The notes under the pieces: model-generated
What the model was told of the DNA's origin: nothing
The model's database searches: none
The model's input: the letters and a program-made list of their open reading frames with translations, nothing else
Source: an uncultured Christensenellaceae bacterium
GTDB lineage: Bacteria; Bacillota; Clostridia; Christensenellales; UMGS416
Assembly (NCBI GenBank): GCA_944376795.1
Contig: CALWDW010000033.1
Location: 1 to 64,000 of the forward strand
Reading direction: 5' to 3'
Length of the DNA stretch: 64,000 nt
In this document: piece by piece, positions 1 to 64,000 of the stretch
How positions within the stretch are numbered: position 1 is the stretch's first letter
Layout of the letters: each line of letters begins with the position of its first letter
Program-made: the position numbers and the translations under genes

Positions 1-54
1 GTGGTTGGACATCACCGTATAATCACGGGTTTTCTCAATGCGGAATACCGCCAT
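1..54 (-). CDS. Replication initiator / replisome-organizer protein of a conjugative element, first 18 codons only
   Basis: Only the N-terminus is in the window: 18 codons reading MAVFRIEKTRDYTVMSNH, running off the left edge. It has a strong ribosome-binding site (AAGGAGGT, about 8 bases before the ATG at 54). This opening strongly resembles the helix-turn-helix (DUF6017-type) replication proteins that lie near one end of Tn1549-like integrative conjugative elements in Firmicutes. In those elements the gene is thought to start replication of the excised circle. The family assignment is from memory of the conserved opening and rests on very few residues. No integrase or element terminus is visible here, so the boundary between element and host chromosome cannot be placed, but it should lie between about 60 and 660. 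Confidence 0.6.
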   Translation of the reverse strand, partial: MAVFRIEKTRDYTVMSNH

Positions 55-229
55 ATTGGATACCTCCTTCCTTCGGTTTTGAAAAGTGTTCGTTTCGGCG
101 GATTTTCGCCCCTGTATCACCACCCCGCCTCCCATGGGGGAAAGAATATGGGCGGTTTCACTTTCGCCGCCCACAGGCGAAAAAACAGGGGATTTTCCAC
201 CCTAAAACGCACACTGGATTTAGGGATAG

Positions 230-260
230 AAAAAGGGCGGCTGCTTCAAAACAGCCGCCC
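230..260 (-). terminator. Intrinsic terminator upstream of the element initiator gene
   Basis: A perfect 9-bp GC-rich stem (GGGCGGCTG at 235-243 with CAGCCGCCC at 252-260) has an 8-base loop and is followed on the minus strand by a run of five T. It lies about 175 bases upstream of the initiator start, so it ends a transcript entering the element or attenuates the initiator transcript. Confidence 0.75.
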
Positions 261-362
261 TAATGTGGGGGGATATACAAGATATTTTTCTGTTCGGATG
301 CCCGAAACCATTGATATTACTGGGTTTTTCAAAAAGTTCTGTATCGCCACTCGCACCAAAAT

Positions 363-394
363 AGTCTGGGCTTATGCCCGGGCTATTTTTCTTT
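363..394 (+). terminator. Hairpin terminator, possibly bidirectional
   Basis: A 9-bp stem with G-T pairs (AGTCTGGGC at 363-371 with GCCCGGGCT at 376-384) has a TTAT loop and is followed by ATTTTTCTTT on the plus strand. On the minus strand it is followed by a shorter T run. No plus-strand gene is visible upstream, so its partner transcript is unknown. Confidence 0.55.
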
Positions 395-627
395 GTATCT
401 AGCGCCACTTTCTTTTCGGAGGAAGATGAACTCTTTTTGAGGAGTCAATGACATTCCTCTTGGCAATTTTAGCTTTATTCCTTGTTTTCCATATAATTAT
501 CTATAGAATTGGTTGACGGAGGATTGCTTGCTATGCTGATGATTGAATACAATCTTGGCGTTTCTACCGAAGCGGTATACCAAATAAAATGATTGGACCA
601 AAATTTCTTTTGCGACGATAATGATTA

Positions 628-662
628 AATAAATGAGGCCGTACGATGGTAGCGCACGGCCT
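628..662 (-). terminator. Probable terminator of araD
   Basis: A 7-bp stem (AGGCCGT at 636-642 with ACGGCCT at 656-662) lies about 20 bases after the araD stop and is followed on the minus strand by a T-rich CATTTATTT stretch. Confidence 0.55.
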
Positions 663-683
663 TAAAATGAAATCTCTTACTTT

Positions 684-1379
684 CTATTTTTTCTGCCCGT
701 AATAAGCATTTGCACCATGCTTACGGAGGAAATGCTTATCTAGGAGTTCCTGCGAAATTCCGTTTGTAGCCGGATTAAGCTGCCATGTAGCGTAAGCCAT
801 GCGGGCTACCTCCTCCATGACGGTCGCATGGTAAACGGCATCTGCCGCATCTTCTCCCCAAGCAAAAGGCCCATGTCCAGATACAATTACAGCAGGAACC
901 TGCATAGGATCATTGTCCAGGAAAGACTCTACAATCACGTCTCCTGTATGGGCCTCATATGCGTCAGCAATCTCCTCGGGCGTCATGGGGCGCGTGCAAG
1001 GAATCGGTCCGTAGAAAGAGTCCGCATGCGTTGTACCGTAACAGGGAATGCTCCGCCCAGCCTGCGCCCACGTTGTTGCCCAGGTTGAATGCGTGTGAAC
1101 AATACCACCGATTTCGGAAAAAGCACGGTACAGTACCAAATGCGTAGGTGTATCACTAGAGGGACGAAGGCTTCCCTCTACCTGCTGTCCGTCAAGGGTC
1201 AGAACCACCATGTCCTCCGGCTGCATGGTATCGTATTCCACGCCGCTGGGTTTGATGACTACGAGTCCCTTTTCTCGATCAATAGCGCTGACATTCCCCC
1301 AAGTATAAAGTACCAAACCGTTTTTTACCAGATCGAGGTTTGCCTGCCAGACTTTATACTTTAGTTGCTCTAATTCCAT
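684..1379 (-). CDS. araD: L-ribulose-5-phosphate 4-epimerase
   Basis: Converts L-ribulose 5-phosphate to D-xylulose 5-phosphate, the step linking L-arabinose (or L-ascorbate-type) breakdown to the pentose phosphate pathway; a cytosolic class II aldolase-fold enzyme. The 231-residue length equals that of E. coli AraD. Metal-site and catalytic residues fall at nearly the same numbers: D76 in SSDTPTH, H95 and H97 in HTHS, H169 in SGHG, D120 in the HAD motif, and tyrosines at 226-227 near the C-terminus. TWGNVS (26-31) and KPSG (43-46) are the phosphate-binding loops. I chose the ATG at 1379 rather than the upstream one at 1418 because GGGGAGG sits just before it. It is a single-gene unit with its own consensus-like promoter; no other ara genes are nearby, so the source of ribulose 5-phosphate must be encoded elsewhere. 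Related epimerases (UlaF, SgbE) act on the same substrate. Confidence 0.93.
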
Positions 1380-1409
1380 ACCGAACCCTCCCCTATTTAC
1401 TTTAGAATG

Positions 1410-1438
1410 ATTATACAATACAATTCATCCCGTGACAA
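1410..1438 (-). promoter_or_regulatory. araD promoter
   Basis: On the minus strand TTGTCA, 17 bases, TATAAT (-10 at 1410-1415, -35 at 1433-1438), about 30 bases upstream of the araD start. This is a near-consensus housekeeping sigma factor promoter. Confidence 0.8.
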
Positions 1439-1557
1439 GCAGATGCAGCGTGCTAACACAATGTTTTACCTCCATCGAACCTATCAGAATTGTCATTGCT
1501 ATTTTGAATAATATCCGTTAATTTCGCATATTTTTTCATTATTTCTTTCCCAACCTC

Positions 1558-1586
1558 TTGCAAAATTGGGGAACCGTGTGTATAAT
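1558..1586 (+). promoter_or_regulatory. argB promoter
   Basis: TTGCAA (1558-1563), 17 bases, TATAAT (1581-1586), about 28 bases before the argB ATG. It is the likely promoter of the arginine cluster. The AT-rich stretch just upstream (1490-1550) could hold ArgR sites, but I cannot point to a clean ARG box. Confidence 0.8.
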
Positions 1587-1614
1587 TGGAGGGACGATGA
1601 AGGAGGACGGAACC

Positions 1615-2484
1615 ATGCAGTATGAGGTCATGATTGAAAAGGCCAATATCCTTATGGAGGCGCTGCCATACATTCAGCAGTTGGCAGGCAAGACTGTAAT
1701 CATTAAGTACGGCGGCAATGCTATGAATGACGATGCCGTGGTGGAAACTATCCTGGAAGATATCACGCTGCTTAAGTATGTGGGAGTACATCCCATTGTT
1801 GTCCACGGCGGCGGCCCTGAAATCAACAAAATGCTGGATTTGCAGCATATCGAGTCGCACTTTCACCGTGGCCTGCGCGTTACTGACGCGGATACTATGG
1901 ATACTGTGCAGATGGTTCTAGCGGGAAAAATCAATAAAGACCTCGTCTCCCGCATCAACAGTCTTGGCGGCAAAGCCATTGGCCTTTGCGGAAAGGATGC
2001 CAACCTTATTGAAGTCACAAAAATACCCAATAAGGATGGCGTAGATTACGGGTTTGTCGGCAATGTTACCAAGATTAATACCGACCTGCTGGAGATGCTC
2101 ACCAAGGGCGGATATATCCCCGTCATTGCTCCCATCGGCACGGGACCTGACGGCGCCAGTTACAACATTAATGCCGATACTGCGGCAGGTGAAATTGCCG
2201 CTGCTATGAAGGCAGAAAAATTGATGTTCTTAACGGATATTGATGGTGTGCGCATGGATCCAGAGGATCCCAATTCCCTTATGGCTGTGATCTCTGTGGA
2301 TCACATCTACCGTCTCATTGAGCAGAAGGTGATTACCGGTGGGATGATTCCCAAGGTCATGGGCTGCATTAAGGGCATTGAGCAAGGCGTAAACCGAACC
2401 CATATTGTCAACGGCACGGTCCCCCACCCCATCGTTCTTGAGATCTTTACGGATCGAGGCATCGGAACCATGGTAACCCGTTAA
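1615..2484 (+). CDS. argB: N-acetylglutamate kinase
   Basis: Phosphorylates N-acetyl-L-glutamate with ATP, the second step of arginine synthesis, in the cytosol. The 289-residue protein has the amino-acid-kinase fold signatures: KYGGNAM with the phosphate-binding lysine (about residue 31), VHGGGPEI for substrate binding, NINADTAAGEIA, and the LTDIDGV nucleotide-site segment. The start at 1615 is set by AAGGAGG eight bases upstream; an earlier in-frame ATG near 1597 precedes this site and is unlikely. A roughly 25-residue N-terminal helix before the kinase core is a trait of arginine-inhibited, hexameric forms of the family, so feedback inhibition by arginine is a reasonable inference. It is first in the argB-argD-argF-GNAT cluster; argC is absent from the window and argJ lies 42 kb away. 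Confidence 0.96.
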   Translation: MQYEVMIEKANILMEALPYIQQLAGKTVIIKYGGNAMNDDAVVETILEDITLLKYVGVHPIVVHGGGPEINKMLDLQHIESHFHRGLRVTDADTMDTVQMVLAGKINKDLVSRINSLGGKAIGLCGKDANLIEVTKIPNKDGVDYGFVGNVTKINTDLLEMLTKGGYIPVIAPIGTGPDGASYNINADTAAGEIAAAMKAEKLMFLTDIDGVRMDPEDPNSLMAVISVDHIYRLIEQKVITGGMIPKVMGCIKGIEQGVNRTHIVNGTVPHPIVLEIFTDRGIGTMVTR

Positions 2485-2507
2485 AGCAAAATTCCTTTCT
2501 ATCCAGC

Positions 2508-2539
2508 ACCGGCGGCTCGTCCTGTGCCGCCGGTTTTTT
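2508..2539 (+). terminator. Terminator between argB and argD
   Basis: A perfect 9-bp stem (ACCGGCGGC at 2508-2516 with GCCGCCGGT at 2526-2534) is followed by six T. It lies inside the gene cluster, so argD and argF are either transcribed by partial read-through or have a promoter I do not see in the 35 bases left before argD. Confidence 0.85.
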
Positions 2540-2573
2540 GTTGATCCGTCCTCATCTGAAAGGAGGTATTCCC

Positions 2574-3761
2574 ATGGATCTTGAGCAGATCATTTCTCTG
2601 GATAAACAGTACTTTATGAACACCTTTGGTGAGCGGGTTCCTGTGTGTTTCACCCACGGCAAAGGTTGTACTCTCTACGATACCCAGGGCCGGGCCTATA
2701 CTGATTTCTTTGCAGGCATCGCCACATGCGCTCTTGGATACCAGTATCCATCCTACACGGCGGCTCTCCACAGCCAAATTGATAAACTGTTGCACACATC
2801 CAATGTCTTTTATGTCGAGAACCAAGGACTCCTGGCGCAGGCTCTTGTGGAGAATTCCTTTGCAGACCGAGTATTCCTCGCCAACTCTGGCACGGAGGCT
2901 AACGAAGGCGCTGTCAAGCTTGCCCGCCGTTATTGGAAAGATCATGATCCCCGGCGCTATAAGGTGATTTCGCTGATGCATTCCTTCCATGGGCGTACGT
3001 TGGCCATGGTGGCTGCCACAGCGCAGCCCAAGTATCAAGCCCCCTATACCCCTCTTCCCGATGGCTTCGTCAATGTGGAGCTTGGTTCCCTCGAAGCCTT
3101 GGAAAATGCCATTGACGAGACGACAGCCGCCGTCATCATGGAGGTCGTACAAGGAGAAGGAGGCGTCACAGTAGGCGATCCTACCTATGTACGCGGAATC
3201 GAGTCCATTTGCCGGAAACACGGAATTCTCCTTATCGTTGACGAAGTCCAGACCGGCATGGGCCGCACGGGGAAGCTCTTTGGCTATCAGCATTATGGCA
3301 TCACACCCGATATCATGACCTTAGCCAAGGCTCTTGGTAACGGCATTCCCATGGGTGCAATCCTTGCCAGGGACGCCGTGTGCGCCTTCCAGCCCGGGGA
3401 CCATGGTTCCACCTTCGGCGGCAATACGCTGGCCTGTACAGCAGGCTTAGCCGTTATGCATGCTCTGTTGGATGAAGGCGTTCTTGCTGGCGTAGAAGAA
3501 AAGGGCGCATATCTCAAGGAAAAGCTTCTCCAACTGCAATCCCGGCATGCCTGCATTCTGGAAGTCCGAGGACTGGGCTTGCTTCTAGGCATAGAGCTAG
3601 ATGCACAGCATCCTGCCAAGGAGGTCATGTCCGCAGCCTTAGCGCAAGGTTTTGTTGTAGGAACTGCCGCGCGAAATACCTTGCGTCTGGCTCCCCCGCT
3701 TATCATTTCCCTGGAAGCTATTGACGCGTTGGCTGCAGCACTCGATAAGATTCTCGCATAA
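2574..3761 (+). CDS. argD: Acetylornithine aminotransferase
   Basis: A class III PLP-dependent aminotransferase that makes N-acetylornithine from N-acetylglutamate 5-semialdehyde and glutamate, the fourth step of arginine synthesis. It has 395 residues, normal for ArgD. Visible landmarks are SGTEANE (105-111, cofactor phosphate), SFHGRT (137-142), the D223-E-V-Q segment that holds the pyridine nitrogen, and K252 in LAKALGNG, the Schiff-base lysine; GSTFGGN follows. The start is fixed by AGGAGGT seven bases before the ATG. It sits between argB and argF, which makes ArgD more likely than the closely related ornithine or succinylornithine aminotransferases, although activity on related substrates is common in this family. 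Confidence 0.95.
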   Translation: MDLEQIISLDKQYFMNTFGERVPVCFTHGKGCTLYDTQGRAYTDFFAGIATCALGYQYPSYTAALHSQIDKLLHTSNVFYVENQGLLAQALVENSFADRVFLANSGTEANEGAVKLARRYWKDHDPRRYKVISLMHSFHGRTLAMVAATAQPKYQAPYTPLPDGFVNVELGSLEALENAIDETTAAVIMEVVQGEGGVTVGDPTYVRGIESICRKHGILLIVDEVQTGMGRTGKLFGYQHYGITPDIMTLAKALGNGIPMGAILARDAVCAFQPGDHGSTFGGNTLACTAGLAVMHALLDEGVLAGVEEKGAYLKEKLLQLQSRHACILEVRGLGLLLGIELDAQHPAKEVMSAALAQGFVVGTAARNTLRLAPPLIISLEAIDALAAALDKILA

Positions 3762-3778
3762 TACGTAGGAGTGATATC

Positions 3779-4738
3779 ATGGATCTTTTGCATTACATCC
3801 CTAAAAAACCTTTTGCCCAAAAACATCTTCTGACCCTGCAGGACTACAGTTCCGACGAGATCCTGCAGGTGCTCTCCTGCGCACTGAAACTGAAAAAAGA
3901 GCTTAAGGAAGGGATACCTCACCCCATTTTGGCTGGAAAATCCTTGGCTATGATTTTTACCAAATCCTCCACCCGGACCCGCGTGTCCTTCGAAGTAGGC
4001 ATCCACCAGCTTGGCGGACAGGGCCTTTTCCTGAGCGGCAATGACATCCAGCTTGGACGTGGCGAGCCGCTTCCCGACACGGCGCGGGTCCTCTCTCGTT
4101 TTGTTGACGGAATTATGATCCGCACCTTCAAGCAAAGCGACGTGGAAGCCTTGGCGCAGTATGGTTCCATCCCCGTCATCAATGGCCTTACCGATGAATT
4201 CCATCCCTGTCAGGTCTTGGCAGATCTTATGACCATTTATGAGCACAAGGGGATACTGGAAGGCCTAAAGATGACTTTTGTCGGCGATGGTTTCAATATG
4301 GCCCACTCCCTGATGATCGGCGGTTCTAAGGTTGGGATGGATGTAGTCGTGGCTTGCCCGAAGGACTATATGCCCCAGGAAAGAGTTGTGCGCTGGGCCC
4401 AAGAAAATGCCGCCGCTTTTGGCCGCACTGTTACGGTTACTCAAGACGTCAAGGCCGCTATGGAGGATGCCGATGTCGTACTTACAGATGTCTTTGCCAG
4501 TATGGGGCAGGAAGAGGAATCTGCCAAGCGACTGCGTGACTTCGAGGGTTACCAGGTCAACGAGGAGCTCTTCTCTTTGGCTAAGCCCGATGCTATTTTC
4601 CTCCACTGTCTGCCGGCTCACCGCGGTGAAGAAGTTACCAGCGGTGTCATTGATGGGCCACGCTCGGTAATCTTTGACGAGGCAGAGAACCGCCTGCATG
4701 CACAAAAGGCCGTTATGGCCCTGCTTATGAAGGGGTAA
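3779..4738 (+). CDS. argF: Ornithine carbamoyltransferase
   Basis: Joins carbamoyl phosphate to ornithine to form citrulline, in the cytosol. The 319-residue sequence has every family landmark: STRTR (64-68) for carbamoyl phosphate, HPCQ (142-145), the D237 and SMG (241-243) ornithine loop, and HCLPAHRGEE from residue 276. The ornithine loop distinguishes it from aspartate carbamoyltransferase, which is encoded separately by pyrB in this window. A catabolic role in the arginine deiminase route is possible for this family, but the argB-argD context and the absence of arcA or arcC argue for biosynthesis. It starts 17 bases after argD with TAGGAG upstream, so the two are co-transcribed. Its carbamoyl phosphate presumably comes from the carAB pair at 20.8-25.1 kb. 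Confidence 0.96.
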   Translation: MDLLHYIPKKPFAQKHLLTLQDYSSDEILQVLSCALKLKKELKEGIPHPILAGKSLAMIFTKSSTRTRVSFEVGIHQLGGQGLFLSGNDIQLGRGEPLPDTARVLSRFVDGIMIRTFKQSDVEALAQYGSIPVINGLTDEFHPCQVLADLMTIYEHKGILEGLKMTFVGDGFNMAHSLMIGGSKVGMDVVVACPKDYMPQERVVRWAQENAAAFGRTVTVTQDVKAAMEDADVVLTDVFASMGQEEESAKRLRDFEGYQVNEELFSLAKPDAIFLHCLPAHRGEEVTSGVIDGPRSVIFDEAENRLHAQKAVMALLMKG

Positions 4739-4740
4739 CA

Positions 4741-5262
4741 ATGCCGAATTTACTTATCCGCAGCGCTCTGCCATCCGATGCCCCTACCCTTCTTGAGATT
4801 ACGCAAGCTGCCTTTAGCGAGTATGCCAGCCTCTCTGGGCAGGCGCATACGGCCTCCTTTGCCCCGCTAGCCGAGACAGAGGAAAGCATTCTTGCCGCCA
4901 TACGGAGCAAGAAGGTGTGGATTGGATTCTATAACAAGACGAAAGCTATTGGAACCATTCGCTGCGAAATACTCCCGGGAAAAGTAGCGTACATTAGCCG
5001 GTTTGCAGTTCTGCCGAATTGGCAGCAGGTCGGAATGGGCAAAGAACTGCTCGCTGTTGCCGAACAGTATGCCCGCCAGGAGAAGGCAGAGGCTATTTGC
5101 CTGCATACGGCAACGAAAATGATTGCGCAGGTTCGCTTCTATACCAATCATAGCTACTTTGTCCACTCTACCTCCCAAGATCGGGGATATATCCGTGGGC
5201 TTTTTGTCAAAGAGCTGACAGGAAACGCTGCCTACGACTTGACGGCAGCACTGGAGAAATAG
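4741..5262 (+). CDS. GNAT-family N-acetyltransferase in the arginine cluster
   Basis: A 173-residue protein with the GNAT acetyl-CoA fold. After an N-terminal substrate-binding half, the segment YISRFAVLPNWQQVGMGKELL (split as YISRFAVLP then QQVGMGKE, about residues 80-103) is the beta4 strand and pyrophosphate loop (Q/R-x-x-G-x-G). C-terminal FYTNHSYF matches motif B. It begins two bases after the argF stop, so it is translationally linked to it. In this setting an N-acetylglutamate synthase is an obvious idea, but the sequence does not resemble the amino-acid-kinase/GNAT ArgA or the short ArgA forms strongly enough to name it, and ArgJ can regenerate acetylglutamate. It may equally acetylate a small amine or a peptide. 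Confidence 0.8.
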   Translation: MPNLLIRSALPSDAPTLLEITQAAFSEYASLSGQAHTASFAPLAETEESILAAIRSKKVWIGFYNKTKAIGTIRCEILPGKVAYISRFAVLPNWQQVGMGKELLAVAEQYARQEKAEAICLHTATKMIAQVRFYTNHSYFVHSTSQDRGYIRGLFVKELTGNAAYDLTAALEK

Positions 5263-5269
5263 CGCCATG

Positions 5270-5303
5270 CGCTGGAATGCATAATATGCTTCCAGCGTTT
5301 TTT
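5270..5303 (+). terminator. Terminator of the arginine cluster
   Basis: Stem CGCTGGAA (5270-5277) with TTCCAGCG (5290-5297) is followed by six T, starting seven bases after the GNAT stop codon. Confidence 0.85.
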
Positions 5304-5340
5304 GCTGAGGCAATCGTAATCGTCACTGTTACAATAGTTC

Positions 5341-5368
5341 AAAAAGTCCAGCTTATGCTGGACTTTTT
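5341..5368. terminator. Bidirectional terminator between the arginine cluster and the GH95 gene
   Basis: A perfect 12-bp inverted repeat (AAAAAGTCCAGC with GCTGGACTTTTT) has a TTAT loop. It has A and T runs on both sides and so can end transcripts from either strand. It separates convergent genes. Confidence 0.85.
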
Positions 5369-5464
5369 GAAGAGTGGACAGCGATTGGCTGCGTAAAGCC
5401 CTCCTCTTGCTATTCTTTTCCTGCGAAGGCTATTTGGCAAACATTTTGAAACCTTGCGCTTACT

Positions 5465-7720
5465 TTACTGGGCAAAAAAGCGATAAACCTCTCCCTTCTT
5501 CAGGTTTACACGGAAATGCCCCGGCCGGGTCTCTTCTTCCACGCAGGGGACTGATCCGGTATATAAGCTATCTCCCCATGGACTTACCAATTCATAAATC
5601 CCGTCTCGCTGCGGAACCAACTGAATGCAGGAAACCCGCCCCTGCTCAGCCCATGCGCTAATCAGAATCCCATTCTCTCCCCGCAGATCCTCAAAGGAGC
5701 ACCCTTCCCGCCACCATGCTTCGGGAATGGCCGGAAATACCTGAATAATGCCGTCTTCGGTACGGAGCAGCATCTCCTGCAGTGCATCCGCGGCACACAT
5801 ATTCCCCTCCAGCGTGAAGGGGCGATAATGCAGACTGGAAACGCCACGATTCCTATAGTCTCCATTGAGATGAAATCCGTTGGGTGAGCAGAAGTTTTCC
5901 CAGAAGTTCCTTAGCTGGTAAGCCGCACCCTCACCATTCCCTTGGATTGCATACAGCTCGGCCATCCAAGCTACAGAGAATCCCGTCCAATTTCCGGGGC
6001 CCAGCCGTTCCAAATTCAAAACCGTGGCGTCAATAATCTCCTTTTCCTGCGGATTCTCATAGTCTAAGAGCCTTAATGGATGAATAGCCATGCAGTGCGC
6101 CAGGTGACGATGGGACTCCTGCAAAGACTCATCTGGGCTGAGCATCAGCACATGCTCCTCATTCACAGCCAGCGGCGCCATGTGCCGGCATACTTCGCTC
6201 CACCTTTCTGCCTCACCATTATTCAAAATCTTAGCCAGACGCTCTAGCTGGCGGAACAAGTACACCATGATGGAGAGATCGTAGTTCGTATTGGGCGTCA
6301 ACCATGCCGCAGCCGTATCGTCGTGGATCTCGGCTGAAGAGGAAACAGGCAGCACATAATATCCCTGCTCATTCAAGGTCAGAAGACCTAGAATAAATTC
6401 TCCGGACTCCTTCATGTAAGGATATGCACGCTGACGCAGGAAATCCATATCGCCGGTAAAGCGGTAATGCCGCTCGAAGCTTTGGCAAAGCCACAGCTGC
6501 TGGGTAGGCGACAGCGAATACATAGGCCACCCCCCCAAGGGTTTTCCTTCAATATCCATAACAGCCGGAAGACAAATGCCCCCTGTCCCATAGAAGCTAC
6601 GGGCAAAACGGCGGGCAGCTGGCACCTTTTCCCATAGGAAATCGATAAAGCTCTCTCCCTGCTCAATATGGTTGGCCTTTGCATAACTATAGTAGCACAT
6701 TTGGGTATTCAGATCATGGTGATAATCGCCCTTCCAAGGTGGAAGCTGTCCATTGTCGGCTGTCCAAACTCCTTGCAGCGGCATGGGAGGCGCCCCTTTA
6801 CGGGAACATGAGGCCAGAAGATACTGGGTTATATACCAGTTTTTCTCCATAAAAGGATCCGGCAAATGAATGGCACTGGCCTGCCAATACCGTACCCACC
6901 AATCGGCATGCCTCTTTTGGGCTGTATAATATCCTTCTGCCAGCATACGGCGTACACGCCTTTTCGCGTCCTCCAGCCAGTTGGTGCCATCCATACTGGC
7001 GGCAACGGTATAGACCAATTCCGTTCCGCCCTCGCGCTGCCCATAGGCTAGCACGATGCCATAGGACAGCGTATCGCTGACCTTCTGAACAAACCAGCGG
7101 AGCGCTGTCTCGCCCTCTTCACTTCCCAGTACCGGCCGAGGATACTTGAGCTGTCCCAAGGAGCCATTGGAAATCTCCCTGGCATCCACATCGTAAACAT
7201 AGGTATACTCTTCCCCCGCAATGCCAAAGGGAGGATTCTCAATAGCAAAGGAAAACGCGCTACTGGGCAGTTCCACACGGATAAATCCCGCATTCTCGCA
7301 AGCGTGATGATAGGCTGAAAGCTTAGCCTTCCCGACCAAATCAATCTGCGCCTCTGCATTGGCAATGTTTAATTGAGAAATGACATTCCTGCTTTTGCCA
7401 AAGTTAAAAATGATCTTTCCTGCAGGAAGCTTTGTTGGGGTTGGCGCATTATAAGGCGCGTCAAATTTAGCACGAATGGCTTCTGTATCGCCGGCCTTTG
7501 CCAGCTCCACCAAATGCGCATAGGTGAAATCGGCGTCGTAAATTCCGGGATACGGGGTCACATCCCAAATGTCGGTTCGATCCAAGCTGAAGCGAAGGTG
7601 ATCACTTTCACCCCAAATAAGGCAACCCATGCGCCCGTTTCCTAGCGGAATGGCCTCGTCCCACTGTCGTATGGGTTGAGAAAAGGAAAGCTGGCTTGTG
7701 GATTTTGGTATCCGGCTCAT
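5465..7720 (-). CDS. Glycoside hydrolase family 95-like enzyme (alpha-L-fucosidase / alpha-L-galactosidase type)
   Basis: A 751-residue protein with the GH95 layout: an N-terminal beta-sandwich opening with WDEAIPLGNGRMG (about 20-32), an (alpha/alpha)6 barrel holding HDLNTQM (the asparagine pair that activates the water in the family) and a late ESHRHLAH block, then a C-terminal beta domain. Known members cut alpha-1,2-linked fucose or alpha-L-galactose from plant or host glycans by inversion. There is no signal peptide, so it should act inside the cell on imported oligosaccharides. The sequence differs from well-studied members around the catalytic acid, so substrate is uncertain. The ATG at 7720 has GGAGGTATAC before it. 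No transporter or partner glycosidase is adjacent; the upstream gene on this strand is a dead amidohydrolase. Confidence 0.85.
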   Translation of the reverse strand: MSRIPKSTSQLSFSQPIRQWDEAIPLGNGRMGCLIWGESDHLRFSLDRTDIWDVTPYPGIYDADFTYAHLVELAKAGDTEAIRAKFDAPYNAPTPTKLPAGKIIFNFGKSRNVISQLNIANAEAQIDLVGKAKLSAYHHACENAGFIRVELPSSAFSFAIENPPFGIAGEEYTYVYDVDAREISNGSLGQLKYPRPVLGSEEGETALRWFVQKVSDTLSYGIVLAYGQREGGTELVYTVAASMDGTNWLEDAKRRVRRMLAEGYYTAQKRHADWWVRYWQASAIHLPDPFMEKNWYITQYLLASCSRKGAPPMPLQGVWTADNGQLPPWKGDYHHDLNTQMCYYSYAKANHIEQGESFIDFLWEKVPAARRFARSFYGTGGICLPAVMDIEGKPLGGWPMYSLSPTQQLWLCQSFERHYRFTGDMDFLRQRAYPYMKESGEFILGLLTLNEQGYYVLPVSSSAEIHDDTAAAWLTPNTNYDLSIMVYLFRQLERLAKILNNGEAERWSEVCRHMAPLAVNEEHVLMLSPDESLQESHRHLAHCMAIHPLRLLDYENPQEKEIIDATVLNLERLGPGNWTGFSVAWMAELYAIQGNGEGAAYQLRNFWENFCSPNGFHLNGDYRNRGVSSLHYRPFTLEGNMCAADALQEMLLRTEDGIIQVFPAIPEAWWREGCSFEDLRGENGILISAWAEQGRVSCIQLVPQRDGIYELVSPWGDSLYTGSVPCVEEETRPGHFRVNLKKGEVYRFFAQ

Positions 7721-7759
7721 GTATACCTCCAGAATGTGTGGTATCCATTATATTCGCCT

Positions 7760-8590
7760 TCAACCAGCTTCCTTCCTTCCTTGAATGCTTATTGTGCCTC
7801 TGGGTAAATGGACCTTCTCCTCTTTATTGGTAGCCAATACCCGTATACTGCGTGTTTTTTCCGGATCGCAGCGCATGGGATTCTGATCCAATACCACCAA
7901 GTCATCTATTTTTCTAACTCGTAGAGATCCCTTTTCTTTTTCCTCATGATACTAGTAAGTGGCGTAGTATGTAGCTCCCTTGATCGCATCGTAAAAACTG
8001 ATTTCCTCGGTATCACGCCCAAGCACATGCCCATTTCATGTACGACGATTCACCGCGCGTCCAATGGTCTCTAGCATATTTGGCGTAATAACAGGGGGAA
8101 GCTTGGTGAAAGGTATACGAAAAACCGTGGGCAGTAGTTGACGCTACAGGATGGATCTGTTCAGCGCGTGCTTTCCTGCGATTCTGTAGATGGTTAGCTT
8201 CCCAGTGATAGGTAGGGGCCCCAAAAACGGAGGGGATAACACCAAGCTTTGCCATGCGTTTCAATTGATCGTTTCGAAGAATCTGGGCATAAGTCATTAC
8301 AGGCCGCCGGAGATTTTCCTTACTAAAAAGCGGCTGCCACCATTTCCATGCCCTGTAGAAGTAGCTGCGCCACGGTATTTCCGCTGCAGTGGGTCAAAAG
8401 CTGATGACACTCCTACACCGAGCGTTGAGTGAGCGTGACAGCCTCTTTATTATCATAAATGGAATAACCTCAATATCTGTCCTCCCTCCTTCATAAGGCT
8501 GAGACGGCCATGCCGTTTGGCCTTGCGGGGGCCCATTGAGAAAGAGCTGGCATTCTCCTAACCGCAGCCGTCCTCGATCTTCCTTCAATA
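7760..8590 (-). pseudogene. Decayed YtcJ-like amidohydrolase
   Basis: Fragments of one amidohydrolase-3 (YtcJ/AepA-type) protein can be read in order on the minus strand but in shifting frames with stops. They are LFLNGPPQGQTAW (near 8540, matching the family's FLDGSPQGKTAW), RMAKLGVIPSVFG and QIHPVASTTAHGFSYTFH (8160-8250), LGRDTEEISFYDAIKG (near 8000), an internal TAG, and the C-terminal DDLVVLDQNP and SIRVLATNKEEKV (7800-7890), ending at a TGA at 7760-7762. The intact family has about 530-560 residues; here the N-terminal half is largely missing or unrecognisable, with possible traces up to about 8815. At least two frameshifts and one stop make it inactive. Intact relatives are metal-dependent hydrolases of unknown substrate. 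Confidence 0.85.
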
Positions 8591-8867
8591 TTGCTCATGA
8601 ATTCGCGAGAATTCCCAACCTTTCCGAATATCCACACAGCCTACCACATCCAAAAACAGAAGACTCTTACGCGCCATAGCTTCCCAAATTGCCAATTTCC
8701 CTTCTCGTACAAACCCTTCCCAGACGGAAGCATATCGTCTACTGGCAGCCCGACTTGTTTTCCTCTACAAGTTATATCCTCTAGTCGAATTCTCATCCTT
8801 CTGGGCGACTGCTGAGCTCCGAAAAGGATTTACACAGCGGATGATGATATTTCCTCCTAAAAAACCC
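8591..8867. other. No gene seen between pseudogene and yhbD promoter
   Basis: This may contain further decayed N-terminal sequence of the amidohydrolase (minus strand), but no stretch of more than a few residues is recognisable. No RNA gene or repeat was noticed. Confidence 0.5.
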
Positions 8868-8896
8868 TTTACAATGAAACAATGTTATGTTACAAT
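8868..8896 (+). promoter_or_regulatory. Promoter of the yhbD-bactofilin operon
   Basis: TTTACA (8868-8873), 17 bases, TACAAT (8891-8896), about 39 bases before the yhbD start. Confidence 0.7.
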
Positions 8897-8920
8897 GCGT
8901 TCGTAGAACAAAACATTGTT
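8878..8920. promoter_or_regulatory. Dyad overlapping the yhbD promoter, probable operator
   Basis: A perfect 9-bp inverted repeat, AACAATGTT (8878-8886) and AACATTGTT (8912-8920), has 25 bases between the arms. One arm lies between the -35 and -10 elements and the other just after the expected transcription start. This placement suits an operator, perhaps for the MerR-like YhbD encoded by the first gene. Binding is inferred, not shown. Confidence 0.5.
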
Positions 8921-8934
8921 ACGAGGTGACTGCC

Positions 8935-9621
8935 ATGCTGATATCCAAAAAGGATTTGCTGGTGCAGACTGGGATATCCTACGGTCAGCTCTACCGCTGG
9001 AAGCGGGAACGGCTTATCCCCGAAGAATGGTTTATAAAGCAGCCTTCCTTTACCGGACAGGAGACCTACTTTCCCAAGGACAAGATTCTGACCCGCATTC
9101 GTGCTATCCAGGAGCTTAAGGATCGCTATCCCCTGGAGGAGTTGGCAAAGCTTCTCTCTCCTGAGGTTGCAGAGCGCAGTTTTACTGCACAGGATCTGGA
9201 AGTTATTGAGGAAATCGATGACCGAGCAATCCCCGCTATCATACAAGGATACGGAAAATCTATCCTAAGCTATGTAGAGGTTTTGATTGCTATGGCACTG
9301 TGCCAATCCCGCCAGCGACACGACATATCCTTAGGTGCCTTTATTCATATGATTGAGGGAATTCAAGACCAAGCTGCACGCTGCAAGAATACACAGTACA
9401 TTCTCACCATCCTTGTGCTGGAGGATCAGTATTATGTCCTGCTGTACCAAGAGTCTGCACAGCTTCTCTTGGATGGAAGGCTACGCGTGCTAGAATCCAT
9501 CCCTCTCGATGACCTATCCAGCCAGATGAAAATCAAATACCGGAAAAAATTCCGTTTTGTATTTGAGGACGATAGGCACGAGGCAGCAGACAACGGACAC
9601 TATGAATATGCCAATACATGA
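8935..9621 (+). CDS. yhbD: YhbD-like MerR-type regulator (DUF4004)
   Basis: A 228-residue protein whose first 70 residues form a MerR-type winged helix: ISKKDLLVQTGISYGQLYRWKRE, here split as ISKKDLL and GISYGQLYRWKRE, followed by LIPEEWF and FTGQETYFPKDKIL. This is the very conserved opening of B. subtilis YhbD. The remainder is a regulatory region of unknown ligand. In Bacillus the gene heads yhbD-yhbE-yhbF, and the same three-gene order occurs here, so a role in controlling the bactofilin genes that follow is a fair inference. I chose the ATG at 8935 because GAGGTG lies before it; an upstream ATG at 8887 would lie inside the promoter. The promoter carries a perfect inverted repeat that may be its own binding site. 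Confidence 0.85.
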   Translation: MLISKKDLLVQTGISYGQLYRWKRERLIPEEWFIKQPSFTGQETYFPKDKILTRIRAIQELKDRYPLEELAKLLSPEVAERSFTAQDLEVIEEIDDRAIPAIIQGYGKSILSYVEVLIAMALCQSRQRHDISLGAFIHMIEGIQDQAARCKNTQYILTILVLEDQYYVLLYQESAQLLLDGRLRVLESIPLDDLSSQMKIKYRKKFRFVFEDDRHEAADNGHYEYANT

Positions 9622-9639
9622 GCCAAGGAGCAAAATACC

Positions 9640-10482
9640 ATGTCAAACTTTTGGAATATGGGAAGCCGCAGGCTTTGCGGAGGCACGTACCGCCGCATTT
9701 TCTCCTTTGGCGCCATGGAAGTTACGGACTGCCATAGCGAGCGGCTCCTTAACTTTGGCAGCATGCGCATGGAAAACTGCCAAGTGGAGAAAGCCTCTTC
9801 CCGCGGCGCTCTCCACTGCCACAGCACAACGTTTCAACGCCTTCACAGTATAGGATGCCTCCAAACAACGGGCGTATGCCAGTGCGAGGAGCTTCGGTTA
9901 TCAGGCAGCGGTCAATTTGCATTTCTAGATTGTGAGAGCATTGTATTGACTGCTGGAAGCCGTCAAGAAAGAGCGGTTGTAGAAGGCAACATATCTGCAA
10001 AAACCGCCCTTATCCTTCTTCCGATAGAGATACACGACGGTTTTGACGCCCATACATGGATTACAGGAGCGCCTGTTTCCTTCCATACGGTGGCATGTGA
10101 ATCGTTTTATGGCATGTCATCTATCTGTGCTGACGAGGTCAATGCCGAGCAAGTCTATCTGTTGGCTTATCCAGATACCCAGATCTCCATGATCACAGGG
10201 ACATCAATCACGGTGAGTCCCCATGCACCCAAGGATAGCTCGGATATGATCCCCCGCATCGACGTAGCGCGAAATCTCCGGCGTTTTCAACCGTCGCAGA
10301 CTGGACTTATACATGTCGGCACTATCGAAGGAGATACGCTACTTCTTAGCCATACCCAAGCCAAATCCGTCCAAGGACAGGATGTTCAAATCGGTGAACT
10401 CTGCATCATTGATCAAGTTATATATAGCCATTCTGTTCGTATATCTCCGAAAGCCATTGTCCACGAGGTAGTGCAACTATGA
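9640..10482 (+). CDS. yhbE: Bactofilin-like polymer-forming protein (YhbE/BacE-like)
   Basis: A 280-residue protein made of short beta-strand repeats rich in G, V, I and C with a turn every 6 to 8 residues, for example FSFGAMEV, LNFGSMRMENC and LRLSGSGQFAF in the first half. That is the pattern of a right-handed beta-helix such as bactofilin. B. subtilis YhbE and YhbF (BacE, BacF) are bactofilin-type cytoskeletal proteins reported to support flagellar assembly. No membrane segment or signal peptide is visible, so it is cytosolic or peripherally membrane-attached. The start is preceded by AAGGAG; it lies 18 bases after yhbD and overlaps the next gene by four bases (ATGA). It is unusually cysteine-rich for a cytoskeletal protein (about ten Cys in the first 100 residues). 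No flagellar genes are in the window. Confidence 0.7.
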   Translation: MSNFWNMGSRRLCGGTYRRIFSFGAMEVTDCHSERLLNFGSMRMENCQVEKASSRGALHCHSTTFQRLHSIGCLQTTGVCQCEELRLSGSGQFAFLDCESIVLTAGSRQERAVVEGNISAKTALILLPIEIHDGFDAHTWITGAPVSFHTVACESFYGMSSICADEVNAEQVYLLAYPDTQISMITGTSITVSPHAPKDSSDMIPRIDVARNLRRFQPSQTGLIHVGTIEGDTLLLSHTQAKSVQGQDVQIGELCIIDQVIYSHSVRISPKAIVHEVVQL

Positions 10483-11567
10483 CACAGAAACATCACCTGG
10501 AAGGTATTGGTAAAATCCCTTCCGGTACTTACGAAGAAATCAAAATAGAGGGTATAGGCAAGATTATCGGAGCCATTTCCGTCGACAGCCTGCAAGCTGA
10601 AGGTATGCTTAAGGGAAAGGGCTCAATTCATGGCGGTGTTTTAGCCTTGGAAGGAATCGCGCGCTTTTTCTCTCCAGTCCATGTCAAGGAGATCCGGATG
10701 GATGGAATCCTCAAAGTGCGTGGCGCCGTGCTGGAAGCGGATGCCTTGCATTGCGATGGTTATTTGGTATCCACATCTGAGATCTCTGCCGATGAGATCG
10801 TGATACAAGGAACTGCCTCCGCGCCATGCCTTTACGGGGACACGATCCTCCTTCAAAAGGAAGAAACGAATCAGCACTCCCTTCCTTTTTTCATTCGCTT
10901 GTTTTCCAGGGCATACTTCGGTCGACCACTTCGCCAGGGACAAATACTGGTCGACCGCATTGAATGCACCCATCTTACTGCCTCTGCACTGCGCAGCCAT
11001 ACTATTTCGGCAGAGCACATCGTGCTTCGGGACGGATGCCAAGTGGATACCGTTTACTGCAACGGCTCATTGGAGATAGATTCATCCTGTCAAATTAACC
11101 ATATCTTGTCAGATAACACAGAAATCCTGCAGAAAGGAGCAAAGCCTATGGATTCTCGAACTATTCCCCAAATCCTTACGCTTTTAAAAAAAGGGGCCAT
11201 TTCAGAGAAGGAAGCGGAAACGATGCTAGCATCTTTGGTTTCTATGCCATCCCAACCAGAGCTCCCTCCTCTGCCTTGGGAGGATGACGATTCTTTGCAC
11301 ATTGTAGTCTATCGAGGCCATCAACTACTAAAAACTAGCGACCCACAGTCCCGAAGCCTCACTGTGGAATACCAGGGGGACGTCCTCAATGTCAACAGTT
11401 ATGTCTCCATTACATGCGGGCAGGTAGAAGGGCACGCGCATGCCGGCTACTCCATTCAGTGTACCAGTATAGCGGGCGGCGCCAAAGCAGGCGGCGACAT
11501 TAACTGCCGCGGAGATATCGAGGGAGGCGTCAAAGCCGGAGGTGAAGTCAAGATCATCAAAACCTGA
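10479..11567 (+). CDS. yhbF: Bactofilin-like protein with C-terminal second repeat block (YhbF/BacF-like)
   Basis: A 362-residue protein in three parts. Residues 1-220 are beta-helix repeats (IEGIGKI, GMLKGKGSI and EGIARF type). Around 225-250 is a short helical module (DSRTIPQILTLLKKGAISEKEAETML) resembling the SHOCT-like oligomerisation segments, here summarised by its RTIPQILTLL and ISEKEAETML halves. The C-terminal 70 residues are glycine-rich repeats GGAKAGGDINC, GDIEGGVKAGGEVKI, again bactofilin-like. The YhbF proteins of Bacillus have this arrangement. The start overlaps the yhbE stop (ATGA), so the two are translated together and probably co-polymerise. No terminator is evident before the next gene 85 bases on. 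Confidence 0.7.
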   Translation: MTQKHHLEGIGKIPSGTYEEIKIEGIGKIIGAISVDSLQAEGMLKGKGSIHGGVLALEGIARFFSPVHVKEIRMDGILKVRGAVLEADALHCDGYLVSTSEISADEIVIQGTASAPCLYGDTILLQKEETNQHSLPFFIRLFSRAYFGRPLRQGQILVDRIECTHLTASALRSHTISAEHIVLRDGCQVDTVYCNGSLEIDSSCQINHILSDNTEILQKGAKPMDSRTIPQILTLLKKGAISEKEAETMLASLVSMPSQPELPPLPWEDDDSLHIVVYRGHQLLKTSDPQSRSLTVEYQGDVLNVNSYVSITCGQVEGHAHAGYSIQCTSIAGGAKAGGDINCRGDIEGGVKAGGEVKIIKT

Positions 11568-11652
11568 TACTGCAAAGCTATATTCAGCTAGAACAGGCCC
11601 TCACTTTGTAGTATAATGCTCCTATGTACATGTAAAGCGAGGTGATCCCCCC

Positions 11653-12378
11653 GTGCGCCTGAAGGTTATTGCCTGCAAAGTGCTCTATCGGGAACTCTAT
11701 TATCTGAGTTGGAACAGCAAGAATATCATTGATATCCAGCTTATGGAGCAGCAGCTTCACTGCACCCCTGAAAAGCTTCGGGTCTGCGTGCAAGCTCAAA
11801 TCGATGCCACTGAGGCAGAGGATACCAAGTATGACGCCATCATATTGGGGTATTGCCTATGCAGCAACGGCGTTGTGGGGCTGCACAGCGACCACACGCC
11901 TTTGGTCATAGCCCGTGGCCATGACTGTATCACCCTCCTCTTGGGATCCAAGAAACGCTACCGCGATATCTTTGACAATGGAAGAGGCGGCATTTATTGG
12001 TATTCTCCTGGGTGGATCGAACATTCTCTTCAGCCAGGAAAGGAACGATATGAAGCGGTTTATGCCGACTACGTAAAACGTTTTGGAGAAGAAAATGCCG
12101 ACTACCTCATGGAAATGGAGCAAAGCTGGATGCGTGAATATTCCCAGGCAGTTTACGTAGATTGGCCACAGCTTCACCATGAAAGCTACTGGAAATATAC
12201 CCAAGAATGTGCGGACTTCCTCCATTGGGAATGCCATATGGTAGAAGGAAACGACAGCCTCATGCGCGGGCTTCTCGAAGGTCCGTGGGAGGATAGCGGT
12301 CAATACCTAGTGGTTCCCCCTGGATACACAATACAGCCAACGTATGATAGCGCCGTTATGAAAGCGAGCCCATTATGA
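11653..12378 (+). CDS. DUF1638 family protein
   Basis: A 241-residue cytosolic protein of the DUF1638 family, recognised by MRLKVIACKVLYREL at the start, YDAIILGYCLCSNGVVGL (about residues 58-75) and PLVIARGHDCITLLLGS (about 82-98). The H-D-C triad and the other conserved cysteines suggest metal or corrinoid binding; relatives often sit beside corrinoid methyltransferase genes, but none is here, so function is open. The start is a GTG with GAGGTGAT upstream. A TATAAT at 11612-11617 may be its promoter, although the -35 is poor. The stop overlaps the start of the DUF3810 gene by four bases, so the two are translationally coupled. Confidence 0.75.
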   Translation: MRLKVIACKVLYRELYYLSWNSKNIIDIQLMEQQLHCTPEKLRVCVQAQIDATEAEDTKYDAIILGYCLCSNGVVGLHSDHTPLVIARGHDCITLLLGSKKRYRDIFDNGRGGIYWYSPGWIEHSLQPGKERYEAVYADYVKRFGEENADYLMEMEQSWMREYSQAVYVDWPQLHHESYWKYTQECADFLHWECHMVEGNDSLMRGLLEGPWEDSGQYLVVPPGYTIQPTYDSAVMKASPL

Positions 12379-13769
12379 GCCGGCTTTCGCAGGGAGGTAA
12401 CCCCTCCTTTTCCCAATCGGTGCGCCCCATCTTCCTGCGCATAGCATGGACGGCGGCGGTAGCCATCCTTTTCGGTGGCCTGTACAGCTATCTCACCACG
12501 CAGACCGAATGGATCGAGCAAACATATGCGACTCGCATTTACCCCGCCTTGGCTCAACCCCTCAGTGCTCTTTCAAGTATATTTCCCTTTTCGTTTGCGG
12601 AGCTTCTTGCCATCGCTGCCGTGATCGTTCTGCCTGTAACTCTGGTCATTACGATTGTCCGTTCCATTCGACACGGCGCATTTTGGCACCGGTTTTTGCA
12701 GTGGATCGCCAATCTCTTAGCTATTGCCACTGTGCTGTGGGTGCTTTTTTTCAGCTGGAGCCTCCTCTACTATCGGAAGACTTTGGGCGAGCAGCTGGGG
12801 CTACCTGTGACCGAATCCTCAACGCAGGAGCTCGTCACCCTGTGTGAAACGCTCATTGCCCAGGCCAATGAACTCCGTGCCGGTCTCCAGGAGGATGAAA
12901 ATGGAAATATCCTTTTCCCCGAGTCCTTGGCTGAAATGCTCTCTAAGGTACCCTCAGCCTACGCATCCTTTTCGGAAATTCTTCCGTGTGTCTCCGGCTC
13001 TCTGTATTGCCCGCCTAAGGGCATCATGCTGTCTCCTTTGATGAACTACACCCAGATCGTAGGAATCTATGTACCCTTTACCGTAGAACCTAATGTCAAC
13101 ACCGCCATACTTCCTACGACAATTCTTGCAAATGCCTGCCATGAAGCGGCCCATCAGCGTGGCTATGCCCGTGAAGATGAAGCAAATTACTTAGCTTACC
13201 GCGTATGCATGGTATCAGAGGATCCTTATTTTATGTATTCCGGCACATATTTGGCATTGCTTCACGCAATGAATGCCCTATTTGACGTTGATCGAGGCAC
13301 ATACTTGCAGCTGCGCGCTACCTATAGCCGTGCTGTAGACCATGACTTTACCCAGGAACGGCTTTTCTGGGATCAATATGAGGGGCCTATTGCTGAAGCC
13401 ACGGATACCGTCAACGACCGCTACCTTCGTGCAAATAATCAGTCTGACGGTGTACGAAGCTACGGACGTATGGTGGATCTCCTTCTGGCTGAAATGCGAA
13501 AATGGCCATTATCAATGTTTTTGTTTTCTATATTTGACTTCCCACAATTCTATTGTGCAAGGAGGACTGTTTCTTATGCCCAAAAAACATGCCGTCGCAA
13601 CATTGGGAAGCATCTTAAGCGTGCCTATTGCTTACGCACCAGGCTGCGCCACGATATCCGCCCTTATGTGCATCGTCTCGGGGCTGGTTCCATCCATCCA
13701 AGTTCTTGCCATGGCTTCCTTTATCAATTCCGCACTGGCGGTTGCCTCTGGAGAAAGCGTTTTGGCTGA
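12375..13769 (+). CDS. DUF3810 membrane metalloprotease-like protein with a probably frameshifted C-terminus
   Basis: Three membrane segments (about residues 19-40, 73-97 and 108-133) are followed by an extracytoplasmic or cytosolic domain with ACHEAAHQRGYAREDEA (HExxH at 256-260), the zinc-peptidase-like motif of DUF3810. The family usually ends soon after DGVRSYGRMVDLLLA, here residues 358-372. In this copy the frame runs on for 88 more residues of unrelated composition (from base 13503) and overlaps the following ABC gene by 194 bases in another frame. One neighbouring frame would stop at 13535-13537, just before the next gene's ribosome-binding site, so a one-base indel near the A run at 13499-13502 probably removed the natural end. 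It may still be functional because the domain is complete. The native CDS end is probably near 13500-13537. Confidence 0.7.
   Translation: MSRLSQGGNPSFSQSVRPIFLRIAWTAAVAILFGGLYSYLTTQTEWIEQTYATRIYPALAQPLSALSSIFPFSFAELLAIAAVIVLPVTLVITIVRSIRHGAFWHRFLQWIANLLAIATVLWVLFFSWSLLYYRKTLGEQLGLPVTESSTQELVTLCETLIAQANELRAGLQEDENGNILFPESLAEMLSKVPSAYASFSEILPCVSGSLYCPPKGIMLSPLMNYTQIVGIYVPFTVEPNVNTAILPTTILANACHEAAHQRGYAREDEANYLAYRVCMVSEDPYFMYSGTYLALLHAMNALFDVDRGTYLQLRATYSRAVDHDFTQERLFWDQYEGPIAEATDTVNDRYLRANNQSDGVRSYGRMVDLLLAEMRKWPLSMFLFSIFDFPQFYCARRTVSYAQKTCRRNIGKHLKRAYCLRTRLRHDIRPYVHRLGAGSIHPSSCHGFLYQFRTGGCLWRKRFG
13543..13557. promoter_or_regulatory. Small perfect palindrome just upstream of the ABC exporter pair
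   Basis: CACAAT-TCT-ATTGTG lies immediately before the AAGGAGG of the first ABC gene. It could be an operator or a hairpin masking the ribosome-binding site region; no clear promoter is placed around it. Confidence 0.3.
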
Positions 13770-15357
13770 CGTTCTGCTTCCTATCACGGCTGTCATCGGT
13801 ATCCTAGTCTGGCAGCAGCTTTATAGGCCCCTGTCCCAGCTCGTCGCCGCGCGTTTCCTGGCCAAGTTGCGCACACGATGCCGCACCGGCGTGCAGGAGA
13901 AAATTGCGCGACTACAGTACACGCACATCGAAAACCCTGACAGCTGGGACCTTATTGCACGGGTCAGCAAAGACAGCGAGACACGATTGCGGGATGGGTA
14001 CCAGCACTTTCTGGACTTTGTTTCTCTCATTCTCTCCACCACAGGCGTCCTTGCAATCCTAAGCGCGCAGGTGTGGTGGGCAGGATTGCTCTTCATAGGC
14101 CTAGCCATCCCCCTCTTTTTTGTAGCCATACGTACGGGAAGAGCTTCCTATAATGCCGATCGCGAAGTAACCTTAAGCCGTCGCCGGTATGGCTATCTGG
14201 CCGAGGTACTGGACGACCGAGAATACGTTGAGGAACGCACCATTTTTGGCTATACTCCAGCTATCACCCAACGCTGGGACCAATTTTACGAGAAGGCGCG
14301 TCGTATTTTTTTACGTGTTAACGGAAAATGGTTTGTCCGCTCAAAAGCTGCTTCAATCGCCGCGGCCCTTGTGTCGCTAGTCTGCCTATTTATCCTGCTG
14401 GAACCCACGGTGAAGGGGCAGATCACCATCGGACTTTTTATTTCCCTGACAAGCAGTCTTTTTGGCTCTGTCAACTATATTTCCTGGCAGCTCTCCTTTC
14501 TGACCGAGGAATTAACAAAAAGTTACGAGTACCATCGGGACTTACGAGAGTTCATGGCCATGGAAGAGCTGCCTGGCGCCATCGCGGAGCCTGCTTCCCC
14601 GCCGCCTGCTTTTGACAGTCTGGAATTCCGGGACGTCTCCTTTTCCTACCCTCACACGTCCAGAAAAATACTGAACCATCTCTCTTTCTCTATCCAAGCA
14701 GGCAAGCGTTATTCCTTTGTCGGTGTAAACGGTGCAGGCAAGACCACCATAACTAAGCTCATTACCGGGCTCTATGACAATTATGAGGGAGAAATCCTTC
14801 TCAACGGCCGCGAACTCCGCACCTATACCCAGGATCAGGTCAAAGCTCTATGCGCCTCGGTATTCCAAGATTACGCACGCTACAGTATTTCCTTAGCACA
14901 GAATATCGGCCTGGGAAAACATGGCGCAACTCTGGAAGAGATTCAAGCCGCCGTCCATACGGCTGGACTTGATGGAGCGATAGAAAAGCTTCCCCTGGGC
15001 CTGGACACCCAGCTGGGTAAGGTATTGGAAAGCGGGGTAGATCTCTCGGGAGGAGAATGGCAACGCGTCGCTATAGCGCGTTGTATTCTGAGTCCTGCTC
15101 CGATCAAAATTCTGGATGAGCCAACCTCCGCCCTTGACCCTATAAGCGAAAGTGAAGTGTACAAGAAATTCAGCGAAATCAGTCGCGGTGCTACTACCCT
15201 GCTTATTAGCCATCGATTGGGTTCAACTCGTCTGGCTGATACGATCTATGTACTGGAAGGAGGCGCCGTATCGGAAGCCGGAACCCATGAGGAACTTATG
15301 ACCCGTGGCGGCGTGTATGCGGCCATGTTTGAAAGCCAAAGGAGTTGGTATCTATGA
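13576..15357 (+). CDS. ABC exporter half-transporter, first of a pair
   Basis: 593 residues: an N-terminal six-helix exporter domain (about 1-330) and a C-terminal ATPase with Walker A GVNGAGKT (from 383), signature LSGGEWQR (from 490), Walker B ILDEPTSALD (about 510) and a switch histidine in LLISHRLGS. All catalytic residues are canonical. The start at 13576 follows AAGGAGG by ten bases; the open frame extends much further upstream through the DUF3810 gene but that is not coding. It shares a four-base ATGA overlap with the next gene, so the products should form a heterodimer. The -EWQR/-QWQR signature variant and RSWYL end are typical of a large group of Firmicute exporters near lantibiotic and peptide exporters, but no peptide precursor or modification gene is adjacent, so the substrate is unknown. 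Confidence 0.88.
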   Translation: MPKKHAVATLGSILSVPIAYAPGCATISALMCIVSGLVPSIQVLAMASFINSALAVASGESVLADVLLPITAVIGILVWQQLYRPLSQLVAARFLAKLRTRCRTGVQEKIARLQYTHIENPDSWDLIARVSKDSETRLRDGYQHFLDFVSLILSTTGVLAILSAQVWWAGLLFIGLAIPLFFVAIRTGRASYNADREVTLSRRRYGYLAEVLDDREYVEERTIFGYTPAITQRWDQFYEKARRIFLRVNGKWFVRSKAASIAAALVSLVCLFILLEPTVKGQITIGLFISLTSSLFGSVNYISWQLSFLTEELTKSYEYHRDLREFMAMEELPGAIAEPASPPPAFDSLEFRDVSFSYPHTSRKILNHLSFSIQAGKRYSFVGVNGAGKTTITKLITGLYDNYEGEILLNGRELRTYTQDQVKALCASVFQDYARYSISLAQNIGLGKHGATLEEIQAAVHTAGLDGAIEKLPLGLDTQLGKVLESGVDLSGGEWQRVAIARCILSPAPIKILDEPTSALDPISESEVYKKFSEISRGATTLLISHRLGSTRLADTIYVLEGGAVSEAGTHEELMTRGGVYAAMFESQRSWYL

Positions 15358-17144
15358 CAGCACAGAATCAAAAAGCAATGGGCTATTTTTCCCTTCTGCG
15401 GCGCTGTTTCCCCATGGCGCTCAGCCCCTTCCCCTTGTTAATTGCGTTATATGTGGCGGTAGGAATCTGTCATGGCACATCGTATGTGCTGCAGACCTGG
15501 ACCACGCAGCTTTTCTTCGACGCCGTGACCCAGGCGGTGGTCCAGCCAACGCTTCTCACACACGCTATCCTCACGGCATGCCTGCTGGGCGGCAGCATGA
15601 TTCTCTCCCCCATACTGAACGGTGTCCACAATTTCATGAATAACACCATCGTGCAGCCGAAAGTGGTGGGACATCTGGAAAAACTCCTTCATGAAAAGGC
15701 CTCGCGCATTATGCCCATCAGCTTTGAAGATCCCAGTTTTCTTGATGATGTCAACAAGGCGCGCCAGGGGATGCAGCAAAGCTTTGGCATAATCGGTATT
15801 GCCGTTACGCTTTCTTGCTTCTATCTCCCCTATTTTATTGCAACAGGATTCTATCTGTGGAGCGTCAAGCCGCTGTTTGTCATCGTGATCCTCCTTCTTT
15901 TTCTCCCGCTCCTGTTAACCCAAATTGTGCGAACCAAAATCTTTTCCGAGCTTGAAGATCACGCCGCTCCGCTGCGTCGGCAATATGAGTACTATGATCG
16001 CTGTATCACCCAGAGAGAATTCTTTAAGGAAACAAGGCTCCTTGGCGGTTTTGGGTTCTTTCACCGGCTGTATCGGGATGCACTCTCCTTGTTTAATGCG
16101 GAAACCTGGAAAGCCGAGAAAAAAACTGGCCTTATCGAAATCACTCTCAAGCTTGTTACCCTTCTTGGATACGGAGGCATTCTCTACCTTATGGTTACGT
16201 CCTTACTGCATGGTGAGATCTCTGTAGGCGCCTTTAGCGCCATTTTCTCCTCCTTGGGTATGATATACAGTATTATGGAGGAAATCATCTGCCGGCATAT
16301 TGGGGAAATGACACGCAATGTGGGGGCAGTACGCAACTTCATCCGTTATGTGGATATGCCGGAGCGTCAAGGGCGTCCAACGCCCCCTGATCTATCTCAA
16401 GGGATCCGACTCGATGGCGTCAGCTTTTCCTATCCGGGAAGCGATCATGACTGCGTTCGGAATATTTCACTGGACATCCGCAGCGGAGAGACGCTGGCCA
16501 TCGTCGGGGAGAATGGCGCGGGAAAATCAACGCTGGTTCGCCTGATTACCGGTATCTACACCCCTTCTCAAGGCCATGTGTTCCTAGGCGGCCAGGATAC
16601 CTCCCAAGTGTCCTTACAAGCTCTGTTTTCCCGTACCAGCGGCGTATTTCAGCGATACCAGCAGTACAAAATGACACTCCGGGAAAATGTACAGATCAGT
16701 CAAACCCAAAAACCAGCCCGGGATTCCGACATTGCTGGCGCCCTGCATAAGGCCGACCTGGATATAAAGAACCCAAGCTTTACGCAAGGCCTAGATACCA
16801 TGCTGGGAAAAGAATTCGACGGTGTTGACCTCTCGGGGGGACAGTGGCAAAGAATTGCCATTGCACGCGGATTCTACCGGGATCACGACCTCATCGTGCT
16901 GGATGAACCCACTGCAGCCATTGATCCTGTAGAGGAAACACGCATTTACCAAAAGTTTGCCGAAATTGCGCAATCGTCCACCGCCATTCTTGTGACCCAC
17001 CGACTAGGTTCGGCCCGCATCGCTGACCGTATCGCAGTCATGGACAATGGCCGCATCGTCGAACTAGGCAGCCACGAGGAACTGATGTCGCATTGCGGAA
17101 AATACGCGAGAATGTTCCAATCCCAAGCGCAATACTATAGCTAA
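15354..17144 (+). CDS. ABC exporter half-transporter, second of a pair
   Basis: 596 residues with the same plan as its upstream partner: exporter membrane domain, then Walker A GENGAGKST (from 385), signature LSGGQWQR (from 493), Walker B VLDEPTAAID and VTHRLGSAR. Both ATP sites of the presumed heterodimer would be catalytically complete, unlike the asymmetric pair at 39.3-43.0 kb. I chose the ATG at 15354 (AAAGGAG upstream), which overlaps the stop of the first gene, over a TTG three codons earlier. It is followed closely by an intrinsic terminator. Cargo is unknown; peptides or lipids are the usual substrates of such pairs. Confidence 0.88.
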   Translation: MTAQNQKAMGYFSLLRRCFPMALSPFPLLIALYVAVGICHGTSYVLQTWTTQLFFDAVTQAVVQPTLLTHAILTACLLGGSMILSPILNGVHNFMNNTIVQPKVVGHLEKLLHEKASRIMPISFEDPSFLDDVNKARQGMQQSFGIIGIAVTLSCFYLPYFIATGFYLWSVKPLFVIVILLLFLPLLLTQIVRTKIFSELEDHAAPLRRQYEYYDRCITQREFFKETRLLGGFGFFHRLYRDALSLFNAETWKAEKKTGLIEITLKLVTLLGYGGILYLMVTSLLHGEISVGAFSAIFSSLGMIYSIMEEIICRHIGEMTRNVGAVRNFIRYVDMPERQGRPTPPDLSQGIRLDGVSFSYPGSDHDCVRNISLDIRSGETLAIVGENGAGKSTLVRLITGIYTPSQGHVFLGGQDTSQVSLQALFSRTSGVFQRYQQYKMTLRENVQISQTQKPARDSDIAGALHKADLDIKNPSFTQGLDTMLGKEFDGVDLSGGQWQRIAIARGFYRDHDLIVLDEPTAAIDPVEETRIYQKFAEIAQSSTAILVTHRLGSARIADRIAVMDNGRIVELGSHEELMSHCGKYARMFQSQAQYYS

Positions 17145-17165
17145 GGGGGCTTTATTTGTTCCTAC

Positions 17166-17197
17166 CCGGTAGACGCCGTCGTTTACCGGTTTTTTTT
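17166..17197 (+). terminator. Terminator of the ABC exporter operon
   Basis: Stem CCGGTA (17166-17171) with TACCGG (17184-17189) is followed by eight T, about 20 bases after the stop of the second ABC gene. Confidence 0.75.
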
Positions 17198-17270
17198 GCC
17201 GTATTACCTTTGCATCGCCGATAAGCATTATGCTAATATTGCATCATCAAAAGAAAGTGAGGGACGCGCA

Positions 17271-18668
17271 ATGGCTGAAATGATCCAATCCTATTACGAG
17301 AATGTTGACCCAAGCACGCTGGACAGCTATTCCACTACACCTACATATTATGTTGTGTCTACAATAGGGTATCTGATTGGTGTAAACGCCATTGAATTTC
17401 AGCGTGGAAAGCTTATGGATACCATTTTCACCCAGTTGGAAGGTCAGGCTCCCGCCAAGATCATACGTTCCTTGTGCCGGATTCGTACTGCAATCTTTCA
17501 CCACTATGGAGCCATTTACCATAAGCTTGCCTTTGAACTCCAGAATCTCAACACAATGCCAGCGTATATTGATCAGCAGGATATCTCCTACCTGGAGTCG
17601 CAGAATATCCCTATCATTAAGGCAAACTGCCAAATTGCCCCCTATATTGCGCACATTAACAAGCTCATTGCCGACCGCATTGGTGACTGCCAGGATTTCT
17701 CCCCAAACTGGCTGGAATGGAAGTATGTTCGCGACCTTTTCATCATGCCGGGCGGCCAGCAGGAAAAGAACATTCGGTCGGAAAGCAAAAAGTTCAATGC
17801 TAATCGCTCGGTGTATCCCTTTCAGTGCTACATTAACTGGACTTCCGGCAACCATGGAAACCTCCTCTACAATGATGGCAAGTTCGTTTCCCTTCTCTAC
17901 CAAGAGAACGGCGATAGCTTCCATGAATACCGTCAGGTAACCGATGCCAGCGCCCAGACAAAGAGAGGATTATACAACTTCATTATTACTCACAAGCGTA
18001 TCGCTATGGTGGTGGACTGCGAAAATGCGGATCCCTACAAGCTGTGCGCCGTGCTGAAGAATATCCATGATCTTTGCGGCGCAGATGCGGACCATGTACA
18101 GAAGATTATACTCTTTGATGATCCTCATACCGTCCATGCTTGGAGGATCTTGGACCGGTACGTATCCATCCCTGTAGAGCACGAAATGGTGGAGCGGGTC
18201 AATGACTACAAGTCCCTTGTGGATATCCGCATGACGGCAGGCACATGTAAAGAGTATTACCAAAATGGAATTGATGCCTTTCTCATCGTATCCAGCGATT
18301 CGGACTACTGGGGCTTAATCTCTGCCCTGCCAAACGTGGACTTCCTAGTACTGCTCGAATACAGCAAATGCGGCGTCAGCCTGCGCAATGCTTTGGATAG
18401 TGCGGAGATTGCCTACTGCCATATGGATGACTTTGCTACCGGCGCCATTGACGATATCCGCATGGGTGCGTTGCGAAGAGAGATGGAATCCTACCTTGAG
18501 GAAAACTTCCATTTGGACATTCCTGATATGCTGGAAAAACTCCTATTCCAGGCAAGAATGGAGCTTTCTCCAACCGAACGGGAAAACTTCATACGCAAGT
18601 ATGTACGCACCCTCCGCCTAGCCTTTGATGATGAAGGGCACGGCCGTTTAGAAATCGTTCGTAGCTGA
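17271..18668 (+). CDS. NYN (PIN-like nuclease fold) domain protein
   Basis: A 465-residue cytosolic protein. The N-terminal 240 residues have no family I recognise. From about residue 240 the NYN fold appears: AMVVDCENADPYKL (first acidic site), KIILFDDPH, VDIRMTAGTCKEYYQ, then the conserved VSSDSDYWGLI with two aspartates and LEYSKCGVSL. In NYN/PIN proteins these acidic residues bind metal and cut RNA, so an RNase acting on an unknown RNA is inferred. The ATG at 17271 is preceded by GTGAGGGA; upstream in-frame codons lie in the terminator region. It is a single gene between two terminator-like hairpins. The N-terminal half may select the target. Confidence 0.75.
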   Translation: MAEMIQSYYENVDPSTLDSYSTTPTYYVVSTIGYLIGVNAIEFQRGKLMDTIFTQLEGQAPAKIIRSLCRIRTAIFHHYGAIYHKLAFELQNLNTMPAYIDQQDISYLESQNIPIIKANCQIAPYIAHINKLIADRIGDCQDFSPNWLEWKYVRDLFIMPGGQQEKNIRSESKKFNANRSVYPFQCYINWTSGNHGNLLYNDGKFVSLLYQENGDSFHEYRQVTDASAQTKRGLYNFIITHKRIAMVVDCENADPYKLCAVLKNIHDLCGADADHVQKIILFDDPHTVHAWRILDRYVSIPVEHEMVERVNDYKSLVDIRMTAGTCKEYYQNGIDAFLIVSSDSDYWGLISALPNVDFLVLLEYSKCGVSLRNALDSAEIAYCHMDDFATGAIDDIRMGALRREMESYLEENFHLDIPDMLEKLLFQARMELSPTERENFIRKYVRTLRLAFDDEGHGRLEIVRS

Positions 18669-18764
18669 CGCCTGGTCCTTGCTGCGGACATCCCCGTAGC
18701 ATCCTTGTAAGGTTCCCTTGGCGGCGTGCCGAAAAAGAATCGTAGGGTTCTCAAAACAAACACG

Positions 18765-18794
18765 GCAGGACAGTTCTTCAAAGGGCTGTCCTGC
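18765..18794 (+). terminator. Hairpin after the NYN gene
   Basis: A perfect 9-bp stem GCAGGACAG (18765-18773) with CTGTCCTGC (18786-18794) has a 12-base loop. The following TACTTTAGG is only weakly T-rich, so this is a possible rather than certain terminator. Confidence 0.45.
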
Positions 18795-18938
18795 TACTTT
18801 AGGCTTTAAGATTGATTCGCAAACCGCCCTTGATGTTTGGATCAGCCCGGTGTCTTTTTTAGCTGTGTATGGTTTTGCTTGGATGCCGCTTATTCTCCCT
18901 GCAGACACTAATTAGGCCGTTTCGCAGACCAATAGAAT

Positions 18939-18974
18939 GGGAGCGCTGCAGTGTCTTTATTCTGCAACGCTCCC
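18939..18974 (-). terminator. Hairpin at the end of the pyr operon
   Basis: A 13-bp stem with one G-T pair (18939-18951 with 18962-18974, core GGGAGCG/CGCTCCC) has a 10-base loop. It lies 100 bases past the pyrD stop. The downstream T run on the minus strand is weak (ATTCTATT). Confidence 0.5.
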
Positions 18975-19073
18975 GTCGTTTGCTGCCTCGGTTCGCATAG
19001 AATCTCTTTTCACGAGAAGAGGATGCATTCTAGCCCCCAGCCTAAGCTGGCGCCCACATCCTTCGCTTTTCGT

Positions 19074-19985
19074 TTATATCCGAAGAGCTCCAATCAAATC
19101 GGTAACCTTTTCCACACCGTAACGCTCCATGTAGGAGTCAATGCCGCGGATCACTTCACGACAGGTTGTGGGCGACATAAGGTTTCCTGTTCCTACCATC
19201 ACAGCGGTGGCCCCAGCAAGCAGGAATTGCACTGCATCTTCACCGGTCAAAATCCCGCCAATGCCCACAATGGGAATTTTGACAACCTGTGCCGCCTGAT
19301 AAACCATGCGCACAGCCACTGGGCGCACAGCAGGTCCCGAAAGACCTCCCGTTATATTTCCCAGCACAGGACGGCGGGTGTGGACGTCAATAACCATGCC
19401 CGTCAGCGTATTGATCATACTCAGGGCATCTGCCCCAGCTTCCTCTGCCGCCAGCGCCACTTCCCGAATATCAACGACATTGGGGGAAAGCTTGACAATC
19501 ATGGGCTGTTTCGCGCAGGCCTTTGCCTCACGAACTACCTCCCGTACCGCCTCGGGTCTGGCACCGAAGGCTACGCCTCCCTCTTTGACATTCGGGCAGG
19601 ATATATTCAACTCAATGAGATCAATTTTGGCATCACGCAGCTTGGTAACCACGGTGCAGTACTCTTCAATGGATGAACCTGCTACATTGGCAATCAGCGT
19701 CGCGCCCGATTTCTCCAGCCTTGGCATCTCGTTGGCCAAGAAAGCATCAATGCCAGGATTCTGCAGCCCCACGCTATTTAGATTGCCCGAAGGGGTCTCA
19801 GTAATGCGCGGTGGCGGATTTCCTTCCCGTGGTGTAGCTGTAAGAGCCTTGAGGGAAATGCCCCCCAGCTCACGGAGAGAAATGTAGACGGAATATTCCT
19901 TTCCATATCCAAAGGTGCCGGAAGCAGCAATCACCGGGTTCTTCAGTGTTACGCCACAGAGATTGACCGATAAATCACGGCTCAT
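19074..19985 (-). CDS. pyrD: Dihydroorotate dehydrogenase, class 1B catalytic subunit
   Basis: Oxidises dihydroorotate to orotate; the NAD-linked class 1B form works as a PyrD2-PyrK2 complex in the cytosol. 303 residues, with VIAASGTFGYG (FMN), NSVGLQNPG and the catalytic cysteine C130 in LNISCPN, which marks class 1 enzymes (class 2 has serine). VGIGGI and VGTGNL near the C-terminus are the FMN phosphate loops. It overlaps the pyrK stop/start by four bases and is the last gene of the pyr operon. The required partner, an electron-transfer subunit, is the adjacent upstream gene, which settles class 1B over fumarate-linked class 1A. Confidence 0.96.
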   Translation of the reverse strand: MSRDLSVNLCGVTLKNPVIAASGTFGYGKEYSVYISLRELGGISLKALTATPREGNPPPRITETPSGNLNSVGLQNPGIDAFLANEMPRLEKSGATLIANVAGSSIEEYCTVVTKLRDAKIDLIELNISCPNVKEGGVAFGARPEAVREVVREAKACAKQPMIVKLSPNVVDIREVALAAEEAGADALSMINTLTGMVIDVHTRRPVLGNITGGLSGPAVRPVAVRMVYQAAQVVKIPIVGIGGILTGEDAVQFLLAGATAVMVGTGNLMSPTTCREVIRGIDSYMERYGVEKVTDLIGALRI

Positions 19986-20761
19986 AGTTCCACCTCCCGA
20001 ATTTCGAATACGGGCCCATCCAGGCAGACCCGCCGGTAGTGCCAGTTATCCCCTTCCTTTACCTTACAGGAACAGGTATAGCATCCTCCAATGCCGCAGC
20101 CCATGTGCTGCTCCAGGGAAACATAGCAAGGAACTTGCGGATAATTCTCCATCACCTTTCCGAGCGCTTTGAACATAGGCGTAGGGCCGCACGCAAAGAC
20201 CGCATCATAAGGTGCTTTTTCCATTTCCTTATTCAACAGATCCGTGACGAAACCCTTCGTGCCCAGTGTTCCGTCGTCACTGGCCAGATGCACGGCATGC
20301 GCCGCTTTGACAAAGCAGTCCACAGCATAGGCGTAATCTTTCCCACGGAATCCTAGGAAAGCGTCGGCTTCTACCCCGGAAAAACGCTGCAGTATGGTGT
20401 ACAGCGGCGCAACTCCCAAGCCTCCACCCACCAACGCGATGCGCTTAGCGCCTTCAGGAAGCTCAAAGCCGCGTCCCAGAGGGCCCAACACATTCAGTTG
20501 ATCTCCTTCCTTGACGTCGGTAATGGCTTGGGTTCCTTCCCCCTTCCGCTGAATAATCAGCTTCATGATCTGGGACTGGGGATCGGCAGCATGAATGCTG
20601 ATCGGCCGACGCAACACCATCTCCGGATGACCCGGAACCTTAATATGGACAAACTTTCCGGGCATAATAGGCCGCTTGGCCGCTTCAGTTTTTAGCACCA
20701 GGGCGTAGGTATCAATCGCCACCTTCTCACAAGCGAGCACAATGGCAGTGGTTTCCATCAT
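19982..20761 (-). CDS. pyrK: Dihydroorotate dehydrogenase electron-transfer subunit
   Basis: Carries electrons from PyrD's FMN to NAD through FAD and a [2Fe-2S] cluster. 259 residues from the chosen start: an FAD-binding barrel with RRPISIH (51-57), a nucleotide-binding half with VGGGLGVAPL (111-120) and FACGPTPM (189-196), and four cluster cysteines at 222, 227, 230 and 246 (C-x4-C-x2-C-x15-C), as expected for PyrK. The start at 20761 is preferred because GAGGAGG, formed by the last codons of carB, lies nine bases before it; an upstream in-frame ATG would precede this site. It is tightly packed between carB and pyrD. Confidence 0.95.
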   Translation of the reverse strand: MMETTAIVLACEKVAIDTYALVLKTEAAKRPIMPGKFVHIKVPGHPEMVLRRPISIHAADPQSQIMKLIIQRKGEGTQAITDVKEGDQLNVLGPLGRGFELPEGAKRIALVGGGLGVAPLYTILQRFSGVEADAFLGFRGKDYAYAVDCFVKAAHAVHLASDDGTLGTKGFVTDLLNKEMEKAPYDAVFACGPTPMFKALGKVMENYPQVPCYVSLEQHMGCGIGGCYTCSCKVKEGDNWHYRRVCLDGPVFEIREVEL

Positions 20762-20765
20762 GGGC

Positions 20766-23700
20766 TTAATCCTCCTCAAAGGTTATTTCATGCAGACCCA
20801 AAGGCAAGAGTTCCTGTTCGCTCTTCCCAAACTTGATGGCCTGGACCAGGGCGTGCGCCGTATCCAGCGACGTGAGGCATGGTACCTTGTATTCTACGGC
20901 CATACGGCGCAGCTTGAATCCGTCCCGATCTGGATTGCGGCCCTTGGTTGGGGTATTAATAATTAGGACAAACTCACCATTGCGCAGCATGGTCTCTATA
21001 TTCTGCCCTTCCCCATCAAAACCATTCAAGCTGTTGGCAGGAACATAGCTGCGGTTAAGCGCATAAGCTGAGCCCGGCGTGGCATACAAAGTGAAGCCCA
21101 TGCTGGCCAGTTCTTCACCAAGGCGCACCATTTCCTGTTTATCGGAATTTGCACAGGAGAGGAGCACGTTACCACTGTGGGGCAGCTTCATGCCAGAAGC
21201 AATTAGGCCCTTCAGCACGGCTTCCGCATAGGTGCGCGACATGCCCAGGACTTCACCAGTGGACTTCATCTCCGGTCCCAGGCTCACTTCTAAGGCCGGT
21301 AACTTCTCAAACGAAAATACCGGAACCTTGATAGCGTAAATATCACCGCTCTTATGGAGACCGCTGTGATATCCTTGCTCTTTCAAGGAAATACCCAGAG
21401 AACACCGTGTGGCCAAATCTACCATAGGAATCCCTGTGACCTTACTGATATAGGGAACCGTACGGGAAGAGCGAGGATTCACCTCAATAACGTAGAGACG
21501 GTCTTCATACACGATGTATTGGATATTGATCATGCCCTTGACGTGGAGTTCCCTCGCCAAATCCATCGTCACATTAACCACGCGCTCGGTCATCCGGCGG
21601 GAAAGAGACTGTGCCGGGTAAATGGAGATACTGTCGCCCGAGTGTACACCCGCGCGTTCCACGTGCTCCATGATGCCCGGAATTAGCACATCCACCCCAT
21701 CGCTAATGGCATCCACCTCAATTTCCTTGCCCATGATGTACTTGTCCACCAGGATCGGATGCTCCGGAATGCCATAACGATTGATGATCTGCATGTACTC
21801 ACGGATATCATTCTCGCTGGAGGCAATTTCCATACCCTGGCCGCCCAGAACATAGCTAGGCCGAACCAGTACAGGGTAACCAAGTTTTTCCGCTGCCTCA
21901 ACGGCTTCTTCTTCGGTAAATACTGTACTTCCCTTCGGACGCGCAATCTCCAAGCGCTCCAACAGTTCATCGAACTCTTCGCGGTCTTCCGCGGCGTTGA
22001 TATCCTCCAGGCTGGTTCCAAGGATGGGATATCCCATCTCCACTACCGACTTGGCCAGCTTAATAGCTGTCTGTCCGCCGAACTGTACCATGACCCCTAC
22101 AGGCTTTTCGATTTCCAGTACATTCTGCACTTCCTCGGGGGTAAGCGGTTCAAAGTAAAGGCGGTGGGCCGTATCAAAGTCTGTCGATACGGTTTCCGGA
22201 TTATTATTGATAATAACCGTGTCATATCCTGCCTGGCGAAGAGCCCAAACGGCATGTACCGAACAGTAGTCAAATTCAACACCCTGTCCAATGCGAATGG
22301 GCCCGGATCCCAGCACCACTACGGTAGGATGGCCGGAATTGGAAGCCTCGTTCTCCACATCATACGTGGAATAGTAGTAAGGTGTCTCCGCATCAAATTC
22401 TGCACCGCAGGTATCCACCATCTTAAAGGTGGGAAGCACCCCCATTGCGGTGCGCATCTTGCGGATCTCCCTTTCGGTCAGCCCGGTCCACTTCGCGATG
22501 GCCTTATCGGCAAAACCCATGCGCTTAAGAGCGCGCATATTTTCTCGCGTCAGATAGTTGGCGCCTTGGGCTTTGACTGCCTCTTCAGCCAGTACGATCT
22601 TTTGCAGTTTATAAAGATACCACGGGTCAATTTTGGTGATATCATAAATATGCTGTGGGCTCACGCCGCGGCGCAGGGCCTCGGTCACCACAAACATTCT
22701 CTCGTCACTCTGCCAATGTAGCAGGCGTTCAATGTCTTCGTCCGTGCAAACAGCGGCATCCCGAAACTCCAGCGATACCAAGCCTAGTTCCAAGGAACGC
22801 ACAGCTTTCAGGAACGCCATCTCAAAGTTGGCTCCGATAGCCATCACTTCGCCGGTCGCCTTCATCCTGGTTCCAAGTGTCTTCTCTGCTTTGGTAAACT
22901 TATCAAAGGGCCAACGTGGGAACTTGATAACTACATAGTCAATCGTTGGCTCAAAGCAGGCATAGGTCTTTCCGGTCACGGCATTGAGGATCTCATCCAG
23001 GCCATATCCCAGCGCTATACGGGTTGCAACCTTCGCAATGGGATACCCTGTTGCCTTACTGGCCAGTGCGGAAGAACGGCTGAGCCGCGGATTGACCTCG
23101 ATGACATAGTATTGCATTGAATCGGTATCCAGTGCGAACTGAACATTGCAGCCGCCCTCGATCTTAAGGGCTCGAATGATATTGATGGCGCTGGAGCGCA
23201 GCATTTGGTACTCGGGATCCCGAAGGGTTTGGGCAGGAGCCACTACGATGGAATCACCCGTATGAATGCCTACAGGGTCCACGTTTTCCATAGAGCAGAT
23301 GGTAATGCAGTTGTCTTTGGCGTCCCGCATAACCTCAAACTCAATTTCCTTCCAACCAGCCACAGACTTTTCAATGAGGTTCTGTCCCACCCGGCTCATC
23401 CGCAGTCCGTCAGCGCAGATACGAGCCAACTCCTCAGGATTGGAGGCAATGCCGCCGCCTGTTCCTCCTAAGGTATAGGCGGGACGCACAATAACCGGGT
23501 ATCCTACCTGATCGGCAAACTCCATAGCTGTGTCTACATCGTGAACGATTACTGACTCAATGCAGGGCTCACCAATCTGCTGCATGGTGGTTTTGAACCC
23601 TTCGCGGTCCTCGGCGCGGTAAATAGTTTCCACAGTTGTACCCAGCAGGCGCACGTGCATCTCGTCCAAGAATCCGCTCTCTGCCAGTTCCATGGCTACG

Positions 23701-23990
23701 TTCAGGCCGGTTTGGCCGCCCAACGTGGGCAGAATCGAGTCCGGGCGTTCTTTACGGATGACGCTTTTGACCACTTCGGGGGTCAGCGGCTCCAGATAAA
23801 CTTTATCAGCAATATTGGGATCGGTCATAATGGTCGCCGGGTTCGAGTTCACGAGAACCACCTCGACGCCTTCGTCCTTCAGCGCGCGGCAGGCCTGGGT
23901 TCCCGCGTAATCGAACTCCGCAGCCTGCCCAATGATGATCGGGCCGGAACCAATAACCAGTACCTTTTTGATCGACATATCACGAGGCAT
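20766..23990 (-). CDS. carB: Carbamoyl-phosphate synthase, large subunit
   Basis: Makes carbamoyl phosphate from bicarbonate, two ATP and ammonia tunnelled from CarA. 1074 residues, normal length, with the two homologous ATP-grasp halves: [19 protein letters not shown] near residue 12 (split [11 protein letters not shown] and AEFDYAG) and [17 protein letters not shown] near 560; GGTGGGIA and GGQGMEIA are the phosphate loops. The C-terminal 140 residues form the MGS-type allosteric domain. The product feeds both PyrB and ArgF, and this is the only carbamoyl-phosphate synthase in the window. It starts at the ATG with AAAGGAGG upstream, 13 bases after carA. Confidence 0.97.
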
Positions 23991-24003
23991 GAGCAGCCCT
24001 CCT

Positions 24004-25062
24004 TTACTTACAACGCTTGATCAGTTCCAGATAATCGTCAAACAACCACGCGGTATCCCGTGGACCCGGACTGGCTTCAGGATGGAACTGCACGGTAAAG
24101 GCCGGAAAATCCTTATATCGCAAACCTTCCACCGTCTGATCATTCCAGCTGCGCATAGAGACTTCCATACCTGCAGGGAGGTTTTCATCATCTACGGCAT
24201 AGCCATGGTTCTGACTCGTGATATAAACGCGATCCTTCGCGAGATCCTTTACCGGGTGGTTGGAACCTCGATGCCCGAAGTCTAGCTTCTTAGTGGTCGC
24301 CCCATTTGCTAAGGCAAAAATGGAGTGTCCCATGCAGATCCCGAAGGTCGGCTTCTTGCCAATCAGGTGGCGGACATTTTCAATGATCTGGGTGTTCACA
24401 GCCGGATTCCCCGGGCCGTTAACCAGCATAAAGCCATCGTGTTCTCCCGCCAGGATCTCCTCCGGATCCGTAAGCGCCGGATAGACGGTCAAGGCACAGT
24501 GACGCTTGCGCAAAGATGACAGAATAGAAGCTTTAACGCCAAAATCCAGCACGCCGATGCTGTAGCCGTCGCCCGGAATTTCAAATTTCTCCGGGCAGGT
24601 TACCTTCTCGATAGGACGGCCCATATCGAACGCCTTCATCTTGGCGATTTGCTCAGCCGTTGCCGGCTGCTGGGTAATGATACCGTTAAAGCTGCCCTTA
24701 ACACGCAGCATCCTTGTCAGCGCCCGCGTATCGATACCCTGGATGCCCACGATCTTATGCCGGGTAAGATAATCGTTAAGGCTGCCGGCACTGTACCAAT
24801 TGCTGGGTGCTTCACAGATTTCCCGTGCTATAATGCCGCGGATCTGCGGCTTTTTGGATTCGGGGTCCTCCCAGTTAAATCCGATATTTCCAATCAGGGG
24901 ATACGTAAACATAACGATCTGCCCATAAAAGCTGGGATCCGTCAATCCTTCCAGGTATCCCGTCATGCCGGTCGTAAATACGACCTCTCCCACTGCTTCA
25001 TCGATCGCTCCAAAGGATTCCCCTTCAAAAACCGTCCCGTCCGAGAGCGTTAGATAGGCCAT
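24004..25062 (-). CDS. carA: Carbamoyl-phosphate synthase, small (glutaminase) subunit
   Basis: A class I glutamine amidotransferase that hydrolyses glutamine and passes ammonia to CarB. 352 residues: an N-terminal CarA-specific domain ([16 protein letters not shown] at about 30-45, TYPLIGNIG) and a C-terminal glutaminase with the nucleophile C243 in GICMGHS and the H327/E329 pair in FHPEASPGP. Gene order carA-carB and short spacing are as usual. Its place inside a PyrR-controlled operon means carbamoyl phosphate supply should follow pyrimidine demand. Confidence 0.97.
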
Positions 25063-25079
25063 GGTATTCCTCCTATATT

Positions 25080-25991
25080 CTAGCGGGCAGCCAATGCCTG
25101 CATAATATCGTCACGCATGCGCAGAGCCTCCCGGCGGGCGGCCGCAGCAAAGTCTTGGGTGTCCTGCTTCTTCCAAGCGCAAAGCAGAGACCGAGAAGCA
25201 TTAACCACCGCACCGCGTCCTTCCATATCGAACATCCCTGCCAAATCCTTCCCCGAAGCTCCCTGGGCGCCATATCCGGGAAGCAGGAAGAAGGTATGCG
25301 GCATTCTCTGCCGCAGCGCAGCACCCTGCGCAGGATGGGTCGCACCGACTACGGCCCCTGCGCGATTGTATCCATACCGGCCTTCGCTGCCCTGTCCCCA
25401 GGCAATCACCCGGTCGGCCACGGCTTCATATACCGTTCGCCCATCCGACAACACCATATCCTGAAGCTCGCTGGAGGACGGATTGGATGTTTTGACCAGC
25501 ACAAAAATCCCCTTGTCCTCCTCTTGGCAGACCTTCATGAAGGGTATGATACCGTCACTTCCCAAATAAGGGTTCACCGTCGCAAAATCTGTCGGAAATC
25601 CGGCAAACTCTGTTCCATCCAGCGGCGTTCTGCCCAGGTGGGCCATGGCGTACGCCTCGCTTGTTGCCCCGATATCATTGCGCTTCACATCGGATATGAC
25701 TACCATACCCGCCGCTTTTGCCATCTGGCAGGTATCCCGGAAGGCTTGCATTCCGGCCAATCCCAGCATCTCATAATAGGCAACCTGCACCTTAACGCAG
25801 GGTATGATATCCCTCAGCGCCGCAACAAGCTGGGTATTGTATGCCAAGATCGCTTCTGCCGCCCCTTGCGGCGTCGTCCCATCAAACTGGGATTGGAAGC
25901 TTGCCGGAAGATACTCCCATCGGGTATCCAGCCCCAAGGCTGTCGGGTTCTTTGCTGCGTCAATGGCTTCAATCAAGGTATCCACAATCAT
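25080..25991 (-). CDS. pyrF: Orotidine-5'-phosphate decarboxylase, type 2
   Basis: Decarboxylates OMP to UMP, the last step of de novo pyrimidine synthesis. About 303 residues, longer than the 230-residue classical form, matching the type 2 subfamily. The catalytic K-rich motif is ISDVKRNDIG (D-x-K-x-x-D). ALGLDTRW near the N-terminus and LLPGYGAQG with a late NASRS phosphate-binding segment are also visible. I chose the ATG at 25991 over the one at 26000 because AGAGGTG stands eight bases before it. Its place between pyrC and carA is typical of clostridial pyr operons. pyrE is not seen here and must be elsewhere. Confidence 0.95.
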   Translation of the reverse strand: MIVDTLIEAIDAAKNPTALGLDTRWEYLPASFQSQFDGTTPQGAAEAILAYNTQLVAALRDIIPCVKVQVAYYEMLGLAGMQAFRDTCQMAKAAGMVVISDVKRNDIGATSEAYAMAHLGRTPLDGTEFAGFPTDFATVNPYLGSDGIIPFMKVCQEEDKGIFVLVKTSNPSSSELQDMVLSDGRTVYEAVADRVIAWGQGSEGRYGYNRAGAVVGATHPAQGAALRQRMPHTFFLLPGYGAQGASGKDLAGMFDMEGRGAVVNASRSLLCAWKKQDTQDFAAAARREALRMRDDIMQALAAR

Positions 25992-26027
25992 TTCATACAC
26001 CTCTTCATAAATATACCATATCTCGCA

Positions 26028-27305
26028 TCAATATTCAACAGTATTCCCGCCTACAATGGTGTAAACGGAACGTGCCGTAAGCTTCATGCCGCCAAAGGGG
26101 TTATTGTGTCCCTTGGAGATAAACTGGGAAGGATCCAGCACATACGGCGTTTGGATATCCATTACCGCCAGATCGGCAATCGCCCCCGGAGCAATGCCGC
26201 CTACCGGAAGGTTCAGAATCTGTGCAGGACGTACGCTCATCAGTTCCAAGAGTCGCGGTAGCTCCATGTGGCCCGATGCAACCAGAGCCTCATAGCTCAA
26301 TCCCAGCGCCGACTCGAAGCCGGAGATACCCGACAACGCCGAAGCATACTCCACATTTTTTTCATCAATATGGTGCGGGGCATGATCGGTAGCGATGCAG
26401 TCGATGGTTCCGTCTACCAACCCTTCCACGATCGCTTCCCGATCCTCTTCGGTCCGCAGCGGCGGATTTACCTTGGTTGACGTGTCGTAGATTTCCGTCA
26501 CCAGGGCATCCGTGCCAACCAAATAATGCGGACAGGTTTCGGCGGTTACCTGCACGCCCATCGCCTTGCCCCAGCGCACCAGTTCCACACTGCCCTTCGT
26601 AGAGATATGGGCAATATGGACGGGGACATGCAGCTCTCGAGCAAGAAGGATCTCTCGGGCTACCATAATTTCCTCAGCGGCCGCCGGAATTCCCCGTAAG
26701 CCCAGCAGAGTTGACTGCAGTCCTCGATGCATGGATCCATCCGCTGCCAAGGAGCGGTCTTCACAGTGGGATATGCACTTCATGCCAAACCCCGCTGCAT
26801 ATTCCATAGCCAGCATCATACGGCGAGAATCGTCCACAGGCTTTCCGTCATCGCTGAGCGCCACGCATCCTGCCGCCTTCAGCTCTCCCACCTCGGTAAG
26901 CTCCTTACCTGCTTCTCCTTTGGTGATGGCTCCAATCGGATATACCCGCACAGCCCCAGCCGCCCGGGCCGTCTCTATGATCTGCCGGGTTACGGCGGCA
27001 CAGTCATTTACCGGCTTTGTATTGGGCATGCAGCACACACTGGTAAAACCCCCGCGCGCTGCAGCCCGGGTCCCTGTTGCAATGGTTTCCTTATATTCAT
27101 AGCCCGGTTCCCGCAGATGGCAATGAATATCAACAAGACCGGGAGCAACCACCATGCCTGTAGCGTCCAACGACTCCGCGTCTGGGTAGGATAACCCCTT
27201 TCCCACTTCGGAAACCTTGCCATCCACGCAGAGAATATCCAGTTTCTCATACAGCCCACGTGACGGATCAATGGCTGTGCCGCCATGAATCAGCAGTTTT
27301 TTCAT
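26028..27305 (-). CDS. pyrC: Dihydroorotase, type I
   Basis: Cyclises carbamoyl aspartate to dihydroorotate; an amidohydrolase-fold zinc enzyme. 425 residues with the metal-binding DIHCHLREPG (H61, H63), SHCED in the middle, HIAHIST, and the ATDHAPH motif with the catalytic aspartate. The length and these motifs identify type I (PyrC-like, not the 350-residue type II of E. coli). It overlaps pyrB by four bases (ATGA), so translation is coupled. Confidence 0.96.
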   Translation of the reverse strand: MKKLLIHGGTAIDPSRGLYEKLDILCVDGKVSEVGKGLSYPDAESLDATGMVVAPGLVDIHCHLREPGYEYKETIATGTRAAARGGFTSVCCMPNTKPVNDCAAVTRQIIETARAAGAVRVYPIGAITKGEAGKELTEVGELKAAGCVALSDDGKPVDDSRRMMLAMEYAAGFGMKCISHCEDRSLAADGSMHRGLQSTLLGLRGIPAAAEEIMVAREILLARELHVPVHIAHISTKGSVELVRWGKAMGVQVTAETCPHYLVGTDALVTEIYDTSTKVNPPLRTEEDREAIVEGLVDGTIDCIATDHAPHHIDEKNVEYASALSGISGFESALGLSYEALVASGHMELPRLLELMSVRPAQILNLPVGGIAPGAIADLAVMDIQTPYVLDPSQFISKGHNNPFGGMKLTARSVYTIVGGNTVEY

Positions 27306-28234
27306 CGCTCTCCCCTCCTTGTCAGCAAAAACATAACCGCCATACGCACTGCGACGCCGCTTGTGACCTGGGCATTGATCACCGACTGGTCTCCATCGGC
27401 AATATTGCTAGCGACCTCGACTCCACGGTTCATAGGCCCGGGATGCATTAAGAGCGCACCGGGCTTGGCCATTGCCAGTCTCTCTGCATTAATGCCATAC
27501 ACGCTGTGGTATTCCCGCAGTGAGGGAATCAGGCCGCCTTCCATACGCTCCTGCTGGATCCGCAGCGCCATGACTACATCCGCCTGCCTTACAGCGTCCT
27601 CAACGCAATCCGTACACTCTACAGGCAGTTTGTCACTAGCCGGGGGCATCAACGTGCGCGGTCCCGCCCAAACCACCTTGGCGCCCATGGTGGTCAGCCC
27701 CCACATATTAGACCGGGCCACCCGGCTGTGGAGTATATCCCCCACAATGGCCACCTTCAACCCCTCCAGACCTCCGAAGTGCTCCCGCATGGTCATCATA
27801 TCCAGGAGCGCCTGGGTCGGGTGCTCGTTCATGCCGTCTCCTGCGTTGATGATTCCGGCACGGGTGTGCTTTGCCAGAATGTGCGGCGCGCCCGACATGG
27901 GATGACGGATGATAATCAGATCCGTGCCCATGGCATCCAGCGTGCGTCCGGTATCGATCAGTGTTTCTCCTTTGGCCACGGAGCTGCCTGACGCTGAAAT
28001 ATTGGCAGCAACGGCCGACATATACTTGCTGGCCAGTTCAAAGGACATACGGGTTCGCGTACTGTTTTCATAAAAAAGCGTAACAATAGACTTTCCCGTA
28101 AGATGGTTGCTCTTCTTGTTGCTGGAGGAAAGCAAATGCTTCATCTGAGCGGCTGTATCCAGGATGAGCGTAATCTCTTGGGCGGAAACATCCCGCAGTC
28201 CAAGAAGATCCTTCCGTGCTAGCATCATTGTCAT
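27302..28234 (-). CDS. pyrB: Aspartate carbamoyltransferase catalytic subunit
   Basis: Joins carbamoyl phosphate and aspartate, the committed step. About 310 residues with YENSTRTRMSFE (carbamoyl phosphate), HPTQALLD and MHPGPMNRG. No regulatory subunit pyrI is present, as in Bacillus-type operons where control is through PyrR. The start is uncertain: ATG at 28234 (AAAGGA only three bases ahead), ATG at 28228 (nine bases ahead) or TTG at 28255 are all possible; the protein core is unaffected. It lies 38 bases after pyrR. Confidence 0.95.
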   Translation of the reverse strand: MTMMLARKDLLGLRDVSAQEITLILDTAAQMKHLLSSSNKKSNHLTGKSIVTLFYENSTRTRMSFELASKYMSAVAANISASGSSVAKGETLIDTGRTLDAMGTDLIIIRHPMSGAPHILAKHTRAGIINAGDGMNEHPTQALLDMMTMREHFGGLEGLKVAIVGDILHSRVARSNMWGLTTMGAKVVWAGPRTLMPPASDKLPVECTDCVEDAVRQADVVMALRIQQERMEGGLIPSLREYHSVYGINAERLAMAKPGALLMHPGPMNRGVEVASNIADGDQSVINAQVTSGVAVRMAVMFLLTRRGER

Positions 28235-28272
28235 TGATCCTTTCGTAAGTTCCAAACTTGCCTTGTGATGTT

Positions 28273-28931
<659 letters not shown>

Positions 28932-28937
28932 GATGTT

Positions 28938-28966
28938 AGGATAGCACATTTGGAGGGGAAAGTAAA
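28938..28966 (-). promoter_or_regulatory. pyr operon promoter
   Basis: Minus strand TTTACT (28961-28966), 17 bases, TATCCT (28938-28943). Transcription would start near 28931, leaving a leader of about 120 bases before pyrR. Confidence 0.7.
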
Positions 28967-29141
28967 GGATTTTATCTTCGATCCACAAAAAAATATAAAA
29001 GAGAAAGGGCGCGCCTGTAGCCGTTGTAAGGCTGACGGCTGCAAAACGCGCAACCTGCTTTTCTGCATGGAACTCATAAAGCGAATAGTCCAATTCCTCG
29101 TCTCCACTGGACTGTCCTTACCATATGGGACAATTAACTGG

Positions 29142-31265
29142 CTAGAACGCGATCTCTGTCATCGTAAAGCCATGTCCTCCCGTCATCATGGAGAGACCCT
29201 TTTCCGTGACAAGGCTCCGTCCGGGGCCCACAACGCAAAGAACCTGTGGAAACCCTTGCAGTGTAACGCTGCCATGGAGCGGGAACTTGGAGTCTCCCAT
29301 CAGCCCATTCTCCACGTTGCCCAAAAGAAGTCCCAAACGGCCTTCCTTGGGATAACGCCAGAATAGGAAGTCCCCCGTAAACTCGATTCGCTCCTCTTTC
29401 CAGCGAATCTGTTCCGTACCCCAGCCCTTTTTTGCAAACGACTTGGCCACCGCCCAAACCAGCTGCAGGCTCGGAATGGATACTACGGTTAGGTTCGTAT
29501 GGCCCGTCCCCCACTCCGGCGTTTCCCAAATCCATACAGGTAAATCTCTATGTTTGGCAAAGACAGGGCCTCCCAGCGCCTCAATGAGCGTTTCCCAATG
29601 AGAAGATGCTTCCAGTGTACGCTCCTTTTGATTCACCACAACCGCTGTGGTGCCAATTTCTTCCGCCAGTTCCTTTTGCACCGTACCCGCAACAGGCAAG
29701 GGCGCCACAGCGCGGCAGGTATGCGCCGTTATGGAAAAAGCGTTTCGGATCGCCGGACTATACATCCCGCACTGGCCCATGAACAGCACCGGCTCTCCGG
29801 CTTGGGCACGCTGCCGTAGGGTCTGCGCTAGGGAATCATCTGCGCAAACAGGCATAGGATAAATCCACGCATCAGCCTGCACCTGATCAATCCACGCGCT
29901 GCGGGTAGCGGACAGCACCGGGACGCCGTACTTCATCAGCATCGGGACCCAATTGTCATAGGCTTCACCACGGCAGAATGGCGCTGGATGGCGCACCGCG
30001 TACTCCATGCTCTCCCGATCATAAATCACGCAGGGGCCGCCAGGCAGCGGATCGCGCCGCAGATCCTGAGACGCCCGCTCCACCATCTGTCGCAGCCTTT
30101 CTACACTTCGTGCTGGAATCAAATTGCTCCCACGGTTCATCCAGGATGCATATAGCCCGCAGGAATGCATCGTCTTTCCTCCCGGAAGCTTGACGCATGC
30201 ATGGCTCATTGCCCACGTCATCCATGCAAGCTTGTCCGGGAAATCCAAGATACTCTCAAAAGGCTCCCACGCATCAAGACCTTCAATCAGGAATAGATGT
30301 CCTGTTGGCGTGCCCGACAGCATCACCATATCGCTGAGAACATTCATGATGCCGGGCGTATAGCCCAATGTGTCCGCCCGCCAGAAATCTTGAAATGCCG
30401 AGCACCAGGTTTGGGTAACCCACAGATCCAGCGCTCCGCTGCGTGCGATCCGTTCCAGATCGAACCCCATAGAGCGGCGGGTTTCCATCCCCGAATAATA
30501 CCCGGAGTATCCAACCGTCACAATTTCGGGCCGCATGTGCTTCAGGGTTGTGAGCATTTGGACAACCCCGTCATTCCACAGGTCTGCAATCTCCGGATCC
30601 ATAAAGCGGTTCCCCGCTGCGTCAGCAGTCCGGCCGCCTCCGTGCAGCGCATAGTCACGGAATATTACGGCCGAAAGCCCCACCGCCTGGGTCATTGCCG
30701 CTACTTTGCGGGCAAAATACACGCCAAAGGTCTGCCCGTGCTCCGGTGCGACCGCTTCCTCTTCTGGAACGAATACCGGTGCTCCGTACCAGAAGGTATT
30801 ATGCTGAAATCTGGCATCTCGGACCTCCGGATGCTGGGCAAACCACTGTCCTTGGATGCTGTATGTATAGATATCCTCTTCTCGGCCCGTTCTTCCTCGA
30901 TTGTGATCCAGGGCGTCCGTCACCATCATATTCTGGCTGCCATAGTACATAATACCAACATGGAACGGGTGCAGCCCCCGGCGGTCAGCCTCCGTGCAGA
31001 TTGCCGTCACCAGCTCCTTGAGCCGGCGGTACGTCCACATCTCATACTTTGGGCCGTTGCAGCATGCAATGGGTTCATCCAGATTCCCGTTGAAGCACAG
31101 CGCCGAATCCATAAGCCAGCCTACACACAGCATGAGGCCCTTACGTGCCGCCTCTTCACGAGCCCAGAGAGGCCCCAAACGGTCAAAAAGCTCTACAGCC
31201 TTTGTAGAGGCAGCTGCGCCCTGAAACCAATAGAGATCCGCTTCCAACCAAGATTCCCTAAACAT
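29142..31265 (-). CDS. Large protein of unknown function, possibly glycosidase-like
   Basis: 707 residues, not recognised. No signal peptide or membrane segment is visible. The N-terminal 420 residues are rich in aromatic residues and in the alternation expected of a TIM barrel (LMLCVGWLMDS, HVGIMYYGSQNMM, GLSAVIFRDYALHGGG, TVGYSGYYSG, LDLWVTQTWC, HLFLIEGLDAWEP). The C-terminal part has a GATase-like or beta-rich look (PVLSATRSAWIDQV, EPVLFMGQCG, LGLLLGNVENGLMG). This resembles the beta-galactosidase (GH42-like) plan of barrel, trimerisation domain and beta domain, but I cannot name a family. The start at 31265 has GGAGG upstream. Its transcription unit is separate from the pyr operon, with which it is in the same direction but upstream. 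Confidence 0.6.
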   Translation of the reverse strand: MFRESWLEADLYWFQGAAASTKAVELFDRLGPLWAREEAARKGLMLCVGWLMDSALCFNGNLDEPIACCNGPKYEMWTYRRLKELVTAICTEADRRGLHPFHVGIMYYGSQNMMVTDALDHNRGRTGREEDIYTYSIQGQWFAQHPEVRDARFQHNTFWYGAPVFVPEEEAVAPEHGQTFGVYFARKVAAMTQAVGLSAVIFRDYALHGGGRTADAAGNRFMDPEIADLWNDGVVQMLTTLKHMRPEIVTVGYSGYYSGMETRRSMGFDLERIARSGALDLWVTQTWCSAFQDFWRADTLGYTPGIMNVLSDMVMLSGTPTGHLFLIEGLDAWEPFESILDFPDKLAWMTWAMSHACVKLPGGKTMHSCGLYASWMNRGSNLIPARSVERLRQMVERASQDLRRDPLPGGPCVIYDRESMEYAVRHPAPFCRGEAYDNWVPMLMKYGVPVLSATRSAWIDQVQADAWIYPMPVCADDSLAQTLRQRAQAGEPVLFMGQCGMYSPAIRNAFSITAHTCRAVAPLPVAGTVQKELAEEIGTTAVVVNQKERTLEASSHWETLIEALGGPVFAKHRDLPVWIWETPEWGTGHTNLTVVSIPSLQLVWAVAKSFAKKGWGTEQIRWKEERIEFTGDFLFWRYPKEGRLGLLLGNVENGLMGDSKFPLHGSVTLQGFPQVLCVVGPGRSLVTEKGLSMMTGGHGFTMTEIAF

Positions 31266-31419
31266 TCACGTTTCCTCCATTCCAAAGAAGGATATTTGTC
31301 CATTCTCTTTGCCCAATCGCCGGATACTTTGCGCAGAGCCTATCCTGGAAAAGACAGCAGTGTGTGTAAGGGATACGGTATCCCGAGAAAACCGAGCGTT
31401 TTTTGTCGAGCTCCCCGTT

Positions 31420-31848
31420 CTACAACGAACTGGAGTGATTTTCCGTCATCAGCCCCCACCGAAAGCCATAGCGATCCACTAGCACGGCGCATTGGGCGCT
31501 ATATGTGGTGCTATGCAGCGGATAAATAACTTTTCCTCCTGGTGCAAGCACCGCAAAAGCCCACTGGACTTCTTCTACCGTATCAAGAATGACGGTTAAA
31601 GAGAGTGCCAAGCTCGTCTGGAAAGGCACGTCCAGATTATCACAAAACATGATGCGCTGCCCGCCAATGTGCATTTCTCCATGGTAAACATAACTTTTCT
31701 GTGCCTCTGTCAACTCCTGCGCAAAATCTCGGGGATCCGCATCCCGATAATGCATGACAAAATCCGTGTGCGCGCCAAAGGCCTTTTCATAGAGAGCCAT
31801 AGCCTCCGCACACTGGCCGTCAAAATTAAAGTTTGGGACGACTTGCAC
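31420..31848 (-). CDS. PhnB-like VOC (glyoxalase fold) protein
   Basis: About 142 residues of the vicinal-oxygen-chelate superfamily, PhnB-like group: PNFNFDGQCAEAMALYEKAFG near the N-terminus (here PNFNFDGQ and ALYEKAFG), GEMHIGGQRIMFCDN in the middle, and FAVLAPGGKV then DRYGFRWGLM at the end. These small proteins have no agreed reaction; the fold supports metal-dependent chemistry or binding. The start is probably the GTG at 31848 because AAAGAGGTG lies six bases before it; an ATG at 31866 would overlap that site. It stands alone between the unknown 707-residue gene and rluD. Confidence 0.82.
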   Translation of the reverse strand: MQVVPNFNFDGQCAEAMALYEKAFGAHTDFVMHYRDADPRDFAQELTEAQKSYVYHGEMHIGGQRIMFCDNLDVPFQTSLALSLTVILDTVEEVQWAFAVLAPGGKVIYPLHSTTYSAQCAVLVDRYGFRWGLMTENHSSSL

Positions 31849-31901
31849 CGAAAACACCTCTTTCATAGCAGTTTAGCAATTCTTTGCAGCTGGTTTCCTA
31901 C

Positions 31902-32825
31902 TTATAAGGGCCTTCCTTCCCGTCGGCGCAGCACCTGGAGTACATGTGCAAAATCCTCCGGAAGCGGCGCAGAGAATTCCATGGTCTTTCCTGTAACAGG
32001 GTGGCAAAGCTCCAGACGCAGGGCATGGAGCAGCTGCCCCTCCAAGGTAAAGGCCTGCTTCCGAATGCCATAGACCGGATCTCCCACCACAGGGTGCTTG
32101 ATATGGGCCATATGCACACGAATCTGATGGGTTCGCCCCGTGGCCAATCGGCATTCTAAGAGGGTATATGCCGTAAAGCGCTCTTGAACATGATAGAAAG
32201 TTAAAGCTTCCCGTCCTCCCGGAACAACGGCCATTTTTTTCCGATCCACAGGGTGCCTGGCAATGGGGGCGTCCACCTGGCCGTCGTTTTTGACAACCCC
32301 TTCCACTAGCGCCCAATACGTACGGTGCATACGTCTCTGGGCCAGCTGTTCGGTGAGCGACTGATGGGCCCGATCGGTCTTGGCCACAACCAGGAGCCCG
32401 GTGGTATCCTTGTCAATGCGATGGACAATACCCGGCCGGATTGTGCCGCCAATCCCCGACAGGTCTCGACAATGATACATCAGTGCATGCACCAGCGTGC
32501 CCGTCATATTTCCTACAGCCGGATGTACAACCATCCCCCGCGGCTTGTTGATCACCACAATATCTCCGTCTTCATAGACAATGTCCAAAGGCAAATCTTC
32601 CGCTTTGAGCTCCATTGGCTGAGGCGCCGGGATTTCCAGCCGTATCTCCTCTCCGCCATTGAGCTTCATCCCTGCCTTGGCCGGCTTTCCGTTGACCCAA
32701 AGCTGCCCGTCCCGGATCAATGAAGCAATCCTGGAACGTGTCAGCGAGGCCTCCTGTGCAGCACAGTAAACGTCCAATCGTATCCCTGCATCATCCCTTT
32801 TGGGATGGAAGATCCTCGTTTCCAT
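31902..32825 (-). CDS. rluD: RluA/RluD-family 23S rRNA pseudouridine synthase
   Basis: Isomerises specific uridines to pseudouridine in RNA. 307 residues: an N-terminal S4 RNA-binding domain (LTRSRIASLIRDGQLWVNG, here LTRSRIASLI and GQLWVNG) and the catalytic domain with HRIDKDTTGLLVVAK containing the catalytic aspartate, and GRTHQIRVHMA. The usual partner order lspA-rluD is present, with a 35-base overlap of the lspA end and this start. The ATG at 32825 has GAGGGAG before it. Whether it is RluD or a paralogue such as YlyB/RluC cannot be told from sequence. Confidence 0.92.
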   Translation of the reverse strand: METRIFHPKRDDAGIRLDVYCAAQEASLTRSRIASLIRDGQLWVNGKPAKAGMKLNGGEEIRLEIPAPQPMELKAEDLPLDIVYEDGDIVVINKPRGMVVHPAVGNMTGTLVHALMYHCRDLSGIGGTIRPGIVHRIDKDTTGLLVVAKTDRAHQSLTEQLAQRRMHRTYWALVEGVVKNDGQVDAPIARHPVDRKKMAVVPGGREALTFYHVQERFTAYTLLECRLATGRTHQIRVHMAHIKHPVVGDPVYGIRKQAFTLEGQLLHALRLELCHPVTGKTMEFSAPLPEDFAHVLQVLRRREGRPL

Positions 32826-33297
32826 TGGCTTTCTCCCTCTGCGCGGCGCCGCGGTCGTGGACAAAAAGAATGTAGATTCCCAGCAGGATGGCGCCAATTA
32901 CAAGACAACTGTCTGCAACATTGAAAATGGCAAAATTGATCAATTTAAAATAAAGGAAATCAATGACGTAGCCATAAACAATGCGATCAATCAAATTCCC
33001 GATCGCGCCGCCCAGCAAAAGCCCCAGGATAGTCCGCAAAAACCTTCCCATACCCGACCGATAGCGCACAAGGAAGTACCCCATGATCCCAACGGCAATC
33101 AGAGTAAATACAATCAATATCCATTGTTTCCCTGCCAGGAAGCTAAACGCCGCTCCGGTGTTTCGCGCGTATGTTAGGTGAAAAACCCCTTCCCACAGCG
33201 GAATATCTTGGATGGGCTGCAGCACATAGTATGCCCAGAGCTTGGTAATGCGATCGACAGCCAATGTCAAGGCAGCGACAAGAAGCGATAGCCACAT
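32791..33297 (-). CDS. lspA: Lipoprotein signal peptidase (SPase II)
   Basis: Cleaves the signal peptide of prolipoproteins in the cytoplasmic membrane. 168 residues with four membrane helices. The catalytic aspartates are in GNLIDRI (motif III) and FNVADSCL (motif V), with the RNTGAAFSF motif between helices 1 and 2. It overlaps rluD by 35 bases. A probable substrate, the peptide-binding lipoprotein, is encoded just upstream on the same strand. Confidence 0.95.
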   Translation of the reverse strand: MWLSLLVAALTLAVDRITKLWAYYVLQPIQDIPLWEGVFHLTYARNTGAAFSFLAGKQWILIVFTLIAVGIMGYFLVRYRSGMGRFLRTILGLLLGGAIGNLIDRIVYGYVIDFLYFKLINFAIFNVADSCLVIGAILLGIYILFVHDRGAAQREKANGNEDLPSQKG

Positions 33298-33340
33298 ACA
33301 GTAAGTTCCCTCTCTTCATTTCCGGCCAATGCGCCGAGAT

Positions 33341-34966
33341 TTAGGATATAAAGTTCCAGTTTTCAATACTTTGGTAGGCATTTGCTTCCGATGCGGCGGT
33401 AATCCCCGTCAGATGGTCACCGATAACCAGCGCATGACTTTCAAAGTAAAGGCTCATCCACGGAAGATCCTGCAGAAGAAGATCACAGATGGCATCCGTA
33501 GCCTCCTTGAGTCCATCCGCCGTTAGCTGATTCTTTGCGTTGTCCAGCAGAGAATCCATCGCACCAGAATTGTACCCGTTGGGATTGAGCGCTCCATCGC
33601 TTCGGAGCATCGCTGACAAGTCGGGAATTTGGGAGAGATACCATCCTCCTAAGGCGATATCATACTCTCCCGCGGAAAGAGCGCTTTGGTACTCTTCCGG
33701 CGTTTTGACGAGAATCTCTACCTTGATTCCTACGTCTTTCAATTGGTTCTGTATCAGCCGCGCTACCTCTTGCCGGCGGTATCCGTCCTCCCCATCGCTT
33801 ACCAACAGCCGCAAGACAAAGTCCCCCGTTATGCCTCCCGGCGAAATATTATAATAGGTGTCGGACGTGTTCTGCTTCCGCCAGCCTACCTTTTCCAATG
33901 TCGCACGGGTCAGTTCTGGCTGATAACCATAGGTCAGTAGCCTGCCGTCATACAGCCAGCTATTTGGCATGATTGGAACGTCCACCTGAATGGCCGCGCC
34001 CACATAGACATCACTAATCAGAGCACTTCGATCAATACCATAGGCAATGGCCTGCCTCATAGTCGGCGTACTTACCTTATTTGAGGACAAATTGTATGCA
34101 AGAAAGTAAAAGTAGGGCGTCACATAACTATATACCTGCACACTCTGAATATATTCATAAGAGTCCAAGGTGACTGTATCGGTCTGCACCGCATCCAACT
34201 GCTGTAGATAGAGAGCCGCCAATGCAGATTGGGTATCGCTGTACGCGTTGACTTGAATTTTCTCAATGCTGGGACGCTTTTTCCACCATGCGTCCTGTGC
34301 AGTAAGGGACATACTCTCCCGGTTAAGCGCATCCAAACGATAGGGTCCTGTGCCGATCAGCTGCATCGGATCGCTGGAAGCGGTCATTCCAGAATTGCGG
34401 TACAAAATCGGGAAATCTAGTGCGTGAAGTATCCCGTAATACGGCTCCTTTGTCACCAGCACAATCGTCGCATCGTCTGGCGCACTCCAGCTTTCCAGCC
34501 AGTCGAGGCGGGTGGCGTAGGGAGAATCCAATTCGCTGTTTTCCCGGATTTCCTGCAGCATATTCAAAGTATAAATCACATCTTGGGCATTGAATGCAGC
34601 GCCGTCATGCCAGGTTACGTTCTGCCGGAGCCGCAGGGTCCACGTCCTTGAATTTTCGTCCACCGTCCAAGACTGCGCCAATGCGCCCTCTGGCGCGCCA
34701 TCCTCTCCCGTTTCCACCAGGGGCTCATAAATCAAGCCTAAAAGGCTCCGTACTTCACGTTGGGTCGCGCGAAGCGGATGCCATGTTGCGATTTGGGAGG
34801 GCATGGCCAGACGCAACGTTCCCTGGCTTGACGTAGAAGCGGCCGTAGGATTGGGGGTCGAAGCCGGCGGTAGCGTCGCGGTGACGCCTTCACCGCTACC
34901 ACACCCTCCCAGCAGCATAACACACGCGGCAAGCAGATACAGAAGAACAATTCGGAACCTACACAT
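33341..34966 (-). CDS. Family 5 extracellular solute-binding lipoprotein (peptide-binding type), orphan
   Basis: 541 residues. The N-terminus has a lipoprotein signal: a basic start, the hydrophobic stretch IVLLYLLAACVMLLGG and a lipobox ending at LGGC, so the mature protein is anchored outside the membrane. A Thr/Ala/Pro-rich linker follows, then the SBP_bac_5 domain (WHPLRATQREVRSLLGLIYEPLVE, here shortened to LGLIYEPLVE; YTLNMLQEIRENS; IAYGIDRSALI). Such proteins bind oligopeptides, nickel or sugars for an ABC importer. No permease or ATPase is adjacent, so it must share a transporter encoded elsewhere or act as a sensor. Its ATG overlaps the end of coaE by eight bases; the ribosome-binding site is weak (GGGAAAG). 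Confidence 0.88.
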   Translation of the reverse strand: MCRFRIVLLYLLAACVMLLGGCGSGEGVTATLPPASTPNPTAASTSSQGTLRLAMPSQIATWHPLRATQREVRSLLGLIYEPLVETGEDGAPEGALAQSWTVDENSRTWTLRLRQNVTWHDGAAFNAQDVIYTLNMLQEIRENSELDSPYATRLDWLESWSAPDDATIVLVTKEPYYGILHALDFPILYRNSGMTASSDPMQLIGTGPYRLDALNRESMSLTAQDAWWKKRPSIEKIQVNAYSDTQSALAALYLQQLDAVQTDTVTLDSYEYIQSVQVYSYVTPYFYFLAYNLSSNKVSTPTMRQAIAYGIDRSALISDVYVGAAIQVDVPIMPNSWLYDGRLLTYGYQPELTRATLEKVGWRKQNTSDTYYNISPGGITGDFVLRLLVSDGEDGYRRQEVARLIQNQLKDVGIKVEILVKTPEEYQSALSAGEYDIALGGWYLSQIPDLSAMLRSDGALNPNGYNSGAMDSLLDNAKNQLTADGLKEATDAICDLLLQDLPWMSLYFESHALVIGDHLTGITAASEANAYQSIENWNFIS

Positions 34967-35588
34967 GGGTATTCTTTCCCATCCGCTGGCTCTCCTCTTC
35001 CTCCAGCTCCTCATAAAGGGTTTGGACATAGCGCGCAACTTCCCCCATGCTGTCGGTGGTATCGATAACCCTTGTAACGCGGCGGCGGCGTTCGCTCTCC
35101 GTCATTTGTGCATCAATCCGGGCCAGGGCTTCCTCTTCATCCATGCCGTCACGTAACCGGAGCCGTCGAATCTGTTCATCCACGCCACAGGAAGTCATCC
35201 AAATCTGGTCACACACCTCATCTGCCCCCGATTCAAAAAGAAGCGGAGCATCCACGACGGCGATTACTGTGCCTTCCTTTCGGAAGCTGGCAAGTGCCAG
35301 GCACATATCCTGAAGAATGTACGGATGGAGAACCTGATTGAGAGTCAGTACTTTCTGCGGATCGGCAAAGACTGCTTTGGCCAGGGCTTTCCGGTCCAGC
35401 GAGCCATCGTCGCAGAAAAAACTGTCGCCAAAAGCATTTCTCAACGCTTCATTCCCTGGCTGACCTGGTTCCACCACCTTTCTGGAAGCCGCATCAGCAT
35501 CCCAAACCTTCGCGCCAGCCTCCCGTAGTGTTCGGCTGACCGTGGACTTTCCCGTTGCAATACCACCGGTTAAACCCAATATGAGCAT
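34959..35588 (-). CDS. coaE: Dephospho-CoA kinase
   Basis: Phosphorylates dephospho-CoA, the final step of coenzyme A synthesis. 209 residues with P-loop GLTGGIATGKST (5-16), DADAASRKVV and VDAPLLFESG. The ATG at 35588 has AGGAGGACAAAT before it. It follows polA, an arrangement common in Firmicutes, and overlaps the start of the binding-protein gene. Confidence 0.95.
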   Translation of the reverse strand: MLILGLTGGIATGKSTVSRTLREAGAKVWDADAASRKVVEPGQPGNEALRNAFGDSFFCDDGSLDRKALAKAVFADPQKVLTLNQVLHPYILQDMCLALASFRKEGTVIAVVDAPLLFESGADEVCDQIWMTSCGVDEQIRRLRLRDGMDEEEALARIDAQMTESERRRRVTRVIDTTDSMGEVARYVQTLYEELEEEESQRMGKNTHV

Positions 35589-35690
35589 ATTTGTCCTCCT
35601 ATCTTGGCACCCGTTGACACAGCCTTTCCGCGTCTTCACACCTGCTGGAGCCTCCTGAAACTGCGCATTGTTTTTTCAACGGAAATCAGC

Positions 35691-38267
35691 TTACTTTACG
35701 TCAAACCAGCTTTTTCCTTGGTGGACATCCACCTTTAGCGGCACATGCAGTTCCGCCACCTGCTCCATAGCTGTTCGAAGCAAACGCGCAACCGTTTCAG
35801 CCTCTTTCTCCGGTGTATCCAAAATCAACTCATCATGCACCTGCAGCACCAACTTGGCCGAAAGCCTCGCTTCCCGTAACGCGTTGTCGACACGAATCAT
35901 GGCTAACTTAATGATATCCGCAGCCGTGCCTTGAATCGGGGCGTTCATTGCCATGCGCTCCGCCGCGGAACGCAGGTTATAGTCCCGCGCTTTGAGATCG
36001 GGCATAGGGCGCCGGCGTCCGTATAGGGTACGGACATATCCGTTCTCTCTCCCAAACGCGATAACCGCATCCATAAAAGCCTTTACCCCTCGATAGGTCT
36101 CTAAGTACCGTGTGATATAATCCCCTGCCTGAGCACGGCTGATTCCTAGCTGGCGGGACAGCCCGAAGTCGCTAATCCCATATATAATGCCGAAGTTTAC
36201 CGCCTTTGCTCCGGAACGCATGGCAGGCGTTACTTCCTCCAAGGGGACGCCGAATACCTGGGAAGCTGTCTGTGCGTGAATATCCTTCCCGCTGGCAAAG
36301 GCCTGGATAAGTCCGGGATCCTCAGCCATATGCGCCAAGATACGCAGCTCGATCTGAGAATAGTCGGCATCCACCAATACACAGCCTGGTGAGGCTACAA
36401 AAGCCTTGCGAATCAAATGCCCCTCTGGCAGACGCACCGGAATATTCTGCAGATTCGGTTCTGAAGAGCTGAGCCTTCCTGTTGCAGTTCCCGTTTGATT
36501 GAGCTGGGTATGGAGGCGGCCTGTCTTAATGAGCGGCAAAAGCCCGTCCACAAAGGTGCTTTTCAGTTTTGTAACCTGCCTGTACTCCATCAATAGGGGA
36601 ATGATCGGATGCTGATCGCTCAGCTGCTCCAGTACAGCTGCGTCGGTTGATGGGCCGGTTTTGTTTTTCTTAATCACCGGAAGCTCTAGCTTTGTAAAGA
36701 GGATTTCCGCCAATTGTTTTGTTGAGTTGATATTAAAGCTCTCACCAGCCTGTGCAAAGATATCTGACTCAAGGCCACGGATACGATTGTCCATCTCGGA
36801 CTGCAGTTCCAGAAGCACGTCTCTGTCTACGGCGAAGCCCACCCGCTCCATATCGCAGAGCACGCGCACAAGCGGCATCTCTATATCACGAAAGACGGAC
36901 AGCAGACCTCTTTCCTCCAGCATATGCTCTTGTTCCGCTGCCAAGCGCCACATATCTGCCGCATGAGGCGCTGCCACCACCGTATGCTCGGCATCCTGCA
37001 ACAACCTTGGCAGGTCATAGCGCCCGGAAGCTGCATTCAGCAAATACCCCGCAAGCATTACGTCAAATAGGCGGGCGTCCACTGAAACGCCATATGGCTC
37101 CAACTGATGCATCCAGGCCTTGGCATCGTGAAGGATCAGCTGAGCCTGTCCGCCAAACAAGGGAGCCAGCGACGGAAGAACCTCCGCCAACTCCAGCCCC
37201 GGAGAAGCAAGGTCCGTCAGCAGAGAAATTTGGTACAAGATTTCTCCATCAAAAAGCGTTAAAATATCGCGGTGGCAAATGCTGACCTGTTCCTTTGTGG
37301 CCATATCCTGGACTGCCGCTTTGATCTCCTCTAACGATGCAAGCTGCCGCTCAGGATAGACAGCACGAGAGGGGGGGCTTTCCGAATTCCCTACTTCACC
37401 GTGTACCGCCGGCTCAATCCGGCGAAGCAGGGAAAAAAGCTCATACTTTTGCAGTGCCTCCTTGATATGGGTCTGCCCCAAGGGAATGCGCGCACAGTCC
37501 TCGATGGAGAATTCTACGGGGGCCTCCCGGCATATAGTAGCCAGTTCCTTGGAAATTCTGGCCAATTGGGCATTTCCCTCCACCTTTTCCCGTTGCTTGC
37601 CCTTGAGTTCATCCGTATGGGACAAAAGCCCCTCCAGCGTTTCGAACTTTGCCAGCAGAGCGAGGGCTGTCTTTTCCCCCACGCCGGGGATCCCTGGGAT
37701 ATTATCCGAAGTATCCCCCATGAGCCCCTTCAAATCCGGGATTTGGGAAGGCGCCAAGCCGTACTTTTCCTTCAAGGCAGAGGCATCCATCATTTGCGTC
37801 TGTGTAAGTCCCTTCAGCGTAAGCAATACACGCGTCTTGTCCGAAATCAGCTGCAGCGCATCCCGATCCCCCGTAATGAGCAGCGCATCCATACCCTGGG
37901 CCTCCGCCTTGCGGGACAGCGTACCCAAAATATCATCGCCCTCGTATCCGGGAATCCCCACCACACGCACCCCCATGGATTCCAAAATCTCCTGGGCAAT
38001 AGGGAACTGCCTGCGCAATTCATCGGGTGTGGGCTTTCTCGTAGCTTTGTATGAAGAGAACGCAGTATGCCGAAAGGTAGGCCCGTGCATATCAAAGGCC
38101 ACGGCAACATACTCCGGCTGGTAGTCATCTAACGCTTTAAAGAACATATTTAGAAATCCGGCAACGGCCCCGACAGGTTCGCCCCGGGAGGTTGTCAGCT
38201 CCGGCATAGCGTAGAATGCGCGATAGATCAACGAATATCCATCGATTGCCATCAAGGTTTGGGACAT
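35691..38267 (-). CDS. polA: DNA polymerase I
   Basis: Repair and Okazaki-fragment maturation polymerase. 858 residues: an N-terminal 5'-3' exonuclease (GYSLIYRAFYA, YEGDDILGT, LITGDRDALQL, LKGLMGDTSDNIPGIPGVGEKTA in pieces), a middle domain and the polymerase domain with DADYSQIELRILAH, KAVNFGIIYGIS and LQVHDELI. In the middle domain the proofreading D-x-E motif is not visible (the corresponding segment reads RDILTLFDGEI), so the 3'-5' exonuclease is probably inactive, as in many Firmicutes. The ATG at 38267 follows AAAGAGGT; the open frame extends 63 codons further upstream but without homology. Confidence 0.96.
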   Translation of the reverse strand: MSQTLMAIDGYSLIYRAFYAMPELTTSRGEPVGAVAGFLNMFFKALDDYQPEYVAVAFDMHGPTFRHTAFSSYKATRKPTPDELRRQFPIAQEILESMGVRVVGIPGYEGDDILGTLSRKAEAQGMDALLITGDRDALQLISDKTRVLLTLKGLTQTQMMDASALKEKYGLAPSQIPDLKGLMGDTSDNIPGIPGVGEKTALALLAKFETLEGLLSHTDELKGKQREKVEGNAQLARISKELATICREAPVEFSIEDCARIPLGQTHIKEALQKYELFSLLRRIEPAVHGEVGNSESPPSRAVYPERQLASLEEIKAAVQDMATKEQVSICHRDILTLFDGEILYQISLLTDLASPGLELAEVLPSLAPLFGGQAQLILHDAKAWMHQLEPYGVSVDARLFDVMLAGYLLNAASGRYDLPRLLQDAEHTVVAAPHAADMWRLAAEQEHMLEERGLLSVFRDIEMPLVRVLCDMERVGFAVDRDVLLELQSEMDNRIRGLESDIFAQAGESFNINSTKQLAEILFTKLELPVIKKNKTGPSTDAAVLEQLSDQHPIIPLLMEYRQVTKLKSTFVDGLLPLIKTGRLHTQLNQTGTATGRLSSSEPNLQNIPVRLPEGHLIRKAFVASPGCVLVDADYSQIELRILAHMAEDPGLIQAFASGKDIHAQTASQVFGVPLEEVTPAMRSGAKAVNFGIIYGISDFGLSRQLGISRAQAGDYITRYLETYRGVKAFMDAVIAFGRENGYVRTLYGRRRPMPDLKARDYNLRSAAERMAMNAPIQGTAADIIKLAMIRVDNALREARLSAKLVLQVHDELILDTPEKEAETVARLLRTAMEQVAELHVPLKVDVHQGKSWFDVK

Positions 38268-38556
38268 GCGTGCATACCTCTTTTTCTCATTGGAAAGGGC
38301 ACAATGCGGCAGTTGAAACCCTTCCACTATATCTAAGCAGAATACCATATTCCAGTGCAAATTACAATCAAACGCTGGAAAGGAAGTTGGATTTCTTGTA
38401 GGAGTACGAAATATCTTGGACAGTTGGATAAAAAAGGACGAAGGATATGGCCGCATCGGTTAAAATTAAGTTCCCACACCACGACTCGACGAGGGGTGGG
38501 ACACACCTTTCACGAGCAACCGTGTAAGCGCAGGACATGGCATATCGGTAACGTCA

Positions 38557-39231
38557 ATGCAATACGCAGAGAAATACAGCGTCAGTCGTGCGAAACGTTT
38601 GTACCTCTACTTCTGGAAGACCCGATGGGAGGGAGTGATGGGAATACCCTTGCTCTGTTAGTTCAGAGACCTTTATCATATCCTGCGGTTAAGACGAAAA
38701 CGCCATATAAATGAGCAGATAACCCATTCCATTCAACGGATCCAGTTGGATGAAAAAGTAGTACCACGCAGGTGTATTGCAGGTCCAGGACCCCGACTGT
38801 TCTAGTACACCACCATTAATGAGTTTACCTGACCGCGTTTCCTGGCCGCTTACCCCGAGCAATCCACGTATTCTTTCGCAAGTTTTCCCGAAAAGCTTTC
38901 CGCGCAGTACGCCGCGGGGGGGATCCAGCGGAATGCGTTCAGCGGAACAATAGCTTTGCGTTTACCAACCGTTTTTTCAACGTCAAGCGAGGACTACCTG
39001 CTTTGTTTGAAGCTGCTGCCGCCGGCACAAGCTTATCCGTCCTTGTCGCCTCGCCACAACGGGAAGGTAGAAAACAGCCATCGGGTAGATGGGAAGCACT
39101 CTTGCTCCTGACACAGCTTTTACTCTCTGTGTGACTTTGCAAAACAGCTTGCTGTTCACAACCATCGCTCAAACAACTTTTCTATGAGCCCGCTGAATGG
39201 GCTTTCTCCTTCGAGTTCACTGTCCATCTAA
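38557..39231 (+). pseudogene. Decayed IS481-type (DDE) transposase
   Basis: Pieces of one transposase appear in order on the plus strand in shifting frames: KYSVSRAKRLYLYFWKTRWEG (38567-38632, HTH region; shown here as its VSRAKRLYLYFWKTRWEG part), IQLDEKVVPRRCIAG (near 38745), YTTINEFT, PRFLAAYPEQSTYSFAKFF (38835-38890), PAECVQRNNSFAFTNRFF (near 38950; the second Asp of the DDE triad is lost), and SPRHNGKVENSHRVDGKHS, HSFYSLCDFAKQLAVHNH, RSNNFSMSPLNGLSP to a TAA at 39229. At least three stops, two frameshifts and a deletion between the HTH and the core are present, so it is dead. The family is recognised from the SPRHNGKVERSHR-type motif. Terminal repeats were not found. Confidence 0.88.
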
Positions 39232-39315
39232 TATGTTTGCCATACCGATAGCTAGTATATTCAAGCAAAGAACGCCTGCCAGCAAAGATGCTGGCAGGCG
39301 TCGCTGCGGTTCATG

Positions 39316-41160
39316 CTATTGAGGAATTGCCACACCGCTGAGTACGGCATTTTCCCTTTCGTCGCGGAACTGGTTGGTATAGAGTTCATAGTAATGGCCA
39401 CGAAGTTCCATCAATTCTCTGTGACTTCCCGATTCGATGACCTTGCCATGATCAATGACCAGGATACGGTCAGCATTGCGGATCGTAGAGAGACGGTGCG
39501 CCACGATAAAACTGGTTCTGCCTTCCAAGATCTTCTCAATCGCATGCTGAATATGCTGTTCGGTCTCCGTATCGATGGAAGAAGTGGCTTCGTCCAATAC
39601 AAAGATACTGGGACGGCCCAAGATAGCCCTGGCAAAGGAGATGAGTTGCTTTTCTCCAGTTGAAAGCCGTCCGCCTCCCTCACCCACATCGGTATCATAG
39701 CCCTTTTCCAGACGACTGATAAATCCGTGGGCTCCTACCAGCTTGGCAGCTTCCTCCACCTGCGCATCGGTGGCGGAAAGATCACCGTAGCGGATATTCT
39801 CTCGGATGGTACCGGAAAAAAGCTGAGGAGATTGCAGCACGTACCCTAGATTGGAGTGTAACCACAGTTGTGAACGTTCCTTGTAATCAATTCCATCGAT
39901 AAGAATACGGCCGCTGGTTGGTTCATAGAACCGGCAGATGAGGTTTACAATAGTGCTCTTACCGCTGCCTGTCTCTCCCACCAAAGCAATGGTTTCGCCA
40001 GCTCTGACAGAGAGATTGAAGGTATCAAGGACCTTTTCCCCACCCGTATAGCGGAAGGTAACGTTTTCAAAGGTGATATCCCCGCGGAGCGCTTCCCACT
40101 GATCCCTATGCGGAGTGAAGACATCGCCGTACTTTGCGATAACAGCCGGTGTATCGGTGATTTCCGGCATCGAATTAACCAGATTAATGACGCGCTCAGC
40201 CGCCGCCTGAGACGACTGAAGATCAGAAAAGATTCTGGCCATATTCATAATGGGCTCAAAGAAGTAGCCGGACAGGGTCAGAAAATAGGACAATTGTCCC
40301 AAACTGAGCCCCATGCACTGCACTTGCACGCCGCCAAGCCACAGAACGCCGGCAGTCGCAAACGAACCCAAAGTGCCTACAATTGGCCAATAGATTGCGG
40401 AAAATATTGCGGCTTTGATGGAATGCTCTTTCATAGAACCGGTGAGCACGGAAAACTCTTGAGCGTTTTTTCGTTCGCGCACCAAGGTTTTTGTCGTGCG
40501 GGCTCCCATGATTCCTTCGTTGAAGGCACCGGTAATGCGGGAGTTGGCCTTGCGAACCTCTCGGTAGGAACGGAGCATTTTTTTCTGAAAATACACGGAT
40601 ACGACCGCGATTGGAGGCAATACGGCAAGCATGACCAGGGCCAACTGCCATTGTACGATGAACATGCCAATCAGCGCACCAAGCATAAAGACGAAGCCCC
40701 AGGTCAAATCAACCAGCGACCATGCAATCGTATCAGCCAGGCGCTGGGCATCGCTGGTCATGCGGGCCATAATGTATCCGACGGGCGTCTTGTCATAGTA
40801 GCTGAAGGATAGCTCCTGCAGTTTTTTGAATGCATCTTTTCGGATATCGTGGCTCATACCAGTCTCCACCCTACCTGCTTGGTCACAGAAGAGGAAAACG
40901 CAGCCAGCGCTTGACATCTGAAAGATGAAGTAAATGATGGCGAAAACCCATAACCCCGCCGTCTGCTGCTTACCGATAAAGTTATCGATGGCATAGCTGT
41001 TCAGCATGGGAAGAGCCACGTCTACGACACCGCTCACGATCATGGCGCTCATCAGCGTAATGATGTGCCTTTTATATCCCATAGCATAGCGGAATATCGT
41101 ACGCCAGGTACCGAAGTTTACCTTTTGATCCTTATATTCTTCTTCTTGAAAGTAGCTCAT
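39316..41160 (-). CDS. Heterodimeric multidrug ABC exporter subunit, BmrD-like
   Basis: 614 residues: six-helix exporter domain followed by an ATPase with Walker A GETGSGKST, Walker B FVLDEATSSID with the catalytic glutamate, and H-switch IVAHRLST. Its signature is LSTGEKQL in place of LSGGQ. Paired with the upstream subunit, whose Walker B lacks the glutamate, the dimer would have one active and one degenerate ATP site, which is the hallmark of BmrC/BmrD, TM287/288 and LmrC/D. Those export drugs and lipids. It starts two bases after the partner's stop. Confidence 0.9.
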   Translation of the reverse strand: MSYFQEEEYKDQKVNFGTWRTIFRYAMGYKRHIITLMSAMIVSGVVDVALPMLNSYAIDNFIGKQQTAGLWVFAIIYFIFQMSSAGCVFLFCDQAGRVETGMSHDIRKDAFKKLQELSFSYYDKTPVGYIMARMTSDAQRLADTIAWSLVDLTWGFVFMLGALIGMFIVQWQLALVMLAVLPPIAVVSVYFQKKMLRSYREVRKANSRITGAFNEGIMGARTTKTLVRERKNAQEFSVLTGSMKEHSIKAAIFSAIYWPIVGTLGSFATAGVLWLGGVQVQCMGLSLGQLSYFLTLSGYFFEPIMNMARIFSDLQSSQAAAERVINLVNSMPEITDTPAVIAKYGDVFTPHRDQWEALRGDITFENVTFRYTGGEKVLDTFNLSVRAGETIALVGETGSGKSTIVNLICRFYEPTSGRILIDGIDYKERSQLWLHSNLGYVLQSPQLFSGTIRENIRYGDLSATDAQVEEAAKLVGAHGFISRLEKGYDTDVGEGGGRLSTGEKQLISFARAILGRPSIFVLDEATSSIDTETEQHIQHAIEKILEGRTSFIVAHRLSTIRNADRILVIDHGKVIESGSHRELMELRGHYYELYTNQFRDERENAVLSGVAIPQ

Positions 41161-41162
41161 AC

Positions 41163-43004
41163 TTAGGCTCCTTCCCCAGCGGCTGTCTCTTCCTGCTCCA
41201 CTGCGTTTTGAATGTCCCAGATCTTCCTGTAAAGCCCTGGCTGGGCAATAAGCTCCTCATGCGTACCTTGTTCGGTAATCCGGCCCTGTTCCAAGACAAG
41301 GATACGATCTGCCTCCATTAGCGTGGAGATCCGATGGGAGATGATGATGGTGGTGATCCCTTTACGCCGCTGGGCTAAAGCTTTGCGAATAGCCGCGTCG
41401 GTTTGGGTATCTACCGCGCTCAAAGAGTCATCGAAAATAAGAATATCATTTTCCCGGAGAATCGTCCGCGCAATGGCGACGCGCTGCTTTTGTCCACCGG
41501 ACAGGGTTACGCCGCGCTCGCCAACAACGGTATCATATCCTTGATCGAAGGATGTAATAACGTCATGAACGGCAGCTACGCGAGCTGCTTCATAGATGGC
41601 TTCTTCGTCGCGAACGTCCTGGGTGATTCCAATATTATCCAGGATACTCCGGCTGTATAGGAATGGCTCTTGCAGGACGATACCTACACGGCTGCGCAGG
41701 TGATCTTTATCAATATGGGTTAATTCTACGCCGCTAATAGTAATGTGGCCTTTTTGGTAATCGTAAAGGCGCTGCAAGAGGCTGACCAGGGAAGATTTTC
41801 CGCTGCCAGTAGATCCCAGAATCGCAACGGTTTCCCCGGGATGGATCGTGAAGGAGATGTTCTCCAGCACTGGCTTCTCATCGTAGGAGAAGGTGACGTT
41901 GTCAAAGACGATCTCACCCGTAAGATCGGGCTTTTGGGGATTCTCGCCCGAAGTCTCTTCCTTCTGAATGAGTATGTCGTTAATTCGACCAATGGCGATC
42001 ATTGTCTTGCTCATGTTTCCGAGCATGCGGCCAAGGCTTCGGATAGGCCACATCATCATGCCTTGGTAGGAAACGAAGACCAAGAACTCTCCTAGGGAAA
42101 GCTGACCGTTGGCGGCAAAGGAAACGCCCAGCACAATCACAATTAAAGTGGGAATCGCAGCTAAGACATCGTTGATAGACCAGAGATAGGCAAAAAGTCG
42201 GTTCAGCTTGACGCCTTGAGCGCGAAAATCATCATTGGCCGTCGAGAACTTTTCTTCTTCGAAAGCTTCTCGGCCAAAGGCGCGTACCACCCGTACCCCC
42301 GTGAAGTTCTCCTGCATCACGGTAGATAGGTGACCGTCCGCCTGTTCAGTGATGCTAAATTGCCTATCGATCTTTTTAAGATGAATTGCCGAAAAGATTA
42401 CCAGAGACGGCATGAGGAGCAGGGTAAGCAAAGTCATCATGGGATGAATCTGCCACAGAAGCACAGCAGCGAGGATGAACATTGCAACGATACGGAACAT
42501 TTCCACCAATTCATTGGAAATAAAACGGCGGACGGTTTCTACGTCGGTAGTGCAACGCTGAATCAGGTCGCCGGTTTCTGCCTTCACGTGGTAGTCATAC
42601 GGAAGCCTCTGTAACCGGCCATAAAGCGCTTCTCGCATCCGCAACGCAATGCTTTCCGCTGCAGTTGCGGTAAAACGGCTTCTGAAATAGCTTAGAAGGC
42701 TGTTGAGCCCATTAAAGAAGATCAACAGCAGCGCACAGATCCAGAGATTGGATGCCAAAAAACTGGGACCGCCATATCGATTGATCCAGTTAATGACCCA
42801 AGCAGGAGCTGCCATAGGTGCCCCCCCCAGCACCGAATCCATAATAAAGCTTAGTACTTTGGGCCAGATGAAGGAGATAGCTGTAGTGCTGAAGGCGATC
42901 ATAAGACTTATAACGTACAGCCATCTGCTTCCCTTCGAAAAATTCCAAAGGACCTTCAGTCGGTAACGGTTCAAGTGATTCCTTCCTTTCTCCGGGACAG
43001 CCAT
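41163..43004 (-). CDS. Heterodimeric multidrug ABC exporter subunit, BmrC-like
   Basis: 613 residues: exporter membrane domain, Walker A GSTGSGKSS, canonical signature LSGGQKQR, but Walker B reads LIFDDSLSAVD, with aspartate where the catalytic glutamate should be. Together with the partner's odd signature this makes the degenerate site of an asymmetric heterodimer, as in B. subtilis BmrC (YheI). The start may be ATG 43004 (GGGAG upstream) or TTG 42974 (GGAAGG six bases upstream). A leader with a 29-codon ORF and an intrinsic terminator precedes it (43096-43327), which suggests ribosome-mediated attenuation as for bmrBCD. Confidence 0.9.
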   Translation of the reverse strand: MAVPEKGRNHLNRYRLKVLWNFSKGSRWLYVISLMIAFSTTAISFIWPKVLSFIMDSVLGGAPMAAPAWVINWINRYGGPSFLASNLWICALLLIFFNGLNSLLSYFRSRFTATAAESIALRMREALYGRLQRLPYDYHVKAETGDLIQRCTTDVETVRRFISNELVEMFRIVAMFILAAVLLWQIHPMMTLLTLLLMPSLVIFSAIHLKKIDRQFSITEQADGHLSTVMQENFTGVRVVRAFGREAFEEEKFSTANDDFRAQGVKLNRLFAYLWSINDVLAAIPTLIVIVLGVSFAANGQLSLGEFLVFVSYQGMMMWPIRSLGRMLGNMSKTMIAIGRINDILIQKEETSGENPQKPDLTGEIVFDNVTFSYDEKPVLENISFTIHPGETVAILGSTGSGKSSLVSLLQRLYDYQKGHITISGVELTHIDKDHLRSRVGIVLQEPFLYSRSILDNIGITQDVRDEEAIYEAARVAAVHDVITSFDQGYDTVVGERGVTLSGGQKQRVAIARTILRENDILIFDDSLSAVDTQTDAAIRKALAQRRKGITTIIISHRISTLMEADRILVLEQGRITEQGTHEELIAQPGLYRKIWDIQNAVEQEETAAGEGA

Positions 43005-43095
43005 ACATAGCTCCCGAGACGTGAAAATTTGCCATGCGGCAAAAGTCGTAGCGAACCATACTTATTTGGGCTTATTTCCGATAGCACACAGGCAC

Positions 43096-43130
43096 AAAAA
43101 AACTGTAGTTGGATTCATTGCCACTACAGT
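43096..43130 (-). terminator. Leader terminator upstream of the multidrug ABC pair
   Basis: A perfect 8-bp stem (ACTGTAGT with ACTACAGT, 43102-43109 and 43123-43130) has a 13-base loop and seven T on the minus strand. It lies between the leader ORF and the first transporter gene. A second 6-bp hairpin (CAAAGC with GCTTTG, 43138-43143 and 43166-43171) lies between the leader ORF stop and this terminator. Confidence 0.85.
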
Positions 43131-43176
43131 CCTGATGCAAAGCCTAACAAGAAGATCTACAAATTGCTTTGGAAGA

Positions 43177-43266
43177 TCAGCCGTCAATATAAAGGCCGGA
43201 ATGATGCATCGGGAATGGGCCAGTGAATTTGCGGTAAGCTGTTGAAGAATCCAGATCCAATAACAT
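43177..43266 (-). CDS. 29-residue leader peptide upstream of the multidrug ABC pair
   Basis: ATG 43266 to TGA 43177, with a very strong ribosome-binding site (AAAAGGAGG) placed eight bases ahead and a near-consensus promoter 33 bases further up. The peptide begins MLLDLDSSTAYRKF and ends HHSGLYIDG; it resembles no protein I know and has no membrane segment. Its position between promoter and terminator, in front of a BmrCD-like exporter, is that of the BmrB leader peptide of Bacillus, where a drug-stalled ribosome changes RNA folding and lets transcription pass the terminator. By analogy this is a regulatory ORF. Translation and stalling are inferred. Confidence 0.65.
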   Translation of the reverse strand: MLLDLDSSTAYRKFTGPFPMHHSGLYIDG

Positions 43267-43298
43267 CAGTCCAACCTCCTTTTCACATTTATGGCATC

Positions 43299-43327
43299 AT
43301 TATACCCTGACACTGGAATGACGGCAA
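43299..43327 (-). promoter_or_regulatory. Promoter of the multidrug ABC leader
   Basis: Minus strand TTGCCG (43322-43327), 17 bases, TATAAT (43299-43304). The predicted transcript starts near 43292, about 25 bases before the leader ORF. Confidence 0.75.
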
Positions 43328-43379
43328 GGGCGATTTTGCTCTTTGTAACAGGGCGTTACAAAAAACCAACGCTTAATAC

Positions 43380-43403
43380 AAAAAGCCCAGGAAAGACCTG
43401 AGC
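43380..43403 (-). terminator. Terminator of tsaC
   Basis: Stem GCTCAGG with CCTGGGC (43397-43403 and 43385-43391, one G-T pair) and a 5-base loop, followed by five T, 20 bases after the tsaC stop. Confidence 0.75.
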
Positions 43404-43422
43404 AGTTTGCTATAAAATCATA

Positions 43423-44460
43423 CTACACATATTCAACGTTGTGTGCCGCCGCACGAAGAAGACGGTTCATTACTGCCAAACCTAATCCATGGGGTTCAAT
43501 ACCTTGACAAATCCCCAGGGTGGCATGAATATGATCGATTTCCCGCAGCAGAGAGAAGAGTGACTCCGCCATTGCTGCAGAGTCGCCTACATCCCCCCAC
43601 GGCAGACAGCGGCGCCTGCCCATGCAAGGAATCCAGGATTTTGCCAGTACAAGTACGGGCACGCCTCCTTTTGCCGCTTCTTCGTCGTAGCGGGCAGCCA
43701 TACGCTTAAGCTGTGGTTCTAGGGGGCCTTCAACCACCAGAAGACGCGCCTTGGGCGCATAATGGCGGTGCCGCATACCGGGAGAGGCGGCAACAGCGCC
43801 TTCGGCCAATGGGGTCAAGGCCGTCTCGTCAACCTCTACATTCCCCCATACGGATTCGATCATTTCCGGCGTTACACCGCCCGGGCGAAGGATTTTAGGA
43901 ACAGATCCAGTACAGTCTACCACGGTGGATTCGACGCCAACCCCACAGACGCCTCCATCCAGAATCATAGGAATACGGCCCTCCATGTCGGCCATGACGT
44001 CCTTGGCGCAGGTTGGGCTGGGACGCCCGCTGCGATTGGCGCTGGGGGCGGCAAGAGGACAGCCGGCCAAACGAATCAACACATTGGCTATCGGATGAGA
44101 GGGCATTCTGACTGTAACGGTATCCAGACCCGGATGAACGGCTTGGGGAATATGGGGCTTGGCAGGCAGAAGAACGGTTAAGGGCCCGGGCCAGAAGGCT
44201 CGAGTCAAGGCAAGCGCTACCGGTGTGACTTCTTTAACAATGGCGGAGAGCTCTTCCCTCTCTGCAATATGGAGAATCAAGGGATTATCAGCCGGACGTT
44301 CTTTGGCTGCAAAGATTTTTTGCACTGCTTCCGCATTCATTCCGTCGGCGCCAAGTCCATATACAGTCTCGGTGGGGAATCCTACGACCTCCCCCCTCTG
44401 AATAAGCTGTGCGGCGGCGGTTATATTTTCCGTGGTTGCGGGTAGAAGTAAAGTCTCCAT
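43423..44460 (-). CDS. tsaC: L-threonylcarbamoyladenylate synthase, Sua5 type
   Basis: Makes threonylcarbamoyl-AMP from threonine, bicarbonate and ATP, for the t6A modification of tRNA position 37. 345 residues: a YrdC domain (PTETVYGLGADG, KERPADNPLILHI, PSANRSGRPSPT) and a C-terminal Sua5 domain (about 215-345) with SPGMRHRHYAPKA, the linker that closes over the active site. The length marks the Sua5 rather than the short TsaC form. It starts at the ATG at 44460 with AGGAGAGG about 11 bases upstream. It is divergent from argJ and followed by its own terminator. Confidence 0.94.
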   Translation of the reverse strand: METLLLPATTENITAAAQLIQRGEVVGFPTETVYGLGADGMNAEAVQKIFAAKERPADNPLILHIAEREELSAIVKEVTPVALALTRAFWPGPLTVLLPAKPHIPQAVHPGLDTVTVRMPSHPIANVLIRLAGCPLAAPSANRSGRPSPTCAKDVMADMEGRIPMILDGGVCGVGVESTVVDCTGSVPKILRPGGVTPEMIESVWGNVEVDETALTPLAEGAVAASPGMRHRHYAPKARLLVVEGPLEPQLKRMAARYDEEAAKGGVPVLVLAKSWIPCMGRRRCLPWGDVGDSAAMAESLFSLLREIDHIHATLGICQGIEPHGLGLAVMNRLLRAAAHNVEYV

Positions 44461-44591
44461 TTGATTCGGGTACCTCTCCTTTTCGTGGAACCGAAATGCA
44501 TCAACAGCCTGCGCAGCGGTTTGTCAGCGCATGTTAACCTAGTTATTATATACCTAATTCTCAGACTTGACAATTCGGACGCGGCGTCGGA

Positions 44592-44620
44592 TTGCATTCC
44601 TTTGGCGGATTGATTATAAT
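44592..44620 (+). promoter_or_regulatory. argJ promoter
   Basis: TTGCAT (44592-44597), 17 bases, TATAAT (44615-44620), 25 bases before the argJ ATG. Confidence 0.8.
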
Positions 44621-44645
44621 GAAAGAATCAGGAGGAGGATGGAGT

Positions 44646-45842
44646 ATGAGTAGTAACGGTGTAACCTATCCTGCGGGTTTCCGGGCAGCGGGCGTAGCAT
44701 GCGGTTTGAAGAAGAATAATGCGCTAGATCTCGCGGTGGTGATCAGCGATGTACCCGCTACGGCCGCCGCGGTTTTTACGCGCAATGTTGTTAAGGGGCA
44801 TAGCTTGCAGGTATCGCGGCGCAATGTGCAGGCAGGCACTGCCCGTGTTTGCATTATCAATAGCGGCTGTGCCAACGCGTGCATGGGGCAGCGTGGGTGG
44901 GATGACGCCATCGCTATAACGCAGATGGTGGCAGAAAAGGTAGGCTGCGCTCCGGAAGAAGTACTTCCTTCGTCTACGGGTGTTATTGGGGTTCCCCTGC
45001 CGATGGAGAATCTCTCCTTTGGCATTGCGGCCGCCTGCGCGCATGCCAGCCCTGCCGGAGGAGCGGATGCGGCCAGGGCTATTATGACGACGGACACGCA
45101 TCCCAAAGAGGTGCATGCTTGCTTTATGCTAGAAGGACGAGAGATTCACTTGGGCGGTATGGCCAAAGGCTCGGGGATGATTCACCCCGATATGGCTACG
45201 ATGATCAGCGTGTTGACCACCGATGCCGCCATTGAGCGGGAGGCCCTGGATGCGGCTTTGCGAGAAGCGGTTAGCAGCACGTACAATCGTATTTCGGTGG
45301 ATGGCGATACCAGTGTCTGCGATCAAGTAACTATTCTTGCCAATGGCCAGGCGGGGAATTCCCCCATCGTTAAGGGAACAGCGGCTTTCGATACTTTTGT
45401 TGACGTCCTTACGGGCATGGCCCGAGAGTTGGCCAAAATGCTGGCCGCCGATGGCGAGGGCGCGACAAAGCTCCTTACGATTACGATTCAGCATGCTCCC
45501 AGCGATCATGACGCGCATCTAATTGCGGCAGCCATCGCAAAGTCCCCTCTCTGCAAAACGGCAGCCTACGGGCAGGATGCGAACTGGGGACGCCTGATGA
45601 CGGCTGCAGGATATTCCGGAGCTATGTTTGATCCGGAAAAGGTGGACGTTTATATCGGGGATATCCAGGTCTGTCAGAACGGCGTTGCCAAGGATTTTGA
45701 TGAGGAACAGGCTCTCAAGGTTCTTTCGGAGAAAGAGGTTGAATATACGCTGGACTTCAAGCAAGGGGAAGGCTTTGATCAGATGTATACTTGCGATATG
45801 ACCCATGAGTATATTACGATCAATGGATCCTATCGAAGCTGA
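44646..45842 (+). CDS. argJ: Glutamate N-acetyltransferase / ornithine acetyltransferase
   Basis: Transfers the acetyl group from N-acetylornithine to glutamate, closing the acetyl cycle of arginine synthesis; some members also use acetyl-CoA. 398 residues. The self-cleavage site is in GMIHPDMATMI, between A184 and T185, whose threonine becomes the nucleophile of the beta chain. STGVIG (110-115) forms the oxyanion region and GQDANWGR lies near the C-terminus. The ATG at 44646 follows CAGGAGGAGG. It stands alone on the plus strand among minus-strand genes, with its own promoter and terminator, 42 kb from argB-argD-argF. Confidence 0.96.
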   Translation: MSSNGVTYPAGFRAAGVACGLKKNNALDLAVVISDVPATAAAVFTRNVVKGHSLQVSRRNVQAGTARVCIINSGCANACMGQRGWDDAIAITQMVAEKVGCAPEEVLPSSTGVIGVPLPMENLSFGIAAACAHASPAGGADAARAIMTTDTHPKEVHACFMLEGREIHLGGMAKGSGMIHPDMATMISVLTTDAAIEREALDAALREAVSSTYNRISVDGDTSVCDQVTILANGQAGNSPIVKGTAAFDTFVDVLTGMARELAKMLAADGEGATKLLTITIQHAPSDHDAHLIAAAIAKSPLCKTAAYGQDANWGRLMTAAGYSGAMFDPEKVDVYIGDIQVCQNGVAKDFDEEQALKVLSEKEVEYTLDFKQGEGFDQMYTCDMTHEYITINGSYRS

Positions 45843-45865
45843 CTGCCCATTGTGCTGAGAATGAG

Positions 45866-45902
45866 AAAACAGGGTGGATGCTGGTTGCATCCGCCCTGTT
45901 TT
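45866..45902. terminator. Bidirectional terminator between argJ and the clan-D-like glycosidase
   Basis: A 16-bp stem with one G-T pair (45866-45881 with 45887-45902, core ACAGGGTGGATGC/GCATCCGCCCTGT) and a 5-base loop, with AAAA and TTTT at the two ends. Confidence 0.88.
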
Positions 45903-45954
45903 ACACTTTTATAGCGCGCTGGATCGTTGAAACTTTGGAATGGATGGGTTTTCC

Positions 45955-47484
45955 TTATTTCGCACTGTGCAGGGAAACCATCAGGCCGGGAGCTGATGCG
46001 TCCTCGGCTTTGTTTTCCTGTGTTCCGACTGCTGCCAGCAATTCTCCGGGGAGGCATACCGCGTTTTCGTGAATTGTGCAGCCGTCGGTTATGTCCACGG
46101 CACGGTCGGAAGCCAAATCCTGTGCCAGAACTTTTTTTCCAGTGATGGGCTCGGGATAGATAAGCGTAATGCTTTCCCAATAACCAAAGAGGCCCACCGG
46201 TTTATCCGGCGCTTCTATGGGCAAAGAAACCGATGCCCGCGAAAGTATGACCTGTTCTCGGCCCATTCTTCTTGGCACGGAGAAAGCTGCCACAGCGCCG
46301 TTAGGGTGTTTCGATGCAAGAAGTATAGGGGCATGCTCCTCGGTGCAGCGCATATGCAGCGGTCCTATATTTCTCGTTAGAATCTGAGGACAGGCTTGGG
46401 TGATGGTGTGCCCCAAAATATTGGCGTACCATGTGTCTCCCTCTAAAAACGAACAGCAGTCTTCGGCCAATTCGGAAGAGGCATAGGCTTGTCCCTCTTT
46501 CAAGGGAAAGGCAGGTGCCAAGTTTTGCCAGCGGATAGCGCGCGTTATCTCCTGCAACCGTGCATTCTTGCTAAGGGAAGATCGCATGATGCCGATGGCA
46601 AGTCCCAAGGAGGCGCCAATATAGGGCGCGTCTTCGCAATTCAAAATACACGAGGAGCCCGGAAGCATACGGAACAGCTCCGCCGCGCGGTCCAGTGTGG
46701 ATGGAGCATACAAGGGGTTCAATATATCATAGGTGCGGAAAGCATCCGAGAAGGAGGCGATGGCGGCTGCGCGCTGGGGATAATCTCTCCAGCCTGCAAA
46801 TCGACCATTTCCCTTCTGTATGCCGTTTTCAATCCAAGCATTGTTGACGGGAGGCAGACACAGGCAGTGCTCGATGATAAGATTGGGCGCCTCTTTATCA
46901 CGGAGGGCACAGAGGCGTTGGCGCCACGGGATATCATCGGCATGCGTACCCCAGTCCACCTTCCAATATGCAATTTCCGCCTGGTTGGACCACCGAAGCC
47001 TCTCAATCCAGTAGGCATCGGAAGCATCGGACGTCATGGCTCCGTGTTGGGAGTCTTCGCCCATTGCTTGGGCGGCGACCCAAATACCAAGGCCTTTCCA
47101 ACCAGCTCGATGGATCATTTGTGCTAACTTAGTTAGACGTTCTACGGGGGTTCCTTGGCAGGAGGGAAAGCGCTCCGCATCCGGGATGAGAGAGCCAAAG
47201 CGCCACATTTCTTTGCTAGGATCGGCACCCATGGGAACATCCCATCCATCATCCAGTACAAAAAACAAATCTTTGCGAATCTCTGGGTATTGATAGGCAA
47301 GTCCGTCGGGGCCGAAAATATTGGCCTCCGTCATGGCGTCTCGAGCAAGCATGGCCCCTTGGTCACCGAGAAAGTTCTGGGGCTGGGCTTGGAAGCTTTT
47401 TTGTTGCCCGATAACGTTTTGTGCACTCCAAGTGCAGTAATAGTTAGGCGTAACTCCCTTTGGGTTAGGAGGCAACAGATTCAT
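45955..47484 (-). CDS. Alpha-galactosidase-like (clan GH-D) glycoside hydrolase
   Basis: 509 residues. A TIM barrel of the GH27/GH36 kind is indicated by VLDDGWD (77-83), GLGIWVAAQ (131-139) and AYWKVDWG (172-179), where D177 matches the nucleophile of the K-x-D motif. A beta-rich C-terminal domain follows (about 390-509). No signal peptide, so action on imported sugars is likely. The barrel motifs are those of alpha-galactosidase-type retaining enzymes, but the rest is divergent, so substrate is uncertain. Its start overlaps the stop of the SDR gene by four bases, so the two are co-translated; the two proteins may handle the same sugar. Confidence 0.75.
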   Translation of the reverse strand: MNLLPPNPKGVTPNYYCTWSAQNVIGQQKSFQAQPQNFLGDQGAMLARDAMTEANIFGPDGLAYQYPEIRKDLFFVLDDGWDVPMGADPSKEMWRFGSLIPDAERFPSCQGTPVERLTKLAQMIHRAGWKGLGIWVAAQAMGEDSQHGAMTSDASDAYWIERLRWSNQAEIAYWKVDWGTHADDIPWRQRLCALRDKEAPNLIIEHCLCLPPVNNAWIENGIQKGNGRFAGWRDYPQRAAAIASFSDAFRTYDILNPLYAPSTLDRAAELFRMLPGSSCILNCEDAPYIGASLGLAIGIMRSSLSKNARLQEITRAIRWQNLAPAFPLKEGQAYASSELAEDCCSFLEGDTWYANILGHTITQACPQILTRNIGPLHMRCTEEHAPILLASKHPNGAVAAFSVPRRMGREQVILSRASVSLPIEAPDKPVGLFGYWESITLIYPEPITGKKVLAQDLASDRAVDITDGCTIHENAVCLPGELLAAVGTQENKAEDASAPGLMVSLHSAK

Positions 47485-48323
47485 TGCAAATTTTCCTCCT
47501 TGCTGGCAATTTCCTGCAGGTATAGCGGCTTCTCGGTGTAATACTCCGGATTATTATACCGGTTATCTGCCGCCACAGGCAAAAGTGCTCCGCCGTCCAT
47601 ATAGAGGGTGGTTCCGGTGATGTAGCCGGCCCCGTCGCTGGCTAAGAAGACAACGGCCTTGCCCACTTCCTGCGGAGTCAAAAATCGCTGCATGGGAATG
47701 CGCGGTGCCATAACATTGACGTAATTCTCTACGGCGCGTTCTTCAAACCACTCCAGTTGGGTGTATCCGGGTGCGATGGTAACACAGCGGATCCCATACG
47801 GAGCCAAGTCCATTGCAATGTTTTTGCCTAGCTTATCCAAAGCGCCTTTGGCAGCGGCGTAGACCGAAAAATCTTCCCAGGTTCCCATGGAGTGATTTGA
47901 CGAAATATTGATGATGGTTCCTTTGATTCCATCCTTTACCATGCGCCGTGCGGCGTACTGGCCGGAGAAATAGGTGCCACGCAGGTTGGTATGGATTACT
48001 TGGGAAAAGTGCTCGGGTGTCGCGTCCAGATAGTTCATCTTGCGTGTAATGCCTGCGTTGTTGACCAGGAGGTCGATATGGTCAAAAACCTGAAAGAATT
48101 CATCATAGAGGCGACGCAGCTCTTCGAGATTGGAAATGTCGGCCTGGAATACGTGACATCTGCGTCCTATATTCCTGATTTCTTGGGCCACCTCTTGAGC
48201 GCGCTGGGCATGCCCACCATAGTGAACGCCAACATCCCATCCAGCCCGCGCCAATTCCAGGGCAATTCCCCGGCCAATGCCCTGGGAAGATCCGGTAACC
48301 AAAGCGATTTTGCTTGCTTGCAT
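47481..48323 (-). CDS. SDR-family dehydrogenase, sugar dehydrogenase-like
   Basis: About 280 residues of the short-chain dehydrogenase/reductase family: TGSSQGIGRG nucleotide loop near the N-terminus, NNAG, the catalytic serine in INISSNHS, and YAAAKGAL with the Y-x-x-x-K pair. ITGTTLYMDGG is the usual C-terminal dimer segment. The closest kinds are glucose 1-dehydrogenase and 3-oxoacyl reductase; because a glycosidase follows in a coupled arrangement, a sugar or polyol substrate is more likely than a fatty acid. A 35-residue tail past the usual end carries several Tyr and Asn. The ATG at 48323 is preferred (GGGGA seven bases upstream). Confidence 0.85.
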   Translation of the reverse strand: MQASKIALVTGSSQGIGRGIALELARAGWDVGVHYGGHAQRAQEVAQEIRNIGRRCHVFQADISNLEELRRLYDEFFQVFDHIDLLVNNAGITRKMNYLDATPEHFSQVIHTNLRGTYFSGQYAARRMVKDGIKGTIINISSNHSMGTWEDFSVYAAAKGALDKLGKNIAMDLAPYGIRCVTIAPGYTQLEWFEERAVENYVNVMAPRIPMQRFLTPQEVGKAVVFLASDGAGYITGTTLYMDGGALLPVAADNRYNNPEYYTEKPLYLQEIASKEENLQ

Positions 48324-48452
48324 ATGCATTTCCCCTTTCGTGACTGGGTTATTCAATTGTTCATGGTAGGCCTTCGGCGATGAAATGAGTATGGCCAATC
48401 CTGTGCATTCCCATGGACAGAAATTTCCCGCCGCATAGCGGAAAGAATCCAG

Positions 48453-50297
48453 CTAGTGGCGGGAATCCCCTGTAGGATGCGCGTTGTAGCGTTCTTGCAG
48501 GCGTGTTATTACCCGGTCGATATGCTTTTCTGCGGCATCCAGAGCAGCGTCCCGGTCTTCGGGAGCTTCCTGCGGCTGTCCCATGAGTCGAACAAACTGG
48601 CTGACCTTGAGGCCCAGCGCTTCCTGCATATCCTGGTCGGATCCCTGGGAGCATACCAAATAGTAACAAAGCAGAGAGTCAGTCTGACCAATGCGGTGGG
48701 CTCGATCCTCAGCCTGGCTATGCACGGCCGGCGACCAGTCCAGCTCTCCAAAGACCACACAGGTTGCTCGCTGGAGGTTGAGTCCGGCAGCAGCACGCAG
48801 ACTTATGCAGCATAGAGGGCTACGTCCTTCCATGAAGCTCTGCACGGCCCGGTCTTTGGCTTTTTGCGTTTCTCTTCCGGTGATAAAAACGGGATGATAC
48901 CGCTTCAGGTGCCGTTTGTAGACATCAAATACGCTATGGTGGTGGGCAAATAGCAGAACCCTCTCCCCTGCCTCAATCAATGCGCCGGTAAACGCGCTTA
49001 CCCATGGCGCTTTAGCCAAGCCGGTTGCCTGCCGTTCCACGGCTACAATTTGTTCCCGGAGTAATGCGGCCCGGCTTGCGTCCAAGGATACACCTCCCTG
49101 CAGTGTAACCAATTCCTGCATGAGTGTCCCAAGGCGCTGTGTCTCTTCCTGATAGATGGCGCTATCGGCATCTACCTCCTGGACGATACGCCTTTTGGCC
49201 GGGAGTTGGGTCAGGACTTCGGATTTGGTTCGCCGGAGCATGAGTCCTTCTTGGCGCAGGTGATCTCCCAACAACTCAGGCTTTGCTACGATATGGTTTC
49301 CATATCCATAGCACCACTCGCGGGTAAAGCTTTCCCAGTCGCCTAGACAGTGATAATCAATAATATTCATCACGTGATAGATCTCTCCCCCATGGTTATA
49401 GATAGGGGTTCCTGAGAGACCGTAGACAATCTGTGCGCTGTCGGCCAAAAGACTGGCGGCTGCGTATTTTTCGGTGCCCGCATGGCGAAGCTCCTGGATT
49501 TCATCAAAAATGACGGCATGAAACCGGTACTGAGGAAGTGCCGTCTTCCAGCCGCGAAGGAGAAGGTAATGAATGATGTAGATGTCAGCCTCAGGGAGTG
49601 CGTATGGAGTAAGTCCGCGCAGTACATGCACCCGTGCTGCAGAAGTTTCTTCGCCCTGGTTGCCTGGCATGCGGAGAAAGCGGGCAATCTCACGTTGCCA
49701 GTTTGTAATCAAATGCGGTGGCACCACTAAAAGCACGGGCCAGCGGTCTTCCTGCACGAGCTGTGCCAGGGCCTGCACGGTTTTTCCCAGCCCCATCTCA
49801 TCTGCCAACAGCGCGCGCTGATGGTAGGCAAGAAATCCGACGCCCTCTTGCTGAAAAGGCATTAGCGTGGCTGTAAAGCGCAGCGAAGAAGGCTGTATTG
49901 ATACGGGATAGATCCGATATGTTTCCAGGCGAAGGGCTTTTTCACGGGTTTCCTGCAATGCCTGTTCCCAACGTGCCTGATCCCGGGGAGCAATGGAGAG
50001 AGGGTACCGCATCATCAGCCAATTGAGATCTGCAATAAACCGCCAATGTGCTGTAAAGGTTGCAATTCCGCGGCGTCCCGCGTCACAACCAGGAAAAAGT
50101 CTTTTGGCCAACTGTGTAACTGCGGGATCGCCCTTGATAGTCCATGCACGGCGGCGGGTATTGTAGGAGAGGGTCCCGTATGTTTTTTCCGGCACAGGGG
50201 CACGGCGCAGATATGCCGGAAGCGCATCCTCCTGGGGGATGGGATCACTCCCCCCTTCCATAGCACCTTCAATATAGAGTTCGTCATCATAGTTCAT
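48453..50297 (-). CDS. SNF2-family helicase-like ATPase
   Basis: 614 residues with the SNF2 motifs: I in LLADEMGLGKT (163-173), Ia in VVPPHLITNWQREI, II as FDEIQEL (DEIQ, 265-268), III in GLSGTPIYN (293-301), and, in the second lobe, LLFAHHHSV, SLRAAAGLNL and VI as DRAHRIGQ near 560. This combination, DEIQ in place of DEAH and the compact size, resembles the SMARCAL1/HARP-like SNF2 group that remodels or anneals DNA. An N-terminal 135 residues precede the motor and are not recognised. It overlaps the upstream nuclease gene by four bases (ATGA), so the two products are made together. It lacks methyltransferase and specificity genes of restriction systems. Confidence 0.88.
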   Translation of the reverse strand: MNYDDELYIEGAMEGGSDPIPQEDALPAYLRRAPVPEKTYGTLSYNTRRRAWTIKGDPAVTQLAKRLFPGCDAGRRGIATFTAHWRFIADLNWLMMRYPLSIAPRDQARWEQALQETREKALRLETYRIYPVSIQPSSLRFTATLMPFQQEGVGFLAYHQRALLADEMGLGKTVQALAQLVQEDRWPVLLVVPPHLITNWQREIARFLRMPGNQGEETSAARVHVLRGLTPYALPEADIYIIHYLLLRGWKTALPQYRFHAVIFDEIQELRHAGTEKYAAASLLADSAQIVYGLSGTPIYNHGGEIYHVMNIIDYHCLGDWESFTREWCYGYGNHIVAKPELLGDHLRQEGLMLRRTKSEVLTQLPAKRRIVQEVDADSAIYQEETQRLGTLMQELVTLQGGVSLDASRAALLREQIVAVERQATGLAKAPWVSAFTGALIEAGERVLLFAHHHSVFDVYKRHLKRYHPVFITGRETQKAKDRAVQSFMEGRSPLCCISLRAAAGLNLQRATCVVFGELDWSPAVHSQAEDRAHRIGQTDSLLCYYLVCSQGSDQDMQEALGLKVSQFVRLMGQPQEAPEDRDAALDAAEKHIDRVITRLQERYNAHPTGDSRH

Positions 50298-50662
50298 GGC
50301 AGTGCAATCCCCCATAAGGCGTGCAAGCTTAGCACCTTACATGGCTTTCCAGCAATATTGCGAGGAAGTATCACGCTGCGCTCCACGACTACCAAAAGGG
50401 CAGTAATCTGAGGGCTGGCGCAATAGCGCTGCAATTGCTGCAGCAAAGCTTTGCGTACAGGCTTCCCCTTTTTGACTTCAATGCCGACACCGCCGTCGGT
50501 CAGAAAATCGATGCGGCTACCCGGGAGAAGGTTGGCCTCTCGATGAAATTGAATTCCATGCGTCTCCAGTGCCGAGGCGATAGCCTTGTGCAGATCGTAC
50601 TCGCTGGCTGAAAGCGTTACGCGCAGGGGTCCCAGGGCCTGTACCACACGTTCCAATTCCAT
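50294..50662 (-). CDS. Small PD-(D/E)XK nuclease, partner of the SNF2 ATPase
   Basis: 122 residues. A restriction-endonuclease-like core is indicated by SRIDFLTDGGVGIEVKKGK (49-67): D52 and E62-x-K64 form the D-x9-E-x-K catalytic set, and QQLQRYC (75-81) matches the Q-x-x-x-Y motif of RecB/Cas4-like nucleases. An N-terminal helix with E22 completes the site. The start at 50662 is preceded by GGGAGG. It is translationally coupled to the SNF2 gene, which strongly suggests a complex or shared substrate, most likely branched or broken DNA. It is not a stand-alone restriction enzyme by context. Confidence 0.75.
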   Translation of the reverse strand: MELERVVQALGPLRVTLSASEYDLHKAIASALETHGIQFHREANLLPGSRIDFLTDGGVGIEVKKGKPVRKALLQQLQRYCASPQITALLVVVERSVILPRNIAGKPCKVLSLHALWGIALP

Positions 50663-50677
50663 AGCTTCCTCCCGTCC

Positions 50678-50727
50678 CGATATGCTAGAGCTGTCCTGGC
50701 ACGTGCCAGGACAGCTCTAGCATATCG
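50678..50727. repeat. Perfect 50-bp palindrome upstream of the nuclease-SNF2 pair
   Basis: Bases 50678-50702 and 50703-50727 are exact reverse complements with no spacer (centre GGCAC|GTGCC). As RNA it would fold into a very stable hairpin; on the plus strand TATTTTTCTTT follows, a terminator-like T run, but no plus-strand gene enters from the left. On the minus strand it lies between the CE7 esterase stop and the nuclease ribosome-binding site. Confidence 0.9.
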
Positions 50728-50747
50728 TATTTTTCTTTAGCTGGCAA

Positions 50748-51704
50748 CTAGAGCCCCAGCATAAATTGGAAGGTCAGGTCATCGGCTTCCGGAAGCCCCT
50801 CGTGTCCGAAATCGGGATAAATTTCTACACGTTTTTTGCACGTCATGTGATTATAGGCGGCAAACTGTGTCGAAGGCGGGCAGATGGTATCCATTAAGCC
50901 GGTGAACATATACGTCTCTGCCTGAATTCGAGGGGCTAGGAATTGCAGGTCAATATATCCCAACGTTGTAAACACCGCATCTTCCCGGAGATGGCGAGGA
51001 TCAAAGAGACGGAAATACTCCTTGAGTTCGGAATAGGCTCCGGTGGCCAGATCCATTTCCCATACACGCCGATAATCGCACAAAAAGGGATACATGGGAG
51101 CCGCCCGCTGAATCCGAGGTTCCAGTGCTGCGCAGGCGATGGTAAGAGCGCCGCCCTGGCTTCCACCCATCGCCCCTACCCGCGAGGCGTCAACCTCAGG
51201 AAAGCTCATAACAATGCGCGCAAGCTGTGCGGTATCCAGGAAGATGGAGCGAAAAAGGAGCTTATCCGGGCCATCATCCAGCCCACGAATGATGTGGCCA
51301 TGGTGAGTATTGCCGGAGACCGATCCCAGATCTTGTGAGAGGCCTCCCTGCCCACGGCAGTCCAGCGCCGCCACGGAGTAGCCGGCCAGGACATAGCGCA
51401 GCTTATCCGACCATCCGCCACAATTTCCCGTGTATCCATGAAACTGCAGCACCGCCGGATGGGGTTCCGAGGAGATAGGCCGCAGATACTTGGCATGAAT
51501 CCTTGATCCGCCTACGCCTGTAAAGTATAGGTCGTAGCACTGGACTCCGGGACATGAAAATGACGCCGGAATTAGTTCAACTTGGGCGTCTACCGCATCC
51601 AGTTCCGTCAGAGCCCGCTGCCAATAGGCTTCAAAATCTTGGGGACGGGGATTGCAGCCCTGGTATTTTTGCAGCTCATGCAGTGGCATATCAATTAAGG
51701 GCAT
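50748..51704 (-). CDS. Carbohydrate esterase family 7 (acetyl xylan esterase / cephalosporin-C deacetylase)
   Basis: Removes acetyl groups from xylo-oligosaccharides and related small acetates. 318 residues, the normal length. The alpha/beta-hydrolase triad is S182 in GGSQGG, D272 in TGLMDTICPP and H301 in FGHEG; the family-specific RGQG (117-120) and HGYTG (oxyanion) are present. No signal peptide, so it acts on imported oligosaccharides; CE7 enzymes form doughnut-shaped hexamers. The start at 51704 follows AAAGGAGGAGAAAA. Located upstream of the nuclease-SNF2 pair on the same strand but separated from it by the palindrome. Confidence 0.93.
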   Translation of the reverse strand: MPLIDMPLHELQKYQGCNPRPQDFEAYWQRALTELDAVDAQVELIPASFSCPGVQCYDLYFTGVGGSRIHAKYLRPISSEPHPAVLQFHGYTGNCGGWSDKLRYVLAGYSVAALDCRGQGGLSQDLGSVSGNTHHGHIIRGLDDGPDKLLFRSIFLDTAQLARIVMSFPEVDASRVGAMGGSQGGALTIACAALEPRIQRAAPMYPFLCDYRRVWEMDLATGAYSELKEYFRLFDPRHLREDAVFTTLGYIDLQFLAPRIQAETYMFTGLMDTICPPSTQFAAYNHMTCKKRVEIYPDFGHEGLPEADDLTFQFMLGL

Positions 51705-51778
51705 AGGTTTTCTCCTCCTTTTTGCAGCTGAAATGCCTGATAAAATTCGCGCAAAATCTGAAAAATCCTTCTGGGAAG

Positions 51779-51812
51779 CAAAAAGAAAGCCGCCGGGATT
51801 GCCGGCGGCTTT
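51779..51812 (-). terminator. Terminator of the SpoIID-SH3 gene
   Basis: A perfect 11-bp stem (AAAGCCGCCGG with CCGGCGGCTTT, 51786-51796 and 51802-51812) and 5-base loop, followed on the minus strand by CTTTCTTTTTG, ten bases after the stop. Confidence 0.88.
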
Positions 51813-51829
51813 TAGGAAACCGATTCAAT

Positions 51830-54800
51830 TTAGGTGATGGAGATATAGCGGCTCTGCACGTAGACAAGCTGCCCATTATAGAGGACAGTATGCCACTCGC
51901 TGCCCTCTTCGACAATGGAAACTTTAGCACCCAATGGCAGGGTGGCGCTAACAGCGTAGATGGTTGACGGACCTTTTCGCAGATTAACGCTGGTAGTGGT
52001 AACACCGGTTGCCACGACTTTAAAATCCTCGTTGATTTCTACGTAAGAAGCGCTTACGTAACCCGAGCGACCCTGGTAGTCGATACGATGCCATGTCAAT
52101 CCGGCTTGCTGAATCAGGACAATAGCGCCTTTGTTCAGCGAACCAATCGAAGAATAGTTGGTTCCTGCTCCAGAGCGGACAAGCAGCGAATCCACAGTAA
52201 CCGTACCGTAAACTGTTTCGGAGGGAAGCGAAGGCGTTGGCGTAGGTGCGGGGGTTGTTTCGGCGCCGGCAATGGAGACGTAGTCACTGCTGATATAACC
52301 CGTGCCGCTTCCAAAGGAGATTTTATACCAGCCATTCAGCGTCTCGAGGATGGTGACTTCTGCATTGCGTCCCAGAGAGCCAAGTATGGAATAGTTGGTT
52401 CCGGCGCCCGAACGTACGCGCACCGAAGATCCTGTAACCGTCCCTTTCTGGGTGACGGAAGGAGTTGTACTGGGTGCGGCGGTTGGAGTGGGAGTCGGGG
52501 TTGGCATCGGTGTGGGCGTAGGCGTCGGTGTAGAGGAAGAGTCGCTGAGGACGATATAGTCCGCGCTGACATAGCCCGTTTGTCCATTGTAGGAAATGGT
52601 ATGCCATTGATCCCCTACCACGGTGATGGAAACCGTCGCGTTGCGCGGAAGCGACCCAAGCACAGAATAGCTTGTGCCGGGACCTGAACGTACGTACAGA
52701 GAGCTGGCGTTTACCGTACCGGTTTTCACGGTTGCAGACGATGTAGAGGTTGGCGTGGGTGTAGGCGAAGCCGTTCCCTCCGAAATCGTCACATAATTGG
52801 CACCAACATAACCGATCCCATTGTTATAGGATATTTTATGCCATGAACGGCCCCGCTCCAGGATAGTAACAGTTCCTCCGCGACGAATATTGCCCAGAAT
52901 GCTGTAGCTGACGCCTGGTCCCGACCGAACCCGCAGAGAGGAAGCGGTTACGGTGCCAATCAGCGTCGTACTGGTATCGGGCGCGGGCGTAGTGCTGGGA
53001 GTTACGGTAGAACTGGGATTGTCTCCGCTGCCATCCTCTTCCAGATCACGAATGTAGACGCTGCTTACGTAAGCATCCGTTCCCTTATAATCGATCTTAT
53101 ACCAGCTTCCCTTTTCAAGAATCGTCACGATGGTGCCGTTGGGGATGGTTCCCAGAGAGGGATACGAGGTGCTGGGCCCTGTCCGTACATTCAAGGAACT
53201 GGCCGTGACTTCACCGCGCATAACCGCAGGATCGGGAGTTGGATCAGGGTTGCTTACTGGGATATCCGCATTGCTGTCACCATTGAGTTGGATGTACCGT
53301 GCAGATACGTAGGCAACAGTGGTCTTGTACGTGATACAATGCCAGTCCGTACCCTTGGACACAATCTGCACTGTTGTTCCAAAGGGAATGGATCCCAAGG
53401 CGGCATATTGCGTGCCAGGACCGGAGCGAACCATAAGGTTGGTAGCGGTCACGGTACCGGTTATGCCGGGGCTGGGAGATGCATTGGGGGTAAGCGTAGT
53501 ATCAGGCGAAGCTCCTGCGACTACTTGGGTAGACTGGACATATCCCAACGTGCCATTAGAGGCATTATACACCAAATGCCATCCGCCGCTCGTTTGGAGA
53601 ATCTCGACCTGGGCGCCTGACGCCAGGCTGCCACCTGAAACGTAGGCTGCGGAAACCGAAGCCTCTGTCCGCATCGTAACGCCGCTTGCTACGACGGTGC
53701 CCATTTGCGAGCTGCGCGCCGGAATGGATCCCAACGGATCGGCAGTGGAGCCATTTTGCTTGAGCTCCGTACCGGTATAGTAGAAATCCAGAATCTCGGT
53801 ATAACTCCAGCCCTCATTGGCCATCGTTTGGGCTCCCCGCTGGCTCATACCGATTCCATGCCCATAGCCGCGGGCTACAATATAAATACACTTTTTGTTG
53901 CTGGGCTGCTCCACATAGTAAACACGGTGACTTGCCAGTGTAGTGGTTGCCCCCTTGAAGGCGGTCTTTAGATCGGCGGTTTCAATGGTAGCGTCCAAGG
54001 TATAGCTGGAACCATTGATTGTTACGCGGGTGGTCACTGTGGCCTTTTGGAATTCATAGCTGGAGGAATCATAGCTGCCGTTGCTATTGGAGGCTGGAAG
54101 CGTGTGCAGGGAGATATTATCAAAACCTACGATGGTAATATCATCACTCGCACAGTCAATGCCCTTGGCTTTTGCCGCAGTCACCAGGGCGGGCAGCATG
54201 ACGCCTTCCAGCCGGGAATCCAAAGTATAAGTATCTCCACAGGTGACGGGGAAAATGAAGCGATACAGAGGACTGCTGGGGTTAGCCAGATCATAAGGAT
54301 CATCCTTGACGGTATGGTATGTATTATATGATCCCCAGTAGGGTTTCCGGGCACGAGTTTGCCCGCCATTGCTGGCAGAATATACGCCGTCGCTGATTTT
54401 CCCATTCCAGTAAAGCGCTTGGCCGGCGGTGGCCCTAATGGCAGCCAGGGATTGGGTGTTCGCAGGGTTATAGCCTCGGTAAACCTGGGAAGCGGTGGTA
54501 TCTACTACATCGTAATCTCGTGAGGAATTCATTGAGGCGATGGCATAGGTCCGAGAAGCGACTGCTTGCGCCTTCAGCGCTTCGATGGGCCAAGAATTGC
54601 TCATTTCATGCGGAACCACACCCTGCAAATAGTCTTCCATAAAGACACGGACCACCATGCGAAGGCTGGATCCTGTCGTGGAGATGGTCATATCTCCCGG
54701 GTAGTTGTAACCGCTGGGACTGGTGAGGGTCAGCCAGTTATTGGATTGCGAGGAAGATGCCCGGACGAGCGTTGCGGAGGATCCTAGAGGAATCAGGGTT

Positions 54801-55063
54801 CCGGACAAATTCAGAAGGAGCTTGCTGTTGCTGATGCTAAAGGTTATGGAAGAACCCTGCTTCAGAGGAATGCTGGGGTACTCTTTGATATAGTAACTTC
54901 CGTTGACCTTCATGGTAACGCGTGTGGGGCTTCCGTAGCTGGAAAGCAGGACGCGTACATAGCGGACGTCCGATGCAGCCGATGCCGTATTAGCAGGAAT
55001 GCACGGAACCAAGAATAATGCCAAAGCCAAAAGGCAAGTTATCACTCGCTTTCTGAATGACAT
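51830..55063 (-). CDS. Secreted SpoIID/LytB-domain protein with eight SH3 repeats
   Basis: 1077 residues. A signal peptide (basic start, LLALALFLVP core, cleavage near ANTASAA) sends it outside. Residues about 130-435 are a SpoIID/LytB domain: LQGVVPHEMS and ALKAQAVASRTYA (146-174) and GHGIGMSQRGAQ (401-412), as in the lytic transglycosylase that trims denuded peptidoglycan glycans and the LytB amidase activator. From 454 to the end are eight bacterial SH3 domains (V/L-x-VRSGPGTxYSxLGSL type), separated by Thr/Pro/Ser-rich linkers such as PTPTPTPMPT. The SH3 string should bind cell wall peptides. SpoIID alone is about 340 residues, so this is a much enlarged form, more likely a vegetative wall hydrolase than the sporulation protein. 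AAGGAGGG precedes the start. Confidence 0.9.
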   Translation of the reverse strand: MSFRKRVITCLLALALFLVPCIPANTASAASDVRYVRVLLSSYGSPTRVTMKVNGSYYIKEYPSIPLKQGSSITFSISNSKLLLNLSGTLIPLGSSATLVRASSSQSNNWLTLTSPSGYNYPGDMTISTTGSSLRMVVRVFMEDYLQGVVPHEMSNSWPIEALKAQAVASRTYAIASMNSSRDYDVVDTTASQVYRGYNPANTQSLAAIRATAGQALYWNGKISDGVYSASNGGQTRARKPYWGSYNTYHTVKDDPYDLANPSSPLYRFIFPVTCGDTYTLDSRLEGVMLPALVTAAKAKGIDCASDDITIVGFDNISLHTLPASNSNGSYDSSSYEFQKATVTTRVTINGSSYTLDATIETADLKTAFKGATTTLASHRVYYVEQPSNKKCIYIVARGYGHGIGMSQRGAQTMANEGWSYTEILDFYYTGTELKQNGSTADPLGSIPARSSQMGTVVASGVTMRTEASVSAAYVSGGSLASGAQVEILQTSGGWHLVYNASNGTLGYVQSTQVVAGASPDTTLTPNASPSPGITGTVTATNLMVRSGPGTQYAALGSIPFGTTVQIVSKGTDWHCITYKTTVAYVSARYIQLNGDSNADIPVSNPDPTPDPAVMRGEVTASSLNVRTGPSTSYPSLGTIPNGTIVTILEKGSWYKIDYKGTDAYVSSVYIRDLEEDGSGDNPSSTVTPSTTPAPDTSTTLIGTVTASSLRVRSGPGVSYSILGNIRRGGTVTILERGRSWHKISYNNGIGYVGANYVTISEGTASPTPTPTSTSSATVKTGTVNASSLYVRSGPGTSYSVLGSLPRNATVSITVVGDQWHTISYNGQTGYVSADYIVLSDSSSTPTPTPTPMPTPTPTPTAAPSTTPSVTQKGTVTGSSVRVRSGAGTNYSILGSLGRNAEVTILETLNGWYKISFGSGTGYISSDYVSIAGAETTPAPTPTPSLPSETVYGTVTVDSLLVRSGAGTNYSSIGSLNKGAIVLIQQAGLTWHRIDYQGRSGYVSASYVEINEDFKVVATGVTTTSVNLRKGPSTIYAVSATLPLGAKVSIVEEGSEWHTVLYNGQLVYVQSRYISIT

Positions 55064-55213
55064 GTGTACCCTCCTTCATGGGATGTGTTCTGTCTATCAT
55101 CAATCTAAGGAGAAGGAACCTTATCCTACCCTGAAATTAATACTATCCTACCATATCTGGGATGGAAATTCAATACACTCGTAACAATATTGTAAATATT
55201 ACCTTCCAACTAT

Positions 55214-55257
55214 AAAAAAATTCGACCCCAACCAATGAGTTCGGTCGGGGTCGAATT
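55214..55257 (-). terminator. Terminator of the ferredoxin gene
   Basis: An 11-bp stem (AATTCGACCCC with GGGGTCGAATT, 55219-55229 and 55247-55257) with a 17-base loop, followed by seven T on the minus strand. Confidence 0.85.
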
Positions 55258-55272
55258 ACAGATGCCCAACGA

Positions 55273-55458
<186 letters not shown>

Positions 55459-55500
55459 TTACGCTTTTCAAGGAGCGGAAGACCGCTCCAAGCTGGATAT

Positions 55501-55529
55501 ATTGTAGCATCATTCGTCACGTTTGTAAA
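55501..55529 (-). promoter_or_regulatory. Ferredoxin promoter
   Basis: Minus strand TTTACA (55524-55529), 17 bases, TACAAT (55501-55506), about 58 bases upstream of the ferredoxin ATG. Confidence 0.75.
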
Positions 55530-55607
55530 GATAGAAGAAAGGAATGTTACTTGCTTCTTTTGAAAAGCAGGATCAAGACCCGTTATATTGACGTGAAGCG
55601 CGTCCCG

Positions 55608-56870
55608 CTAGGATAGACACATCATCAGTGCCAACTTACAGTGCTCGTAGGTGAGTCCACCCTGCATATAGACATTATAAGGCGGACAGAGCGGCGCATC
55701 GGCGCTCAGCTCAATGGATGCGCCCTGAACGAAGGCGCCCGCCGCCATAATAACCTTATGCTGGTATCCTGGCATATCCCAGGGTTCGGGGGTCACAAAG
55801 CTGTCCACAGGAGAGGCGGACTGAATAGCTTTGCAGAATCGAATGAGTTTTTCACTGTCTCCTAAGCGAATTGCCTGAATAATGTCCGCGCGCGGAGCAT
55901 TCCATGCCGGAGAAACCTCCATGCCCAGATCCGCATATATTTTTGCGGCTAGAATGGCGCCTTTTACGCTCTGGGCAACCACATGGGGTGCCAGAAAAAG
56001 CCCCTGATAGTAGGCCTGATAACCATAGGCGTAAGAACCAACCTCTGCCCCGATGCCAGGAGTTGTCAATCGATACGCCACCTTTTCCACCAAATCTTTT
56101 CGACCGCAGACATATCCTCCTGTGGGTGCTATACCACCGCCTGGATTCTTAATGAGTGAACCGGCCATAAGATCCGCACCCAAATGGGTCGGCTCCTGGT
56201 CTTCGATGAATTCCCCATAGCAGTTGTCCACCATGACGGTAACCTGAGGCCGGATCGCGTGGCAACGTTCTGCCAGCCGGCCAATTTGGGCAACCTGAAG
56301 GGCAGGACGCCAAGCGTAGCCGCGGGAGCGCTGCACGTAAACCATGGCAATGCTGGAATCCTCGCGCAACACTCTTTCAACAGCTTCCCCATCAATGCCT
56401 CCGTTGGGCAGAAGTTCGACCTGTCGGTAGGAGACCCCCCATTCTGCCAACGATCCTTGACTAGGATTTCCCGAAATCCCGATTGTCTCTTCCAGTGTAT
56501 CATAGGGTTTTCCTGTGACGCAAAGAAGGGTTTGGCGGGGACGCAGCACGCCATAAAGACACAAAGCTAGGGCGTGCGTACCCGAGACGATGCCGGGACG
56601 TACGAGAGCGGATTCTCCACCCAAAGAGCGGGCATAGAGGGCATCCAAAGTATCCCGGCCCAGGTCATCATAACCGTAGCCGTTGGAGCCAAACAAGTGG
56701 CGCGCTTCGACTCGCAGATCTCGAAAAGCAGAAAGGACGCGGGCCTGACAGCGGAGCGCACGGGCATCTACTGCATCAAAAACACTTTGGACATCGCGTT
56801 CTGCGCGTGTAACTGTAGAAAATGCCTCCTCTGAAATAGAGAGGGCGCGCAAAGCCGGATCAATAGACAT
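55608..56870 (-). CDS. Aluminium-resistance / methionine gamma-lyase-like PLP enzyme (YnbB family)
   Basis: A fold-type I PLP enzyme of about 420 residues from the chosen start. FGSNGYGYDDLGRD near residue 60 is the family's characteristic opening; GTHALALCLYG, YVQRSRGYAWRP, VDNCYGEF (PLP aspartate) and SLIKNPGGGIAPTGGYV (Schiff-base lysine) follow. The family is annotated both as aluminium resistance protein and as methionine gamma-lyase-like; the physiological reaction is not settled. It sits eight bases after miaA, as in many Firmicutes where the gene follows miaA or hfq. The ATG at 56870 has AAAGGAG 11 bases upstream, formed by the end of miaA. Confidence 0.88.
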   Translation of the reverse strand: MSIDPALRALSISEEAFSTVTRAERDVQSVFDAVDARALRCQARVLSAFRDLRVEARHLFGSNGYGYDDLGRDTLDALYARSLGGESALVRPGIVSGTHALALCLYGVLRPRQTLLCVTGKPYDTLEETIGISGNPSQGSLAEWGVSYRQVELLPNGGIDGEAVERVLREDSSIAMVYVQRSRGYAWRPALQVAQIGRLAERCHAIRPQVTVMVDNCYGEFIEDQEPTHLGADLMAGSLIKNPGGGIAPTGGYVCGRKDLVEKVAYRLTTPGIGAEVGSYAYGYQAYYQGLFLAPHVVAQSVKGAILAAKIYADLGMEVSPAWNAPRADIIQAIRLGDSEKLIRFCKAIQSASPVDSFVTPEPWDMPGYQHKVIMAAGAFVQGASIELSADAPLCPPYNVYMQGGLTYEHCKLALMMCLS

Positions 56871-56878
56871 GAAATGAA

Positions 56879-57835
56879 TTACTCCTTTCCCCCAATTTGC
56901 GCTGTCTGCAGCACACGGAAAGCCAGAGCAGCCGTATCTTGAACGGAAGCGTCCAGCCATTGGATTCTTTTTTCCCGGCGGAACCAAGTCATTTGGCGTT
57001 TGGCATATTGGCGTGTCCGCAAAATGATTTCGTCAATGGTTTCCCCCAGGGATGCATGTCCCTCCAAATAAGGGAAAACCTGACGGTATCCCAAGCCCTG
57101 CATAGCTTGGTGTTCAGGGGTTAGCCCCTGTCGCTGCAGGGCGCGGACCTCTTCCACCAATCCCTGGGCGAACATGTCCCTTACACGCTGGGCAATTCGT
57201 TCATCCAAGAGAGACTTGGGCCAAAACAATCCGACCCAGGCCTGTACGCAAAACTCCAGCCGGCGCTCCTGGTATGCGTCTTGGATAAAGGAAGAAAATG
57301 GCTTCCCGGTTATGGCATAGACCTCCAGCGCGCGGATTACTCGCCTTGTGTTGTTTTTGTGAATGCTTTGGGCTGCGCAGGGATCCACTTGGGCGAGGCG
57401 GGCATGCAGGGCCTCAATCCCCTCTCTTTCCAACTGGGCCTGTAATGCTTCTCGAATCTGCGGATCACCTGCGGCGTCTGCGGAAAACGCCATCGGGTAT
57501 AGGAGGGCGTTCACATAGAGGCCGGTGCCTCCGCATAGTATGGGGATTTTTCCTCGGCTGTGGATGCCGGCAATGCAGTGCAAGGCATCTTGCCGGTACT
57601 GGGCAACGCTGTACCCATCCAACGGTGACACAAAATTCAACATGTGGTGTGGTACGCCCATCATTTCTTCTTCTGTTACCCTGGCCGATCCGATGGCCAT
57701 CCCCTGATAGATCTGCATCGAATCCGCTGATACCACTTCCCCATTTATGCGCTTGGCTACCTCCACAGCCAAGGCACTTTTTCCCGAGGCCGTCGGTCCA
57801 ACGATTACAATCAGCGGGTTGTTTTTTTTCATCAT
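56879..57835 (-). CDS. miaA: tRNA dimethylallyltransferase
   Basis: Adds an isopentenyl group to A37 of tRNAs reading UNN codons. 318 residues with P-loop GPTASGKS, SADSMQIYQGM, GGTGLYVNAL and RTRQYAKRQMTWFR. Its first ATG overlaps the mutL stop by four bases. The product i6A is the substrate of MiaB, encoded 5 kb upstream in the same block, so the two tRNA-modifying steps are in one gene group with mismatch repair. Confidence 0.96.
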   Translation of the reverse strand: MMKKNNPLIVIVGPTASGKSALAVEVAKRINGEVVSADSMQIYQGMAIGSARVTEEEMMGVPHHMLNFVSPLDGYSVAQYRQDALHCIAGIHSRGKIPILCGGTGLYVNALLYPMAFSADAAGDPQIREALQAQLEREGIEALHARLAQVDPCAAQSIHKNNTRRVIRALEVYAITGKPFSSFIQDAYQERRLEFCVQAWVGLFWPKSLLDERIAQRVRDMFAQGLVEEVRALQRQGLTPEHQAMQGLGYRQVFPYLEGHASLGETIDEIILRTRQYAKRQMTWFRREKRIQWLDASVQDTAALAFRVLQTAQIGGKE

Positions 57836-59760
57836 GTTACCACCCGTTTGAATTGTTTTTCTAAGTCCTTGCGGGTCATCACCATGCAGATTGGGCGGCC
57901 GTGAGGGCAGGTCAGAGGGATTTTTTCCTGAAGAATGAGCTGATAAAGCTGCCGGATCTCCTGTTCGTCGAGGGCATCCCCCGCTTTTACAGCTCGCTTG
58001 CAGGCGGCCTGGGCGATAGCACAATTCCGCTCGGTCAGGTCTGGATATTCCTTGCTTTCTAAAACATGAAGTAGCTGAATGACAAGCTCCTGGGCCTGCA
58101 GCTGTCCCAAGACCTGGGGCAGAGCACGGATGGAAAAGGATAGACGGCCGTATTCCTCCAATAGGAATCCGGCTTGCTCCAGAACCTCCAGATTCGCCAA
58201 AATGGCAGTCTTTTCATCGTACGAGACTTCAATGATCTGGGGAATCAATAGCTGCTGGGAAGCGATTTTCCCCTCCTCCAGCTGATGGCAGTAGCGATCA
58301 AATAAAAGACGTTCATGCGCGGCATGCTGGTCAATCCATATAAGGGTTTCGCCGCTCTCCAGAATGATATAGGTACGGAAAGCCGTTCCTAAAACGGTAT
58401 ACTGTCCATCTTCCCAGGCAGGGAGCTCCGTCGCAGCAGACGGAGCAAGGGGGACGTCTTCCTGTGCCTGCCGGAGTGTGGACGTTTGCACAGGCGCTGC
58501 GAGGATGTCCTGGTAGCCTCGATGGGCATGGGCCGTTTGGGCAAATGCCTGCTCTCGATAGGCGCGAACCGCTTGCCGCAGGGTAATTTGTTCATGGGAC
58601 GCAGGATCATCTGCAGCGGCGCGGGCAGTTCCTTGGCTGCTTTGCTGTGACAATGCCTGGGCCAGCTGTGGAAGCGGCATAGAGGATTGGGAAGGCGTAG
58701 GAATTTCAGGCGCCGGTTCGGGTGAAGAGGCCTGGGCGAAAGCAAAGTCTACAGGGCTTTGGGTCATTCCTCGAACCGCCGTTCCTACGATGCCGGAGAC
58801 AGCCTGAAAGACGCGCGACTCATCAGCAAAGCGCACCTGAAGTTTATTGGGGTGTACATTGACATCAACCCATGGGCCGGGCATTTGGATATGCAGGACG
58901 CAAAAGGGAAAGCGCTGGGACATGAGTGCCGTGCCGTAGCCGTTTTCGATGGCTTTGGACAGCATGGGGTTTTGAATGGAACGACCGTTTACAAAAAACA
59001 ACTCATGCTGCCGGTTGGCACGGGCAATGCCGGGAAGGCCAAGACAGCCATCAATATGGATGCCCGCCATTTCGTCATGAATTTCGACGATATTGGTTGC
59101 GGCGTTTTTCCCATAGACAGTATAGATGGCGTTGCGCAGAGAGTTATCTCCGCTGCTATGGTATATGATTTTACCATCATGAATGAATTTAATTGAGATT
59201 TCAGGATGGGACAGCAATATCTTTGCAACCACGGAGGAGATATAGCCGGCCTCGGCATGCGGAGATTTCAGAAACTTTTTCCGCGCGGGAACGTTGTAGA
59301 AGAGATCCTCCACCGTCAATGTCGTGCCGTCCGGGCATCCGGCATCCTGCACGGTGTCCAATTCTCCGCCTTGACAGCATACGCGGGATCCAACCGCGTC
59401 TTCCCGACGTTTAGTTACCAATGTCACTTTGCTGACAGCGGCGATCGAATAGAGCGCTTCACCACGGAAACCCATCCAGGCCAGGTTTTGCAGTTCATCC
59501 ATATTTCGCAGTTTGCTGGTAGCATGGCGTGCAAAAGCTAAAGGGATGTCTTCCCTTTGGATCCCTTTGCCGTTGTCAGAAATCCGAATTAACCGGGTGC
59601 CCCCCTGGACGGCCTCCAGCGTTATGAAGGTTGCTCCGGCGTCAATGGCGTTTTCCAACAGCTCCTTGACCACCGAAGCCGGCCGTTCTACTACTTCCCC
59701 TGCCGCAATTTGGCTTGCCAGTGTCGGATCCAGCAGCGCGATTCTTCCTTGCTCGGGCAT
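57832..59760 (-). CDS. mutL: DNA mismatch repair protein MutL
   Basis: Couples MutS recognition to strand incision. 642 residues: a GHKL ATPase with ELLENAIDAGAT, DNGKGI and GFRGEAL, a Pro/Gln/Ala-rich linker (about 340-440), and a C-terminal domain with DQHAAHERLL, ACKRAVKAGD and CPHGRP, the endonuclease motif set of MutL proteins in bacteria without MutH. Incision activity is therefore expected. Two bases separate it from mutS. Confidence 0.97.
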   Translation of the reverse strand: MPEQGRIALLDPTLASQIAAGEVVERPASVVKELLENAIDAGATFITLEAVQGGTRLIRISDNGKGIQREDIPLAFARHATSKLRNMDELQNLAWMGFRGEALYSIAAVSKVTLVTKRREDAVGSRVCCQGGELDTVQDAGCPDGTTLTVEDLFYNVPARKKFLKSPHAEAGYISSVVAKILLSHPEISIKFIHDGKIIYHSSGDNSLRNAIYTVYGKNAATNIVEIHDEMAGIHIDGCLGLPGIARANRQHELFFVNGRSIQNPMLSKAIENGYGTALMSQRFPFCVLHIQMPGPWVDVNVHPNKLQVRFADESRVFQAVSGIVGTAVRGMTQSPVDFAFAQASSPEPAPEIPTPSQSSMPLPQLAQALSQQSSQGTARAAADDPASHEQITLRQAVRAYREQAFAQTAHAHRGYQDILAAPVQTSTLRQAQEDVPLAPSAATELPAWEDGQYTVLGTAFRTYIILESGETLIWIDQHAAHERLLFDRYCHQLEEGKIASQQLLIPQIIEVSYDEKTAILANLEVLEQAGFLLEEYGRLSFSIRALPQVLGQLQAQELVIQLLHVLESKEYPDLTERNCAIAQAACKRAVKAGDALDEQEIRQLYQLILQEKIPLTCPHGRPICMVMTRKDLEKQFKRVVT

Positions 59761-59762
59761 GG

Positions 59763-62408
59763 CTACTTCATTTTCTCCTTCAGCCTATTGAGAATGTAGA
59801 AAGCATCGATGGGCGTCGTCGTCTGCATATCCATGGCACGAATTTCTTCCAGTACGTCATTATAGGGAAGCAATGCCGACAGACCCAGCTGCTGCGCCTT
59901 GTAGTCTTCTTTGCGGTTGAGAGCCTCCCCGGCCTCTTGTGCTGAAGCAATCAGGCTTTCCTGCTGCAGATTGGCGTCCTCCAAGCGTTCCAATATGGTT
60001 TGGGCACGGGTTAAGACTTCTTCGGGAAGTCCCGCCATCTGCGCTACATGGATGCCAAAGCTTCGATCTGAACCGCCTCGCACGATGCGGCGGAGGAAGA
60101 CGACCTCTCCCTGCATTTCTGTGACTGAAACACAATAGTTGCATACACCTGCAACACGGCCCTCTAGCTCGCAAAGCTCATGGTAGTGGGTAGCAAACAA
60201 GGTTTTACTGCCCAAAATTTTACGATTACATATATACTCAATAACCGCCCAAGCGATGGAAAGCCCATCGTAGGTACTGGTACCACGTCCGATTTCATCC
60301 AGGATGATGAGACTGTTTGCTGTAGCGTTCCGCAGAATATTGGAGAGCTCCAGCATTTCGACCATGAAGGTGCTTTGACCGGAAAAAAGGTCGTCACTGG
60401 CGCCTACCCGGGCAAATACACGGTCTGTAATGGGAATGCGTGCCGAATGGGCCGGCACAAAGCTCCCCATATGGGCCATGATAGTGATTAAGGCTACCTG
60501 TCGCAGATAAGTGCTTTTCCCTGCCATATTGGGTCCTGTAATAATGAGAAACCGATGATCTGTCATATTCATTTGGGTTCCATTGGGAACGAAATGCTCT
60601 CCGCCGGGAAGGGAGCGTTCCACTACAGGATGGCGCCCTTCTACAATGTCGAGAGAACCGTCTTCTGTGATGGCGGGCTTGGTAAAGCGATTCTCCTGCG
60701 CCGAAGTTGCTAAAGACAGCAGGGCGTCCAACTGGGCAAGGAGAGAGGCGACCTTCTGCAGACGCGGCACTTGAGCATCCAGAGCCTTACGAATCTCAAC
60801 AAAGAGCTGATACTCCAACTTGACGGAGCGCTCATCTGCGCCAAGAATGGTATTCTCTAGCTCCTTGAGTTCTTCTGTTATGTATCTCTCTCCCGTCGAG
60901 AGGGTTTGCTTGCGGGTGTACCGGTAGGGTACGGCATCCAGATTGGATTTGGATACCTCAATGTAATAGCCGAAGACCCGATTGTAGGAGATACGAAGAT
61001 TTTTGATGCCCGTAGCTTCCCGCTCTGCAGCTTCCATTTGGGCAATGAGTTCCCGGCCGTTGCGCGCTGCATTGCGGAGGGAGTCGAGTTCCTCATGGTA
61101 ACCGTCGCGGATGATATTTCCGTCGCGGATTCCAACGGCAGGCTCGTCCGCAATAGAACGGGAAAGCAGATCGTGAATATCGGATAAGGGATCCAGGTCT
61201 TTGATAATATTTTTCAGCAGCGGCGTTTGCACAGTAGCCAGATGTTTTAGCAGGTCCGGTAGTACGGCGATCGATTGCTGCAGAGCTAAGCAGTCCCGTG
61301 CTGTGATGGTTTCATAGGAAATTCGCGTAATAATCCGCTCAATGTCTTTAATTTCCCCCAGCTCATCCTGAATGAACTGCTTGCGCGGCAAATCCCCCAT
61401 CAACTCTTCCACAGCATCCAGACGGGCATCAATCTCTCGCTTCTTTTGCAGGGGCTGCTCCAGCCAGCGGCGCAAGAGGCGGCTGCCCATCGCCGTTTTG
61501 GCGCGGTCCAGCAGCCATAGGAGCGTCCCCTTTCGTTGATGACTGCGTAGCGTACGGGTGAGTTCCAAGCTTTGCCGGGTAGCTGCGTCAATCATCATGG
61601 TATCCTGAATTGAGTAGACATATAAATGCTTTAAATGCTGCTGTAAAGCATTTTTCTGCATATCATACAGGTACTGTAGCAGCGCTCCTACAGCGCATAT
61701 TCCTTGGGGAAGCTCGTTGATTCCCAACTGCGTCAGACTTTGGGAGAAATGCTGCGTGATGGTATGCGCGGCCTCAGCGCGATCCCAGGCTTGTGTCTGG
61801 TAGTGATATGGCTCAACGCTTACGGCCTTTGCCAATACGGCGTCCTCCCGGAACAGCGAGAGGGCGTTAGGATCGGCAATGATTTCAGCGGGATTCAACC
61901 GGACAAGTTCGTCCAGAAGAGACTGCCTGGATTCGGACAAATCAATTTGGGTTACGCGGAATTCACTGGTCGACACGTCAACATATGCAAACCCCATGAC
62001 TTTTTGCGCCAAGGAAAGGGCGAGGAGATAGTTGTTGGATCGTTCGTCCAGGAGCGTGCTTTCGATCACTGTTCCTGGCGTTACGATGCGGACTATGCCC
62101 CGCTCCACCAGCCCTTTTGACTCTGCGGGGTCGGTCAGCTGTTCACAGATGGCTACCTTATACCCCTTTTCCATCAGCCGATTGAGATAGGTATCGACGG
62201 CATGATACGGTACACCGCACATGGGAGCCCGCTCCGCCAAGCCGCAGTCCCGTCCAGTGAGCGTCAAATCCAGTTCGCGCGACGCTGTGATAGCGTCGTC
62301 AAAGAACATCTCATAGAAATCCCCTAGGCGAAAGAAAAGCAATGTGTCAGGGTTTTGCTTCTTCAGCTCAAAATACTGCCGCATCATGGGGGAAAGCTTT
62401 GCCGCCAT
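59763..62408 (-). CDS. mutS: DNA mismatch repair protein MutS
   Basis: Recognises mispairs and small loops. 881 residues: an N-terminal mismatch-binding domain with FFRLGDFYEMF (Phe-x-Glu), connector and clamp, then the ATPase with GPNMAGKST, DEIGRGTST and a C-terminal region ending in a helix-turn-helix. The MutS1 type is indicated by the FYE motif. ATG at 62408 with AGGAGGATC upstream. Clustered with mutL, as usual. Confidence 0.97.
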   Translation of the reverse strand: MAAKLSPMMRQYFELKKQNPDTLLFFRLGDFYEMFFDDAITASRELDLTLTGRDCGLAERAPMCGVPYHAVDTYLNRLMEKGYKVAICEQLTDPAESKGLVERGIVRIVTPGTVIESTLLDERSNNYLLALSLAQKVMGFAYVDVSTSEFRVTQIDLSESRQSLLDELVRLNPAEIIADPNALSLFREDAVLAKAVSVEPYHYQTQAWDRAEAAHTITQHFSQSLTQLGINELPQGICAVGALLQYLYDMQKNALQQHLKHLYVYSIQDTMMIDAATRQSLELTRTLRSHQRKGTLLWLLDRAKTAMGSRLLRRWLEQPLQKKREIDARLDAVEELMGDLPRKQFIQDELGEIKDIERIITRISYETITARDCLALQQSIAVLPDLLKHLATVQTPLLKNIIKDLDPLSDIHDLLSRSIADEPAVGIRDGNIIRDGYHEELDSLRNAARNGRELIAQMEAAEREATGIKNLRISYNRVFGYYIEVSKSNLDAVPYRYTRKQTLSTGERYITEELKELENTILGADERSVKLEYQLFVEIRKALDAQVPRLQKVASLLAQLDALLSLATSAQENRFTKPAITEDGSLDIVEGRHPVVERSLPGGEHFVPNGTQMNMTDHRFLIITGPNMAGKSTYLRQVALITIMAHMGSFVPAHSARIPITDRVFARVGASDDLFSGQSTFMVEMLELSNILRNATANSLIILDEIGRGTSTYDGLSIAWAVIEYICNRKILGSKTLFATHYHELCELEGRVAGVCNYCVSVTEMQGEVVFLRRIVRGGSDRSFGIHVAQMAGLPEEVLTRAQTILERLEDANLQQESLIASAQEAGEALNRKEDYKAQQLGLSALLPYNDVLEEIRAMDMQTTTPIDAFYILNRLKEKMK

Positions 62409-62448
62409 GAGATCCTCCTTTTATCCGCGTAAGACGAGATCCGTATGC

Positions 62449-62841
62449 TTAGTGGTGTCCGCAGCCAGCGCAGGTGGAACAGCTGCCGCTGCAGCCTTCG
62501 TCTCCCGTGGAGCCGGTCAGATGGAACGTAATGATTTTGTTAACCTGATCCATGATCCCTTGAAAAGCCTGGTTGGCTTTTTGATAGGACGAAATCACTT
62601 CATTCTGGCCCGCTTGTTCCCGGAGCTGCCGGTAGAGAGTCATTTTTTCACGCATGGCGTCTTCGTCTTGCTCGGCCTGCTCCATCAACGCACGTATATC
62701 ATCCTCTAGGGCATTAATCCCCGTCATGATGGCAAAGGCCTGTTGGTCGGCCTGGAGTGCGGCCTGTGCCGCCATCAAGTTCTGATAAGCTTCGCTCTCG
62801 TGAAGAGCTTCTCCCAGCTGCCTAGCTGTTTCAAATACCAT
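62449..62841 (-). CDS. ylbF: YlbF/YmcA family protein with cysteine-rich tail
   Basis: A 130-residue, mainly helical protein (about 1-108, heptad-like in LMAAQAALQADQQAF and ALMEQAEQDEDAM) of the YlbF/YmcA group, followed by a tail CSGSCSTCAGCGHH, C-x3-C-x2-C-x2-C. In Bacillus the RicA-RicF-RicT (YmcA-YlbF-YaaT) complex binds [4Fe-4S] clusters and guides RNase Y. The tail suggests the protein binds iron-sulphur clusters or zinc. It lies between miaB (an Fe-S enzyme) and mutS; which of RicA or RicF it matches is not decided. Confidence 0.8.
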   Translation of the reverse strand: MVFETARQLGEALHESEAYQNLMAAQAALQADQQAFAIMTGINALEDDIRALMEQAEQDEDAMREKMTLYRQLREQAGQNEVISSYQKANQAFQGIMDQVNKIITFHLTGSTGDEGCSGSCSTCAGCGHH

Positions 62842-62877
62842 TGTTTTCCTCCTATTGGGCTTGCGGCCCTTTTATTG

Positions 62878-64000
62878 CTATTTTTTAACCCGTCCCGAAA
62901 GGGTATGCGCTTTAACCGTAGTGATCTCTATGGGAAGAATCTGGCCAATCCATTCTGGGCTGCCTTCAAAATGAACCATCCTTCCTGTAGAGGTGCGGCC
63001 GTTGAGTTCGCGGGGATTACGGATGCTGACGTCCTCTACCAACACGGGAAAAACCTGTCCGAGACAAGCAGCATTGTTTTCTGACGAAATTGCGTCTTGC
63101 AATGCGTTCAAGCGGGCAAGCCGTTCTTTCTTCGTATCCAAGGGGATTTGCGCCTCCATGGCGGCGGCAGGGGTTCCCTCACGGGGGGAGTATAAGAAAG
63201 TGTAGGCAGCATCAAAACGAACGGATTCGACTAGCTTAAGCGTATCAGCAAAGTCCTCCTCCGTCTCGCCGGGGAAGCCTACAATGATGTCGGTAGTCAG
63301 CGAAATATCCGGGACACGCTCCCGAAGGCGGCGCACCAAGTCTATGTAATGCGCCCTATCGTACCGCCTGTTCATCTTGGCAAGAATGCGGTCGCTGCCG
63401 GACTGCACAGGAAGGTGCAAATGGTGGCACACCTTGGGAAGTTCTCCCATCACCTGCATTAGCGCCTCCGAAAGATCCTTGGGATGGGATGTCATAAAGC
63501 GGATGCGTTCAATGCCATCGACAGCATGAAGTTGACGGAGGAGCCCGGCAAAGTCTAAGGGCTTCTCCAGATTCTTGCCATAGGAGTTAACATTCTGCCC
63601 TAAGAGCGTAATTTCCCGGACACCATCGGCAGCCAGCCCTTCAGCTTCATGAAGAATGTCTTCCGGCAGTCGGCTTCGTTCTCTTCCGCGCACATAGGGT
63701 ACAATACAGTAGGAACAGAAGTTATCGCACCCATACATGATACTGATCCACGCCTTGCACCCGGCTTTTCGGACAATGGGAAGGTTTTCCACCACTTCCC
63801 CCTCCTGGGTGTCGACTTTGACCACGGTATGCCGCCCTTCAATCGCTTCCCACATAAGCTGTGGAAAGCGGCACACGTGATGGGTGCCAAATATAATATC
63901 TACATAGGGATACCGCCTGGCCAATTTATGTGCCACCTCGCGCTGCTGCATCATGCAGCCGCATATACCAATGAGGATCTGAGGGTTGGCCTCCTTGAGT
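62878..64000 (-). CDS. miaB: tRNA-2-methylthio-N6-dimethylallyladenosine synthase, N-terminus outside the window
   Basis: Adds a methylthio group to i6A37 of tRNA. A radical SAM enzyme with two [4Fe-4S] clusters. The visible 373 residues hold IGICGCM with the last auxiliary-cluster Cys, the radical-SAM CDNFCSYC, TDIIVGFPGET and a C-terminal TRAM domain (about the last 70 residues). About 80-100 N-terminal residues are cut by the right edge; the frame is open to 64000. This is MiaB rather than MtaB or RimO because of the miaA neighbour and GRERSR signature, but the paralogues are close. Confidence 0.93.
   Translation of the reverse strand, partial: LKEANPQILIGICGCMMQQREVAHKLARRYPYVDIIFGTHHVCRFPQLMWEAIEGRHTVVKVDTQEGEVVENLPIVRKAGCKAWISIMYGCDNFCSYCIVPYVRGRERSRLPEDILHEAEGLAADGVREITLLGQNVNSYGKNLEKPLDFAGLLRQLHAVDGIERIRFMTSHPKDLSEALMQVMGELPKVCHHLHLPVQSGSDRILAKMNRRYDRAHYIDLVRRLRERVPDISLTTDIIVGFPGETEEDFADTLKLVESVRFDAAYTFLYSPREGTPAAAMEAQIPLDTKKERLARLNALQDAISSENNAACLGQVFPVLVEDVSIRNPRELNGRTSTGRMVHFEGSPEWIGQILPIEITTVKAHTLSGRVKK

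Follow-up and report, generated by a model that had tools for sequence, protein, structure and literature searches.

A probable ribosome-controlled transcription attenuator ahead of an asymmetric ABC exporter in Clostridia, with the Shine-Dalgarno sequence and start codon as proposed anti-antiterminator strand

The trp leader of Escherichia coli works by a four-segment logic, in which the pairings 1:2, 2:3 and 3:4 are alternatives and the ribosome chooses among them, stalling at Trp codons being what is sensed. In Bacillus subtilis, the bmrB-bmrCD system requires translation of its leader and is induced by lincomycin, erythromycin and chloramphenicol; three hairpins lie within nt 60-162 of the 53-codon bmrB ORF, which also contains the terminator; what the anti-antiterminator does there is unclear (PMC4191407). 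Studies on vmlR of the same species indicate that a ribosome held by lincomycin or retapamulin on the uORF(MIN) prevents the anti-antiterminator, and the antiterminator forms; some variants of the uORF peptide are tolerated (PMC9226507). In the case of toiL-topAI of E. coli, ribosomes stalled by tetracycline at the start codon of a uORF alter RNA pairing (PMC12121999).

The locus described here lies in a stretch of 64,000 nucleotides (the window) from an uncultured Christensenellaceae bacterium. It is probably a ribosome-controlled transcription attenuator, similar to trp and vmlR, ahead of an asymmetric ABC exporter, in which the Shine-Dalgarno (SD) sequence and the AUG form the anti-antiterminator strand and held ribosomes would induce the exporter. 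It resembles bmrB-bmrCD in its leader ORF, in the series of anti-antiterminator, antiterminator and terminator, and in the heterodimeric, presumably multidrug, ABC exporter downstream; it differs from bmrB, as published, in that SD and AUG form the anti-antiterminator and the terminator follows the stop codon. The terminator is thus not inside the leader ORF, and the exporter is not specifically closest to BmrCD. As in vmlR, a ribosome held on the uORF would block the anti-antiterminator, but the vmlR uORF has three codons in the bulge of a hairpin and a single-stranded SD, whereas here SD and AUG are paired and the ORF spans region 2. toiL-topAI acts on a toxin-antitoxin operon, at the levels of translation and of Rho termination, in contrast to an intrinsic terminator before an exporter. 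With trp the locus shares the four-segment logic, although its sensor would be start-site occupancy instead of stalling at Trp codons. The switch logic is therefore already known from trp, bmrB and vmlR. The use of SD and AUG as the anti-antiterminator strand is new only provisionally, because the literature searched, in which this arrangement was not found described, included few subscription journals.

Anatomy of the locus and its exporter

The promoter, ribosome-binding site, 29-codon ORF, small hairpin, terminator and two ABC genes listed by an earlier note on this DNA are all present on the minus strand of the window, as follows.

43299-43327, minus strand: promoter, -35 TTGCCG, 17 nt, -10 TATAAT (window motif search)
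43274-43282, minus strand: near-perfect SD of the leader ORF, AAAGGAGGT (sequence)
43177-43266, minus strand: leader ORF of 29 codons, MLLDLDSSTAYRKFTGPFPMHHSGLYIDG, with its ATG at 43266 (ORF reading; length constraint across 29 leaders)
43264-43279, minus strand: region 1, GGAGGUUGGACUGAUG, from the SD through the start codon, 5' strand of the anti-antiterminator (pairing tests)
43191-43206, minus strand: region 2, CAUCAUUCCGGCCUUU, inside the end (last third) of the ORF, pairing with region 1 (codon shuffle and family permutation)
43204-43221, minus strand: antiterminator arm of region 2, GGCCCAUUCCCGAUGCAU (folding; p=0.09 in the window alone)
43121-43139, minus strand: region 3, UGCAUCAGGACUGUAGUGG, 5' arm of the terminator and its 5' flank (pairing, folding)
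43096-43131, minus strand: intrinsic terminator, GACTGTAGTGG...CCAACTACAGTT, with a run of T; hairpin 43131-43101 (sequence, folding)
43154-43178, minus strand: small hairpin in the interval between ORF and terminator (folding)
41163-43004, minus strand: ABC half-transporter 1 (TMD and NBD, degenerate Walker B DD), the gene controlled in the proposal
39316-41160, minus strand: ABC half-transporter 2 (canonical Walker B DE, degenerate signature LSTGEKQ)
43385-43403, minus strand: terminator of the upstream sua5 (threonylcarbamoyl-AMP synthase), which parts the transcription units

The terminator begins 45 nt past the leader stop codon, and in many relatives this gap is only 14-30 nt; the small hairpin after the ORF is outside the switch model. 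The leader RNA of the window is more stable than its shuffles (folding, z -2.6). The promoter match of the window does not by itself exceed chance (1 found, 0.9 expected), and promoter-like sites, similarly well placed, occur in most of the 29 leaders collected from orthologous loci. It is recurrence that lifts the locus above chance, namely the same order of parts in these 29 leaders, together with their ORF length and promoter-like sites. No curated RNA family in Rfam matched the leader, and no credible Pfam family was found for its peptide.

Both ABC proteins contain membrane and ATPase domains and are thus half-transporters. In translation, half-transporter 1 has the Walker-B pair DD, with Asp replacing Glu, and a normal LSGGQKQ signature, and half-transporter 2 has DE and the degenerate LSTGEKQ. 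As read from the translated motifs, this split is the pattern of an asymmetric heterodimer, which bears out the asymmetry proposed in the earlier note. Its description of a BmrC/BmrD-like pair is apt for two asymmetric half-transporters, but loose as to kinship, given that BmrCD is not singled out among solved relatives: both proteins match BmrCD no better than they match the P-glycoprotein halves, TmrAB and TM287/288, and BmrC and BmrD rank under P-gp, TmrAB and TM288.

Distribution of the leader and drift of its peptide

The transporter was searched for in 200 genomes of the order and in named GTDB contigs, and 29 leaders were kept for their SD, ORF and terminator, pairing not being among the criteria; leader-like frames of 14 and 15 codons (L035 and L106) were set aside. 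Ahead of the closer orthologues, AAAGGAGG recurs together with a start codon, which opens an ORF of about 30 codons; a strong terminator follows. A leader not conserved at all would have spoken against attenuation according to the earlier note; the layout of SD, ORF of 20-43 codons and terminator recurs in about 30 orthologues, mostly of Clostridia. Among records with names, it occurs in Christensenella, in Lachnospiraceae (the cultured Catenibacillus scindens DSM 106146, leader L099) and in Ruminococcaceae, and one Chloroflexota MAG carries it as well. The Christensenella leader L075 falls among family f11, which makes Christensenellales the probable host order. More distant orthologues of the exporter are mostly without a leader, and the layout was found in none of 14 paralogues. 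When the leader trait is mapped onto a phylogeny of 74 exporter proteins, it changes 10 times, versus 22.6 times with shuffled labels, a distribution that fits inheritance with losses. A similarity search with the leader DNA among 61 relatives returned the self-match only.

Two upstream regions deserve separate mention. On a contig of an Anaerolineales (Chloroflexota) MAG, the same leader architecture stands ahead of an exporter orthologue (L118:63-203), for which transfer, an old origin or misbinning are possible. In the same-family orthologue L010, a strong terminator lies some 60-110 bases upstream of the exporter match and a clear SD-led ORF is absent; this region may be a degraded or a different attenuator.

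The computed ORF length is constrained to 20-43 codons in the 29 leaders. The chance of this in shuffles is about 10^-16 for all 29, a figure that is only indicative because the range was read from the same data, frame 0 moreover being open by construction, through the picking of leaders. The conserved segments are the three RNA regions (1, 2 and 3), and the peptide sequence is not conserved. Close relatives (L073, L077 and L013) keep the SD, the ORF-end block TTGCGGCCGCCT and the terminator, while the remaining sequence drifts with indels, and L073 and L077 read the region 2 block in different frames. Over all leaders, the reading frames of region 2 are divided 14/8/7, and the middle of the ORF is too variable for confident alignment. 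No nascent peptide motif is conserved among the relatives' leaders beyond what RNA pairing forces. A loose C-terminal motif spotted by eye ([VA]C[GA]RP, PWxGRLFLR) is accounted for by the anti-SD codons of region 2. The earlier note had called the peptide apparently new and suggested looking for its conservation among relatives. RNA pairing is kept in place of the peptide: the peptide sequence drifts freely, and all three reading frames occur over the conserved RNA. Newness means little for a peptide that is not a conserved sensor. The best explanation is that the peptide sequence is irrelevant, the role of the ORF being to place ribosomes.

Alternative pairings, ribosome position and proposed mechanism

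Partners were swapped by permutation across the 29 leaders, preserving composition and coding constraint. The mean 1:2 duplex energy was -21.8 kcal/mol with the own partner versus -15.6 kcal/mol with swapped ones (z=-11.4), and the mean 2:3 energy was -17.9 versus -15.0 kcal/mol (z=-5.3), which amounts to covariation of both helices within the family. The control pairings 1:3, SD with early ORF, and early ORF with region 3 gave no signal in these leaders; two controls that involved the 5' UTR were discounted because of energy artefacts. Codon shuffling within the ORFs gave Stouffer z values of -16.7 for 1:2 and -8.2 for 2:3; individually, 26/29 leaders had p<0.05 for 1:2 and 13/29 for 2:3, the latter pairing not being significant by itself in the other 16. 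In most leaders a block in region 2 is complementary to the SD-AUG, as with AGGAGGCGGACAGTATG and CATACTGTCTGCCTTT in L099 or GGAGGTTGGACTGATG and CATCATTCCGGCCTTT in the window, and this block or its neighbour also pairs with the 5' arm or foot of the terminator. The centre of region 2 precedes the last base of the stop codon by 18 nt in the median, a position under a terminating ribosome.

In the window alone, codon shuffling gave p=0.010 for 1:2 and p=0.09 for 2:3, and the 2:3 pairing by itself is only suggestive. The antiterminator of the window consists of GAUGCA/UGCAUC and a few more pairs, takes mainly the terminator foot and is weaker than most. In the minimum-energy fold of the full-length RNA the upper terminator stem persists, so that antitermination in the window would have to be kinetic. 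Many family members also show only modest 2:3 pairing. Our claim rests on the family evidence rather than on the window's own antiterminator.

RNAs cut just before region 4 were then folded repeatedly, with the footprint of a ribosome placed on one codon after another. The mean number of 2:3 pairs was 9.5 with the ribosome at codon 2, 5.2 without a ribosome and 2.9 with the ribosome at the stop codon; the values in the window were 11.7, 3.7 and 3.6, respectively. A ribosome over codons 1-4 blocks 1:2 in these folds and frees region 2 for region 3, a gain that fades beyond about codon 6; a ribosome that has reached the stop codon lies over region 2, and without a ribosome 1:2 forms. After codon shuffling the switch is much reduced (p=0.0012 and 1.2e-5), and in 12/29 leaders the fold gains fewer than 3 pairs. 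The structure is thus predicted to be off when no ribosome is present or translation is fast, and on when a ribosome is detained at the start. The folding of the leader with and without a stalled ribosome, proposed as a check in the earlier note, thus predicts in silico a structure that switches with ribosome position.

The features expected of a ribosome-mediated attenuator are found here to different degrees. There is a short leader ORF with SD, start codon and constrained length, and an intrinsic terminator before the gene; the overlap of antiterminator and terminator is seen at the level of the family and falls short of significance in the window; and the choice of structure by ribosome position is seen in silico, in masked folding and against codon shuffles. 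Ribosome-mediated attenuation, as the earlier note had it, is well borne out by the computed ORF architecture, covarying helices and terminator. The peptide, however, is not a conserved sensor, and the pairing on which the switch would turn, that of SD-AUG with the ORF end, had been missed.

In the mechanism that we propose, region 1 would pair with 2, region 2 with 3, and region 3 with 4, the 3' arm of the terminator, as alternatives. When ribosomes run through the leader, one at the stop codon would sit on region 2, and after its departure 1:2 would form, which would also shut the leader start site; region 3 would be left free, the terminator would form and transcription would stop. With no ribosome loaded, 1:2 would form likewise, with the same outcome. 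A ribosome detained at the start codon or within the next few codons would cover region 1, 2:3 would pair and the polymerase would enter the exporter genes. The leader's ribosome-binding site would double as an anti-antiterminator strand, and the exporter would be switched on by ribosomes that are held at the start codon or immediately past it. By analogy with other systems, the holding agents may be retapamulin, lincomycin or tetracycline; sensing of translation-blocking antibiotics is plausible on the same grounds, and start-trapping drugs would be expected to induce. What the computation shows is the parts, the constraint on ORF length, the covariation of 1:2 and 2:3 in the family and the switch of the fold; translation of the leader, the nature of the signal, the effect on transcription and the substrate of the pump are inferred.

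Whether the leader stands for a class of attenuators whose sensor is their own ribosome-binding site, reading start-site occupancy, blind to the peptide and reclosing the start after each ribosome passage, we regard as an even question. If true, this would be a clade-wide RNA device inducing ABC exporters under inhibitors that trap initiating ribosomes. The attenuator as read here extends ribosome-sensing control of such exporters beyond Bacillus to a wide range of Clostridia, in large part uncultured. The model predicts that inducers are start-codon trappers and accounts for the unconserved peptide. It also provides a simple search rule for leaders that peptide searches miss: the SD-AUG should be able to pair with the end of the ORF, and that end in turn with the terminator arm or foot.

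Other readings of the leader have to be weighed against this one. A short ORF ahead of a presumed resistance pump fits attenuators of the ErmCL/MsrDL type, in which nascent peptide and drug together stall the ribosome at a defined codon, and early stalling would yield the same RNA switch. However, the relatives' peptides hold no motif beyond the demands of RNA pairing, the conserved RNA lies in any of three frames and close relatives show frame-shifting drift, which makes peptide-specific arrest unlikely. Sensing of charged tRNA by runs of a single codon, as in trp and his, would use an identical four-segment logic, but it is very unlikely here, given that the window leader has no codon runs, composition varies between leaders and the target is an exporter rather than a biosynthetic operon.

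A riboswitch or protein-bound RNA switch, with ORF and SD-like sequence incidental, could set covarying alternative helices through a ligand, and ABC leaders with unknown ligand are known (PMC2965389). Yet one helix strand is a strong SD with its start codon, ORF length is constrained, the stop codon falls just past region 2 and Rfam offers no match, and we consider such a switch quite improbable. Hardly any credence is left for an ordinary unregulated leader, with a leaky terminator and a spurious small ORF: the chance-level promoter and weak antiterminator of the window would suit it, but recurrence and covariation across the family would not. The ribosome-controlled attenuator with SD-AUG as anti-antiterminator strand is thus the reading that we retain.

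Scans for the architecture elsewhere

A scanner for the whole architecture, run on 0.94 Mb of fetched DNA, returned the leaders before this exporter and few others. One of its matches is a second one in the window, of 32 codons with a terminator (9600-9698, minus strand); it lies antisense to plus-strand ORFs and is probably due to chance. In the window's own genome, the pattern AAAGGAGG-ATG-(85..174)-TTTTT has only a handful of other matches; judged by their sequence, these seem to be the beginnings or inner parts of ordinary genes. Across the order, 396 genomes were scanned with patterns for two frequent versions of the 1:2 helix, and 60 loci were fetched from the matches. Most of the order-wide matches appear to be coding sequence. 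Within the fetched loci, every ATG leader match with a long downstream gene stands before this exporter, among them a leader additional to those used above (L182).

A leader-like ORF of another kind, MKHNHYYYYYICDCLFSLSKR, was observed in an Oscillospiraceae genome (L103:8353-8419, minus strand). It has five consecutive Tyr codons, an SD, ORF-end pairing and a terminator, and lies upstream of an apparent SSS-family sodium:solute symporter gene (L103:8283-6751); it is possibly an amino-acid attenuator.
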